Source of the DNA: Taeniopygia guttata
Taxonomy: Eukaryota; Chordata; Aves; Passeriformes; Estrildidae
Assembly (NCBI RefSeq): GCF_048771995.1
Contig: NC_133025.1
Span: 1,736,001 to 1,800,000, forward strand
Reading direction: 5' to 3'
DNA: 64,000 bases
Part shown: one piece after another, positions 1-64,000 of the stretch
Layout: every line of letters begins with the position of its first letter
Position numbering within the stretch: position 1 is the stretch's first letter
Position numbers and translations under genes: made by a program
Notes under the pieces: model-generated
The model's database searches: none
What the model saw: the letters and a program-made list of their open reading frames with translations, nothing else
Told to the model about the DNA's origin: nothing

Positions 1-1080
1 AGGAAAAAAAAAAAGGGGGGGGAATTTAAAAATCAATGAAAAGAAAGGAGCCTGGAAATTTGGACCAAGGGAAAAATCCAGGAGTGAAAAAAAAATCTCC
101 TGGATCTCATGAAAAATGAAATGTTTTTAGCAGGAATAGCAGGAATTAGTTTTTAGGGATAGCAGGAATTTCTCCTCTCCATCCAGAGAAAGGGATTCTG
201 GAATGCTGAGCTGAGGAAAGCTCCAAAAATGAGACACATTTTGAAAGATAACTAAAATTCCTGGGAAAAAAATTCTCTGGGAAAAATCCCTCTCTGCTGA
301 GGAGGGAGCAGCAGGGAGAGCTGGGGGAGCTGGAAGTTTTGGATGGAATAATTAATCTCAAGAAGGTGACAATTTAAGGTGACAGGAATTCCCAAAAAAA
401 GGTGAAGGAGCTGAGATGGGAACTTTTGGAGATGAGGGATTTGATGGAATAATTAATCCCAAGAAGGTGACAATTCAAGGGGAGGAGACTCAGCCCTTCA
501 AGAGCACCTGGGTTTATTTTGGTAATTTTTAAGTGACCTGAGAGAACACAAAAAGAGGGGATTTAAAGCCCCAGATTTTGGTATGATTTCCTCAAGAGAC
601 TTAATAATTTTTACCTGCAGGCAAAACCCCCAAGATATCAAAAAATTTCTGCCTCTTGTTGCTTCAGTTTCCACATTTTCAAGTCCTTATCTCCAACCAA
701 TATCTGTTCCCAGCCTCCAGGTAATAATTTGAAATCTTGGAATTTCCAGTTTGGAGTCAGAGAGGCCAAAAAATCAAACAGTGAGCAAAAAAAAAAAAAA
801 AAAAAATAAAAGGTTTCACTCACATTCCTGGAGGTGCTGGAAGGCACAAAAAAGCAGCGCTTCGTTCACGGGCTCATTTGGGATTTGTTCATGGCATTTC
901 ACACCTGTGGAATTCCCAGGTGGAAAAAAAGAGATTAGGCTCCGATTCAGATCAAAAATGGATTGAAAATAAATTACCTGTAGGATGGAATTCCCACTCT
1001 TGGGTCCATGTGGTTGGTACTGACCACAGGGGGTTTGAGAGATGATTTTGAGGGGATTCCACAAAACCTTCAACCTGGAA
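1..1080. other. Unannotated intergenic sequence
   Basis: A-rich single-copy-looking DNA with two similar phrases (aataattaatc-caagaaggtgacaatt) near 345 and 450, suggesting a small local duplication of about 105 bp. No gene or RNA recognised. Confidence 0.5.
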
Positions 1081-1084
1081 GTTC

Positions 1085-2060
1085 CACCCATGATGGAATT
1101 GTGGAATTTTTGTGGGTGGGAAGGGATCTTAAAGCCCATCCAGCGTCCAAGGACACCTCCCACTATCCCAAGCCACATCCAGCCTGGCCTTGGACATTCC
1201 AGGGATCCAGGGGCAGCCAAAGCTGCTCTGGCAATCCCAGCCCAGCCAGGAATTCCTTCCCAAAATCCCACCCCAATCTCCCTTTCCCAGGGAATTCCCT
1301 CCATTCCCAGCTCTCCCAGCCTGGCATTGGATCCATCCCCATCCTGACTCTGCTCCAGGAAGGAATTTTGGGATTTGGAGGCTTCACTGGGAATCTCGGG
1401 ACTCCAGGAAGGGTCTCCCTTCCCTTTTCCATCCCCAACTTCCATAAAAATCCCTCAGGATGGATTCTGAGCCTCCTCGATCCCAGAATCCCGGAATGGT
1501 TTGGGTGGGAAGGGACCTCAAATCCCATCCCATTCCAATCCCACCATCCCAGGCTGCTCCAGCCTTTCCTGGGACATTCCATGGATCCAGGGGCAGCCCC
1601 AGCTGCTCTGGCAATCCCAGCCCAGCCAGGAATTCCTCATTCCCAAGATCCCATCCATGGCTGCCCTCTGGCAGTGGGAGCCATTCCCTGTGTCCTGTCC
1701 CTGCAGGCCTTGTCCCCAGTCCCTCTGCAGCTCTCCTGGAGCCCCTTCAGGCCCTGGAATGTGCTGGAAGCTCTCCCTGGATCCTTCCCTTCTCCAGGGG
1801 AACATTCCCAGCTCTCCCAGCCTGGCTCCAGCCCTGCAGCAGCTCCATGGAATCCTCTGGAATCTCTCCAGCAGCTCCAGGTGCTGCTGCTGTTGGATCC
1901 AGACCTGGATGCACATTCCAGCCTTTTCCTTTTTCCTTGTGCTTCCATCCCTGCCCACTTCCACATCCATCCCCAGCTCTCCACTCTTGGAAGTTGCTCC
2001 CTCCTGCATAAAACAAACCAGGTTTTCCCAGAATTTCCTCATCTTCGAGTACAGAATCCT
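1085..2060 (-). mobile_element. Composite CR1 LINE fragment (two 3'-tail modules)
   Basis: Read on the minus strand, a CR1-like body (GGGAATGTTCCCCTGG...) ends in the tail GGTCCCTTCCCACCCAAACC. After GGATTTTTATGGAAGTTGGG comes a second module ending in another tail near 1090. CR1 is the dominant bird LINE and inserts as 5'-truncated copies. The same two-module order occurs at 23210-23940, inverted. Confidence 0.8.
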
Positions 2061-2740
2061 GGAAATTCCTTGTGCCTCTTGAGTGGCCTCAGCGATTCAA
2101 TCTTCTCCTATGTACAGGAAATTTTAAATTTAAATTAAATACAGGAATTGTATCTTTATTTGGATTCTGCAGAGCTGAGGATGCAGGTGGGGGATAAATA
2201 TTCATTTTATTTCCCAGCTGTAAAAAGGAATTATTAATTTTCCGTGGGCAGGGGTTCGTGTTTGTTTCAGATAATAATGTTGGAACATAATTTCCTATTT
2301 TGCAATCACTTCTTGAGCCCTGAGCTTCCAAAATTTCCACCCGTGAGATCCCACAGTGGGCCAGGGAATGCAGACCTTGCATGGAAATAGGAAAAGGAAT
2401 TTTAAAAGCACCAGGGAGAAGTTGAATTTCCTGGACTCAACAAATCATCGATTTCTTGCCTTTCCTCCCTCAGCTTTTCTGCCATTCCCTCTCTCGTTCT
2501 CCCTTCCCAGGATCAAATTCCTAACCCAGAATTCAAATTCCTTCCCAAAACATCTGGATTGTGCTGCCCTCTCCTGCCTCCTGAAGTGTGGAACATCTGG
2601 CTGAGGTTGAAGGCAATTCTGCCTGGATTGTATTTTTAATATTTACACTCCTTTTCCCAGATTTTTTTCAGGGAATTCTGGTTTTACTGGCAGGGAAGAG
2701 TGTCTGGAGTCACACCTTAAGTTGGTCAGGGTCAAACTGG
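2061..2740. other. Non-coding stretch, nothing recognised
   Basis: Single-copy-looking sequence. No supported gene, RNA or repeat. Confidence 0.5.
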
Positions 2741-2744
2741 AGTT

Positions 2745-3645
2745 TTACAGAGGACTTGAAGCTTTTTGAAGAACCTCAGATTCTGATATTTGGAGGTTTT
2801 AAATCTTTTTGGAGAACCTCAGATTCTGATGTTTCGAGGTTTTTAATCCTATTGAAGATCCTCAGATTCTGAGGAAGATTTGAGTCTTTTTGGAGAACCT
2901 CAAGATTCCCATCAGGATCTGAGTCCTCAAATTCTGATTTGAGGTTTTGAGTCTTTTTGAAGAACCTCGGGTTCTGATTTGAGGACTTGAATCTTTTCAG
3001 AGAACCTCAAATTCTGATGGTTTTGAGCATTTGAATCTTTTTGGAGAACCTCAGATTCTGATTTAGTATTTGAGGTTTTGGGAGAACCTGAGAGTGATAT
3101 TTTGAGAATTTGAGTCTTTTTGGAGAACCTCAAATTCTGGTTTGAGGATTCGAGTCCTTTTGGAGAATCACAAATTCTAATGGTTTGAGGATTTGAATCT
3201 TCTTGGGGAACTTTAAATTCTGATTGGAGGATGTAAGTTTTTTGGGAGAACCTCAGATTGTGATATTTTGAGGATTTAAAGTTTTCTGGAGAAACTCAAA
3301 CTCTGGTTTGAGATTTTGAGTTTTTTGGGAGAACCTCAAACTCTGATTTGAGATTTTGAGTTTTTTGGGAGAACCTCAAACTCTGGTTTGAGATTTTGAG
3401 CTTTCTGGGAGAACCTCAAATTCTGATGGTTTGAGGATCTGAGCCTTTTTTGCAGAACATCAAATTTTGATGGATTAAGAACTTCAGTCTTTTTGGAGAA
3501 CCTCAATTTCTCATGGTTTGAGATTTTGAGTCTTTTTGGAGAATCTTACAAATTCTGATTTGAGATTTTGAATCTTTTTGGAGAAGCTCAGATTCTGATG
3601 AAGATTTGAGTCTTGCCTGGGACCCCAAACCTGGACAGTTGTGAA
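2745..3645. repeat. Degenerate minisatellite, ~55-60 bp units
   Basis: About fifteen diverged units built on 'ttttggagaacctcaaattc' followed by 'tgatttgaggatttgagtc'. Divergence between units indicates an old array. Confidence 0.85.
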
Positions 3646-3839
3646 GATTTCAGTTTTGCTGGGAGATCTCAAATCCCGAATTTCCTCCTCCCCAGCTGCT
3701 CCAGGCTCCCATTGGTGCTGGATTTAGGGAAAACTTGGATCTGATGGTGATCTTAGAGGGCATTTCCAACCTAAAAAATTCCACGACACCATTAATTTTC
3801 CAGCCACCAGCAAAGCACAAAATGAGACACAAACCCAAC

Positions 3840-3866
3840 AGCCTTTGAAGAGGAAACAGATTTATT
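3840..3866 (-). terminator. Candidate poly(A) signal and cleavage region of SLC35B4
   Basis: AATAAA (minus strand, 3866-3861) sits inside GTGAAATAAATCTG. About 20 nt further on comes a GT-rich element. Assignment to SLC35B4 is by position only. Confidence 0.5.
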
Positions 3867-4384
3867 TCACTTTTAAAAAACCAACCCAAACCCCACCCTA
3901 AACCCAACCAGCCACCCCAAAAGCGGTCGGGCTCCTCCTTTCCAGCCTCTGCTAAAAAATAGGTGCTCTGATCTCTACATAAAAATTAAAACCCAACTAA
4001 TCAGCCTGGAGGGGGAGCCTGGGTTTAATTAATTTTGGCTAACAAGGCCCTTCTGCCTGGACCTTTCCTGAATTGCTGCCACTCCTGCGACTCCATAAAT
4101 ATTCCAAATGCACTGATCACGCCGAGAAGTTAAAAAAAAATTTAACTTTTTTTTAAAGTTAATTTACAAAAGCAACAAACAGCAACAAACAACCCAGGGT
4201 TGATGTGCTGGGAGTGAAAAGCACATGGTTAAAAAAAAAAAAAAACAAAAAAAAAAGGAGTGCCCAAATCCGCCAAATATTCCCACGGGAATTGGGGACA
4301 ACGTGCAAGGTCCTGGAGAGGAAGAGTGACCCAGAGGATGCACAGAATGTTACACCTGGGAGCAGCTCCGTGCCAGCTCTGCTC

Positions 4385-5097
4385 TGTCCTGGATCCTACA
4401 ATCCCTGGATAAAACAGTCCCTGGATCCTACAATCCCTGGATCCCAATCCCTGGATCCAATGATCCCTGGATCAAACAATCCCTGGATCCTACAATCCCT
4501 GGATCCCAATCCCTGCATAAAACGATCCCTGGATCCAACAATCCCTGGATCCTACAATCCCTGGATCCCACAATCCCTGGATCCCAAAATCCCTGGATCC
4601 TACAATCCCTGGATCCAACAATCCCTGGATCCAACAATCCCTGGATCCTACAATCCCTGGATCCAACAATCCCTTGATCCAACAATCCCTGGATAAAACA
4701 ATCCCTGGATCCTACAATCCCTGGATCCTACAATCCCTGGATCCCAATCCCTGCATAAAACGGTCCCTGGATCCTACAATCCCTGGATCCAACGATCCCT
4801 TGATCCTACAATCCCTGGATCCAACAATCCCTGGATCCTACAATCCCTGGATCCTACAATCCCTGGATCCCACAATCCCTGGATCCCACAATCCCTGGAT
4901 AAAACAATCCCTGCATCCTACAATCCCTGGATCCAACAATCCCTGGATCCTACAATCCCTGGATCCAACAATCCCTGGATCCCACAATCCCTGGATCCCA
5001 CAATCCCTGGATCCTACAATCCCTGGATTCTACAATCCCTGGGTCCAACAATTCCTGGATAAAACAATCCCTGGATCCTACAATCCCTGGATAAAAC
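4385..5097. repeat. 16-bp minisatellite in the predicted SLC35B4 3' UTR
   Basis: Roughly 44 units of 'acaatccctggatcct' with variants (ggatccaaca, ggataaaaca, ggatcccaca). Three units make a 48-nt period, so long reading frames appear on both strands; these are repeat artefacts. GGATCC recurs in most units. Confidence 0.95.
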
Positions 5098-6445
5098 ACC
5101 CACCAGCCTTGAGTCACAGCTCCAGAGTTTCCCCACCGTGTTTGATCTCTGAAGAACCTCACCACTTACTCCCAGTTCCCAAAATCCTTCATCCCGAATT
5201 TCTGTTGGCTTCCCCACCTCCCCAATCCCAGCTGAAGCTCCGTGTGAAGAGCCTGGGGATGAAAATCATGGATAAAGGTTTTGCCTCTCTCTGAGTCCTT
5301 CCAGGAGCCACCACAAACAGCTGGAACAACGCCTGACCTACACCAGCCTCCCTGGAAAAATCCCATGGCACTTGAAATTCAGCTGTTTCAGGCTCAGGAA
5401 AAAACAGAAACTGGGGAAAAAAAATCCTTCAGGATATCAGGATGGAGCTGCAGGTCCTGGCAGCACCTCGCTGGCTCTGCGTGGGATGGAATTCCCTTTT
5501 CCCACATCGGGATTTGGGGTTGGGGCTAAACCAGTGCTCCCAGCACATCATGGAGCTTTTCCCTTTTCCCACTCTGCCTCCCAGCACGGATGAAGCCATG
5601 GAAAGCTGGGAAGGGGATTATCCCAGAGAGCTGATAGAAATCAGCAGTAAAAATAGAGGGAGGAAGTTTTGGAAAGGTGACCTTGGCTCAGGGAATGCCT
5701 GGGAGGAAAGTGCTGTCATTCATGACTTTGGGGTTTTTTTCATTGTTTTTCCTTTGCTATTAAACCCCCTCCATCCCTCCTGGATGCCTCAACTGTTCCA
5801 GCTGAGCACCACGGGAACAAGGTGCTGCTCCAGGAAAACTGCAGGGAAGCTCCAGGAAAAGCAGCCAGGGGTGACACTGAGGGACAGGCTGGCACAAAAG
5901 CCACGAGGAAGCTGATCCCAAGGGATGGGAGAACTGGGAGAGGAAAGCCAGCCCTCTCAGGATCTACTGGGCAGACTGGGAGATTCAGCTGGGGGTGTAT
6001 CCCACATCCTCCCAGCACAGGGATCAGGGATTCCCACTGGAATGGGGCTCAGCCATCAGCTCCAGATACCGGGACAATGAAAGGATGGCACCAAACTGGC
6101 TCAGGGTCCAGCTGATCCAAGGCAACAGCATGGAAGATGGGCTCCCAGTAAAGCCCTGGATCAGCTGCTCCTTAAAAAGGGCTATTCCAATGGAAAAAAA
6201 AAAAAAAAAAAAGGAGGAAAAATTGGAAGCAAAAGGGGTCACATAAAAAAATGCCGACTCGCAAAAAGTACCTGGATTGTTTCTCCATAATCCTTCCCCC
6301 AAGTTCCCAGCGGAGGATCCTCATTTTCCCAGGAGCTTGGCACAGCCAACACCTCCCCTGTTATAAAACCCCCCCCCTGGGAGGGGGAGCTCCCTGCTGC
6401 TCTGCTCTGGAAAAACACCAAAATCCCTGCGGGAAATCCCTGGAT
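5098..6445. other. Single-copy part of predicted SLC35B4 3' UTR
   Basis: No repeat array and no second gene recognised. A run of about 19 A lies near 6194. Confidence 0.4.
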
Positions 6446-6689
6446 TCACTCCTCCTTGGGCCGGCGGCGGCGCGCCAGGAGGGGCCCGAGGCTGTTCCAC
6501 ACCTCGGTGTACATCAGGGTGCCCACGAAGACGAAGGTGGTGCCCAGCCAGTGCCAGCCCGTGAAGGGGTTCTGGAAGTAGAGGATGGAGAAGATGAGGC
6601 TGACGAATTTGCGGAGTGTCACCACCAGGGTGACCGTGAGGGACGTGCACTCCGTGGTCAGGATGAAGACGCCGCGGATGCAGACGTAC
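6446..6689 (-). CDS. SLC35B4: SLC35B4 coding exon 10 with stop
   Basis: Acceptor CTCCCAG|GTACG. Encodes YVCIRGVFILTTECTSLTVT and on to the stop TGA at 6448-6446. The branch-point-like CCTTAGC lies about 14 nt before the acceptor AG, a spacing typical of U12 introns. The 3' end of the exon is very GC-rich and codes the RRRR-containing tail. Confidence 0.95.
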
Positions 6690-9600
6690 CTGGGAGCTGG
6701 AGCTAAGGGATGGACACAGGGAATTCCCTTTGGGAATGGGCAGCCTGCTGTGGGTGAGGGGAAATTCCCTCCTGGGAACAGGACACCACAAACTCAGGGA
6801 CATCCCAAATCTCCCGGTTTCCCCACTGTGTTGGCAATCCCTGCCACAGAGCCAAGGGAAACTCCAAACTCCTCCACTTCCATGGAGCAGCAGTCCCAAA
6901 ATCCCAGAAAAAAGAGGTTGGAAAAGACCTTTGAGATCATCGAGTCCAACCTAAAAAACAGAACTTCCCATTCCCTGTATTTCTGGAGTTACACCACCAG
7001 CAGCTCCCGAGGGCAGGGAAGCCTCCAAGGATTTACCTTCTCCTGGGAGCAGGAGGTAAGGGACAGCAGGGATGGACACTGGGGATTCCCTCTGGGAATG
7101 GGCAGCCTGCTGTGGGTGGGGGGAATTCCCTCCTGCCTGGGATCAGCTGGGAACGGGACACCACAAACTCAGGGACATCCCAAATCTCCTGGTTTCCCCA
7201 CTGTGTTGGCAATCCCTGCCACAGAGACAAAGGAAACTCCAAACTCCTCCACTTCCATGCAGCAGAAGTCCCAAAATCCCAGAACAAACCAGGCTGGAGA
7301 AGACCTTTGAGATCATTGAGTCCAACCTAAAAAACAGAAGTTCCCTTTCCTGGTATTTCTGGAGTTACACCACCAGCAGCTCCCGAGGGCAGGGAAGCCT
7401 CCAAGGATTTACCTTCTCCTGGGAGCAGGAGGTAAAGGACAGCAGGGATGGACACAGGGAATTCCCTTTGGGAATGGGCAGCCTGCTGTGGGTGGGGGAA
7501 ATTCCCTCCTGGGATCAGCTGGGTTGGAACAGGACACCACAAACTCAGGAACATCCCAAATCTCAGACTCCCCTACTGGAGCAGCCAGGACTGAGCTGGA
7601 CAATGGAAACTCCAAATTCCTCCATTTCCATGGAGCAGCAGTCCCAAAATCCCAGAACCAGGCTGGAGAAGACCTTTGAGATCACAGAGTCCAAGCTAAA
7701 AAACAGAACTTCCCATTCCCTGTATTTCTGGAGTTAACTTCCCATTCCCTGTATTTCTGGAGTTACACCACCAGCAGCTCCCAAGGGCAGGGAAGCCTCC
7801 AAGGATTTACCTTCTCCTGGGAGCAGGAGGTAAGGGACAGCAGGGATGGACACTGAGGATTCCCTCTGGGAATGGGCAGCCTGCTGTGGGTGAGGGAAAT
7901 TCCCTCCTGGGATCAGCTGGGAACAGGACACTACAAACTCAGGGACATCCCAAATCTCAGACTCCCCTACTGGAGCAGCCAGGACTGAGTTGGACAACGG
8001 AAACTCCAAACTCCTCCATTTCCATGGAGCAGCAGTCCCAAAATCCCAGAAAAAACAGGTTGGAAAAGACCTTTGAGATCATCGAGTCCAACCTAAAAAA
8101 CGGAACTTCCCATTCCCTGTATTTCTGGAGTTACACCACCAGCAGCTCCTGAGGGCAGGGAAGCCTCCAAGGATTTACCTTCTCCTGGGAGCAGGAGGTA
8201 AGGGACAGCAGGGATGGACACTGGGGATTCCCTCCGGGATTGGGCAGCCTGCTGTGGGTGGGGGAAATTCCCTCCTGGGATCAGCTGGGTTGGAACAGGA
8301 CACCACAAACTCAGGAACATCCCAAATCTCAGACTCCCCTACTGGAGCAGCCAGGACTGAGCTGGACAATGGAAACTCCAAATTCCTCCATTTCCATGGA
8401 GCAGCAGTCCCAAAATCCCAGAACCAGGCTGGAGAAGACCTTTGAGATCACAGAGTCCAAGCTAAAAAACAGAACTTCCCATTCCCTGTATTTCTGGAGT
8501 TAACTTCCCATTCCCTGTATTTCTGGAGTTACACCACCAGCAGCTCCCAAGGGCAGGGAAGCCTCCAAGGATTTACCTTCTCCTGGGAGCAGGAGGTAAG
8601 GGACAGCAGGGATGGACACTGAGGATTCCCTCTGGGAATGGGCAGCCTGCTGTGGGTGAGGGAAATTCCCTCCTGGGATCAGCTGGGAACAGGACACTAC
8701 AAACTCAGGGACATCCCAAATCTCAGACTCCCCTACTGGAGCAGCCAGGACTGAGTTGGACAACGGAAACTCCAAACTCCTCCATTTCCATGGAGCAGCA
8801 GTCCCAAAATCCCAGAAAAAACAGGTTGGAAAAGACCTTTGAGATCATCGAGTCCAACCTAAAAAACAGAACTTCCCATTCCCTGTATTTCTGGAGTTAC
8901 ACCACCAGCAGCTCCTGAGGGCAGGGAAGCCTCCAAGGATTTACCTTCTCCTGGGAGCAGGAGGTAAGGGACAGCAGGGATGGACACTGGGGATTCCCTC
9001 CGGGATTGGGCAGCCTGCTGTGGGTGAGGGGAAATTCCCTCCTGGGATCAACTGGTTTGGAACAGGACACCACAAACTCACTACAAACATCCCAAATCTC
9101 AGACTCCCCTACTGGAGCAGCCAGGACTGAGTTGGACAACAGAAACTCCAAACTCCTCCATTTCCATGGAGCAGCAGTCCCAAAATCCCAGAACAATCCA
9201 GGCTGGAAAAGACCTTTGAGATCATCGAGTCCAACCTAAAAAACAGAACTTCCCATTCCCTGTATTTCTGGAGTTACACCACCAGCAGCTCCTGAGGGCA
9301 GGGAAGCCTCCAAGGATTTACCTTCTCCTGGGAGCAGGAGGTAAGGGACAGCAGGGATGGACACTGGGGATTCCCTCTGGGAATGGGCAGCCTGCTGTGG
9401 GTGAGGGAAATTCCCTCCTGCCTGGGATCAGCTGGGAACAGGACACTACAAACTCAGGGAAACCCCAAATCTCAGACTCCCCTACTGGAGCAGCCAGGAC
9501 TGAGTTGGACAATGGAAACTCCAAACTCCTCCATTTCCATGGAGCAAAAGTCCCAAAATCCCAGAAAAAACAGGTTGGGAAAGACCTTTGAGATCACAGA

Positions 9601-12600
9601 GTCCAAGCTAAAAAACAGAACTTCCCATTCCCTGTATTTCTGGAGTTACACCACCAGCAGCTCCCGAGGGCAGGGAAGCCTCCAAGGATTTACCTTCTCC
9701 TGGGAGCAGGAGGTAAGGGACAGCAGGGATGGACACTGGGGATTCCCTCTGGGAATGGGCAGCCTGCAGGAAATTCCCTCCTGCTTGGATCAGCTGGGTT
9801 GGAACAGGACACTACAAACTCAGGAACATCCCAAATCTCAGACTCCCCTACTGGAGCAGCCAGGACTGAGTTGGACAACAGAAACTCCAAACTCCTCCAT
9901 TTCCATGGAGCAGCAGTCCCAAAATCCCAGAACAATCCAGGCTGGAAAAGACCTTTGAGATCATCGAGTCCAACCTAAAAAACAGAACTTCCCATTCCCT
10001 GTATTTCTGGAGTTACACCACCAGCAGCTCCTGAGGGCAGGGAAGCCTCCAAGGATTTACCTTCTCCTGGGAGCAGGAGGTAAGGGACAGCAGGGATGGA
10101 CACTGGGGATTCCCTCTGGGAATGGGCAGCCTGCTGTGGGTGAGGGAAATTCCCTCCTGCCTGGGATCAGCTGGGAACAGGACACTACAAACTCAGGGAA
10201 ACCCCAAATCTCAGACTCCCCTACTGGAGCAGCCAGGACTGAGTTGGACAATGGAAACTCCAAACTCCTCCATTTCCATGGAGCAGAAGTCCCAAAATCC
10301 CAGAACAAACCAGGCTGGAGAAGATCTTTGAGATCACAGAGTCCAAGCTAAAAAACAGAACTTCCCATTCCCGGTATTTTTGGAGTTACACCACCAGCAG
10401 CTCCTGAGGGCAGGGAAGCCTCCGAGGATTTACCTTCTCCTGGGAGCAGGAGGTAAGGGACAGCAGGGATGGACACTGGGGATTCCCTCTGGGAATGGGC
10501 AGCCTGCTGTGGGTGGGGAAAATTCCCTCCTGGGATCAGCTGGGGTGGAACAGGACACTACAAACTCACTACAAACATCCCAAATCTCAGACTCCCCTAC
10601 TGGAGCAGCCAGGACTGAGCTGGACAATGGAAACTCCAAACTCCTCCATTTCCATGGAGCAGCAGTCCCAAAATCCCGGAAAAAAGAGGTTGGAAAAGAC
10701 CTTTGAGATCATGGAGTCCAACCTAAAAAACAGAACTTCCCATTCCCTGTATTTCTGGAGTTACACCACCAGCAGCTCCTGAGGGCAGGGAAGCCTCTGA
10801 GGCTTTAGGAAGCCTCCAAGGCTTTAGGAAGCCTCCAAGGATTTAGGAAGCCTCCAAGGATTTAGGAAGCCTCCAGGGATTTAGGAAGCCTCCAGGGATT
10901 TAGGAAGCCTCCAGGGATTTAGGAAGCCTCCAAGGCTTTAGGAAGGCAGCCCCAATCCCGCTGTGCCACCCCACAAAGGGTGGGATCAGGATAAAGGATA
11001 CTGGGTGATGACGTTCATGAGGAGGTAGAACCACATGATTGGCAGGGTGAGGCCGATCACCGGCACCTGGAACAGCTCTGCAGGGAAAAATGGAAAATAA
11101 GGAGAAATATTAGGAGAAAAGCTCTGTTTTGCTCTCCTGGGTCAGAGCTCTCGTGCTGGAGGAATCCACTCTGCTCACACAGCAAATCCTGGGGAACACC
11201 AGCAAAGAACATCCCAGCAGGCCCATGCTTACATCCCTTATTGAGGATTAAGTCCTGGTATTCCCATTTTTGAGCCACCACGTTCCTTTTCCCAGGGATC
11301 ACTCTTGGATGTGGCTGGTGTGTGGGAATTAGTCAGAAACTTGGGCTTTAATCATGGAATTATGGAATGGTCCCTTAAATTCCATATTCCCATCCACGGC
11401 GGGGACACCTCCCACTGTCCCAGGCTGCTCCAGCCCCAATGTCCAACCTGCCCTTGGACATTCCAGGGATCCAGGGGCTGCCCCAGCTGCTCTGGCAATT
11501 CCAGCCCAGCCAGGAATTCCTTCCTGCAAATTCCTCAAAATTCAGAAGGCTTGGAACACCCCAAGCTGCCAGCATGCACCACTGCAGGAAGGGAACTTCC
11601 CAGAGGATTTTCCAGAGGCTGGGAAGGCCCAGGAGCACGGAGCCCTCAGCACAGCACTCACCAGACTGGTTGAAGAGCACGGCGTGCTGGTAAATGTTGG
11701 GAGCCAGGAGCAGGAATCCAGGGAGTGGCAACGCATGCTGGGGGGAGAAACAAATCCATGGTGGGATCAGGGGATGGAATCCACCCCAATTCCCTGCTGG
11801 AAAGCAGCTGGATCTCAGCAGGCTCCTCACTGCTCCATCCTGGCAGTGTGGGATCCTTTTTGTGCCCAATCCAGGAGTGGAAGGGACCTTGGAGCAGGGA
11901 GAGCCCCAGGGACTCACGTTGTAGAACAGGGCCTCCTTGGAGTGCTTCCCAAATTTCTTGTACAGCATCTCCTGGAAAATCCCCATCCTGGCAGACATCA
12001 GCAGGGCAAAGGTGAGGGCAGCAATACCTGGAAGGGAAGCACAGCCCTGCAGCTTCAACTCACCAAATTTGGCTTTCAGGGAAAAAAAACCAAAAACCAA
12101 ACAAACTGCCCAGACTTGGTAAGAAAACTGATAACAATTCTAGGGTTTGATTACAGGTATCCAAGAGATCCCTTAAAAATACCAGGGATGCACTTTGTGC
12201 CACTACTGATAATAATCAATCCCAGATTTCCCAAAGAGCCACCAACAGAGCCAGGGCAGAGGTAGAAAACCACACTTTAAAGCCTCCTCCATCAACTGCT
12301 GTGCTGAAGGAACACCGGGAGCAGCCCCAGCCCCTCGTCCTCTCTGCTCCAGGCAGGGCTGCTTTCACCTAGAGAATTCCAAGAATCCTGCCAGTATCCC
12401 AGAAATGTGAGCCTCACATACCCAGCAGCCACCAGAGGAAAGCCTGGGGTCCATCCTCTTCATTTGAGCTGGAGTCAGATGCCTGAAGGGAGACACAAAG
12501 TCACCAAGAGCCACCAGGCCCCTGCAGTAGCCACAGGCTTCCCGCTCTGCTCCAGGGAATGCAGAGATTCCAGCAAAAAAAAAAGGCAGAATCTGATCAA

Positions 12601-15600
12601 ATCAGGATTGTTGCTGAAAGGAAGGGCCTGGTTTGATGAGACTGAACTCTTTTAACCACAAAAATAATCAAGGTCCCTTTTCAAGCTCCCAAAGCCAGCC
12701 CAATCCCAGGGTCCTGTGTCCTCATCCCATTCCAAGGTTTTTGTATCCCCATCCCATTCCCAGATTCCTGTGCTGCCTTTTCATTCCTGGGTTCCTGTGC
12801 TCTCATCCTATTCCCATGTTCCTGTATCCCCATTCCCAGGTTCTTCTATCTCCATCCCATTCCCAGGTTCCTGTGTCCCCATTCCTGGGTTCCTGTGCTC
12901 CCATCCCATTCCCATGTTCCTGTATCCCCATTCCCAGGTTCCTGTATCCCCATTCCCAAGTTCTTCTATCTCCATCCCATTCCTGGGTTCCTGGGTCCCC
13001 ATTCCTGGGTTCCTGTGCTCCCATCCCATTCCCAGGTTCCCGTGTCCCCATCCCATTCCCAGGTTCCTGTATCCCCCATTCCTGGGTTCCTGTGCTCCCA
13101 TCCCATTCCCAGGCTCCTGTGCCCCATTCCCGGGTTCCTGTGTCCCCCATTCCCAGGTTCCTGTATCCCCATTCCCAGGTTCCTGTGTCCCCATTCCCAG
13201 GTTCCTGTGTCCCCATCCCCAGGTTCCTGTGCCCCCATTCCCAGGTTCCTGTGCTCCCATCCCATTCCCAGGCTCCTGTGTCCCCATTCCCAAGTTCTTC
13301 TATCTCCAGCCCATTTCCAGGTTCCTGTGTCCCCATTCCCAGGTTCCTGCGCTCCCATCCCATTCCCAGATTCCTGTGCTGCCTTTTCATTCCTGGTTTC
13401 CTGTGCTCCCATCCTATTCCCATGTTCCTGTATCCCCATTCCCAGGTTCTTCTATCTCCATCCCATTCCCAGGCTCCTGTGTCCCCATTCCCATGTTCCT
13501 GTATCCCCATTCCCAAGTTCTTCTATCTCCATCCCATTCCCAGGTTCCTGTATCCCCATTCCTGGGTTCCTGTGTCCCCATTCCCAGGTTCCTGTATCCC
13601 CATTCCCAGGTTCCTGTGTCCCTATTCCTGGGTTCCTGTGCTCCCATCCCATTCCCATGTTCCTGTATCCCCATTCCCGGGTTTCTGTGTCCCCATTCCC
13701 AGGGATGACTGTGTAGGAAGGAAGAAGAGCTCTGGCCAAACCCATCAGGAGCTAAAACCAGACCTAAACCCAGGCTTGTGCTCAAGAGATGGATGAAATC
13801 AGGCTGAGGGCACAGCTCCAGCCGGACTTGCCTCAGGGAAAATCAGATTTATTCACCTTTGCCACAGCTGTCAGCGCAACCCCGAATTCCAGCCCTGCTG
13901 GGAGCTGATGTGGATTAACAGAGAGCCAAAGTTGCAGAGCCCAGCCCTTCCTTGGGTAAAAAGCTCTGGAATGATGGGGAATTTGGAGCTTTGACAGCTC
14001 CCTTTCATTTCCAACCTCTCCGAGCTGGATTAAGTGCAGCCAATTTTCCCTTTCTGCCATTTTTTTGTCATCAGCTGACAGGGTCAGGCCGTGGGTGCTG
14101 ACTCTGATTGTATTCCACATGGATTTGCTTCCCTCCCTCCTGCTCTCCAAGCACTGGCACTTTATTTAAGGGTCAGGCTGGATGACAACAGGAAAAATCC
14201 AGCCTGAAAGGCCACAATTTCTTGTGGGATGGAAAGAGGGAAGATTTCTGATGGCTTTTTGTTGAGGATTCACCTTCTCCTGCCTGCCAGGAGCAAGAAA
14301 AAGCAGCTTCTGTCTGTTACCTCTGAGGCCAAAGAAAAATGAAGTTTATTCCCAGCAAAAAGCAGCGTGAACAGGTGAAGAGACACCTGTAATTAAACAA
14401 AATCCCACAGGAAAATAAAACCAGGAGGAAAAGCTTTTCGGGGAGCGATGTAGAGGTCGGAGACACCTCATGTCTCCGTGAAAAACCAGGCAAAGGGAAT
14501 TTCTGAGGCTCCTCGTCCCTTCCCATCCTTACCACTTGCTTGGCAGACATGAAGGTGCAGGTGAAGATGCCCAGGGACACCAGGGCGATGGAGCTGTATT
14601 TTGACACGCTGTACCTGCACAGGGGACAAGGGACACGTCACCAACCCTGCCTGGCATCCCTGCTTCCCTGGATATCCGGGATTCCGGGATAACAGGCACG
14701 CTGCCCCTCCTGACCTGCCAGGGCCAGCTGACTCCAGCTCAGCACCTCAGGAGGTTTTCCTCCCCACCTTTATCCCAGTTTATCCCAACACTTGTCCCTC
14801 AGGAAGCTTTCCTCCCCACCTTTATCCCAGATTATCCCAACACTTCTCCCAGTTTATCCCACAACTCCAGCCTTGAGTCTGTGCAGGCACGGCTCAGCGT
14901 TATCAGCGTGTTATTAATGTGTTATCAGCATGTTATCGATGTGTAATCATCATGTATTAATGTGTTATCAGCGTGTTATCAACGTGTTATCAGCATGTTA
15001 CTGATGTGTTATCAGCGTGTTATTAATGTGTTATCAGCATGTTATTGATGTATTAATAATGTGTTATCAGTGTGTTATTGATGTGTTATCAGCATGTTAT
15101 TGATGTATTAATGTGTTATCAGTGTGTTATTAATGTGTTATCAACGTGTTATAAGTGTGTTATTGGTGTGTTATCAGCATATTATCAGCATGTTATTGAT
15201 GTGTTATCAACCTGTTATCAGCGCGTTATTAGTGTGTTATCAGCACATTATCAGCGTGTTATTAATGTGTTATCAGCGTATTATCAGCATATTATTGATG
15301 TGTTATCAGTGTGTTATTAATGTGTTATCAGCACGTTATTGATGTGTAATCAGTGTGTTATTAGTGTGTTATCAGCATATTATCAGCATGTTATTGATGT
15401 GTTATCAGCATGTTATCAGCGTGTTATTGATGTGCTATCAACGTGTTATCAGCACGTTATTAATGTGTTATCAGCATGTTATCAGTGTGTTATTGATGTG
15501 CTATCAACATGTTATCAGCATGTTATTGATGTGTTATCAACGTATTATCAGAGTGTTATTGATGTGTTATCAGCATGTTATCAGCGTGTTACTGATGTGT

Positions 15601-18600
15601 TATCAGCATGCTATTGATGTGTTATCAGCATGTTATCAGCACGTTATTAATGTGTTATCAACCTGTTATCAGCATGTTATTTATGTTATCAGCATGTTAT
15701 TAATGTGTTACCAGCATGTTATCAGTGTGTTATTGATGTGTTATCAGCATGTTATCAGCACTGCTGGAGCCACAATCCCCACCGAGCTCCACCCCAGCCA
15801 CAGCCAGCACAGAATCCCTCAGGAGCTCTTCCAAAACTGAACAGAGAGGCTGCAGCTGTGGAAAATCTAATTCCAGCCAAGACAGGAGGGAAGAGGTGGA
15901 AATGCAGAAGGAGCTATTCCAGCCTCTATGCCATGCTCTCTGTCCCAGTTCCCCACCATTAAAATCAGAATATTTAACAGGAAGAATGATGGCACGAAAC
16001 ACCCAGCGGGATTTAATCCATGGCAGAGATTCCCTAAAGATAAGAAGTGTGTGATTTACCTTTTCTTCAGGATGATGATCCCTAGAGCCATGCTTGCTAT
16101 GAGAGAACCCTGGGGAAAAAAACCAAAAAAAAAAAACAGATGGGAAAACCAAAACATGAGGTCAGCAGGCCAGAATTCCCCAGCTTGGGATGCTGATCCC
16201 AAAGGGACACTGCAAACTCAGTGTGGTGGATACCAAGAGAAACACCACGTTTGAAACAGGAAAACTGACTTTAATGGGAGAAGGTGCAGCTTCCTTGAGG
16301 TTGGATACTGGGAAAAATCCTGCCCTGGAAGGGTTGTCCAGCCCTGGAGGGATTTCCAAGTCCTGTGGTACGTGGGACATGGGGCAGTGATGGCTTGGCA
16401 GTGCTGGGACTGGTTGGACTCCATGAGCTTAAAGTTCTTCTCCTGCCTCAATGATTCCATGATTCCCTTCATCCAGGAAACGGGGAGAAGGTGAGCTGGC
16501 TCCCTTGGGAATAAGGATACTGGGCTGGGGACCTCCCCTTTATTTTTTTTCAGAATGTGGCCAAATCCCACTAGTTTAACTGGGAGCAGGAGCCCAGCTC
16601 CAGGGATTGACTGCAGGAGCAGAACCACCCCTCGCAGTTCATGGGGGACAGGTCTCCTGCAGCGTGGGCTGGTTTTGAACCTCTCCCCATTCCAGATATT
16701 CCACCCCCAGGATGTGCTGTGGGAAAAGAGCTCCCACCAGGAGGTTTTGTTATTCCCAACAGCTGGGGCTCCATTTCCTTGGGGTTTAAGAGATCTTTTA
16801 GCCTGGCACTCATCCACACTTAGGTGAAGATGCAGTTTAATGGGTTTTTTCCCAAAGCAAAGAACTGTGCAGGTGGATTAGGCCAAATCCCAAATCCCAA
16901 ATCCATGCTCTCTGACCTGTGATGTTCAAGACCAGAACATGAATCACTTGGTGGCAGGGAAAGCTGAATCCCTGTGGCCAACCAGAGTCTGGGATTGCTT
17001 TTGTCACCGCCACTTCCCCCTTAGCTCTGGAATTCCAAAGCCTGTCTGAGCCTGTTTCCCTGTCTATCCATTAACCTGGAATTTAATGATCAACACCATA
17101 ACGTGAAACCTTTGGAGCTGAGCTTTGGAGCGAGGCTGCTCTCCCACCAGCTGGAATTCAGGATTTCCACAGGGGTTTGGTGCTCTCGGGACACATGGAG
17201 CAGGGATGGTTGCAGCAGAAATGATGGAATGGGAGCCCCAGGAGGAGGAGGAGGAGGAGGAGGAGGAGGGTGCTCACCGAACGGAAGATCATGTGCAGTG
17301 GCATCGCGATGTTCAGGTTCAGGGCGTAGTTATTGACCACGCTGACGGTGAAGAACATGGCCACCATGATGAAATAGTTCCTGAAACGTGGAAAAATACC
17401 TGGGAGATGTGCAGGAACCTCCCTGAGATGCTGAGAGACCCCCCAGGAATAATCATGGGATGCATGGAGAGGTTTGGAGCAGAGCAGAGATTCTGGGTCT
17501 GTCACCAAGCTCGTCCCCAGTGGAGAAATGTGAAGTGAATTTGGGTGATTTTCCAGGAAAACTTTCCCTTCCCACTCCCACCACACCAAATCCCAGAGAT
17601 AAAAAGCTCTTGAAGCACAACAAACTCTTCCCTGTGCAAAACTCTGCCCCGTTCCTGTGACAGGGAAAGATCTGATGGCAATTTCCCATTAAAAACTCCT
17701 GATAAACGAGTGGGGATTTTATCCAGCCTGGCAGCTTCCCAACATGGCTCTGCAGATGCTGCAGGATGGATGGGATTTCCACAGGATAAGTGGAAAAGCC
17801 ACTTTATGAAAAGTTTTTTGGAGGTAAGAGAGATCCAGGCCACTCCTGCTGGGGAAAACCTTGGGATTGTACCTGATGGGGATGGCCGGGCGCTTCCTCC
17901 CGAAGTTGGCCTCGAAGATGAAACCTTCCAGCGCAATGAACAGGAACTGGGAGAAGGTCACGATGTTCCCACATCCTGGGAACTGCCTGCAGGCAGGGAG
18001 AGACCAGCATCAGAGCCATTCCAGGGAGAGCTAACACTGGGATCCAACAAAAGGAGGCAGCAGAGCCAGAATCCTACCCCTTTTCCCAGACTCCTGTCCC
18101 TTTTCCCAGAATCCTATCCCTTTTTCCAGACTCCTATCCCTTTTCCCAGAATCTCATCCCTTTTCCCAGAATCCTACCCCTTTTTCCAGAATTTTATCCC
18201 TTTTTCCAGACTCCTATCCCTTTCCCCAGAATCCTAACCCTTTTTCCCAGAATCTTGTCCCTTTTCCCAGACTTCTATCCCTTTTTCCAGAATCCTACAC
18301 CTTTTCCCAGACTCCTACCCCTTTTCCCAGAATCCTGTGCCTTTTCCCAGACTCCTGTGCCCTTTTCCCAGACTCCTGTCCCTTTTCCCAGAATCCTACC
18401 CCCTTTTCCAGAATTCTACACCTTTTCCCAGACTCCTACCCCTTTTTCCAGAATCCTACACCTTTTCCCAGAATCCTACCCCTTTTCCCAGAATCCTACC
18501 CCTTTTCCAAGACTCCTGTCCCCTTTTTCCAGAATTCTATCCCTTTTCCCAGACTCCTATCCATTTTTCCAGACTCCTGTCCCCTTTTCCCAGACTCCTG

Positions 18601-21600
18601 TCCCCTTTTCCCAGACTCCCATCCATTTTTCCAGAATCCCATCCCTTTTCCCAGAATCCTACCCCTTTTCCCAGAATCCTACCCCTTTTCCCAGACTCCT
18701 GTCCCTTTTCCCAGACTCCTGTCCCTTTTCCCAGAATTCTATCCTTTTTCCCAGACTCCTGTCCCTTTCCCCAGAATCCTACCCCATTTCCCAGAATCCT
18801 ATCCGTTTTTCCAGACTTCTGCCCCCTTTTCCCAGACTTCTGCCCCCTTTTCCCAGACTCCTGCCCCCTTTTTCCAGACTCCTATCCATTTTTCCAGACT
18901 CCTATCCATTTTTCCAGACTCCTATCCCTTTTCCCACAAAGAGACCCACCCTGGAGAGGTTTTACTCAGGGTTTGTTCACCTGAGCTTGTGCAAACACCT
19001 GCAGGGTGTTTCCTCCAACATTTCCCAAGATGAACTTGGAATGTTGGAGCAGTCAGGTCAGGGAAGTGAAAGAAAAAACTGCTGGATCTCTCTCTTTCCC
19101 ACGGGAAGTGGCTTTAGGAGGACTCTGTGTTTGTTAGAGGTCAGGTAATCTGAGGTAATCTGCCTTTCCAGGGAGAAAAGGCAGCTGGAAATTCAATATT
19201 CCTCATGCCTGCTGCAGGAGGGAAGTGCCAAGGTCAGGTCTGTGCTGGCAGAGTGTCCCTGGTTCAGATTTGCTCAATTTCCTCTAAAAAAGTTTCAGCT
19301 CCCCTGGGATTTCTGAATTCTAGAAGGGACCAAAACTCCTCACAGGAGCCCAAAAAAAGTCCTGGAAGAAATCCCACGTGACATCCATGGATTTTTTAAT
19401 GTGACAACAACTGCTCTAGGATCCCAAATCAACAAAATTTTGTCTGAGCTCAAAAGGGACCCTCTTAGTCCCTTTTTGTCCCTCCCTGGAGGGACCCAGG
19501 AGTCCAAAAATGCCACCAGTTCCGAGCAATCCAAATGTTTATCCTGTGGGAACAGGAATTCCACAATTCCAAAGCAAGGAATTCAAACAAACATTCCCTG
19601 AGGAGCCCCCAGGGAGCAGGGAAGGATTTCCTGGGAAGCAGAAGCTCAGAGGAGGCTGTGACAGGGCAGATAATGAGAAAACTCATGGGAGATGAAGGAA
19701 TTTAGAGAATATTTCCTTTTTTTTTTTTTTTTCCTCCTGGTGTAAGACAGAAAGTGAGGCCAAGCATTCCTGGGAGAGTCCTGCTCCTCAAGGAACATGC
19801 TGGATGCAGTTTTGCAGGATTCAAGCTGGGAAATGCCCTGGAAAACAGGAATTTCCAAGCTGCCTCCTCCAAATTCTCCTCTGTCACCCCACAGAGCTCT
19901 GAGGAGCAGCAGCCACATGGGGAATGCAGGGCTGAGCCGACAACACCTGGAAAAATCCCATTTTCCCTGCTTTTTCCAGGGATGGGCACCACCCTGAGCC
20001 ACTTCCCTCTGCCCACCTGCCAATTCTTCTTCCCAGAAGAAGAATTATCCATAAAACTTCGTTATCTTTTCAGCTCTGAGGCTGAAAGGTTCAAAAGGGA
20101 CAAAGAGAAGAGACCTTGAAGCAGAGCCAGAAGCTCCAGGATTGCAAATCTTATCTCCAGCCTTATCTCCAAGTTTTCACCCCCAAAGGGGATCACAAGG
20201 AGCTGGAAACCTGTGATAAAACCCAAGGATGGGCTTTGCCTCCTCCCAAATCACAGAGCCCTGGACATGACCCCATTTTATCAGCACTGTTGGCACTCGG
20301 GGTTTTGTGCTGGCTGATAAAAAGGGCTCCTTCTTTGGCTCACAATCCTCACTCAGATCCACCTAAAAAATGAGATCAGTTTGGATCTATCAACCCAAGA
20401 TCTGCTTCAGCTGCAGACAACCAAAAAGAGTCCTCCCAGCAAGAAGTCTCCCTGCTCTCTCTCCTACTCCACTACATGGAAAGGGAGAAAATCTGATTTT
20501 TGGGCCTGATTTACATCCCTTCCACAGCAATTTGAGCCCCTAAAATCAAGAAATTTGAGATTGCTTGTTCTGCCTCCCCAGCCCAGCAGAAATATTTTTC
20601 TTCTCTCCTCTGCAGCCACTCTCCACACATTTAAACTATTTTGTCTGCCCTCAGGTATTTCCAGATTAAACACTTCTCATTCCTTGGCTTTCCTTATAAA
20701 TCCTGAGCAAACTTCTTCCCAATCAACTTTGCTACTCCTCACCAACCTGGTCACTGCCTTCTCCAGGATTTTGCTTGTTATTGGGAATATTCATCTGCAG
20801 GAGGAAATTTTCCTTCCAAAACCCAACAAAATAATTGGTGTTATCCCAATTTTGGGATTAAAGGTGAGCAGGGCAAGTAAAAGGCACAGGAATTGAGCTG
20901 TTGGGATTTTTAGGAATTTTTAAAGTGGATGAGAGGTGCTGCTTGAAAGAAGGTTTTGTGTGAAAAGCAGCTTTCCCTTGATGTCTGCAATTGGATTTCT
21001 GGAATTTGCTCCTCTGGGCTTGAGTCACCTTTGAATAATTCAGTCTTTGAACAGGGCCAAATGTTTTGGTTTAAGGTTTGCTGTGAGGAGACCTGAGTGG
21101 CAAAAAAAGCCAAATCCAAAGGGTTGTTGTTTTTTTTTTTGCTTCCAAAGGGTTCAGCCCTCCTCTGTCACTGATGCTGCAACACAAACCAGGCAGGAAA
21201 TCAGAGGTTGGAGTAATCCCTGAGAGAAAAAACAGCTCCTCACACAAACTCCGTGATTTATCCAGGGATTGTGCACCTGAATCCCATTTGGGAGCAAATA
21301 TCCCAACTGCTGGATTTTGCAGTCCCTTTTTCCTTTAATAATCTGGGATATTGATGGGCTGGGAGGGAGTAAGGGCTGATTTTGGAAGCTGGAGTGCACT
21401 GAGGGCTCAGGGGTGCAGCCCCACGCTGACTCACTGGGATTTTACACACCAAACCAGTTCAAGCATCACTTTTTTCCCAGTCAGGCCTTCCCACCTTTCT
21501 GAACAGCCCCTGCCCAAGCTTCCAGCCTTCCTCCATCAGGGTGAGGAAGGTGAGATCCCCAAAATCATCAGGGTGAGGAAGGTGAGATTCCCAAAATCAT

Positions 21601-22787
21601 CAGGGTGAGGAAGGTGAGATTCCCAAAATCATCAGGGTGAGGAAGGTGAGATTCCCAAAAACATCAGGGTGAGGAAGGTGAGATCCCCCAAAAACATCAG
21701 GGTGAGTGAGGAAGGTGAGATCCCCAAAATTATCAGGGTGAGTTAGGAAGGTGAGATCCCCCAAAAACATCAGGGTGAGTGAAGAAGGTGAGATCCCCAA
21801 AAACATCAGGATGAGGAAGGTGAGATCCCCAAAAACACCAGGGTGAGTGAGGTGAGATCCCCAAAATCACCAGCCTCCAATCTGAGAATTCAAGGGGACT
21901 CGGTGACTTTGCAGCGAGCGAGGATTCCAGGTGGAAAACATTCCAGGGATTCCAGGTGGAAAACATTCCAAGACCCCAAGCTCGGATTTCCAGGAGGAAA
22001 ACATTCCCTGCTGTCCCCAGGGGCAGCTCCTGCCTTGTCCCTGGGATCTGAGCGCTGGGACAGGGTGGGATGGGGACATCCCCTAGCCCGGACACATTAT
22101 TTAGTCATTTATTTGGATGTCACATAATTGATATGAACTGAGTTATAAATTAATTTAATTTCAATTTTAATGGGAGTGAATTTTATTATTAAATCTCCCT
22201 CCACAACTCCCTGACAGGAGGATGGAGCAAGGTGGGAATCCAGCTATTTTCCCAAGGAATAAAGGACACGATGGAAGAAAAGGGGAAAATAAACAAACCC
22301 CAAAAGCTTCCTGAGCTGACATTTTAGGGTTATTTTCACACTGAAGCACATTAAAAAAAAAAAAAAAAAAAAACCAACAAAAAAAAAAAAACCACCAAAC
22401 CGATTTGTTGTGTGGCTTTAATCCAGTTTAGAGCCAAGGTGCTGCATTGGGGTGCCCAGAACACCCCAAACCCACCTAGCAGGGACACAGGCGATGATTT
22501 ACCTCTGGGCTCTTCCATGAGGGGCTCTGGGCTCTTCCATGAGGGGCACCGAGGCCTGAGGGGTTTAAAACCCCCTCAGCACCCCAAATCCCCCCAAACC
22601 CACCCCGGCACTGCTGCTGCGTCCCCTCACACACCCTGAGGGGATCCCATCCCAACAGGATCACCCCGATCCCGACCCTTTTTCCCTCAGCCCTCCCCTC
22701 GGCCCCGCACCTGGCCAGCAGCTCCAGGAACACCACGTTGCTGCAGCAGCCGCCGAACACCAGCCCCACAGCCACGGCCGGGTGCAT
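6446..22787 (-). CDS. SLC35B4: SLC35B4, UDP-sugar transporter (complete, 10 coding exons)
   Basis: Nucleotide-sugar transporter of the SLC35/drug-metabolite-transporter superfamily. The family member carries UDP-xylose and UDP-GlcNAc into the Golgi/ER lumen and is expected to have about ten membrane helices. Coding exons: 22787-22711, 17986-17873, 17380-17278, 16109-16060, 14614-14533, 12482-12422, 12027-11918, 11737-11662, 11077-11002, 6689-6446. These join to 993 nt in one open frame, 330 residues plus stop (human is 331). Landmarks recalled from the human protein are intact: MHPAVAVGLVFGGCC at the N terminus, NNYALNLNIAMPLHMIFRS, ALLMSARMGIFQE, GKHSKEALFYN, LTTECTSLTVTLVVTLRKF and FSILYFQNPFTGWHWLG. 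The start has G at -3 and matches the family N terminus. The last dozen residues (ending RRRRPKEE) differ from the human lysine-rich tail. All introns are GT-AG; the last has U12-type signals. Identification rests on remembered family sequence plus perfect phase agreement. Confidence 0.96.
6700..10790. repeat. ~370-bp satellite carrying a CR1 3' tail, with higher-order repeats
   Basis: Eleven or so units. The phrase 'ttaccttctcctgggagc' recurs at about 7035, 7411, 7809, 8177, 8575, 8943, 9320, 9692, 10059 and 10432. Each unit contains 'ggttggaaaagacctttgag' plus 'atcatcgagtccaacct', a CR1 tail in minus orientation. Spacing alternates 398/368, giving a 766-bp higher-order repeat (7411-8176 and 8177-8942, near identical), and a 739-bp pair at 9320 and 10059. 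The left edge merges with the exon-10 acceptor. Confidence 0.93.
10795..10945. repeat. ~20-bp minisatellite at the end of the CR1-tail satellite
   Basis: About eight units of 'aggaagcctccaaggattt'. The unit derives from the edge of the larger satellite unit (gggaagcctccaaggattta). It ends some 50 bp before the U12 donor of SLC35B4. Confidence 0.9.
11002..11077 (-). CDS. SLC35B4: SLC35B4 coding exon 9
   Basis: Acceptor CTGCAG|AGCT. Encodes ELFQVPVIGLTLPIMWFYLL and on to MNVITQ. The exon ends ACCCA|GTATCCTTTA, whose intron side is the U12-class donor consensus, not a U2 donor. Confidence 0.94.
11345..11545 (-). mobile_element. CR1 LINE 3' fragment
   Basis: Minus orientation. Contains 'ccttggacattccagggatc', 'agctgctctggcaattccag' and a degraded tail at 11350-11380. 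Lies in SLC35B4 intron 8. Confidence 0.8.
11662..11737 (-). CDS. SLC35B4: SLC35B4 coding exon 8
   Basis: Acceptor CCCCAG|CATG, donor GTCTG|GTGAGT. Encodes HALPLPGFLLLAPNIYQHAV and on to LFNQS, ending in phase 1. Confidence 0.94.
11918..12027 (-). CDS. SLC35B4: SLC35B4 coding exon 7
   Basis: Acceptor TTCCAG|GTAT, donor TACAAC|GTGAGT. Encodes GIAALTFALLMSARMGIFQE and on through MLYKKFGKHSKEALFYN, one of the most conserved stretches of the family. Confidence 0.95.
12422..12482 (-). CDS. SLC35B4: SLC35B4 coding exon 6
   Basis: Acceptor CTTCAG|GCAT, donor GCTGG|GTATGT. Encodes ASDSSSNEEDGPQAFLWWLL, an acidic loop followed by the start of the next membrane helix. Confidence 0.92.
12715..13705. 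repeat. 22-bp pyrimidine-rich minisatellite
   Basis: About 45 units on 'cccattcccaggttcctgtg' with longer variants carrying an extra 'atcccattc'. The plus strand is strongly C/T-rich, so the SLC35B4 transcript is G/A-rich here. All three frames stay open over long stretches; not coding. Begins 230 nt upstream of exon 6. Confidence 0.95.
13706..14532. other. SLC35B4 intron 5 remainder
   Basis: Single-copy-looking intron sequence, no feature recognised. Confidence 0.5.
14533..14614 (-). CDS. SLC35B4: SLC35B4 coding exon 5
   Basis: Acceptor GTGCAG|GTAC, donor CAAGTG|GTAAGG. Encodes YSVSKYSSIALVSLGIFTCT and on to FMSAKQV, ending in phase 0. Confidence 0.94.
14890..15765. repeat. 10-12-bp minisatellite (GTTATCAGC / GTTATTGAT type)
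   Basis: About 80 units of 'gtgttatcagcatgttattg'-like sequence alternating TATCAGC and TATTGATG/TATTAATG forms. Starts 276 nt upstream of SLC35B4 exon 5. Confidence 0.95.
16060..16109 (-). CDS. SLC35B4: SLC35B4 coding exon 4
   Basis: A 50-nt exon, acceptor CCCCAG|GGTT, donor AAAAG|GTAAAT. It encodes GSLIASMALGIIILKK plus two bases of an Arg codon, the conserved GSLIA...ILKKR segment. Confidence 0.93.
16290..16470 (+). mobile_element. CR1 LINE 3' fragment
   Basis: Plus orientation. Contains 'ccttgaggttggatactggg', 'gatggcttggcagtgctggg' and ends 'aatgattccatgattccc', the CR1 terminal repeat. Confidence 0.8.
17239..17270. repeat. (GGA)n microsatellite abutting an exon donor
   Basis: About ten GGA units. 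On the transcript strand it forms a CCT-rich tract only about 6 nt after the exon-3 donor GTGAGC. Confidence 0.95.
17278..17380 (-). CDS. SLC35B4: SLC35B4 coding exon 3
   Basis: Acceptor TTTCAG|GAAC, donor TCG|GTGAGC. Encodes NYFIMVAMFFTVSVVNNYAL and on to NLNIAMPLHMIFRS, ending in phase 0. A pure GGA/TCC microsatellite sits a few nucleotides inside the donor. Confidence 0.95.
17873..17986 (-). CDS. SLC35B4: SLC35B4 coding exon 2
   Basis: Acceptor CTGCAG|GCAG, donor ATCAG|GTACAA. Encodes RQFPGCGNIVTFSQFLFIAL and on through EGFIFEANFGRKRPAIPI, matching the family. A 20-bp minisatellite begins about 80 nt upstream (transcript sense). Confidence 0.95.
18065..18935. repeat. 20-bp pyrimidine-rich minisatellite
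   Basis: About 45 units of 'ccttttcccagactcctgtc' and 'ccttttcccagaatcctacc'. Strong C/T bias on the plus strand. Begins 79 nt upstream of SLC35B4 exon 2. Confidence 0.95.
18936..21535. other. SLC35B4 intron 1, single-copy portion
   Basis: About 2.6 kb without recognised exons or arrays. A poly-T run lies near 19715. Confidence 0.5.
21536..21875. repeat. ~31-bp minisatellite in SLC35B4 intron 1
   Basis: About eleven units of 'catcagggtgaggaaggtga' plus 'gatccccaaaa', some with a GTGA insertion (gtgagtgagg). Confidence 0.93.
21900..22690. other. SLC35B4 intron 1 near the promoter
   Basis: Includes four spaced copies of 'aggtggaaaacattcc' or aggaggaaaacattcc (21930-22010) and an A-rich tract at 22350-22392. 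No gene recognised. Confidence 0.5.
22711..22787 (-). CDS. SLC35B4: SLC35B4 coding exon 1
   Basis: Encodes MHPAVAVGLVFGGCCSNVVF and on to LLA, the first transmembrane segment. It ends in phase 2 at CCAG|GTGCGG. It lies in a CpG-rich stretch. Upstream of the ATG is 5' UTR/promoter sequence. Confidence 0.95.
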
Positions 22788-22936
22788 GGCGTCGCTCCGG
22801 GCAACCAGGCGGCGTCCCGGGCCGCGGCCGCATCCCGATCCCGGGATCCCACCTCGATCCCGGGATCCTGCCCCGCCGCCCCCGCTTCCTCCTCCGGCCG
22901 CCGGTAGTTCGCTGCCCGCCCGCCGCCGCCGCGGGG

Positions 22937-23018
22937 ACTACAACTCCCGGCAGGCTCCGCGCCGCCGCAGCGCGGCTCCCGGCGGGCACCCAGGGCGGGG
23001 CACTATGGGAGTTGTAGT
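22937..23018. promoter_or_regulatory. Inverted pair of ZNF143/THAP11-like sites
   Basis: ACTACAACTCCCG (22937-22949, plus) and ACTACAACTCCCA (23018-23006, minus) face each other with 56 nt between, flanking the GC box. Motif identity is from memory of the SBS consensus. Confidence 0.65.
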
Positions 23019-23028
23019 TCTGGGTGGA

Positions 23029-23085
23029 ATGGCGGCGCTGAGGTGGCGTCAGGGGGAGGCGCGGCTCCGGCGCTGTTTGTGGTGA
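23029..23085 (+). other. Possible first exon of a divergent transcript
   Basis: A plus-strand ATG at 23029 with G at -3 and G at +4 opens MAALRWRQGEARLRRCLW, then stop. The end overlaps a good donor, TTTGTG|GTGAGG, at 23081/23082. It lies on the outer side of the shared promoter. I found no partner exon on the plus strand before 30 kb, so this may be a noncoding divergent RNA or nothing. Confidence 0.25.
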
Positions 23086-23209
23086 GGAGCGGCGCGTAAT
23101 TGACTTTTTGGGGTCATTTAGTGACCCTAAAACGCCAGTTAGAGGCACTTCCTAAGGATTCGGTGCCGAGGAAATTTTTCGCTGTTCAAAATAATAATTA
23201 TTGTTGGAA

Positions 23210-23940
23210 GCGAGAGCTGGGAATGTTCCCCTGGAGAGGAGAAGGATCCAGGGAGAGCTTCCAGCACATTCCAGGGCCTGAAGGGGCTCCAGGAGAGCTG
23301 CAGAGGGACTGGGGACAAGGCCTGCAGGGACAGGACACAGGGAATGGCTCCCACTGCCAGAGAGCAGCCATGGATGGGATCTTGGGAATGAGGAATTCCT
23401 GGCTGGGCTGGGATTGTCAGAGCAGCTGGGGCTGCCCCTGGATCCCTGGAATGCCCAAGGAAGGACTGGAGCACCCTGAGATCATGGCAGGTGTCCCTGG
23501 AATGAGCTTTGAGGTCCCTTCCCACCCAAACCATTCCGGGATTCTGGGATCAAGCAGGCCCAGAATCCATCCCGAGGGATTTTTATGGAAGTTGGGGATG
23601 GCAAAGGGAAGGGAGACCCTTCCTGGAGTTCCGAGATTCCCAGTGAAGCCTCCAAATCCCAAAATTCCTTCCTGGAGCAGAGTCAGAGTGGGGATGGATC
23701 CAATGCCAGGCTGGGAGAGCTGGGAATGGAGGGAATTCCCTGGGAAAGGGAGATTGGGGTGGGATTTTGGGAATGAGGAATTCCTGTCTGGGCTGGAATT
23801 GCCAGAGCAGCTGGGGCTGCCCCTGGATCCCTGGAATGTCCAAGGCCAGGCTGGAGCAGCGTGGGACAGTGGGAGATGTCCTGGACACTGGATGGGATTT
23901 AAGGTCCCTTCCTACCCAACCATTCCATGATTCCATGGTT
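23210..23940 (+). mobile_element. Composite CR1 LINE fragment, inverted relative to 1085-2060
   Basis: Plus orientation: body from 'gggaatgttcccctggagag', tail at about 23510-23545, junction 'gagggatttttatggaagtt', second body, second tail ending 'accattccatgattccatgg'. Same module order as the copy at 1085-2060 on the opposite strand. Confidence 0.85.
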
Positions 23941-25470
23941 TGCTGCAGGATTTTGGATGGTTTTTCAATCCAGTCCTCACTGAACTGCCTTGGCCAAGAA
24001 AACCCCAAAATTTTGCAGTTTTGGGGTTTTGGGAGCTCCCAGTTTTGGCTGTGAGCTCCCTGTGCCCCAGGGCTACGGAATCACTTCTTGTTCTGCCAAA
24101 ATCCAGAAAATCATGAAAATCTGAACGTGAAAATCTGGAGCCTTGGAAGAGCTGCTGATCTTCAGCTGGAGGATCCCGCTCCGTGGAAATGCTTCCTAAA
24201 AAGCTTTGGAATTTGAGGCTCCCTGAATCTGAATTACTCACCCTGAGCTGCTTGGTGTAATTCATCCAATTTAATCAACAAAACCCTTGGCTCTTCCATG
24301 GCTCCAAACTGGGACAAAATCCCATTTTCTGTGCAGGGAAAGGGCTCTGAGGAGGAACCTGCTGAGGCAAAAGGCTCTGGAAGTAGAAGGCAACAAAAAT
24401 TAATCAGGACAAATGTTAATTCAGGAGTTTTATTGTCTTGTGAAAACCCAAATCTTCACTCACTTCCTACCCCCCTTCAGCTGGTTCTCAGTAATTCTCA
24501 TTTTTGCTGATGGCTCCTCGCTGGGTTGTTTAAATCCACTTGCAAATCAAATAATTTTGATTCAACCACATTTTATTTAAAAAAGCCCCAACTCTGAACT
24601 GGTTTTGCTCCCAATTTCCCTCTGAACTTTTCACAAAATCCCTCTTCTAAATAATTCACCAGTCCTACAACACAGACAATATTATCAAATGCCCTGGTGC
24701 TTCCACACCTCAATTAAATCTATAAAATTAATGGAAGATACAATTCCACGGTAGAAAAAAAATCTCCACCATTTCCCAACTGAGAGTGCCCGGGGAAATA
24801 ATTTCTGGCTTTGGGAAACACAGAAATTGCTTTTTAATAAAGTTATAAATAAATAACCCTTTTTTTTTTTTTTTTTTTTTTGAGAGTTAATCAGAAATGG
24901 ATTCAGCAATAATATTTGATAGATTTTGAAGAGCAAGAGATGGAAAAGCAGGGTTAGGAAGAGTCAGTGTGACAGAACAGAAATCGGGATGGATGTGGCC
25001 GTCAGGGGTTCGTGTTTGTCTGTCCAGGTGGGATTCGAGGCAGGACAGGAGAAGACCCCAACTTGGCCTTGCTGGATTTCCTCAGGAGGTTCTCACCAGC
25101 CTCTGCAGGAATTAGAGAAGGAAAGAGGGATTTTATTCCAATGAAAAGTGAAGATTTACCACAGATTTCCAGTGGTTTTGGGGGAATATCTTGACTTCAT
25201 CCACTCTAATCAGTCACTGTTTTTGTTTTTTTTTTTTAATATTTGGAATTCTGGAAGTGTCCAGCATTGGGTGGGGCTTGGAGCAATATGGGATGGTGGG
25301 AATTGTCCCCCACCATGGCAGGGATGATTTTGTGTAGGAATCCAGGGCTTCCCTCTGGCTGCCCTGGCAGGTCTGGGACCGTGGCAGGGGTCAGGAACCC
25401 CCCTGGACAGAGCCCCCAGAGACACTGGCTGTGATCTCTGTCCATGGAAAAGAGTTTTCAATCTTACAGG
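23941..25470. other. Intergenic sequence between SLC35B4 and LRGUK
   Basis: No coding exon recognised. A poly-T run (24859-24881) next to 'gagagttaatcag' is the only simple repeat. Confidence 0.5.
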
Positions 25471-25479
25471 ATCAATTAC

Positions 25480-25950
25480 AAGCTCTGAGTGTTTGATATA
25501 AGGAATAATTAAATGTGGCACGGGTGCAAAAGTAAAATTTTAGGTTTCTAGATAATGGGTCCAAAGGGGACAAGATGGAGGAAATTGGGTGTGTCTTGTC
25601 CTTTTTCTCCTTCTTCATGCCCTCCATGTTTCACTGTGCTGTTGGCATTTTTCTGTTGGTTCAGGCTGGGGACACACTGTCCAACGTAGGTGACAGATAT
25701 TGGCACGTTATTGTAAATCCAGCACAGGTAGTTTGTGGTATTTAATGTTTGTAACATCCCACTGAGGGCAGAGCCCCACACGCTGCCCTGCAGGACAGAG
25801 CTGCGGCAGGGCAGCAGAACATGTTAGAGATAAACAGAATAAACAACCTTGAAACCAGCACAGACCAATTATGGCTCTTCTTTAAGAGAAACGGGGCTGA
25901 CAGACAGAGACTTTCTGCAATCTCGGGATCATCAACACCTCAGATTCCGA
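25480..25950. mobile_element. LTR-like ERV fossil
   Basis: A block with 'gacaagatggaggaaattgg' upstream and 'cagaataaacaaccttg' (poly-A signal) downstream has the U3-R-U5 layout of an avian ERV LTR. Family uncertain (ERVL- or ERVK-like). Borders approximate. No intact internal genes. Confidence 0.4.
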
Positions 25951-26094
25951 CAATTTTGAAGATCCCTCCCAAGCTGTTGGAACTCAAAATGTCCCTCAGA
26001 CATTTTTGGAGGTTCCAGGCCCAGGTCAGAAGCATTTGAGACCCTGGCAGGCAGCTGGAAACAGCTGTGATTTTGGGTTTGAGCCATGGAATGA

Positions 26095-26450
26095 TTTACC
26101 AACCTTGCAGGAAGAACAAGGAGTCACAAAAGTTTAGATATTAGAGTAGAAGTCACAAAATAGAGGGAAGAATTTTTGAGTGCTGTACAGGGGGGTTTTA
26201 GTTTTGTACATGGGGGTCAGAAGTTTTAAGATGGAGGGATTTGGCCCTGCCCTGTCCTCCCTCTTTCTCCTTCCTTACTTCCATGCTCTTGGTGATGTTG
26301 GCACCGACCTTTTGAGGTGTCCACTCCTTTTCCAGCTGCTCTGGCTTTTCCAGGGAGGTGCCTCCGAGGGATGGGAAACTTGGTCCACACAACTTGTTCT
26401 GCTCTGGCAGGAGCTGCACCAGGTGGGACAGAAAAGCGTCCCCTGAGACG
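26095..26450. mobile_element. Second LTR-like ERV fossil fragment
   Basis: Contains 'tttaagatggagggatttgg' and pyrimidine-rich 'cctccctctttctccttcc', the same arrangement as the block 500 bp to the left. Likely a related degraded LTR. Borders approximate. Confidence 0.3.
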
Positions 26451-27450
26451 CCCAAATTCCCTGGAGCTGCGGGGAGAAATAAAAATCTGCTTTAAAAGAG
26501 GAGGAAAAAAGGAAATTCATCGTGTCCGACAGAGGTGCTGATGTTTCACCTCCAAAGCTCAGCTGAGAAATGAACCCCAGCACTTCCCATGCCACAAAAC
26601 CCCATCCCAAATCCCCTCAGAACTTTGGGAGATTCCCAAAGGCAACACCCACAACTCTCAATTTGTGTTGCTTGACTTAATTAATCAAGAATTTAATTAA
26701 TCAGGGCCAATAACGAGGTCCAGCAGCAGATCGGGGTTGGAGCTCCTTGGATTGCAATTCCCAAACTTATGGAGCAGCACTGCAAGGAAGAATTCCAAGT
26801 AAATAAATTTTAAAAATTCCTTCAAAAGTTTGCTGTAAACCCCAGGGAGAGCAAAAACCTCGAGGAGCACCTCTGGGTTGTTGTATCTCCTGCAGAAAAA
26901 AAAATCCAAATTTCTTCACTGCAGAAAATCCAGAGCCAAAATCTGAGTGCTCAGACCCCACTGGAGCTTCCTCTGATAAAAACTTCCCATTTCCATCCAG
27001 ATTTCATCCATTATTCCAAAGAAAGCAAGGAAAAGGCCTTAGAATGGTTGTTTTTTTTTTTTTTTGTTAATATTATGAAGATTATTTTTTTAATATGAAA
27101 AAATGTTTTTTTTTGTGGTTCTTATGAATGGCTGGTAGTTGTTCAGTGAAATTTGTAATTGTGATTTTTTTTTTTAAATAAGTTTTAAATTTATTTTTTA
27201 AAAGTTTTTTTGTTGTGTTTATGGATTATGTTTTGATCGATCAAAGATTTCTCTGGCACTGCTTCAGACATTCCAGAATGTCTCTGGTCTGAGGCAGCTC
27301 AGAGATTTAGGATTGATGGATTGATGGATTTATGAATCTGGGAGGGAGTTCAAAGATTATCCACCCTGACCTCATCCATGGTGCAGAAATCCAAAATAAT
27401 TCCACCCTGTCCTTCCTGCAAGGAGTAAAAATGTGGTGTAAAAACATGGA
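26451..27450. other. Intergenic, nothing recognised
   Basis: AT-rich, with T-runs at 27049-27180. No gene or array supported. Confidence 0.5.
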
Positions 27451-27451
27451 A

Positions 27452-27552
27452 ATTCCATGAGAAATGGGGAATTTTTTGCTACCAGAGGTATTGGCAAAGC
27501 TTTAGAGAATTCCGTCACTGCCTTCAAGGGGAAGGAATATTTTATCATGGAA
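27452..27552. repeat. Leader repeat copy 1
   Basis: About 100 bp containing 'aattttttgctaccagaggt' and 'cactgccttcaaggggaagg'. It recurs almost unchanged at 29104-29201. It leads straight into the ATTTTATCC array. Confidence 0.92.
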
Positions 27553-28115
27553 AAGGGAATATTTTATCCTAGAAAAAAGAACATTTTATCCTGGAAAAAG
27601 GAACATTTTATCCTGTGAAATAATTTTTTTTTTCCTAGAAAATGAACATTTTATCTGGTGAAAGGAATATTTTATCTTGGAAAATAAATATTTTGTCCCA
27701 GAAAAAAAAAAAAAAATTATCCCAGAAAACGAACATTTTATCCTCTGAAAGGAACATTTTATCCTGGAAAAGGAATATTTTATCCTGGAAAAAGGAATAT
27801 TTTATTCCACGAAAGGAATACTTTATTCTGGAAAAGGAACATTTTATCCTGGAAAAAGGAACATTTTATCCTGTGAAATGACTATTTTTTCCTAGAAAAT
27901 GAACATTTTATCTAGTGAAAGGAATATTTTATCTTGGAAAATAAACATTTTGTCACAGAAAATAAATATTTTATCCCAGAAAATGAACATTTTATCCTCT
28001 GAAAGGAACATTTTATCCTCTGAAAGGAACATTTTATCCTGGAAAAAGGAATATCTTATTCCATGAAAGGAATACTTTATTCTGGAAAAGGAACATTTTA
28101 TCCTGTGAAAGGAAT
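27540..28115. repeat. ~21-bp minisatellite (GGAACATTTTATCCT)
   Basis: About 27 units of 'gaaaaaggaacattttatcc' with CCTGTGAAA, CCTCTGAAA and CCACGAAA variants. Purine-rich on plus. Confidence 0.93.
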
Positions 28116-28169
28116 TGAGATGTCCTAGGTGCTTAGAAGGAATAAAACCTCCCTCTCTTTCCTGCTTTT

Positions 28170-28940
28170 TCCAGGACACTTCCAGGGAGGTTCCAAAATT
28201 CCATATCCAGAGAAAGATCCACTCTCTTGCTTAAAGGCACCACGGGGTTCAGCACTTGGTGCAATTTAAGGACCACAAATTTCAAAATTTTTTTGTTAAA
28301 TTCTTGAAGAATTTCAAGCTCATGATATCTCCTAAATGCCACCAGTACCGTCCTGCTGAATCATCTCCAACCTGGTCTTGGACACTTCCAGGGAGGTTCC
28401 AAAATTCCAAATCCAGAGCAAGATCCACTCTCTTGCTTAAAGGCACCACGGGGTTCAGCACCTGGTGCAATTTAAGGACCACAAATTTAAAAATTTTTTG
28501 GTTCAATTCTTGAAGAATTTCAAGCTCATGAGATCTCCCAAATGTCACCAGCACTGTCCTGCTGAATCATCTCCAACCTGGCCTTGGACACGTCCTGGGA
28601 GGTTCCAAAATTCCAAATCCAGAGAAAGATCCATTCTCTGGCTCAGAGGCACCTTGGGGTTCAGCACCTGGTGCAATTTATGGACCACAAATTTCAAGAT
28701 TTTTTGGTTCAATTCTTGAAGAACTTCAAGCTCATGAGATCTCCTAAATGCCACCAGTACTGTCCTGCTGAGTCCTCTCCAACCTGGTCTTGGACACTTC
28801 CAGGGAGGTTCCATAATTCCAGAGAAAAATCCACTCTTGCTCAGAGGCAACTCAGTGCAATTTAAGGACCACAAATTTCAAGATTTTTTGGTTGAACTCT
28901 TGAAGAACTTCAAGCTCATCGTCTCTCCCAAACGCCACTC
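28170..28940. repeat. ~205-bp tandem repeat, four units
   Basis: Units begin at about 28173, 28380, 28585 and 28793 with 'ttggacacttccagggaggt' and include 'gcaatttaaggaccacaaat'. The start of each unit resembles minus-orientation CR1 3' sequence (ccaacctgg-cttggacacttccaggga), so this is a second CR1-bearing satellite. Confidence 0.9.
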
Positions 28941-29103
28941 GGCAGGAACCGTGCTAATCATGCAGAGAGAGAATAAATCTGATTTTTACGCCACATTTCT
29001 CACTCCAATTCTTGTTTTCCACACCTGCGCCGAGTTTCTCTCAGCACCTTTTGCCCTTCAAAGAAAACTCTTGAAAATCCCTTTTTGTGGGTAAAATAAA
29101 ACC

Positions 29104-29201
29104 ATTCCATGAGAAACGGGGAATTTTTTGCTACCAGAGGTATTGGCGAAGCTTTAGAGAATTCTGTCACTGCCTTCAAGGGGAAGGAATATTTTATCAT
29201 G
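29104..29201. repeat. Leader repeat copy 2
   Basis: Same ~98 bp as 27452-27552, differing at a few positions, but here followed by an entirely different array (GTTCCAAGAGAGGGG). Confidence 0.92.
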
Positions 29202-30165
29202 AAGTTCCAAGAGAGGGGAAGTTCCAGGAGAGGGGAAGTTCCAGGGGAGGGGAAATTCCAGGGGAGGGGAAATTCCAAGACAGGGAAAGTTCCAGGAGAG
29301 GGGAAGTTCGAAGAGAGGGGAAGTTCCAAGAGAGGGGGAGTTCCAGGAGACGGGAAATTCCAAGAGAGGGGAAATTCCAAGAGAAAGGAAGTTCCAAGAG
29401 AACGGAAGTTCCAGGGGAGGGGGAGTTCCAAGAGAGGGGAAATTCCAAGACAGGGGAAGTTCCAAGAGAGGGGAAATTCCAAGACAGGGGAAGTTCCAAG
29501 AGAGGGGAAATTCCAAGAGAAGGGAAGTTCCAGGAGAGGGGGAATTCCAAGAGAAAGGAAGTTCCAAGAGAATGGAAGTTCCAAGAGAAAGGAAGTTCCA
29601 AGAGAGGGGAAATTCCAAGAGAGGGGAAGTTCCAAGAGAAAGGAAGTTCCAAGAGAACGGAAGTTCCAGGGGAGGGGGAGTTCCAAGAGAGGGGAAATTC
29701 CAAGAGAGGGGAACTTCCAGAAGAGGGGGAGTTCCAAGAGAAAGGAAGTTCCAGGAGAGGGGAAATTCCAAGAGAACGGAAGTTTAAAGAGAACGGAAGT
29801 TCTAAGAGAGGGGAAATTCCAAGAGACGGGAAATTCCAAGAGAGGGGAACTTCCAGAAGAGGGGGAGTTCCAAGAGAGAGGAAGTTCCAAGAGAGGGGAA
29901 GTTCCAGGAGAGGGGAAGTTCAAAGAGACGGGAAATTCCAAGACAGGGGAAGTTCCAAGAGAACAGAAGTTTAAAGAGGATGGAAGTTCCAAGAGAGGGG
30001 AAATTCCAAGAGACGGGAAATTCCAAGAGAGGGGAACTTCCAGAAGAGGGGGAGTTCCAAGAGAACGGAAGTTCCAGGAGAGGTGAAGTTCCAAGAGAAC
30101 GGAAGTTCCAGGAGAGGGGAAATTCCAGGAGAACGGAAGTTCCAAGAGAACAGAAGTTCCAAGAC
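29200..30165. repeat. 17-bp purine-rich minisatellite
   Basis: About 57 units of 'gttccaagagaggggaa' and close variants. Almost pure purine on plus apart from TTCC. Three units equal 51 nt, so long open frames run on both strands; these are artefacts. Confidence 0.95.
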
Positions 30166-30339
30166 AGCGTCTGGCCCCTTGGAGACCCCTTATCAGGGCG
30201 CTCCAAGGTGGGCTGGAACAAGACTTGGGCCAATGGGGTCACAGACACCTGATGCTTCAGGGGAGGGTTACAGGTGTGGGATGAACCAATCATTGGGGTG
30301 AGATCCAACATTCCATTTGACTTTTGGACCTACCTGTAG

Positions 30340-30480
30340 GTAAGGGCATTGTCCAACCAGAAGAGGGGATTGTTTTCATCCTGGCTGTACTTTTGTAAAT
30401 CTTTTGCCAGGCCATCATATTTATTCATCCTCCCCAACAATCGGGATGTTGATGGTTTCAGTTCATCCCACCCCAAAAGG
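30340..30480 (-). other. Unrecognised short open frame beyond the LRGUK stop
   Basis: In a frame different from LRGUK, the minus strand stays open through ELKPSTSRLLGRMNKYDGLA and on to NNPLFWLDNALTYR, ending near CTACAG|GTAGGT. The composition is protein-like. I do not recognise it. It could be a fossil of a virus-like element, an unrelated exon, or chance. The flank 30165-30335 also looks like degraded mobile-element sequence. Confidence 0.25.
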
Positions 30481-30483
30481 AGC

Positions 30484-30610
30484 TCACCTGCTCTCGGGGG
30501 CAGCCCGGGGCACGTTCAGCTCCTGGTGGCCTCTCCTGGTCCTTGAGGACAGAGGTGGGAGCGGCTTTGGGAGCTGCAGGTGGGAACAGCCGGAGTCGGG
30601 ATCCACATCC
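30484..30610 (-). CDS. LRGUK: LRGUK tail exon (3), possible last exon
   Basis: Acceptor TTTCAG|GGAT. Encodes [20 protein letters not shown] and on to [10 protein letters not shown], then TGA at 30486-30484. The same place reads AGAGCAG|GTGAGC, a perfect donor (exon end 30488), so the gene may instead splice on to an unseen exon. An AATAAA lies 59 nt past the stop (30425-30420), which fits termination here. Confidence 0.7.
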
Positions 30611-33600
30611 CTGAAACACCCAAAAATAAAGTTCTGGTCACACCGGGAACACAGAGCAGCAGAGGGCAACTTAGAGAGAAATTGAGATTTATTTTTTTTA
30701 TTTAGCACAGCCCAAATGAGGTGAGGATAATCAGAAATTGGGATATTATTATTATTATTATTATTATTATCATCATCATCATCATCATCATTATTATTAT
30801 TATTTAGCACAGCTCAAGTGCGGCGAGGTTCATCAGAAATTGAGAATTTTTTTTGTTTTTATTATTTAGCACAGCCCAAGTGAGCTGAGGTTCATCAGAA
30901 ATTGAGATTTTATTATTATTATTATTTAGTACAGCTCAAGTGGGGTGAGGTTAATCCAAAATCGAGATTTTTTATTATTATTATTTAGCACAGTTCACGT
31001 GGGGTGAAGTTCATTAGAAATTGAGATTTTTTTATTACTATTATTTATCACAGCCCAAGTGGGGTGAAGTTAACCAGAAATTGAGATTTTTATTTTATTA
31101 TTTAGCACAGCTCAAGTGGGGTGAAATTAACCAGAATTTGAGATTTTTAAATTATTATTTAGCACAGCCCAGGTGAGGTGAGTTTCATCAGAAATTGAGA
31201 CTTTTTTTCTATTATTATTTATCACAACCCAAGTGAGGTGAGATTAATCATAAACTGAGATTTTAAAAAATTATTATTTAGCACAGCCCAAGTGGGGTGA
31301 AGTTATCCAGAAATTGAGATTTTTAAATTATTATTTAGCACAGCCCAGGTGAGGTGAGTTTCATCAGAAATTGAGAATTTTTTTTATTATTATTTTGCAT
31401 AGCCCAAGTGGGGTGACATTAATCAGAAATTGAGATTTTTAAAATTTTTTTTTTAATTTAGCACAGCCCAAGTGGGGTGAGGTTCATCAGAATTTGAGAT
31501 TTTTTTTTTTCAATTTTTTTTTTTAATTTATCACAGCCCAAGTGGGATGAGGTTAACCCCTCTCCTTGTGGAATAGCTCCCAAAGTGAAGAATTTGTTTT
31601 AAAACAACTAAAAACCAACAATTCTGGTAAATTTTTGTGGACACCACTTCATTTCCAGATTTAAACCCAAGAGAAGCAGCGAAATGAGAGAAACCCTTAA
31701 TAAAATGCTGAGCTAAGAAGTTTTAGAGGTCTTTTCCCACCCTAATGATGCTCTAAATCTGTGATTCTGAAAAATTAAATTAATTAAAACCACGCAAACA
31801 ACCGCTGAAATCAGTCAGGGCAATGAGACATCCAAACGACTTTAATTCCACCTGCACGCAGCCAGAGGCAAGGAATAATTTGAATTTCAGGATCCAAATT
31901 GATGCAGATCAGCCTGCAGGGTTGCCATAAATAAAAGAAGTTGGATTTTTGTGTGACACCGCCTCGAATTTTCTGCCAGGCTCAGGAAAACTGAGCAATA
32001 TATTTCTGTTCAAATTAAAAATATGCAATAAGGAGATTAATCTTTTAATATTTGCTGATGCCCCAGAAGGTTTTCAGTGCTGGAGGAAGTTTATTGCTAT
32101 TTTTGGCAGCAGGTTTAGATATTTTTCGTAAGATTTTGATTTATTTTTAATTAAAATAGGCTTCTCTGGCCTCTACCAGTTCTGGTCACGGGCAGGTATT
32201 TCTGCTGGGTGAGCTGGAAATGATGAAATACTAAAATTACTGAATTTTTTTTCTCATTTCATGACAGAAAAAATGCCTGGATTTTTATATATTATATTAT
32301 ATTATATTTATAATATAATATAATATAATATAATATAATATAATATAATATAATATAATATAATATAATATAATATAATATAATATAATATAATATAATA
32401 TAATATAATATAATATAATATAATATAATATAATATAATATAATATTACGTAACGTAACGTAACATAATATAATTAATACAATTAATATAATATACTATA
32501 TACATATATTTTATATTATATATTATATAATATATAAAATATATATTATACATAATCTATATAAAATTTTATATATATATACACATATATATATTTAATA
32601 TTTAATATATAATATTTTATATATAATATATATAAAAATCTGCTTTGCACTGATAACTCTTTTTAACCAGAGGAATCAGGACCCAAATCCTCAACAAAAA
32701 ATCCTAAATAAAATCTTAAATAAAACACTGCTCAGAACATTGATGCAGATAAAATCTGGTACAACAGCTAAAAAAAATATAAAATCTTCCATTGTGGAAA
32801 ATTTTAGCTGATCAAATTATTATTTCCATGTGCTAAAAATACACAGAATCTTTTACCTGTATAATTCATGAATTTGGGCTTTTGAAATGATAATCTTTGT
32901 AAAATATTTGGTTTTGGTTGCTTCAGGTTTCCTGCAAAGCCCTGAGAGCAGAGTTTCCTGTTATTTCCCCAAATAAAAATTAAATTTAAATACAAATTTA
33001 AAGAAATAAAAATTAAGATTAATCAGATTTTATCCATTTGATTCTCTTCATTGGTTCCACAGAATGGTTTGGGTAGAAGGGACCTCAAAACTCCCGTGGG
33101 CAGGGACACCTAAATCAACAATGAAATCAGAATTAAATCAAGAATGAAATCTTGATTTAACTCTGAATTAATTCTTGATTTAACTCTTGATTTAATTCTG
33201 ATTTAATTCTTGATTTAACTCTTGATTTAATTCTGATTTAATTCTTGATTTAACTCTTGATTTATTTATGATTTCATTCTTGATTTAATTCTGATTTCAT
33301 TCTTGATTTAACTCTTGATTTAATTCTGAATTAATTCTTGATTCAACTCTTGATTTAATTCTGATTTAACTCTTGATTTAATTCTGATTTAACTCTTGAT
33401 TTAATTCTGATTTCATTATTGAATTAATTCTGAATTCATTCTTGCTTTAATTCTGAATTAATTCTGATTTAATTCTGATTTCATTCTTGATTTAACTCTT
33501 GATTTAATTTTGATTTAATTCTTGATTTAATTCCGATTTAATTCTGAATTAACTCTTGATTTAACTCTTGATTTAATTCTGATTTAACTCTTGATTTAAT

Positions 33601-36600
33601 TCTGATTTCATATCGATTTAATTCTGAATTAATTCTTGATTTAATTCTGAATTAATTCTTGATTTAATTCTGAATTAATTCTTGATTTAATTCTGAATTA
33701 ATTCTTGATTTAATTCTGATTTCATTATTGATTTAATTCTGAATTAACTCTTGATTAATTCTGATTTAATTCTTGATTTAATTCTTGATTTAATTCTTGA
33801 CTTAATTCTGATCTAATTATTTATTTAATTCTGAATTAATTTTTGATTTAATTTTGATTTAATTCTGTTTTAATTCCCTCATTTTAAAATAATCTAAAAT
33901 GAATGAATCAACTACTTAAAAAAACCTTTTATTTCAGTAAAGATTTGCAAAATGCATCTGTCTATAAGCTTGAAACATTGTTTTTTTAGAGATAATTTAA
34001 TTCTGGAGGTTTTAATAATTTGCTTTATTTCTCTTTTTAGACTCTGTCACTGGAATAATCCCTACCAGCACATCTGGAATGAGCTGAACTTTTCTGGTTT
34101 TTCTGCTGCTTTAAATTCCACCACTCTGATTTTTTTTTCCACAGCAGGCAGGGAAAAAATTTGGATTAGGAAGATTTACACCAGGGGGAAAGGCAGGAGA
34201 GCCACAAAAAATCAATCAAAGAAGATTTATTGAGATTTCTTGAGTTTTTAACCCATTTTTGGAGGATGAAGAGGAAGAAAGGCAGTCAAGATAAACTCTA
34301 TTAAAAATAGTAAAAAAAAATAAAATTAAGACTTGGAATCAGCTTTAAAAATCTTATTTAAATAGAGATAGTCACTGCAGAAAAATAGATTTAAATAGAT
34401 ATTTAAATAGAGATATCCACTGCAGAAAAATATATTTAAATAGATATTTAAATAGAGATATCCACTGCAGAAAAATATATTTAAATAGAGATATCCAGTG
34501 CAGAAAAAAAAACCAAACCTGTGTTGACCTTCCAACACTAATTATTAGGGCTAAAAAATCACCTCAGGGACCGTGAGCTGCCAAAATAATGTTCTTTTTT
34601 CCTTCTCCCAGGAAAACTTGTAATAATTTCATCATTTTGGAGCAGTTCCGTGTGGCTGGGAGATTTTCAGCTGCACTCCCAAGCCAAAAACCAGGGAGGT
34701 TGTGATTTATTTGGAGGATTGGATCAAAAAAATGAAATTTCACTGTGAGATTTGTAACCCCTGATAGTTTCTGCTCACTCATCCCTCAGAGGGATGGGAA
34801 AAAAACCTAAAAAGTGGGGAAAAACCCTAAAAAATAGGAAGAAACCCTAAAAAATGGGGAAAAAAAGTCCTAAAAAGTGAGGAAGAAACCCTAAAAAATG
34901 AAGAAGAAACCCTAAAAAGTGAGAAAAAAAACCCTAAAAAGTGGAGAAGGAACTCTAAAAAGTGAGGAAGAAACCCTAAAAAATAGGAAGAAACCCCAAA
35001 AAGTGGAAAAGAAACCCTAAAAAGTGGAGAAGAAACCCTAAAAAGTGGAGAAGAAACTCTAAAAAATGGGGAAGAAACCCTAAAAAGTGACAAAGAAACG
35101 CTGAAAATTGGAGAAGAAACCCTAAAAAATGGGGAAGAAAAGATAAAAAGTGTAGAAGAAACCCTAAAAAGTGGGGAAGAAACACTAAAAAATAGTAAGA
35201 AACCCTAAAAAGTGAAAAAGAAACCCTAAAAAGTGAGGAAGAAACCCTAAAAATGAGGAAGGAACTCTAAAAAGTGAGGAAGAAACCCTAAAAAATAGGA
35301 AGAAACCCTAAAAAGTGAAAAAGAAACCCTAAAAAGTGGAGAAGAAACCCTAAAAATTGAGGAAAAAACCCTAAAAAATGGAGAAGAAACCCTAAAAAGT
35401 GGAGAAGGAACCCTAAAAAATGGGGAAGAAACCCTAAAAAATGGGGGAAAAAACCCTAAAAAGTGAGGAAGAAACCCTAAAAAGTGAAAAAGAAACCCTA
35501 AAAAGTGGAGAGGAAACCCTAATAAGTGAAAAAGAAACCCTAAAAAGTGAAAAAGAAACCCTAAAAAGTGAAAAAGAAACCCTAAAAATTGGGGAGGAAA
35601 CCCTAAAAAGTGGAGAAGGAACCCTAAAAAGTGAAAAAGAAACCCTAAAAATTGGGGAAGAAACCCTAAAAAATGGGGGAAAAAACCCTAAAAAGTGAGG
35701 AAGAAACCCTAATAAGTGAAAAAGAAACCCTAAAAAGTGAAAAAGAAACCCTAAAAAGTGAAAAAGAAACCCTAAAAATTGGGGAGGAAACCCTAAAAAG
35801 TGGAGAAGGAACCCTAAAAAGTGAAAAAGAAACCCTAAAAATTGGGGAAGAAACCCTAAAAAATGGGGGAAAAAACCCTAAAAAGTGAGGAAGGAACCCT
35901 AAAAAGTGAGGAAGGAACTCTAAAAAGTGAGGAAGAAACCCTAAAAAATAGGAAGAAACCCTAAAAAGTGAAAAAGAAACCCTAAAAAGTGGAGAGGAAA
36001 CCCTAAAAAATGAGGAAGAAACCCTAAAAAATGGGGAAAAAAAACCCTAAAAAGTGAGGAAGAAACCCTAAATAGTGACAAAGAAACCCTAAAAATTGGA
36101 GAAGAAACCCTAAAAAATGGAGAAGAAAAGATAAAAAGTGGAGAAGAAACCCTAAAAAGTGGGGAAGAAACCCTAAAAAATGAGGAAGAAACCCTAAAAA
36201 ATGGGGAAAAAAACCCCTAAAAAGTGAGGAAGAAACCCTAAATAGTGACAAAGAAACCCTAAAAATTGGAGAAGAAACCCTAAAAAATGGAGAAGAAAAG
36301 ATAAAAAGTGGAGAAGAAACCCTAAAAAGTGGAGAGGAAACCCTAAAAAATGAGGAAGAAACCCTAAAAAGTGAAAAAGAAACCCTAAAAAGTGAAAAAG
36401 AAACCCTAAAAATTGGGGAAGAAACTCTAAAAACTGGGGAAGAAACCCTAAAAAGGGGAGAAGAAACCCTAAAAACTGGGGAAGAAACCCTAAAAAATGG
36501 GGATGAAACACTAAAAATGGAGAAGGAACCCTAAAAAATGGAGAAGACACCATAAAAAGTGGAGAAAAACCCTAAAAAGTGAGGAAGAAACCCTAAAATG

Positions 36601-39600
36601 GCGTTTTGGAGTTGATTGCAAGGAATTAATTTGGAATTAAATTGGAATTAAATTGGAATTATTCCAGGTTACCTGTGGAAAAGAATCCTCTGACGCGCTG
36701 CAGAGAAACGTCTTTGGAGCGAGGCTTCTTCCTGGGAAAGAAAATTAAAAATATTGACCAATTTTAAACAGAAATTTTAAATTATTTGTGGTGATTTTAA
36801 TGTTTTGGATCCTCCTTTCTCCTGCTGAAATTCCAGGGGGACCCTTTTTTATTTCATTTTATTCTGTTAAATATAGAATTTTGACCTTTTTTTTTTTGTT
36901 TTTTTTTTAGCCCTGGGTTGATTGCAGGTTTAAAACCTCTCTGTTCTTACTTTTATAATTATAATAATTGCATAATTAATTACAGCCAGAGAAAACGAGG
37001 GCGGGAGGCTGCAGGGAATCCCAAAACTCACAGAAATTTCTTATTTTTTTATTTTTTATTTCAGTTCTCCTCGAGGTGAGGGGAGTGTGGTGACTCTGGT
37101 GACAGGACATTATTTAGGTGCCAAAATAATTTAAAATCCCAAATGTAACAGCTGAAAAATTTGGCTTTAGGGCTGCAGAAATATTTCTATTTTCCACATT
37201 TAATTTGGTCTAAAGAGGTGTCTGGGTTTCACCTTGAATGTTGACACGTGTGTGGAAAACCAGAACGAAATAACAATGTATGTATATATATAATATATAT
37301 ATATGTATATCATAAAAATATATTATATATATTTATTATATTTTTTTTATATATAAAAATATATAATTATATGTATATATATTTATATACATTTTATCTA
37401 TACATATAAATATATATATAAAATATATATCTATTTATTATATTTCTTTTATATGTATATATATAAAAAATATATGTACTTTGTTATTTCATTCTGGTTT
37501 TCCACACATGTGTCAACAATATGTATATTGTGTCAAAAAAGATACATTATATATATATAATATATTTAAAATATATAAAATATATAAAAATATATATTAT
37601 CTTATATAAATATGATATAATATAATATAATATGATATAATATAATATGATTATATGATATAATATAATATGATATGATATGATATAATATAATATGATA
37701 TGATATAATATAATATGATATAATATGATATAATATGATATGATATAATATGATATGATATGATATGATATGATATGATATGATATGATATGATATGATA
37801 TGATATGATATAATATGATATAATATAATATAATATAATATAATATAATATAATATAATATAATATAATATAATATAATATAATATAATATAATATAATA
37901 TAATATAATATAATATAATATAATATAATATAATATAATATAATATAATATAATATAATATAATATAATATAATATAATATAATATAATATAAACCATTC
38001 CCAGCAGAACTGGGAAATGTTGTTGAAATCAGAACAGGACAGAGAACATTTTTTCCTTTAAAATTGAAAAAGTTTTGAGTGCAGTTCCTGGTTTGAGGTG
38101 CAGGAGCTGCTCCTTACCACGGAGCCCGGGGGTGCAGTCAGCATTTCCAGGAGCTCCCTGGGGTAGGTTTGGGCAGAAGGTTCCAAAATGTCACCAGAGG
38201 ACGGAGTCCGAGAGCGCCGAGGAGTTCCTTGGCCTGGGGATGACTTCTCCTCTGGGAAGAGCTGGTTCCTGGAACCTGGGAAAGGCAATCCTCAATCAAA
38301 ATATTCGGAATATAAACGGGAAGGAACATTTCCGTTTTCATTTTCCATCCCTGGGAGCGGCCCAGGCCTGCCTGGATTGGGGTTTGGTGGTGGCTTCGTG
38401 TGGGAGAGGTTTTCCAGCCACTTCTGTCAGCCAGAGAGAAGTTTGAGAAGAGGATCCATGTTTGATAAGGGGATCCATGTTTGTTAAGGGGATCCATGTT
38501 TGATTAGAGGATCCATGTTTGATAAGGGGATCCAAGTTTGATAAGGGGATCCAAGTTTGATAAGGGGATCCAAGTTTGATAAGGGGATCCATCTTTGATA
38601 AGGGGATCCATGTTTCATAAGAAGATCCATGTTTGATAAAAGGATCCATGTTTGATAAGGGGATCCATGTTTGATAAGGGGATCCATGTTTGATAAGGGG
38701 ATCCATGTTTGATTAGAGGATCCATGTTTGATTAGAGGATCCATGTTTGATAAGGGGGTCCCTGTTTGATAAGAGAATCCATGTTTGATAAGGGGATCTA
38801 TGATAAGAGGATCCATGTTTGATAAGGGGATCCATGTTTCATAAGAAGATCCATGTTTGATAAAAGGATCCATGTTTGACAAGGGGATCCATGTTTGATA
38901 AGGGGATCCATGTGTGATAAGAGGATCCATGATTGATAAGGGAATCCATGTTTGATAAGGGGATCCATGTGTGATAAGAGAATCCATTTTTGATAAGAGA
39001 ATCCATGTTTGTAAGGGGATCCATGTTTGATTAGAGGATCCATGTTTGATAAGGGGGTCCCTGTTTGATAAGAGAATCCATGTTTGATAAGGGGATCTAT
39101 GATAAGAGGATCCGTGTTTGATAAGAGGATCCATGTTTGATAAGGGGATCCATGTTTGATAAGAGGATCCATGTTTGATAAGAGGATCCATGTGTGATAA
39201 GAGGATCCATCTTTGATAAGGGGATCCATGTTTGATAAGGGGATCCATGTTTGATAAAAGGATCCGTGTTTGATTAGAAGATCCATCTTTGATAAGGGGA
39301 TCCATGTTTCATAAGAAGATCCATGTTTGATAAAAGGATCCATGTTTGATTAGAGGATCCATTTTTGATAAGAGAATCCATGTTTGATTAGAGGATCCAT
39401 GTTTGATTAGAGGATCCATGTTTGATTAGAGGATCCATGTTTGCTAAGAGGATCCATGTTTGCTAAGAGGATCCATGTTTGATAAGGGGATCCATGTTTG
39501 ATAAGGGGATCCATGTGTGATAAGGGGATCCATGTGTGATAAGTGGATCCATGTGTGATAAGTGGATCCATGTTTACTCCTGAAAGAATTTCCTACCAAG

Positions 39601-42600
39601 CTTGTTGGTTTAGAAACCAAGAAAAAAAAAGGATAAATAAGAGAAGCTGCAACTGCCTGTTCCAATGAGCACTTTGTCTCTTGTGATCAATAAATGTAAA
39701 TTATGATTTTTGTAAGAATGTATAAAAAGCATCCATGCATGAATAAAACCAGCTTGGAGCCTTCTGAAAATGGAGAGCGTTGCTTTGCATTGTGACCTTC
39801 TCAACTAGGACAGTTTTGGTTCGCTAATTTGAGATTTCCCCGCTAATGAGCGCTAATGACCGTGGTGTTCAGTGTTTGCTAATCACCAGTGCACTCACTA
39901 CCATGTACTCACCTATTTCCTGCTGGGACTAGGGGAAAGGCAAAGCAACCTGAAAAGTTTCAAAGGCTATAAAGAGACATTTATTAACAGTAACTAAAAG
40001 GAAAAAAAAAAAAAAGAAATAAAAATCAAAACAAAAACTTTAGGATGCTTTTTCTCCCCTTACAACCTTTTCTTAATGACAAAGTAAAGAAACAAAACCC
40101 TAAAATTTCTGTCAGTTTATTGTTCTCCAGTTTTTTTCATCTTCCACACGTGTTTTTCACAGAAGTGTACACAGCTTTTTAGTAATTAGATAATTGATAT
40201 TGCTGCTGCAAATACATTTTAAGTGATGTATGGAAGTAAATTCTGTAACTCCCATACAAAACCACCACAGGTTTGGAGAAACCTGGGAGAGTGGAAGGTG
40301 TCCCTGCCCATGGCACTGGGTGGGCTTTAAGGTCCCTTCACATAAATCAGTTTTTTTAAATCACAATTATTTTGAATAATTCAAATTATTTCAAAATTGG
40401 GAAAAAAAAATCCATGAACTGGGATTTATCCTGTGCATAAAATCACATCAAAATGTGAAATGATGCCATAGAAATAACTTTATAAATATTGTTTGGTGTT
40501 CTTTCCTCTGAGGGCTCTGGTTTGCCAGGGAAGTTGTGGATTCCCCATCCCTGGAATAGTCCAAGGTGTCAGGGTTGGAACTGGATGGGCTTTAAATTCC
40601 CTCCCAACCCAAACCATCCAGGATTTTCATCGTTTCAAATCACTGGATGCCATGGATGAAAGCTGCCAATGGAAGTACAAAGCATTATCAGCTCCAAAAA
40701 TTGTTCAACTTCTGCTATTAAAAGATTTTTAAAAGAATTTATCTATTTTCTCTCTGTTTTTTTTTTTTTTTTTTTACTCTGTACACCAGCAAAAGATCTT
40801 GCCCAGCAGTTCATTAAAAAAAGAATTATAAACCTCTCATAATCTCCCACAAGCAATCTTCCCCCTCTCCAATCTCACTAAAAATCTCCCTTTTAAAGAC
40901 AACCTTGGGGCAAGGTCTGCAAAATAAATTATTTCCCACAGTCCAGGAGAAGAGTGGAGCTCTAGAAATAAGAGAGTTGAACTTATTTAAACACCTCTAA
41001 ATGGGGCTCTGAGTGAATTTAATGGTGTGTAGTAAATTTAAAAGTTACTTTATGAGCAGCAGGATTGCCAAAAATCTTGCAGTGTTAATGAAGTTTCTGT
41101 AAGTGACAAGCGACTCTCTGGAAGAGGAATACAAAGTCCTTTAAAGGAGCTTCAGATACTTAAATATATCTCCAAAAATACCAGGTTTATATAAAAATCT
41201 TTTCTTTTTAATCCTCAGGCTTTTCCCTTCTTTTCTAATCATCTCTCTAGGGTTTGGTGGGGTTTGTTGCCTTTGAGACAAAATGTCCCCAGCGTTTTTA
41301 AAGCAAGAAAATACAATATTATAGCAAATAAGGCAAGGAAATCACCTTTTTTTTCATATCAGATGAAGGTGGGAATTTCTGGAAATTAAAATAAAATCTA
41401 CTTAATTTAAAGCTAAATAAGATTTTTCAGCAAAGTCTTCACTGCTGTAGCTCTGAGGAGCCACAATGTGTGCAGAAGCTTTTCCTGTGTCCGCTGGGAA
41501 ATTAATATTATTCATTCTTCCATGATCCAAAATGACATGAAATTATGAACTGATGAATATTGCACTGTCCTTTATTAAAATTTACAGACATTTTGGCCTT
41601 TTTTCAGATGCTTTTATTTGCAGCCTTCCCCAGCTGTGGATATTGGCTCTGTGCTCCTGAGGGAATTGATTCTCCACCCTGCTCCAATGGATCTAAAATG
41701 GATCCAAACTAGGAAATTCCTGGAGTCAGAGGGAAAAGTTCCTAAAAATTTGCTTATTTTTAATTAATATTGCTCATTCTTTTACCATAATATCCTTTTT
41801 GTTTATTTTTTTTTTTTATTCCAGTAAAGTTCTTCTCCCTCTCTTTCCCTCCTGGCGTCAATTCTGTGGCTGCAGGATCAAGGAATTGATCTGTCTGAAA
41901 GTTACGGAGAGTTTTGGGGTTTGTGTTGTGCTAATTTAGGAATTGACATAATTTAATAGATTTAATAAATTTAGGAAATCATTTTTGGTTTGCTTTTGCT
42001 GTGTTAATTTAGGAATTGACATATTTAATAGATTTAATAAATTTAGGAAGTTACATAAGGAGGGTCTGGAGAGGAGGAGGTGAGGGGAGACTCCTCGGGG
42101 TCTCTCCAATCCCTGCTCCCTGTGACAGGGACAGGAAACAAGGGGAGCTGTGCCAGGTTTCGGTTGGATTTTGGGAAAATTTCTTCCCCCAGAGGGTGGT
42201 GGGCACTGCCAGGCTCCCCAGGGAATGGGCACATTCCCAAAACTCCTCCAGGAGCATTTGGACACCACTCCCTGGGTGGGATTTTGGGGTGTCTGCGCCT
42301 GGATGATCCTTGCGGGTCCCTTCCCCCTCAGGAATTCCATGGAATTCTGCCTGGAACCATTCCCTGACCCGAGTTACACAAGCAGGAATGAGAGCAGGCA
42401 CTTGGATGAGCTGGAAGTGGCCATTCAGGGGTTAAAAGGCTTCTTTGAAACACACCACAGATCGTTTGGGATTGATGGCTCACCCCAAAACATGTGGAGT
42501 GGAGTTTTAAGTTGTCTTCTCATCTCATTATCCTGATTTTCCTGCTCCTTGGGCCATCCTGGGGAAGGGCAAAGGGAAGTCCCGGTGCCATCCCAGTTTT

Positions 42601-45600
42601 TTGTTGTGCCAGTTTGGGGGGCACAAAGTCCAGCCATGAGCACCCCTCACTTGGGATTTATCTGGAATGGGAGATCCAGAGCCCAAATCCATCCTCAGGA
42701 GTCAGCAAACTCCATCCAGAGCCCAAAAAAGAGTCAGAAATTCCATCCAGAGCCCAAATCCATCCTCAGGAGTCAGCAAACACCATCCAGAGACCAAAAA
42801 AGAGTCAGAAATTCCATCCAGAGCCCAAATCCATCCTCAGGAGTCAGCAAACTCCATCCAGAGCCCAAAAAAAGAGTCAGCAAATTCCATCCTGAGCCCA
42901 AATCCATCCTCAGAGGGGTCAGGAAACTCCATCTGAGCCAAAAATCATGCTCAGAAGAGCTGGAAACTCCATCTGAGCCCAAATCCATTCTCAGGAGAGA
43001 TGGAAACTCCATCTGAGCACAAAATCCTCCTCAGAGGAGTCAGGAAACTCCATCTGAGCTCAAAATTATTCTCAGAGGGGTCAGGAAACTCCATCCAGAG
43101 TCCAAAAAAAGAGTCAGAAACTCATCCAGAGCCCAAAATCATCCTCAGAGGAGTCAGGAAACTCCATCTGAGCCCAAATCCATCCTCTGGAGAGCTGGAA
43201 ACTCCATCTGAGCCCAAAAAAGTCAGGAGAACATCCAGAGCCCAAAACCATCCTCAGGAGAGTCAGGAAACTCCATCTGAACCCAGATTCATCCTCAGAT
43301 GGGTCAGGAAACTCCATCTGAGCCCAAAAAAGAGTCAGAAAGCTCCATCCAGAGCCCAAAAAAGCATCAGGAAACTCCATCTGAGCCCAAAAATGTAAGG
43401 AGAACATCCAGAGCCCAAAACCATCCTCAGGAGAGTCAGAAAACTCCATCTGAGCCCAAAATCATCCACAGAGGAATCAGGATACTCCATCTAAGCTCAG
43501 AACCTTTCTCAGAGGGGTCAGGAAACTCCATCTGAGCCAGAAATCACGTTCAGAAGAGCTGGAAACTCCATCTGAGCCCAAATCCATTCTCAGGAGAAAT
43601 GGAAACTCCATCTGAGCACAAAATCCTCCTCAGAGGAGTCAGGAAACTCCATCTGAGCTCAAAACTATTCTCAGAGGGGTCAGGAAACTCCATCCAGAGT
43701 CGATAAAAAGAGCCAGAAACTCATCCAGAGCCCAAAATCATCCTCAGAGGAGTCAGGAAACTCCATCTGAGCCCAAATCCATCCTCAGAAGAGCTGGAAA
43801 CTCCATCTGAGCCCAAAAAAGTCAGGAGAACATCCAGAGCCCAAAATCATCCTCGGGAGAGTCAGGAAGCTCCATCTGAGCCCAAATCCATCCTCAGGAG
43901 AGTCAGGAAACTCCATCTGAGCCCAAAAAAGAGGCAGGAAGCTCCATCGAGAGCCCAAAAAAGCATCAGGAAACTCAATCTGAGCCCAAAAAAAAGAGTC
44001 AGGAAATCATCCAGAGCCCAAAACCATCCTCAGGAGAGTCAGGAAACTCCATCTGAGCCCAAAATCATCCACAGAGGAATCAGGAAACTCCATCTAAACC
44101 CAAAACCTTTCTCAGAGGGGTCAGAAAACTCCATCTGAGCCCAAATCCATCCTCAGGAGAGCTGGAAACTCCATCTGAGCCCAAAATCCTCCTCAGAGGA
44201 ATCAGGAAACTCCATCTAAACCCAAAACTATTCTCAGATGAATCAGTAAACTCCATCCAGAGTCTAAAAAAAGAATTGGAAACTCATCCAGAGCCCAAAA
44301 TCATCCTCAGAGGAGTCAGGAAACTCCATCTGAGCACAAATCCATTCTCAGGAGAGCTGGAAACTCCATCTGAGCACAAAAATGTCAGAACATCCAGAGT
44401 CCAAAACCATCCTCAGGTGAGTCAGGAAACTCCATCTGAGCCCAAAATCATCCACAGAGGGATCAGGAAACTCCATCTAAACCCAAAACCTTTCTCAGAG
44501 GGGTCAGAAAACTCCATCTGAGCCCAAAATCCTCCTCAGAGGAATCAGGAAACTCCATCTAAACCCAAAACTATTCTCAGACGGGTCAGGAAACTCCATC
44601 CAGAGTCTAAAAAAAGAATCAGAAACTCATCCAGAGCCCAAAATCATCCTCAGAGGAGTCAGGAAACTCATCTGAGCCCAAATCCATCCTCAGGAGAGCT
44701 GGAAACTTCATCTGAGCCCAAAACTGTCAGGAGAACATCCAGAGCCCAAAACCATCCTCAGGAGAGTCAGGAAACTCCATCTGAGCCCAAAATCCTCCTC
44801 AGAGGAATCAGGAAACTCCATCTAAACCCAAAACTATTCTCAGACGGGTCAGAAAACTCCATCTGAGCCCAAATCCATCCTCAGGAGAGTTGGAAACTCC
44901 ATCTGAGCACAAAATCCTCCTCAGAGGAGTCAGGAAACTCCATCTGAGCTCAAAACTATTCTCAGAGGGGTCAGGAAACTCCATCCAGAGTCCAAAAAAA
45001 GAGTCAGAAACTCATCCAGAGCCCAAAATCATCCTCAGAGGAGTCAGGAAACTCCATCTGAGCCCAAATCCATTCTCAGGAGATCTGGAAACTCCATCTG
45101 AGCCCAAAAAAGTCAGGAGAACATCCAGAGCCCAAAACCATTCTCAGGAGAGTCAGGAAACTCCATCTGAACCCAGATCCATCCTCAGATGGGTCAGGAA
45201 ACTCCATCTGAGCCCAAAAAAGAGGCAGGAAGCTCCATCCAGAGCACAAAAAAGCATCAGGAAACTCAATCTGAGCCCAAAAATGTCAGGAGAACATCCA
45301 GAGCCCAAAACCATCCTCAGGAGAGTCAGAAAACTCCATCTGAGCCCAAATCCATTCCCAGATGATTCAGCAAACTCCATCTGAGCCCAAAAAAAAGAGT
45401 CAGGAAATCATCCGGAGCCCAAAACCATCCGGAGCCCAAAACCATCCTCAGGAGAGTCAGGAAACTCCATCTGAGCTCAAAACCTTTCTCAGAGGGGTCA
45501 GAAAACTCCATCTGAGCCCAAATCCATCCTCAGGAGAGCTGAAAACTCCATCTGAGCCCAAAACCATTCTCAGGAGAGCTGGAAACTCCATCTGAGCACC

Positions 45601-48600
45601 AAAAAGTCAGGAGAACATCCAGAGTCCAAAACCATCCTCAGGAGAGTCAGGAAACTCCATCTGAGCCCAAAAAAGGAGTCAGGAAACCATCCAGAGCCCA
45701 AAACCATCCTCAGGAGAGTTGAAAACTCCATCTGAGCCCAAAATCATCCTCTCCTGAAGGAATCAGCCTGGGAGAGCCATGGCAGAAGAGCTCGTGGATG
45801 TTTCAGGTCTCACGAGCTGCATCATTTCCAGATTTCAGTAAATTAATTAACAATAAATAGGACTTTTCTGCTGATAAAACCACTTTACCTGCCCCGCTGT
45901 TGGTGCCTTGAATGTCCAAAGAGTCAGGTGGCTCCAAGCCCAGGTAGACCTTGACAAGGTGAGTCAGCTCTGTGAATGCCTGCTCCAGCTCATCTGCAGA
46001 GAGGGAAATGCATTTCATGGCAGAGAGAAAAGAAACGGAATAAAAACCCAACTTTTCATCAGTGCAAAGACACAAATCACATGAATTTGACGCAGAAATA
46101 AGTTTTTAACTTAGCCAGAAAATACAGAAATACTCGTTTGTCACAGAAATACATTTTTAACTTAGCCAGAAAATACAGAAATACATTGTTTGTCACAGAA
46201 ATACATTTTTAATGTCTCTTGGGGAGAAATACCTTCATCTTCATAAACAGCACACTGAGAAAAAGCTGAAATTCAGCCTCTGCACTCTCCTAAATATTTC
46301 CCTATCGGTTTATTTCTTTAGGGCCATGTTTAAATTGCAAGCTCTGTGTGCCACATTTACAAATTTGCAATACTTACACCACGGTGCTGTCATTTAATGT
46401 GGGGAGCCCCAAAAAACACCTCTACAAAAGGAATGAATGACAGAGGGATTCCTTCCAGAAAGGATTCTCCCACCTGCTGTTGGAACCCTGGATGCTGGGA
46501 ATTCCAGATGCAGGAGAACTCTGCACTGACCTGAGGCTGTGGAGAAGCTTCCAGAATTCAAAAATAAAACTGAGATTATAGGTGTGGAGTTTGAATGGAA
46601 GTGTGTGATATCACAGGGTGGGAAACTCAGAATTTAAGGGTTTAGAATGCAGGAATAGATATAAAATAAGATGGAGGTTTTGGGGCGGTGGCTGGTCCTT
46701 CTTCACCTCCTTCTCCATTGGTTTGGGTGTAATTGGATAAAAAATCCACATTGAGGGGCATGAGTGGTTGGTTATTGGGTTAAAGTGAAAATAATTTAGG
46801 TGTCATTTCTTAATTAGTTTATTCTTAAAAGGCCTCGTAGAGAGAGAGAAGTGTGGCTCCATTTTTAGTTTGTTAGAGTAGAACTTGGGTTTTATGAGAC
46901 TGTAACGTAGATAAGAACTAATAAACATCTGAGTCCAAACAAGAAATATCACCTCACACATTTAACCCCAACCCTGGCAAAAAAGAAGATAAAAACTCCA
47001 CAACCTGCTGTCCCTCAATTCCTAATTATCCCAAAGGAAATCAGCAATGAACTTCTTGGAAGCTGCTGAGAATTCCAGACTTTCTGTGCTGCCAGGCACT
47101 GCCCCCAGGAGAACTCTGCATTGACCTGAGGCCGTGGTGAAGCTTCCAGAATGGAATGGCAGAACTGGGATTGTGGGGGTGGAGTTTGGATAGAAGTGTG
47201 TGATACCACAGGGTGGGAAACTCAGAGTTTAAGTGTTTAGAATACAATAATATCTATAAAACAAGATGGAGGTTTTAGGGTGGTGGCTGGTCCTTCTCCT
47301 TCTCCATGGGTTTGGGTGGTTTTGTGTAATTGGATAAAAAAGTCCACATTGAGGGGCGTGAGTGGTTGGTTATTGGGTTAAGGTGAAAATAATTGAGGTG
47401 TCATTTCTTAATTAGTTTATTCTTAGAAGGCCTTGTAGAGAGAGAAGTGGGGCTCCATTTTTAGTTTGTTAGAGTAGAACTTGGGTTTTATGAGACTGTA
47501 ACAGAGATAAGAACTAATAAACATGTGAGTCCAAACAAGAAATATCACCTCACACATTTAACCCCAACCCTGGCAAAAAAGAAGATAAAAACTCCACAAC
47601 CTGCTGCCCCTCAATTCCTAATTATCCCAAAGGAAATCAGCCATGAACTCACCTGTGTAGATGACAGCATGGAAGTACCCCGGGAAATCCTGATTTATTT
47701 GGAGGTACGTGTCCACTCTGGCCACCGCCTCTCTGATCTCTGCCCTGCTGAACAATCCTGTCCTCCTCAGGTGCTCCCCATATTTCCATTTATCCTTGGG
47801 GACCAACAGCACGTACCTGGGTTTGAAGTAGGTGTTTTTCAAGCTACGGACGCCCTTGAAAATAAAGCAGAAAATAAAAAAAAAGTGGTTTTTTTTTTTT
47901 TTTTTGTGAGACTGTTTGTGGAATTTCAAGCTTTTTTTCTCTTGAAAATAAAGCGAAAAAACAGGGTTTTTATTCTTGAAGTTGGGTGTTTGTTGAAGTT
48001 GGAGCTGAGTTTTTTCTCCCTGAAAAACAAGAAAAAATGTGGTTTTACTCTTGAAATTGAATGTTTGTTAAATTTGGAGCTGAGTTTTTTCTCCCTGAAA
48101 AACAAGATTAAAAACATGTTTTTTTTCTTGAAATTGAGTGTTTGTCGAACAAGGAGCCCAGCTTTTTCTCCTTTAAAATGAAAAAACAGTGGTTTTTTTT
48201 TTTCTTGAAACTGAGTGTGGAATTTGGAGCTCAGTTTTTTCTCCTTGATAATAAAGCAGAAATAAATAGCGCGTTTTTGTTTTTTTTTTTTTTCTTGAAA
48301 TTGAGTGTTTGTGGAATTTGGAGTTCAGTTTTTTCTCCTTGAAAACAAAGCAGAAAAAAACCCCAGTGTTTTTATTTTTGTTGAAGTTGAGTGTTAAATT
48401 TGGAGCTGAGTTCTTTCTCCCTGAAAAACAAGATTTAAAAAGTGTTTTTTTCTTGAAATTGAGTGTTGTTGACCAAGGAACCCAGCTTTTTCTCTTTGAA
48501 AATAAAGCAGAGAAAAACAGTGGTTTTTTCTTGAAACTGACTGTTTGTGAAGTTTGGATCTCAGATTTTTCTGTTTGAAAATAAAGCAGAGAAACACAGG

Positions 48601-51600
48601 GGTTTATTAATGAAACTGAGTGTTTGTTGAACGTGAAGCTCTGTTTTTTTTCTCCCTGAAAATAAAGCAGAAATAAATAGTGTTTTTTTTCTTGAAATTG
48701 AGTATTTGTTAAATTTGGAGCTGAATTTTTTCTCTTGAAAATAAAGCAGAGAAACACAGGTGTTTTTTAATGAAATTGAAGCTCATTTTTTTTCTCCTTG
48801 AAAATAAAGCAGAAAAAACCCATTGTTTTTATTGTTGAAACTGAATGTTTGTTTTTTCTCCCTGAAAAACAAGACCAAAAAGGTGTTTTTTCATGAAATT
48901 GAGTGTTTATCAAACAAGGAGCCCAGTGTTTTCTCCTTGAAAGTAAAGCAGAGAAAACACAGGGGTTTATTGATGAAATTGAGTGTTTGTTGAACTTGGA
49001 GCAGAGTTTTTTCTCCTTGAAAATAAAGCACAGAAAACATTGTTGTTGTTTTTTTTTTCCTTGAAATTGAGTGTTTGTCAAACTTGTAGCTGAGTTTTTT
49101 CTCCTTGAAAATAAACCAGAATAAAACCATAGGGGTTTATTCTTGAAACTGAGTGTTTGTTGAACTTGTAGCTGAGTTGGTTTTTTTTCCCCCTCTGGGT
49201 TTATCCCAATTTATTGGCTGCAAATTGCTCTGCAGGCATTGGTGGCTAGCAGAGCAAAGGGGAAACATCACAAACATTTAATTTAATTTAATTTAATTTA
49301 AAATAGAACTGAGTATCAGACTTACAGAAGCCACTGACTGCTAGTGCAGGCTCAGCAAGATTTGAACTTTTAAAATTGGTGTCATTCTCTTTTATCAGCC
49401 CAAGATACACTCCAGATAAAAGGGAATGAACAGCTCTTAATTTCCAATCTCAGCCCACGGCCCATAATTAAAATTTCCTTTAATGCTCCTAAATCACTTT
49501 TGTTCTGAGCCCTGTGGCAAATAAAGGACTCAGCACCTTCCATCCCCACCCATAACTCACAATTATTGTTTTCAGATACAAAACTCGCTGTGGGATGAAG
49601 TTTTATGTGACAGTGGCTAAAAATTAACCAAAACCATGGAAAAGAGCTTGCAAATGGCAGGAAGGGGTGAAACGTAAATTTTAAGGAATTTAGAGATTTT
49701 AGAGGTGCTAAGATTTGAGTTAGAGATAAGCCTTACTAGAGTTAATTTAAAATAAATGAGTAGGCCTTGATGAAGTTGGGAGTTAGTAGTTAACTAATAA
49801 TTGATTGCTTGTCAGCACAATATTTAGTTAGCTGGGTTTATAATGAAGAATATAATGAAGAAATTATAATGAAGAACACAGAAACTGACAAATTGCTTTT
49901 AGGAACATAAAACAATCGTGGGCCTCCTCTGTTCTGAAACCAACTGAAGACAAGGAATGGGAGTTCTACCAAGAGTTCATTTGTCATATTTGCATTGAAA
50001 AGGGAGAAAGGTCAGAAGGAGGAAAACTTCATTTACCTCCTCATTTTGGGACCCCTCCCCATGAAAGAGACACCGACCCATTTCAAGGGACAAAAAATGA
50101 TTAGCATATGAAATGATTAGCATATGAAGTGAGGAATGGGATGTACCAAAATGATGAATATGGATTTGTATTTTGGGTATTCAATACTTGTATGGATAAA
50201 AAAACTCTGTAATCACCTGGAAGGCGTGGTGTGGATTTGGGAATGGGATGTACCAACATAATGAATATGTATTTATATTTGGGTATTCAGTACTTGGATG
50301 GATAAAAGGGCTCTGTAATCATTTGGAAGCTGTGGTGTGGATTTGGGAGCTGTCCCCCACACACAATAAACACACACTTTCTAACTTTAAACTGTTAGAG
50401 AGTTTTTGTCCCTCAGAGTTGGATATTGGTACTAGATCAATATCCATATTTTTTTTAATAAATCACGTTCTAACTTTAAACTGTTAAAGAGTTTTTATCC
50501 ATCACAGTTGGATCAATACTAGATCAATATCCATATTTTTTTAATAAATCATCCCCTGGCACAATCTGAGGCCGTTCCCTTTGTCCTGTCCCAAATCCCA
50601 TGCAGAAATGTCCCAGGCAGGTGATGCTCACCTCTATTTCCAGGTGGACACAGGTAGCCAGCCCCTCCCTGGCTATGGACTCCACCGTGTCTCTTCCCAG
50701 CCCATAGCTGTGGCCGCTGTATTTGTAGGTTGCCAGAAATTTCCCCTGAAATTCAGAACAAGAATAATACCAAGGGAAATATTCCAAGTGGAACAACGTC
50801 CTCAAATGAGTGAAACACTTTGGATTTCCCTGATTTCTCTCCCTACTAAGTTTCTTCCTGTTTCAATCGGTGTTAATGAGGGCACTGAGAGCCCAAAATC
50901 AGCAATAAAAAAAAAGCTCCCATATCTGGGCTTGTGCCTTTTCCATGGATAATCAAATTCCAAAATCCTGGGAACAAAGAGCTGACAGCATTCCTGGGTT
51001 ATTCCTTCCCAACTGGAAAGGAAAACCCAAAGCAAGGGGCTTCATTCTGGTGAATTTATAGAAAAAAAAATGGGAAATTTCAAGGAAAAGGAAGAACTGC
51101 AACTGGAGTTGGCTGAGGCATTTCAAATTCTGCAGCCCTGGAGAGATGGAAGCAGATTTATTTGATGTTTTTAAAATTGAACTCCTTGATTATTGTTATC
51201 ATGAAGGGCCAGCTCAGTTGTTTCAGGCTCTGCTGGCTTCCCCCTTTGGTATAAATACAAATAATGGGCTCTGTTGTGGCTTTTCAAGGCAAAGTTTTGT
51301 TGCAGAAGGCATCAAAAAGAGCAGCTGGAGGCAGAAATCCTTCAGAGAAAACTCCCTCCTTTAGGGGGGATTTGCTAAACTTCCAAGGAATTCCCTGCTG
51401 GGTTGCTGGAAAATGTTGAAAAAATAAAACAAATAAACCCCACGCTATATTTGTGCCTGAAAATAAGTTTATTTCTATGTTATACTATTATTTAAATATT
51501 CCCCACTGGCCATTTTGCCTATCTGGTGGTTTCTATAAATTCATTTACAGGAGAAAAGACAGCATGAATCTACAAGAAATTGGCGATTTCTGTCTATAAA

Positions 51601-54600
51601 CTTAAAAACACAACTGAGAGTGAATAAACATTGACACCCAGGCACGAAGCTAATATAAAAAATAAAATAAATCAGGCTGGACAGAGAAGCTGAGTTCACT
51701 ATGGGAGAAGGAAAAAAGCTACAAGGACAGGAGTCAGGTACTTACAGCTTCCACCATTTTGTCAAATTCTTCTTGAGAAATGAAATAATAATCAAATCTG
51801 TTTTCTTCCCCAAAATAAGCCGTCCTGGTGGTGTGACAGGGCCTGGGGGATTTATGGCAGAATAAAGAAATAACTTGTTTTCAATCCCTGCAGCAACTCT
51901 GCAATAGCAGTGAGAGGGGGGGAAAGCAGGGAAACGATAAATAATTTTATTTTTAAGCAGCAAAGAAATACGAGAAATAGAAAGAGGTGCAAATCACACC
52001 CCTAAATGCTGCGTGTTTGAAAGATTAACCTATAAATACACCAAAAAAAGTTAAATGTAACGTGGTATTTTGGCTATAAATCCCTCCCCAGCCCAGGATG
52101 GCCTGAGCTGAAGCTGTCACAGCAGCCTGGCACTGAGAAATGATGAACCCATTTTTTTCCCCAATTCTGTCAGCTTGGGGATGATAGAAAGTCAAATCCT
52201 AAATGTGGAAAAGGAGCTGGGCTGAGCTGTGAGGTTAAGAAAGAGCTCCAAAGTCCAATTTTTAAACAGATGTCTAATGGGAAGGGGAGAAACAATCCTG
52301 AAAGTGGGGAGGAAAGTGGGATAAAAGGCAGGGAAAGTAAAAACTTCAGCTACCTCAGCTTCAAACTAGGATAAAACACTAAAATCCCACTAAAAAATTC
52401 CCCCAAAACCCAGCTAATTAATGCAGGTAACAATTTGAGACTCAAGTATTCGCTGGCTCTTGTTCTGTTTGAAAATCAGATTTTTCTCCTAAGTTCTGCT
52501 TATCCCATATGGATATGGGATATATCCTTATCCCATAAAGATATATCCTTATCCCATAAGGATAAACCTCAGCCACCAGGGTAAAACACTAAAAACCCAC
52601 TCAAAAATCCCTAAAAAACCCCAGTTAATTAATGCAGGTAACAATTTGAGACTCAAGTATTTGCTGGCTCTTGTTCTGTTTGAAAATCAGATTTTTCTCC
52701 TAAGTTCTGCTTTGCCATCGAGTGGGATAAAAGGCAGGGAAAGGAATTCCCTGCCATCCCATAAGGATAAATATCAACCACCAGGGTAAAACACCAAAAA
52801 CCCACTAAAACCCCCAAAAATCAGGTTATTAATGCAGGTGGTAATTTAATACTGAAGTATTCTGTGGGTCTGGTTCTGTTTGAAAAATCAGATTTTTCTT
52901 CTCGTTTCTGCTTTGCCATTCAAGTGGGAATAAAGTCTGGGAAAGGAATTCCCTGCCATCCCATAAGGATAAATATCAGCCACTATGGCAAAACATTAAA
53001 AACCCACTAAAACCCCCCAAAAATCAGATTATTAATGCTGATTAATGCTAATTTAATACTGAAGCATTCCGTGGGTCTGTTTCTGTTTGGAAATCAGATT
53101 TTTCTCCTCATTTCTGCTTTGCCATTAAAGTGGAATAAAAGGCAGGGAAAGGAATTTCCTGCCATCCCATAAGGATAAACCTCAGCCACCAGAGTAAAAC
53201 ACTAAAATCCACTAAAAACCCCCAAAAACCAGATTATTAATGCAGGTAGTAATTTAATACTGCAATATTCAGTGGGTCTGGTTCTGTTTGAAAATCAGAT
53301 TTTTCTCCTAATTTCTACTTTGCCATTCAAGCGGGAATAAAGTCTGGGAAAGGAATTCCCTGCCATCCCATAAGGATAAATATCAGCCACCAGGGTAAAA
53401 CACTAAAAACCCACTCAAAAATCCCAAAAAAACTCCAGTTAATTAATGCAGATAACAATTTGTGACTCAAGTATTCACTGGCTCTTGTTCTGTTTGAAAA
53501 TCAGATTTTTCTCCTCATTTCTGCGTTGCCATTAAAGTGGAATAAAAGGCAGGGAAAGGAATTCCCTGCCATCCCAGAAGGATAAACATCAGCCACCAGA
53601 GTAAAACACTAAAATCCACTAAAAACCCCCAAAAACCAGATTATTAATGCAGATGGTAATTTAATACTGCAGTATTCCGTGGGTCTGGTTCTGTTTGAAA
53701 AATCAGATTTTTCTCCTGGTTTCTGCATTGCCATCAAGTGGGAATAAAGGCTGGGAAAGGAATTCCCTGCCATCCCATGAGGATAAATATCAGCCACCAG
53801 GGTAAAACACTAAAAACCCACTCAAAAATCCCTCAAAAAACCCCAAAACCCACAGTTAATTAATGCAGGTAACAATTTGAGACTCAGGTATTTGCTGGCT
53901 CTTGTTCTGTTTGAAAATCAGATTTTTCTCCTCGTTTCTGCTTTGCCATTCAAGTGGGAATAAAGGCTGGGAAAGGAATTCCCTGCCATCCCATAAAGAC
54001 AAATATCAACCACTAGGTTAAAACACTAAAAACCCACTCAAAAATCCCCAAAAAAACCCCAGTTAATTAATGCAGGTAACAATTTGAGACTCAAGTATTC
54101 GCTGGCTCTTGTTCTGTTTGAAAATCAGATTTTTCTCCTAAGTTCTGCTTTGCCATCGAGTGGGATAAAAGGCAGGGAAAGGAATTCCCTGCCATCCCAT
54201 AAGGATAAACATCAGCCACCGGGGTAAAACACTAAAAACCCACTAAAACCCCCAAAAATCAGATTATTAATGCTGATTAATGCTAATTTAATACTGAAGC
54301 ATTCAGTGGGTCTGGTTCTGTTTGGAAATCAGATTTTTCTCCTCATTTCTGCTTTGCCATCAAGTGGGATAAAAGGCAGGGAAAGGAATTCCCTGCCATC
54401 CCATAAGGATAAACATCAGCCACCAGAGTAAAACACTAAAATCCACAAAAAATCCCCAAAAACCAGATTATTAATGCAGGTGGTAATTTAATACTGCAGT
54501 ATTCAGTGGGTCTGGTTCTGTTTGAAAATCAGATTTTTCTCCTCATTTCTGCTTTGCCATTTCTCTCATTTATTCCAGGGAGCTGGGCTGGGAACCAGTC

Positions 54601-57600
54601 AGAAATTCAGAAATTTAGTGTCAGCATCAGGGATTGGCTTTTTTTTTTTTTTTTTTACCCAAAAAAATGAGAGCAGCGAGTTCCACACAGGCTCTCTAAA
54701 ATTCCTGATTTTTTTTTTTTGGGATAACACCAAACACACCCAGCTCCAAAGGTCACTGCTGAGCACCAGCTCAGATGGTTGGAGGGGCCAATTTAATTTG
54801 ATTTCCTGTAATTTTTACACATTTCAGCCCTTTTTAATTGCAGGGCCATGTTTACATTCAGACTGCCAGAGTATCTTGCATAAAATCCATTTTTAATGAG
54901 CGGAATGGTTGAAATTTCCAGGCAGAAAATTGCTCAAATCTCCCCTGAATAATTAAAAATACAACTTTGCTTTATGGTTGCAATTTTCTGCACTGTTAAG
55001 GTTTTGTCTATTCCTTTTTTTTTTTTTATTTTCCCCCTCATTCATGGAAGTTGTAGGGAATAAAACACACAATGAAAAAATGCTCTTTAAAAAAAAACAA
55101 AAAACAAAACACCAAAAAACCAAAAATTACCCTCACAGAATGTTTGGAAAATCACAAATGGAATTGAATTTCTAATTTCTAAGATATGAGTTTAAAGAAA
55201 AAGGATAAAAAAGGAATTTTTACAGTGGCATAACAGATTTTTCGCTTAAAATAGAAAATGAATGGATAAATTAGCACCATAAATAAATGAGGAAAAAGGG
55301 AAAGCAGAGCAGGTTTTTGAGTTTTGATTTCTTTGATTTTTTGGTTGTGGTGTTTTGTTTGTTTGGGATTTTTTGAGATTTTTTTTTTTTAGGATTTATT
55401 GTAGTTTTTGGTTCTTTTTGGTTTTTTTGGGTTTTTTTTGTTTTGGTTTTTTTTGTTTGTGTTTTTTGGGGGATTTTGGTTTTTTTTGTTTTGGTTTGTA
55501 GTTGGTTTTGGTTATGGTTTTTTGGGGTTTTTTTTTTTGCAGGTTTGGGTGGTTCTTTTTGTTTTGGTCTGTGGGGTTTTAAATTTTTTTATTGTGTTTT
55601 TTTGTTTGGTTGGCTTTTTCTGTTTTGGTTTCTGGTTTTTTATGTTTGTTTTAGTTTTTGGTTTTATGTTTTGGTTTGTGATTTTAATTTGTTTATTTGG
55701 TTTTAGGTTACTCGTTTTATGTTTTGATTTGTGTTTTAATACATTTGTTTTGTTTTCTGTTTGTTTTCTGTTCATCTTCCAAAATACTTTGATAATTTAA
55801 ACACCTTTTCTCTCATTAATAACTTCAGCCAGCCAAGCTTTGTGAAGAGACAAAAACACACCAAAATTCTTCATTTTTAACTTTTTTACCAAAAAACCCC
55901 ACAAACCAAACCAGCAGCAATTCCAACCTTGATCCCTTGGTGTTTTTTTTGATCTCAGGGAGCAGAACATACCCAAATCTGAAGAAATTCTTGAATTGTC
56001 TGCAGATTTTGAGAGAAAGTTGCCTCCTCCCACCGGCCACAGGGCCCAGTAACACCAGCATGGGGTAGGGCTCATCAAAACCAGGCAAAGTGCTGCAAAA
56101 AAAGAAAACCAGAGGCCGTTAAATCACCTAAAAATCAAATTTCAGTCAAAGCTTGGCAGAGATTTTATCACCCCTTCAACTCATCTCACCTTATTCACAA
56201 TGTGGACAAAAATTGAGGTGTTCTGAGTGTAAAAATAGCAGAAAAATCTGCATTAAATGAAATTACTTTTGTTTTTCAAAAGGAATAATGTTATTTTTAC
56301 TCTGATCTCACCTGATTTTCAGCCTTTTCTAAAGGTTTTTTATCCAGAGGTGGGAATATTTTAATGAGAGGATAACTGGAATAAACCTGGAATAAACTCA
56401 ATCCTACAGATTTTTCAACCCTCCTGCATGATTTCCTTGACTTCCATGTCCTGTGCTGGGCAAAGGTGTAAAAATTCTTCAATTAAATAGAAAAAACACA
56501 CTCAGATCCTTAAAACTTCACCGAACACAAAAAACATAATAAAAAGACCCAAAGCACTGCAAAAATATGAAATTTTTCCATGCTGAGCTTAGAATTAAAT
56601 CCTCAGGTTTTCCACTTCTAGCTGTAAGTGGAGAATGAAGTAAAAATAGAATTTTAAATTATTTTTTAAATTTTTTAAAATGAATTTTTAAATCTCAGGT
56701 AGATTTTAAGATTGGGTCACTTGGAAATGTGTGAGGAATAACTGAAATAGTTCCAAACTCAGTGATTTTTAATTAATAAGTAGTTTTAACTGAATTTTAA
56801 ATGAAAGAAAACTGCCTCTGTGTCCATTTGATAGGATTTAAAACAGGTGAACAAAGACACCTGAAAAGATAATATATTTACAATATAATATATATTTCTA
56901 TATTATTTATTATATAATTGTATCTTATAATATATTCTAAAAAGAGAATATATTTATTTTAGCATCCCTCTCACAAACAACTCATTCTTTAGGAAATAAG
57001 GACAACATTCCAATATATGCAAGGAGGAAAAAAAATTCCAAAATCGTGGCTTTACCCCTATTTTAGGAGCAGCAAAGCAGCTCTGTTACCTCCCAGAATA
57101 TATGGATATAATTAGCACAAAAAGCTGATTAGCACAATACATTAAAATCCTGCAGAAGGTAAAAATGCACGTTAAAAATCCATTCTAAAAGAATTTTTTC
57201 AAAGAAAAAAGCTGGAGTGAGTAAGGGTTCAAAATTGGTCAGGATGTTGCAAAAAAGGTGTTGGGGTTTTTTTGTGGTTTTTTTTTGTTGTGTTTGTTTG
57301 TTTGTTTTGGTTTTGTTTTGTTTTGGTTTTTTGTTTTGTTTTGAGGTTGTTTTTTTTTTTTCTGAAGGTGTTTATTTTTGTGAATAATCCTGGCAAGGCA
57401 GGGCTGGGAAAATAGAACTTTTGTTTTCCACATAAAATCATGGAACGGGGTGGGTGGGATGGGAATTTAAAGCCCATCTCATTCCAAACCTTCCCAACAT
57501 TTCCCACCATCCCAGGGGGCTCCAAGCTCCATCCAGCCTGGACAATTCCAGGGATGGGGAATTTTTGGGGAATCCTGTGACAAGGCCTCCCCAATCCTAA

Positions 57601-60600
57601 AAATAAAGAATTTTTTCCTTCTCCCAGCACAGGACCTGATCCAGGCTTGGAAAATGCAGAATTCCTCGGGCATCTTTCCTTCTATGAGGAAATGTTACAC
57701 CAAATAAATCATCCCTTGATCAGATCACACTCAAAATTCAAATTCTCTTCAATAAATTCCCAGTTCCCCATGTTCTGAGATTCCTGGGATTTAGGATTTC
57801 ATCAGGAGAACATTTCCATAATCCTGTCTTTTATCACATTGAGAACTCCTTGGTTCTCAACACAAAAACTTTGGGGGTTCCTACAGCTTGGAAGAAGATT
57901 CTGGAAAAGTCTTGGGCTCCTAATTCAACTTTCTTTGTCTTTGTGGGCACTGCTGTGAAAGATTAATAAATTTTAAGGCCAGAAGGGATTATTTGGATGA
58001 TCTCAACCATCCTCCTCCTCTTTCCACTTTGAATTCCCCAAGTTGGTTCCTGTTTCAGGCTTGAAAAATGCAAAATTCCTCTGGAACCTTTCCTTCCACC
58101 AGGATGTGTTACACCCAATAACGTCCCAATGAATTGTAACTCCACAAAATCATGCTTAAAATTCAAATTCCTTCAATAAATTCCCATTTCCCTGTGCCCT
58201 TACATTCCTAGGATTTATTATTTCATCAGGAGAACATTTCCATAATCCTGTCTTTCATCACATTGAGAATTCCTTGGTTCTCAACACAAAAACTTTGGGG
58301 GTTCCTACGGCTTGGAAGAAGATTCTGGAAAAGTTTTGGGCTCGTTATTCAAATTTATTTTTCTTTGTGGGCACTGCTGTGAAAGATTATTAATTGTAAT
58401 GCCAGAAGGGATTATTCTGATGATCTAAATCACCTTCCCTTCATTCCACTTGGAATTCCCCAAGTATCGGGCTGGAATTCCCGTTTCCAGACCGATACCT
58501 GGGGTTCCATGAGATTCCATTTGAATTAAAAACCTTCCAGTTGTGGAGAACTCTTGGTAAATTGTTCTAATGATTAATTCTTTTAATTGTCAAAAAAGAA
58601 TCATGCTCTGGTCCTTCTCTGATTGGGTTCCTCCTCAACAGCCAGGCACCAAAAATCATCCTGACCTAGCCCAACAAACTGGAGATTAAATTAAATTTCT
58701 GTTTCCATGTAGCTGTTTTCACTCTGAACAACATTTTCAAATGCCACCTGCATCTCTAGGAGGGGAAAATACCCATAATATTCACTTGTGTTTTACCACA
58801 TAATCACAGATAAAATCACAAATTGAGTGAGTTAAGAAAAGAATAGGAAATTCAATGTTTTGTGCCTGCAGGAAAGGCAAGAATAAAACTTTTTGCTTTG
58901 TTTTCAGGTTTTATTTGCAATAATAAAGATACCACTAACCCAGAATTAATTATAACCTGATGGAGAAAGAGAGATGCAAATGAACTCCCCCAATCTGGTT
59001 CCAAAAAGCATTTTAGGGTGGAAAGGGCAATAATCATTAGGACGATTTCATTAATGACTCTGGAGTGCTTTCCAGCTGAGCACCAGCCAACGCATCATTA
59101 ACAATTTTTGGGGCAGTCCCACAAAGGCTGGGCTGATGTTTTTGTGTTTGTGTGCACGATTCCTCTGGCAGAAGGCAGAATTCCTTCTTTCCATCAATCC
59201 AAAATTCACTAACCAAATATTTAAACACAGCCCTGAAAAAAAAAATCTGTGCCTTTAGGGTTTTGTTTTTGGTTTTTTTGGTTTTTTTTAAGAAGAAAAA
59301 TAAGCCAATGTTGTGTTTTTATTTTAAGAAATCTCCATCCTCACATAAATAAATAAATTTTAGGGGTTTTGTTTTTAAAAGAATTCACAGAGCTGTTGTC
59401 ACTACTGGGAAGGCTCCTGTTTGTTGTGGATGATCCCAGAAAACACAGTCACAATAAAAATACAAATTTCTGAGTTACTAAATCCTGGATTTTTCCATCA
59501 GGTTGCTCAGTTGTGAATTAATTCAGCACCAAAATGGGGTGTGGTGTACAAAGGTTGATCTCAGTGCCCACTGCAGAAAAAAAATCATCATCATCATCAT
59601 CATTATTATTAATAATATTAATAATAATAATTCACACATATTTATAGTGTATTCCACCAGATTATGTGGAAGAATTTTCCTATAATTTCTCAAATATCAT
59701 AACCAAGCTGCAGAGCAGCAAAAATTCCATTTTTCACAGGAGAAACGAGACTGGGAGAAGTCACCTGGGAATGGTGAGACTGGAAAAAGAGCATCCACCT
59801 GCCTCTCCCTTCCGTGCTTTTCATGGAATCATCTCCTCCTTCCAGGAAACCATGGAAATTTCCCTTTATGAATAAAAAATATGCCCCAAAACCCCCAGAT
59901 AAAATTGTTTTATCCTGACAGGATGCCAGCAGCGGGGAGAGAAGGCGTGGGTAAAAGGGGAAGGAGTTTTGCAGCTCTCTGCTTTCTCCAGGGATTTTTC
60001 CATTTATTATGTTTTTTTTTTTGGCACAGGGAGGAATTTTGCATCTCCCATTCGTGGTGCAAATGCCCATCTGCTCCAACAGATTGAGGAAAGGGAGTGG
60101 AGCCGTGGACAATCTGTCTCAGAGTTTAGAGGTGAATGAAGAGCTTTGTTTCATCATCAATTTGAACCAAATCAGATTTGCCTCGTTTCCAGGCTGCTGG
60201 AAGGATCCAGCAGGAGTTCTCCTCGGGAAAAATGTCCCTGTGGATGTGACAAAATTCTGCTTGACTCGAGTGGCACCGTCAGGAGCAGCTGTGAAATGAA
60301 CTCACCTGTCCAGGAGGCCCTGGGGCTGCCGGGCGTTGCACAAAAGATGAGTCCTGTGATCTTCAGCAGCCACAACTTCTGGAGGAGGGTCCTTTGCATT
60401 CACAGCAGCCACCTGTGACCAGAATTTAGAGGGGGGAAAAAGGAAGGGGATGAGTGATGGAGTTGTTTCCAGGTGGAAAACTCTTGGATGGATGGATGGT
60501 GGATGGATGGTGGATGGATGGTGGATGGATGGTGGATGGATGATGGATGGATGGATGGATGGATGATGGATGGATGGATGGATGGATGATGGATGGATGG

Positions 60601-62422
60601 ATGGATGATGGATGGATGGATGATGGATGGATGGATGATGGATGAGTGATGGATGGATGATGGATGGATGGATGGATGGATGGATGGATGGATGGATGGA
60701 TGGATGGAGGGATGATGGATGATGGATGGATGGATAAATGGATGGATAAATGGATGGATAAATGGATGGATGATGGATGGATGATGGATGGATGATGGAT
60801 GGATGGATGGTGGATGGATGGATGATGGATGATGGATGATGGATGATGGATGAATGATGGATGAATGATGGATGGGTGGATGGATGGATGGATGGATAGA
60901 TGGATGGATGGATGATGGATGGATAGATGGATGGATAGATGGATGGATGGATGGATGGATGATGGATGGATGATGGATGGATGATGGATGGATGGATGGA
61001 TGATGGATGGATGGATGATGAATGGATGGAGGATGGATGGATGGATGGATGATGGATGATGGATGGATGGATGACAAATTTCAGAATTACTAAAACCTGG
61101 ATTTTTCTATCAGGTTACTCAGTTGTGAATTAATTCAGCACCAAAATGGGGTGTGGTGTACAAAGGTTGATCTCAGTGCCTGCTGGAGTCAATATAGTAA
61201 TAATAATAATCCACATATATTTATAGCGTATTCCACCAGATTATATGGAAGAATTTTCCTAGAATTTCGCAAATATCATAACAAAACTGCAGAGCAGCAA
61301 AAATTCCATTTTTCACAGGAGAAACGAGACTGGGAGAAGTCACCTGGGAATGGTGAGACTGGAAAAAGAGTATCCACCTGCCTCTCCCTTCCATGCTTTT
61401 CATGGAATCATCTCCTCCTTCCAGTAAACATGGAAATTTCCCTTTATGAACACAAAATGTGCCCCAAACAGCACATGCTGCAACCAAATTCCAGTTCAGA
61501 CACCACAGCAGGTAGAAGTTTCCAACCCAACAGAATTTCTGTCAAGCAGGATTGTGGGGGAAGAGGCTTGCTACAACTGCAAGCCCAGGTTTTGTATTAT
61601 TTATTTCGAAAACTTCCAAAATGAAATGATGTTTTCTTACCTTTTCTTCCACTGAAACCTTTTTGAGATCCAGTTCTGTGACTTGGAGCAACATGAAAAT
61701 CGCAGAGAGCCAATAACCCTCTTTTTCCTGAGAGAAAAAGTTTCCATTTTGAGGAAAAAGTCTTCATATCATCCAGCCAGTATTTAATTCCAATCGACTA
61801 GAATTAAATTTGCCTTTATACATTGCAAAATTAAAGTGTTTTTACCCTGAAGGGTGTCACACTGCCCAAACTGACCCTTCACAAGCTCAGCTGCTGGAGC
61901 AAGAGCTGAGTTGTTCAAGAATTTGCAACCACAATATTCAAAAGGCCATGATGGGAATTCAAAAATGGAAAGGGATTTATCAGACTTTGCTTAGGAGAAG
62001 GACATCTCAGCAGGAAAAGCCTTTCAGATAATGGAAAATCAGGAATAGTCTATTGCAGGTATTTTTCCTGCTAATTTCATTGCGTGCCATGACAGACCAG
62101 CCTCATAAAAGCCAATAAAACCTGGCAATTACAAGAAAAAAATTAAACTCTTAATATTTTTCTTCTTTCTGATATTGGGAATGACTGTAAAAATCACACA
62201 AAATTTAGAAATCACAAGGGTTGGGATAGAATTGCCTTTGATCACTCAGGACAAATGACCTGCCCACTTCTAGAGACAGAAACTGGGGCTAAAATGATTC
62301 AAACCATCAGGTTTAGGTTATAATTTTTGGTTCTTTCTTACCTGTAGAGGGTTTTTTAGAAGATTTACATCCCTGAGGAGAGGCAGATCTTTAATCCATT
62401 TAAGCTCACTGACCTCAGCCAC
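30484..62422 (-). CDS. LRGUK: LRGUK, LRR and guanylate-kinase domain protein (5' part outside window)
   Basis: The mammalian protein is testis-enriched and needed for manchette/basal-body function in sperm head shaping and tail growth. Exons seen, in transcript order: 62422-62342, 61727-61641, 60412-60306, 56092-55973, 51842-51746, 50745-50632, 47854-47653, 45993-45889, 38275-38118, 36731-36673, 30610-30484. They join in phase to 1257 nt (418 residues plus stop). Order of parts: last LRR ([20 protein letters not shown]), linker ([14 protein letters not shown], then [13 protein letters not shown]), P-loop region ([18 protein letters not shown]), CHTTR motif, [69 protein letters not shown], then a low-complexity tail. 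N-terminal LRR exons should lie right of 64000. The P-loop Lys is Arg here. The 3' end is uncertain: the TGA overlaps a perfect donor. Confidence 0.93.
30660..31550. repeat. ~65-bp tandem repeat with variable ATT run
   Basis: About twelve units of 'tttagcacagcccaagtggg' then 'gtgaggttcatcagaaattg' then a variable T/ATT run, with (ATT)n(ATC)n at 30738-30800. It begins some 50-80 nt upstream of the LRGUK exon at 30610. Confidence 0.92.
31555..32280. other. LRGUK intron, single-copy portion
   Basis: No exon or array recognised. Confidence 0.5.
32285..32640. repeat. (TATAA)n microsatellite and AT-rich flank
   Basis: About 150 bp of nearly perfect 5-bp ATAAT/TATAA repeats (32310-32445), then 'tacgtaacgtaacgtaacat' and a TATATA-type tract. 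Confidence 0.95.
33048..33110 (-). mobile_element. Short CR1 LINE 3' tail
   Basis: 'agaatggtttgggtagaagg' followed by gacctcaaaactcccgtgggcag is the minus-orientation CR1 terminus. A minisatellite starts directly beside it. Confidence 0.75.
33112..33875. repeat. 11-12-bp AT-rich minisatellite (GATTTAATTCT)
   Basis: About 65 units alternating 'ttgatttaattctgattta' and 'ctctgaattaattcttg' forms, AATT-rich. The phrase AATTAATT makes many units self-complementary. Confidence 0.93.
34345..34512. repeat. Small tandem repeat (~50 bp, about 3.5 units)
   Basis: Units of 'agagatatccactgcagaaa' plus 'aatatatttaaatagatatt'. Confidence 0.9.
34800..36600. repeat. ~20-bp purine-rich minisatellite with CCCTAA core
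   Basis: About 88 units of 'gaagaaaccctaaaaagtgg' and variants. A 232-bp higher-order duplication is visible (35441-35672 repeated from 35673). The array ends about 70 nt downstream of the LRGUK exon 36673-36731. Confidence 0.95.
36673..36731 (-). CDS. LRGUK: LRGUK tail exon (2)
   Basis: Acceptor TCCCAG|GAAG, donor CCACAG|GTAACC, 59 nt. Encodes [19 protein letters not shown] in the inherited frame. It is short, basic and without a recognisable domain. It lies between two AT- and purine-rich arrays. Confidence 0.7.
37270..37995. repeat. AT-rich tract and (TATAA)n/(TGATA)n microsatellite
   Basis: TATATA-rich sequence to about 37610, then 5-bp repeats switching between TGATA and TAATA forms, with over 170 bp of near-perfect TAATA at 37815-37992. 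Confidence 0.95.
38118..38275 (-). CDS. LRGUK: LRGUK tail exon (1)
   Basis: Acceptor TCCCAG|GTTC, donor CCGTG|GTAAGG, 158 nt, in phase with the previous exon. Encodes a Ser/Pro-rich tail starting [20 protein letters not shown] and ending [12 protein letters not shown]. Supported by phase and splice sites, not by a recognised domain. Confidence 0.75.
38440..39590. repeat. 19-bp minisatellite (GGATCCATGTTTGATAAGG)
   Basis: About 60 units with TTAGA, AAGAA and AAAA variants. Nearly every unit holds GGATCC. Starts 165 nt upstream of the LRGUK exon at 38275. Confidence 0.95.
39600..39950 (+). mobile_element. LTR-like ERV fossil next to the 19-bp array
   Basis: 'gtataaaaagcatccatgc' followed 3' by 'gaataaaaccagcttggag' resembles a TATA box and poly-A signal of a plus-sense retroviral LTR. 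The array ends where this block begins. Family not determined; borders approximate. Confidence 0.45.
40265..40645 (+). mobile_element. Two short CR1 LINE 3' tails
   Basis: 'tggaaggtgtccctgcccat' with gggctttaaggtcccttc near 40290-40345, and 'gttggaactggatgggcttt' with ccctcccaacccaaacca near 40575-40620. Both in plus orientation. Confidence 0.75.
40646..42050. other. LRGUK intron, single-copy portion
   Basis: AT-rich intron sequence. A short direct repeat ('ttaatagatttaataaattt') occurs at 41951 and 42026. No exon recognised. Confidence 0.5.
42055..42385 (+). mobile_element. CR1 LINE 3' fragment
   Basis: Plus orientation. Contains 'ggttggattttgggaaaatt', 'gcactgccaggctccccagg' and a degraded tail 'gggtcccttccccctcagga'. 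Confidence 0.8.
42680..45765. repeat. ~40-bp minisatellite, 3.1 kb, in LRGUK intron
   Basis: About 75 units of 'gagtcaggaaactccatctg' plus 'agcccaaaaccatcctcagg', with shorter units lacking one half. The largest array in the window. It ends 125 nt downstream of the LRGUK exon 45889-45993. Confidence 0.95.
45889..45993 (-). CDS. LRGUK: LRGUK exon, end of guanylate-kinase domain
   Basis: Acceptor CTGCAG|ATGA, donor GGCAG|GTAAAG, 105 nt. Encodes [20 protein letters not shown] and on to [14 protein letters not shown], matching the helix LSELIREYLGL of the family. Confidence 0.9.
46510..47652. repeat. Tandem duplication (~605 bp period) containing an LTR-like fossil
   Basis: Phrases 'gacctgaggc-gtgg-gaagcttccag', 'cacagggtgggaaactcag', 'gagtccaaacaagaaatatc' and 'attatcccaaaggaaatcag' occur in both units. 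Within each unit (about 46600-46975 and 47195-47570) a block with 'acaagatggaggtttt'-type sequence and 'aactaataaacat' looks like an avian ERV LTR. The right edge of unit 2 reaches the LRGUK splice donor. Confidence 0.8.
47653..47854 (-). CDS. LRGUK: LRGUK exon, C-terminal half of guanylate-kinase domain
   Basis: Acceptor TTTCAAG|GGCG, donor ACACAG|GTGAGT, 202 nt. Encodes [20 protein letters not shown] and on to YFHAVIYT. The upstream side runs directly into a tandem array made of copies of this acceptor region, and the downstream side abuts a tandem LTR duplication. Confidence 0.94.
47855..49190. repeat. ~75-bp tandem array made from an LRGUK splice acceptor region
   Basis: About seventeen diverged units, each with 'ctccttgaaaataaagcag' and 'aaattgagtgtttgttgaac'. 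On the transcript strand this reads CTGCTTTATTTTCAAG|GAGAAA. The authentic acceptor of the exon ending at 47854 is TTCTGCTTTATTTTCAAG|GGCG, so the first unit is the real splice site. Confidence 0.93.
49675..50560 (+). mobile_element. LTR-like ERV fossil with internal ~100-bp duplications
   Basis: Contains 'ggataaaagggctctgtaat' and 'cacacaataaacacacactt' followed by a U5-like 'gttagagagtttttgtccc'. Segments near 50143 and 50243, and near 50385 and 50475, are short tandem copies. Reads as a plus-sense solo LTR; borders and family uncertain. Confidence 0.5.
50632..50745 (-). CDS. LRGUK: LRGUK exon, guanylate-kinase core
   Basis: Acceptor TTTCAG|GGGA, donor ATAGAG|GTGAGC, 114 nt, phase 0. Encodes [20 protein letters not shown] and on to [18 protein letters not shown], corresponding to the YG-S region and the conserved hydrophobic strand of the kinase fold. 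Confidence 0.93.
51746..51842 (-). CDS. LRGUK: LRGUK exon, guanylate-binding region
   Basis: Acceptor CCCCAG|GCCC, donor GAAGCT|GTAAGT, 97 nt. Encodes [20 protein letters not shown] and on to [17 protein letters not shown] and FDYYF match the GMP-binding motifs SHTTR and G-DY-F of guanylate kinases. Confidence 0.93.
52310..54570. repeat. ~205-bp tandem repeat with two alternating unit types
   Basis: The phrase 'ggaattccctgccatccca' recurs roughly every 200-212 bp (52743, 52945, 53149, 53350, 53557, 53757, 53968, 54180, 54381). Type 1 units have 'acaatttgagactcaagtat' with 'gctggctcttgttctg'; type 2 have 'taatttaatactg' with 'gtgggtctggttctg'. In LRGUK intron before the exon at 51842. Confidence 0.93.
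55320..55790. repeat. G/T-rich low-complexity tract
   Basis: (T)n(G)n-type 'ttttggttttttttgttttg' sequence over about 470 bp; A/C-rich on the transcript strand. The open frames here are composition artefacts. Confidence 0.9.
55973..56092 (-). CDS. LRGUK: LRGUK exon, start of guanylate-kinase domain
   Basis: Acceptor TTGCAG|CACT, donor TTTGG|GTATGT, 120 nt. Encodes [20 protein letters not shown] and on to [20 protein letters not shown]. The P-loop position that is Lys in GxxxxGK motifs is Arg (GPVAGGRR), so nucleotide binding is questionable. Confidence 0.92.
56500..57230. other. LRGUK intron, single-copy portion
   Basis: AT-rich, no exon or array recognised. A TATA-rich stretch lies at 56868-56950. 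Confidence 0.5.
57250..57365. repeat. Short G/T-rich low-complexity tract
   Basis: 'ttgtttgtttgttttggttt' type sequence directly upstream of a CR1 fragment. Confidence 0.9.
57425..57690 (-). mobile_element. CR1 LINE 3' fragment
   Basis: Minus orientation: 'aaatcatggaacggggtggg' tail, then 'cagcctggacaattccaggg' and 'cctgatccaggcttgg'. Confidence 0.75.
57725..58480. repeat. Tandem duplication, ~422-bp period, two copies
   Basis: 'catcaggagaacatttccat', 'tggttctcaacacaaaaact' and 'gattctggaaaagt-ttgggct' occur at both 57799-57930 and 58221-58350. About 85-90% alike by eye. Confidence 0.9.
58452..58508. repeat. Long near-perfect inverted repeat (hairpin)
   Basis: GTATCGGGCTGGAA (58464-58477) pairs with TTCCAGACCGATAC (58485-58498) with one mismatch and a 7-nt loop. 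The flanks CCCCA and TGGGG, then GGAA and TTCC, extend the stem to about 22-25 pairs. Confidence 0.85.
59463..59880. repeat. Segmental duplication copy 1 (LRGUK intron)
   Basis: Shares 'aattaattcagcaccaaaat', 'attccaccagattat-tggaagaattttcc' and 'aaacgagactgggagaagtc' with 61078-61465. Contains an (ATC/ATT) microsatellite at 59583-59632, much longer than in the other copy. Confidence 0.92.
60306..60412 (-). CDS. LRGUK: LRGUK exon, linker (2)
   Basis: Acceptor TCACAG|GTGG, donor GGACAG|GTGAGT, 107 nt. Encodes [20 protein letters not shown] and on to [13 protein letters not shown], aligning with VAAVNLYDPPLEVIAAQDH of the family. It is sandwiched between two copies of a ~400-bp duplication and lies 70 nt from a (GGAT)n array. 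Confidence 0.9.
60483..61073. repeat. (GGAT)n microsatellite array
   Basis: About 590 bp of ATGG tetranucleotides interrupted by ATGATGG shifts. Starts 70 nt upstream of the LRGUK exon at 60412. Confidence 0.97.
61078..61465. repeat. Segmental duplication copy 2 (LRGUK intron)
   Basis: Direct repeat of 59463-59880, about 1.6 kb away. The two copies flank an LRGUK exon and the (GGAT)n array. The copy begins at the end of that array. Confidence 0.92.
61641..61727 (-). CDS. LRGUK: LRGUK exon, LRR-to-kinase linker (1)
   Basis: Acceptor CTCTCAG|GAAA, donor GAAAAG|GTAAGA, 87 nt, phase 0 at both ends. Encodes [20 protein letters not shown] and on to LKKVSVEEK, matching the LRGUK segment [19 protein letters not shown] recalled from human. 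Confidence 0.9.
62342..62422 (-). CDS. LRGUK: LRGUK exon, last leucine-rich repeat
   Basis: Acceptor GCTCAG|GTGG, donor CTACAG|GTAAGA, 81 nt in phase 0. Encodes [20 protein letters not shown] and on to LLKNPLQ, an LRR followed by the cap. This is the most 5' exon visible. I found no further LRR exon between 62423 and 64000. Confidence 0.85.
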
Positions 62423-63034
62423 CTGAGCAGGGACAGAAACAGAGCATAAATCGGTGGCAACAGAATCCATGAGAACTAGGCAAGGGAAATGAAGTATTTT
62501 AATGCCTGCTCTTCGAATTTGGGCATAAAAAAAGTAATTCTAAATCACAAAAGGGTTTACATGTTAACTGCACTCAATGAGGCACTTCCAGGCACAAAAG
62601 GAGACAACCTGGCTGTTAGCTGGAGCAGCAGGATGATCCACACAGCAATTTGCAAGCACCTGCATTTTCCCAGTTCCTTCAAATGTCAAACCCCTGACAC
62701 ATTTGGCTTTTTATGTGCTGATGTGCTCAAGTGAGGCAATTCTGCAGTTAAAATCATGCTATGGCTGGGTAGTTTAAAAAAAAAAAAAAAAAGTCCTTCA
62801 AAGAGTTTCATTTCACTGAAGTTCAAGTTCATCCTACAGAACTTGCAGCACTTGGCTAAAAAAGGACCAGGATTTTTGTCCTTGGATGTGTCCAGAGGGA
62901 TAAAACAGGGGGTACAGAGGATCCAGCCTATTTGGGGTGTCAGCTGTGCACAAAGCAAAGCTGGGCACTCAGTTATGGGGGTTCATCAAGGTTTGTGTGG
63001 CCCAAACCAACCTGGTTTTCTGCTGAAAGATGGA
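62423..63034. other. LRGUK intron at right side of window
   Basis: No exon recognised on the minus strand. The LRR-coding exons expected upstream must lie further right. Confidence 0.5.
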
Positions 63035-63820
63035 ATCAGAGAATCGTCATGGAATAGGTTGGAAGGATCTTCAAACTCATCCATGGCAGGGACACCTCCC
63101 ACTGTCCCAGGGGGCTCCAGCCCCAGTGTCCAGCCTTTCCTTGGACATTCCAGGGATCCAGGGGCAGCCCCAGCTGCTCTGGCAATCCCAGCCCAGCCAG
63201 GAATTCCTCATTCCCAAGATCCCATCCATGGCTGCCCTCTGGCAGTGGGAGCCATTCCCTGTGTCCTGTCCCTGCAGGCCTTGTCCCCAGTCCCTCTGCA
63301 GCTCTCCTGGAGCCCCTTCAGGCCCTGGAATGTGCTGGAAGCTCTCCCTGGATCCTTCTCCTCTCCAGGGGAACATTCCCAGCTCTCCCAGCCTGACATT
63401 GGATCCATCTCCTCTCCAAGAAATTCATGGACCCAGGGCCTTCACTTGGAATCTCAGGAAGCCATGAAGGGTCTCCTTTCCCTTATCCTTTCTTTTCTAT
63501 CCCCATTTTCCATAAAAATCCCTTGGGATGGATTCTGAGTGTCCCAAATCCCAGAATCCTGGACCAGTTTGGGTGGGAAGGGACCTCAAAGCTCATTCCA
63601 GGGACACCTGCCATGATCTCAGGGGGCTCCAGTCCTTCCTTGGACATTCCAGGGATCCAGGGGCAGCCCCAGCTGCTCTGGCAATCCCAGCCCAGCCAGG
63701 AATTCCTCATTCCCAAATCCAATCTAAACCTCTCCTCTTTTAGTGTAGAACCACTCCCTTTTCTCCTGTCTGTGTTTTTTCCATGTAAAAGCCTCTCTCC
63801 ATTTCTTTCACAGCCCCTTT
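63035..63820 (-). mobile_element. Composite CR1 LINE fragment (third copy)
   Basis: Minus orientation: an older CR1 part (aaacctctcctcttttagtg, 63725-63765) leads into a tail (63560-63600), the same junction 'cagaatccatcccaagggat' then TTTTTATGG, a body and a final tail at 63040-63070. Confidence 0.8.
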
Positions 63821-64000
63821 TAAATCCTGAAAGCCCAACTGAACCTAAAAGCCTCTGGATTTTCCTAATTCATACTCAATCCTTTTAAAGTCTCTAAAAA
63901 TATAAATCTCAACCACAGCCTACTCAAAACTTCCTCTGAGATCAGAATAACCCCACCCAGGACAGTTTTGATGACAGTTTTGATTTATTTCTTAAATAAC

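Follow-up and report, generated by a model that had tools for sequence, protein, structure and literature searches.

The window analysed here is a 64,000-nt stretch of Taeniopygia guttata contig NC_133025.1, and positions are counted from its first letter. Its minus strand carries SLC35B4, whose reading frame of 330 amino acids is intact and matches the Pfam UAA family (8e-123). The exons were located by tblastn with the human protein as the query. Exon 9 (11002..11077, minus strand, 76 nt) ends in ...ATCACCCA and is supported by the tblastn match, its splice sites, and an open frame. The last coding exon, exon 10 (6446..6689, minus strand), has 244 nt including the stop codon and is supported by the tblastn match and an open frame. 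Intron 9, the last intron of the gene, runs from +11001 to +6690 (4312 nt), and most of it is filled by a tandem array with a unit of ~370 bp. A search for a further SLC35B4 copy or retrocopy that might serve as a splicing fossil gave none, the exon 9–10 peptide hitting only its own two exons among the assembly matches listed (2/2). In viral contigs, bird sequence was found neither by a pattern search nor with the exon-10 peptide, for which 60 pattern matches appeared and 0 were confirmed.

The initial annotation took intron 9 to be of the U12 type, and the donor bears this out. The GT donor GTATCCTTT (10993..11001, minus strand) matches the U12 consensus [A/G]TATCCTTT at 9/9 positions and scores 16.7, the maximum of the U12 donor matrix used, while its U2 score is -1.1. 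The authentic exon-10 acceptor (6690..6713, minus strand) reads CCATCCCTTAGCTCCAGCTCCCAG and is followed by GTACG. Its branch site TCCCTTAGC agrees with TTCCTTAAC at 7/9 positions (U12 consensus TTCCTTRAY) and scores 7.55 of a maximum of 15.4 on a U12 acceptor matrix that is approximate, not a published one. This score ranks fourth among 329 AGs of the intron, and the three AGs ahead are all served by the variant copy described below. Counted from position 8 of the motif, the distance to the acceptor is 13 nt, and counted from the A it is 14 nt, a short distance of the kind used to recognize U12 introns. As read from the sequence, it is at or just beyond the optimum of 11–13 nt (PMC3584512). 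A U12 snRNA gene with the branch-binding GAGTAAGGAAAAT was found in the assembly (149.2 bits).

Tandem Repeats Finder reported a single array at 6706-10797 with a period of 373 and 10.9 copies. Together with unit alignment and BLAST, this places the array at 6690..10807 (minus strand), with ten units that bear acceptor copies and an exon-proximal unit that bears the authentic acceptor. Each unit opens with GAGAAGG, continues with a 19-mer motif, and closes with the AG. A 19-bp minisatellite of 8.3 copies (10789..10945, minus strand; TAAATCCTTGGAGGCTTCC in transcript sense), whose motif is this 19-mer, stops 56 nt from the U12 donor. On the minus strand of this region, GCTCCCAG followed by G occurs eleven times, and the eleventh, at +6690, is that of exon 10. 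The other ten lie in modules at 10428..10462 (AG at +10440; branch-like TCCCTTACC, AG, GAGAAG, and GTAAAT), 10055..10089 (AG at 10067), 9688..9722 (AG at 9700), 9316..9350 (AG at 9328), 8939..8973 (AG at 8951), 8571..8605 (AG at 8583), 8173..8207 (AG at 8185), 7805..7839 (AG at 7817), 7407..7441 (AG at 7419), and 7031..7065 (AG at 7043, closest to exon 10), all on the minus strand. The ninth is the variant copy (TCCTTTACC), which has the top U12 branch score of the eleven sites (7.95 for GTCCTTTAC on the approximate matrix). The 30-mer TACCTCCTGCTCCCAGGAGAAGGTAAATCC is exact in 10/10 modules, and TGTCCCTTACC is present in nine, with TGTCCTTTACC in the copy at 7419. As the initial annotation described, each of the ten upstream units combines a copy of the acceptor with GAGAAG and a GTAAAT donor (CTTACCTCCTGCTCCCAG followed by GAGAAG and GTAAAT, one copy having TTT in place of CTT), and the branch-like A stands 14 nt from the intron end in 11/11 sites, the ten copies and the authentic one.

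The 77-nt junction had at least ten matches listed in the window's own 1.14-Gb assembly, all at the SLC35B4 locus. The whole-unit search, in which 40/170 first-look candidates were scored, listed 51 genome matches: 11 belong to the SLC35B4 array, and the other 40, at different places in the genome, span no more than ~60 nt of the unit middle. This dispersed-repeat piece, delimited approximately from the listed matches at 7271..7329 (minus strand) in one copy, resembles the 3' end of a CR1 LINE. The ten copies are one event multiplied and not ten independent coincidences. Tandem arrays, the ~370-bp one included, occupy 7,648 of the 16,021 bp between SLC35B4 exon 1 and exon 10. Among the arrays hand-picked from the TRF table, no other holds a splice site; those that come next closest to one are a 3-bp repeat, at 8 nt from the exon-3 donor, and the 19-bp minisatellite, at 56 nt from that of exon 9.

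The similarity between the unit adjacent to exon 10 and the other units extends as far as the exon-10 AG, and thus the acceptor flank was multiplied, as had been proposed. Over its 353 nt, this exon-proximal unit shares 88.0-93.8% identity with units U1-U9, gaps ignored, and 87.7% with U0, whose piece of 421 nt reaches with its 5' end into the 19-bp array. Its last 18 nt match those of the copies at 16/18 positions, which was equalled in 0/5000 shuffles, also with CAG fixed. The authentic acceptor is set apart from the copies by a 9-nt indel (GCTGTCCCT, flanked by two CCCT) and two substitutions. On the exon side, the first 26 nt of the unit resemble exon 10 at a level reached by 23/2000 shuffles. 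When unit nt 1-64 were aligned, gaps allowed, to exon-10 nt 1-84, 0/2000 shuffles equalled the match, which might have placed exon 10 inside the unit, but its ends had been picked post hoc. With free ends (two units, four scorings for each), matches as good were found at 282-1106 of 19658 window positions (1.4-5.6%), at 16-42 of 864 coding-sequence positions, and in 3-10 of 3000 shuffles. Since free ends and a background of real sequence give equals, the match is not significant and was rejected.

The array has probably been expanded in part by blocks of two units. Differing sites number 1/361 for U5/U7, 6/391 for U6/U8, 10/365 for U1/U3, and 8/357 for U2/U4, and the neighbour pairs U1/U2, U3/U4, U5/U6, and U7/U8 differ more (26-31 of 357-365 sites).

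As U12 acceptors, the copies score 6.55, and one of them 7.95, against 7.55 for the authentic site on the approximate matrix, on which ~0.8% of the other AGs in the window score 6.5 or more. The annotation had named two outcomes that would undo its proposal, a flank unrelated to the units and the loss of every copy under U12 scoring; the flank proved homologous, and the copies kept scores in the range of the authentic site. On these scores the copies appear roughly equal to the authentic acceptor as U12 sites, yet both are weak. U12 pairing energy was rejected as a discriminator, the authentic site not being favoured over the nine common copies: the duplex energies of the authentic site and the common copies are -7.9 vs -8.2 kcal/mol, -5.4 vs -8.2 kcal/mol for 11-mers, and -8.7 vs -8.7 kcal/mol with flanks. 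The variant copy gave -6.4, -5.6, and -7.2 kcal/mol in the same three settings and is weaker than the authentic site in two. As a U2 acceptor, each copy scores 10.14, a value inside the span that the gene's eight U2 acceptors cover (8.56-12.48), and the authentic exon-10 acceptor scores only 6.20; the U2 donor score of the copies, 9.09, equals that of the exon-4 donor. By these scores, the copies resemble major-spliceosome sites at least as much as U12 sites. The claim that the minor spliceosome would face up to eleven similar sites holds for the U12 scores, but the authentic branch site is itself weak, so that the resemblance to a U12 acceptor is a loose one, and, as the copies are equally good or better as U2-type sites, labelling them minor-spliceosome decoys is one-sided.

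We interpret the array as a minisatellite of the mirage kind within an intron of the U12 type, in which the authentic acceptor is used and the copies, which we assume to be mostly silent, are a neutral by-product of unequal exchange; we put the probability of this reading at roughly 0.6. The direction of copying that we infer is from the exon edge into the intron. An early tandem duplication would have brought the 3' end of intron 9, acceptor AG included, next to the 19-bp repeats that lie close to the 5' end of the intron, and the join carries ~6-7 nt (GAGAAGG) for which this step offers no source. On this reading, the duplication accounts for every copy carrying an acceptor (branch-like A and AG) and no U12 donor. 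Unequal exchange and conversion would then have raised the number of extra copies to ten, in part by two units at a time, and exon 9 would still be spliced by the minor spliceosome to the authentic AG (6690). Several features may keep the copies silent: a C in the copy branch site where the U12 consensus has A, a short hairpin that may hide the copy AG, the fact that the authentic AG alone precedes a real exon, or an inability of the U12 donor to pair with sites read as U2-type.

Support for the hairpin predicted over the AG of the copies is modest. The core CCUU-AC-CUCCUG[CUCC]CAGGAG-AAGG folds at -10.1 kcal/mol (z -2.17; 26/1000 shuffles as good), the variant copy has z -1.63 (66/1000), and the authentic core folds at -3.2 kcal/mol (z -0.64; 237/1000). 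For short pieces, a 26-nt copy piece gave z -2.73 (2/200) and a 38-nt authentic piece z -0.22; in ~60-nt windows, the common copy gave z -1.32 (18/200) and the variant z -0.94 (35/200). The predicted openness of the authentic 9-nt branch site is the highest of the eleven in 3/3 folding settings (1.4- to 5.7-fold over the best copy). The branch A itself, however, is predicted to be unpaired more often in the copies (0.73-0.95) than in the authentic site (0.30-0.58). Openness of the AG was rejected as a discriminator, with mixed results over the three settings: the A of the authentic AG is predicted to be 2- to 4.5-fold more open than in the copies, its G falls below every copy in 2/3 settings, and in the same two the authentic CAG lies within the range of the copies.

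The strongest rival reading, which we consider unlikely, is that the copies are active competitors, some of them used by the minor spliceosome or, once U12 splicing fails, by the major one. Use of a copy would give a truncated ...ITQRR C-terminus or a nuclear-retained RNA, and the array would act as a copy-number-dependent brake on SLC35B4 output. Equality with the authentic acceptor in U12 score (approximate matrix) and spacing, and superiority as U2 sites (10.14 vs 6.20), count against silent copies. After the end of exon 9, the predicted continuation is GTACGTCTGC with the authentic acceptor, GAGAAGGTAAAT when a copy is used and read on, and GAGAAGGTACGTC with the 6-nt micro-exon; without further splicing a used copy would give ...ITQRR-stop, ending after RR in 10/10 copies, and if GAGAAG were kept as a micro-exon RR would be inserted in frame. 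The 50-nt part of the unit with the lowest variability is the acceptor/join stretch, with one variable position. Permutations as extreme numbered 45/20000 with all ten copies, 1605/20000 without U9, and 17 and 5/20000 in two six-copy subsets; counting every gap column (1/20000) overstated the conservation. This low variability is as compatible with selection or recent conversion as with neutrality, and selection on the copies was rejected as its support drops from 45 to 1605/20000 when U9 is omitted. Where a U12 intron is compromised, the typical outcome is that cryptic U2 sites close by become active (PMC8329584). Against competition stand the possible masking of the AG by the hairpin and the plain junction of the homologues: a single Q lies between the exon-9 and exon-10 motifs in 117 of the best 120 among 1610 homologues, and RR occurs in 0/117. 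These 120 best-listed homologues come from other species and are probably mostly gene predictions. A further argument is size, as ordinary exon definition fails for a 6-nt exon.

It is improbable that the array arose in the reverse direction, from an intronic repeat with a chance CTCCCAG that conversion carried as far as the exon edge, where it took the place of an older acceptor. The authentic unit is a mosaic, with a substitution block common only to its neighbour U9 and three 3'-end sites common only to U8, so sequence does move between the array and the last unit. However, a working acceptor would have been needed throughout, and the private differences of the authentic acceptor (the two substitutions and the 9-nt indel) are found in no copy.

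Slightly less probable still are nested U2 introns, each GTAAAT...CTCCCAG interval being spliced inside the U12 intron so that the array shrinks one step at a time, either ahead of U12 splicing or following it, in a recursive or twintron-like manner. The U2 branch consensus is yUnAy, which the CTTAC motif fits. The copies form ten back-to-back GT-AG intervals of 347-392 nt, their donors are the ten top-scoring of 270 GTs in intron 9, and their acceptor score is reached by 17/328 intron AGs, the ten copies among them. Yet each copy is the founder sequence multiplied, and therefore the ten good sites count as one coincidence; moreover, a branch A at 14 nt from the intron end is short for U2, and the intervening exons would measure 6 nt. 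Vertebrate twintrons with several alternative U2 introns at one U12 position do exist (PMC3564746). Least probable is a hybrid relay in which the minor spliceosome would join exon 9 to a copy AG, putting GAGAAG before a strong U2 donor, whereupon the remainder would be taken out by the major spliceosome in a single unit-sized step or several; a U12 intron would then be completed by U2 recursion across a minisatellite, and SLC35B4 output or an RR isoform would depend on array copy number.

Splicing of U12 introns rests on donor and branch signals that are conserved. Here a single U12 donor has eleven acceptors of almost equal quality before it, and ten of these, spread over 3.4 kb, are identical or close to it. 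Nature has thereby set up a competition experiment, in which distance, hairpin masking, the branch-site base, and the following exon could be separated by the AG chosen in RNA. Should the copies be silent, the locus would show how reliably the minor spliceosome passes over sites that look good.

The initial annotation knew of no described case. In full-text searches of mostly open papers, where most of those listed were judged by title and abstract start, we found no description of a multiplied U12 acceptor, and the searches gave no paper on SLC35B4 together with a U12-type or minor intron. The general kind, however, has been described as amphioxus "mirages", minisatellites built of duplicated intron-exon boundaries in Adh3 and the globins BflGb6 and BflGb9 (PMC3087553), so that only the U12 setting is new, as far as the literature was searched. 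Mirages are the closest known kind. In both, the tandem duplications include a real splice boundary (ten copies in SLC35B4), many copies carry AG/GT, neighbours are homogenised, and the edge copy stands apart; the BflGb6 case likewise duplicates the intron 3' end, with copies 81-100% identical (PMC3087553). They differ in the cephalochordate host, in the absence of any mention of U12 introns in the parts consulted, and in that the BflGb6 unit includes a 5' part of the exon, (PMC3087553), whereas the exon-side match in SLC35B4 is not significant. For amphioxus mirages with multi-copy AG/GT, RT-PCR suggested undisturbed normal splicing (PMC3087553). The SLC35B4 array would extend the mirage idea, with its bearing on intron gain and splice-boundary instability, to a vertebrate minor intron. 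Twintrons (prospero, PRMT1, and others) also have U2-type donor and acceptor sequences inside a U12 intron, but the term requires that introns of both types be alternatively spliced, whereas the inner sites of SLC35B4 are tandem copies known by sequence; SLC35B4 is absent from the 18 human genes in Table 1 of PMC3564746. Human segmental-duplication genes likewise have tandem repeats at splice boundaries that are able to create alternative introns, but their mean unit is ~30 bp, about half lie within coding exons, and U12 introns are unmentioned in the portion of PMC2812944 seen. From ordinary intronic minisatellites, many of which occur in the same gene, the ~370-bp array differs by containing a splice site.

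SLC35B4 lies on the minus strand of the window, where matches to the human SLC35B4 protein placed ten exons from +22787 to +6446. The joined exons gave an intact frame of 330 aa with a full-length match to the Pfam UAA transporter domain (8e-123). The closest listed homologue (97% identity) is a 47-sequence cluster named for the snowfinch Pyrgilauda ruficollis, followed by Corvus (96%) and Catharus (94%), which makes a passerine source probable. Among the best 120 of the 1610 homologues passing, 117 have a plain Q between the motifs flanking the exon 9–exon 10 junction, and the motif was unmatched in P0049 and P0078 (both birds) and P0103 (Darwinula stevensoni); this set comes from other species, probably mostly as predicted models, and therefore says little about the present array. 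Tandem repeats with very diverse units occupy approximately 48% of the span from exon 1 to exon 10 (6690–22710; 7,648 of 16,021 bp, summed over 12 arrays selected by hand in the TRF output, 9 bp of overlap included). A pure (AGG)10 at 17240–17278 in intron 3 starts 8 nt past the exon-3 donor, and a second long-unit array is present in the window at 52368–54561 (206 bp × 10.7, alternatively 407 bp × 5.3).

The last intron, intron 9 (+11001 to +6690, minus strand, 4312 nt), starts with GTATCCTTT, which matches the U12 GT-type donor in full. Scored as U2 donors, this site gave −1.1 and the gene's eight remaining donors 4.5–10.2 (approximate values). The real acceptor, TCCCTTAGC...CCCAG, matches the U12 branch consensus at 7 of 9 positions, with 13–14 nt to the intron end. 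Judged by these signals, intron 9 belongs to the U12 type, its donor being good and its branch site weak. Exon 10 opens with GTACGT right after CAG (6684–6692), and by sequence the real junction CAG/GTACGT can also be read as a U2-type donor, a look-alike of a recursive splice site.

Most of intron 9 is filled by a tandem repeat, reported by TRF as 373 bp × 10.9 copies (6706–10797), whose units are designated U0 to U10, with U10 next to the exon. The initial annotation had proposed that the exon-10 acceptor flank is homologous to these units, and alignment bore this out: identity in the last unit runs from GTGTCCATCCCT through a 9-nt indel and then over 16 of the last 18 nt up to the AG (0 of 5000 shuffles), reaching the acceptor itself. 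At the opposite unit end, U1–U10 carry GAGAAGG followed by TAAATCCT(T/C)GGAGGCTTCC, the motif of a 19-bp minisatellite whose near end lies within the intron, 56 nt from the U12 donor. We infer that the array unit represents most of a formerly shorter intron minus its donor; this account does not cover the GAGAAGG at the join. An identical module (branch-like stretch, AG, GAGAAG and GTAAAT) occurs at ten upstream AGs from 10440 to 7043, and the branch-like stretch is the same in nine "common" copies, with CTTT replacing CCTT in a variant copy (AG at 7419). In the 1.14-Gb assembly searched (41 contigs), all ten listed matches to the junction fell within this array. A dispersed-repeat piece inside the unit looks like CR1.

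Two unit types alternate along the array in near-identical two-unit blocks. U5 and U7 differ at 1 of 361 positions and U6 and U8 at 6 of 391, and the neighbour pairs U1/U2, U3/U4, U5/U6, and U7/U8 differ at 26–31 of 357–365; such near-identity leaves room for a slight assembly error in the number of copies. The two exon-proximal units (U10, about 6814–6850; U9, 7188–7225) have a block of some 37 nt in common, the other nine being quite different there, as if it had been swapped in by conversion or were an older variant. Three 3′ sites of U10 are shared with U8 only. The pattern looks like ordinary concerted evolution with the edge unit partly apart.

The suggestion that the units retain acceptor-like elements survived scoring with an approximate U12 branch matrix: the real site scored 7.55, the nine common copies 6.55, and the variant 7.95. 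Elsewhere in the window, 27 of 3514 AGs on the minus strand and 35 of 4121 on the plus strand scored at least 6.5, as did 526 of 32596 AGs in shuffled introns, which ranks the copies among the best-scoring one to two percent of AGs, on a par with the real site. The ten copies, however, multiply a single founder sequence, and the real site that they equal is weak. As U2 sites, the copies scored 10.14 (acceptor) and 9.09 (donor) with approximate matrices, values that fall between the extremes of the U2 sites used by the gene. Among the 270 GTs in intron 9, the copy donors take the first ten ranks, and their 9-mer AAGGTAAAT is also the donor of exon 4 (16060–16109; AAAAG/GTAAATC in exon 4, GAGAAG/GTAAATC in the copies). 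Joining exon 9 to any copy with read-on would give ...ITQRR-stop in the predicted frame, and GAGAAG kept as a micro-exon would insert RR in frame. Neither AATAAA nor ATTAAA was found within intron 9.

That the copies are silent is assumed by default and is not a finding, and the folding predictions that bear on masking are mixed. The predicted common-copy hairpin, CCUU-AC-CUCCUG[CUCC]CAGGAG-AAGG, pairs the AG within the stem and puts the branch-like A into a bulge of two bases (−10.1 kcal/mol, z −2.17, matched by 26 of 1000 shuffles). Without the outer pairs, which the variant copy lacks, z was −1.63, and the real core gave −0.64. In windows of ~60 nt the values were just −1.32, −0.94, and −0.19, respectively, and covariation cannot test the hairpin because the copies are nearly identical. 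In local folding under three settings, the real 9-nt branch site was each time more open than those of the ten copies, and its AG had an A 2- to 4.5-fold more open than that of the best copy. In two of the settings, by contrast, the G of the real AG was less open than that of every copy; the branch A was unpaired more often in the copies. From the sequences, CCUUAC of the copies can pair with U12 GUAAGG with no bulged A, whereas the real CCUUAGC would leave its A unpaired; binding of U12 by the copies may therefore be unproductive. Calculated U12 pairing energies gave the real site no advantage over the nine common copies. Behind the copy AG (7031–7065 and nine further copies), GAGAAGGUAAAU is similar to the stretch of U12 snRNA that binds the branch site, GAGUAAGGAAAAU, and each common copy can thereby pair with its own branch site; the likeness is probably due to chance.

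Minisatellites made of duplicated intron–exon boundaries, the mirages of amphioxus, are already known (PMC3087553), and the SLC35B4 array resembles them on the intron side. As for exon sequence, unit nt 1–64 can be aligned with gaps to exon 10, at far lower identity than the intronic part; controls were as good in 1.4–5.6% of cases with real window sequence and 0.1–0.3% with shuffles, so that a putative exon-10 remnant in the unit is a lead only. Vertebrate twintrons (PMC3564746) likewise hold U2 sites within a U12 intron, those of intron 9 being predicted from sequence. No multiplied U12 acceptor was found in the literature searched, mostly at the level of titles and abstract openings, and within that literature this feature is new.
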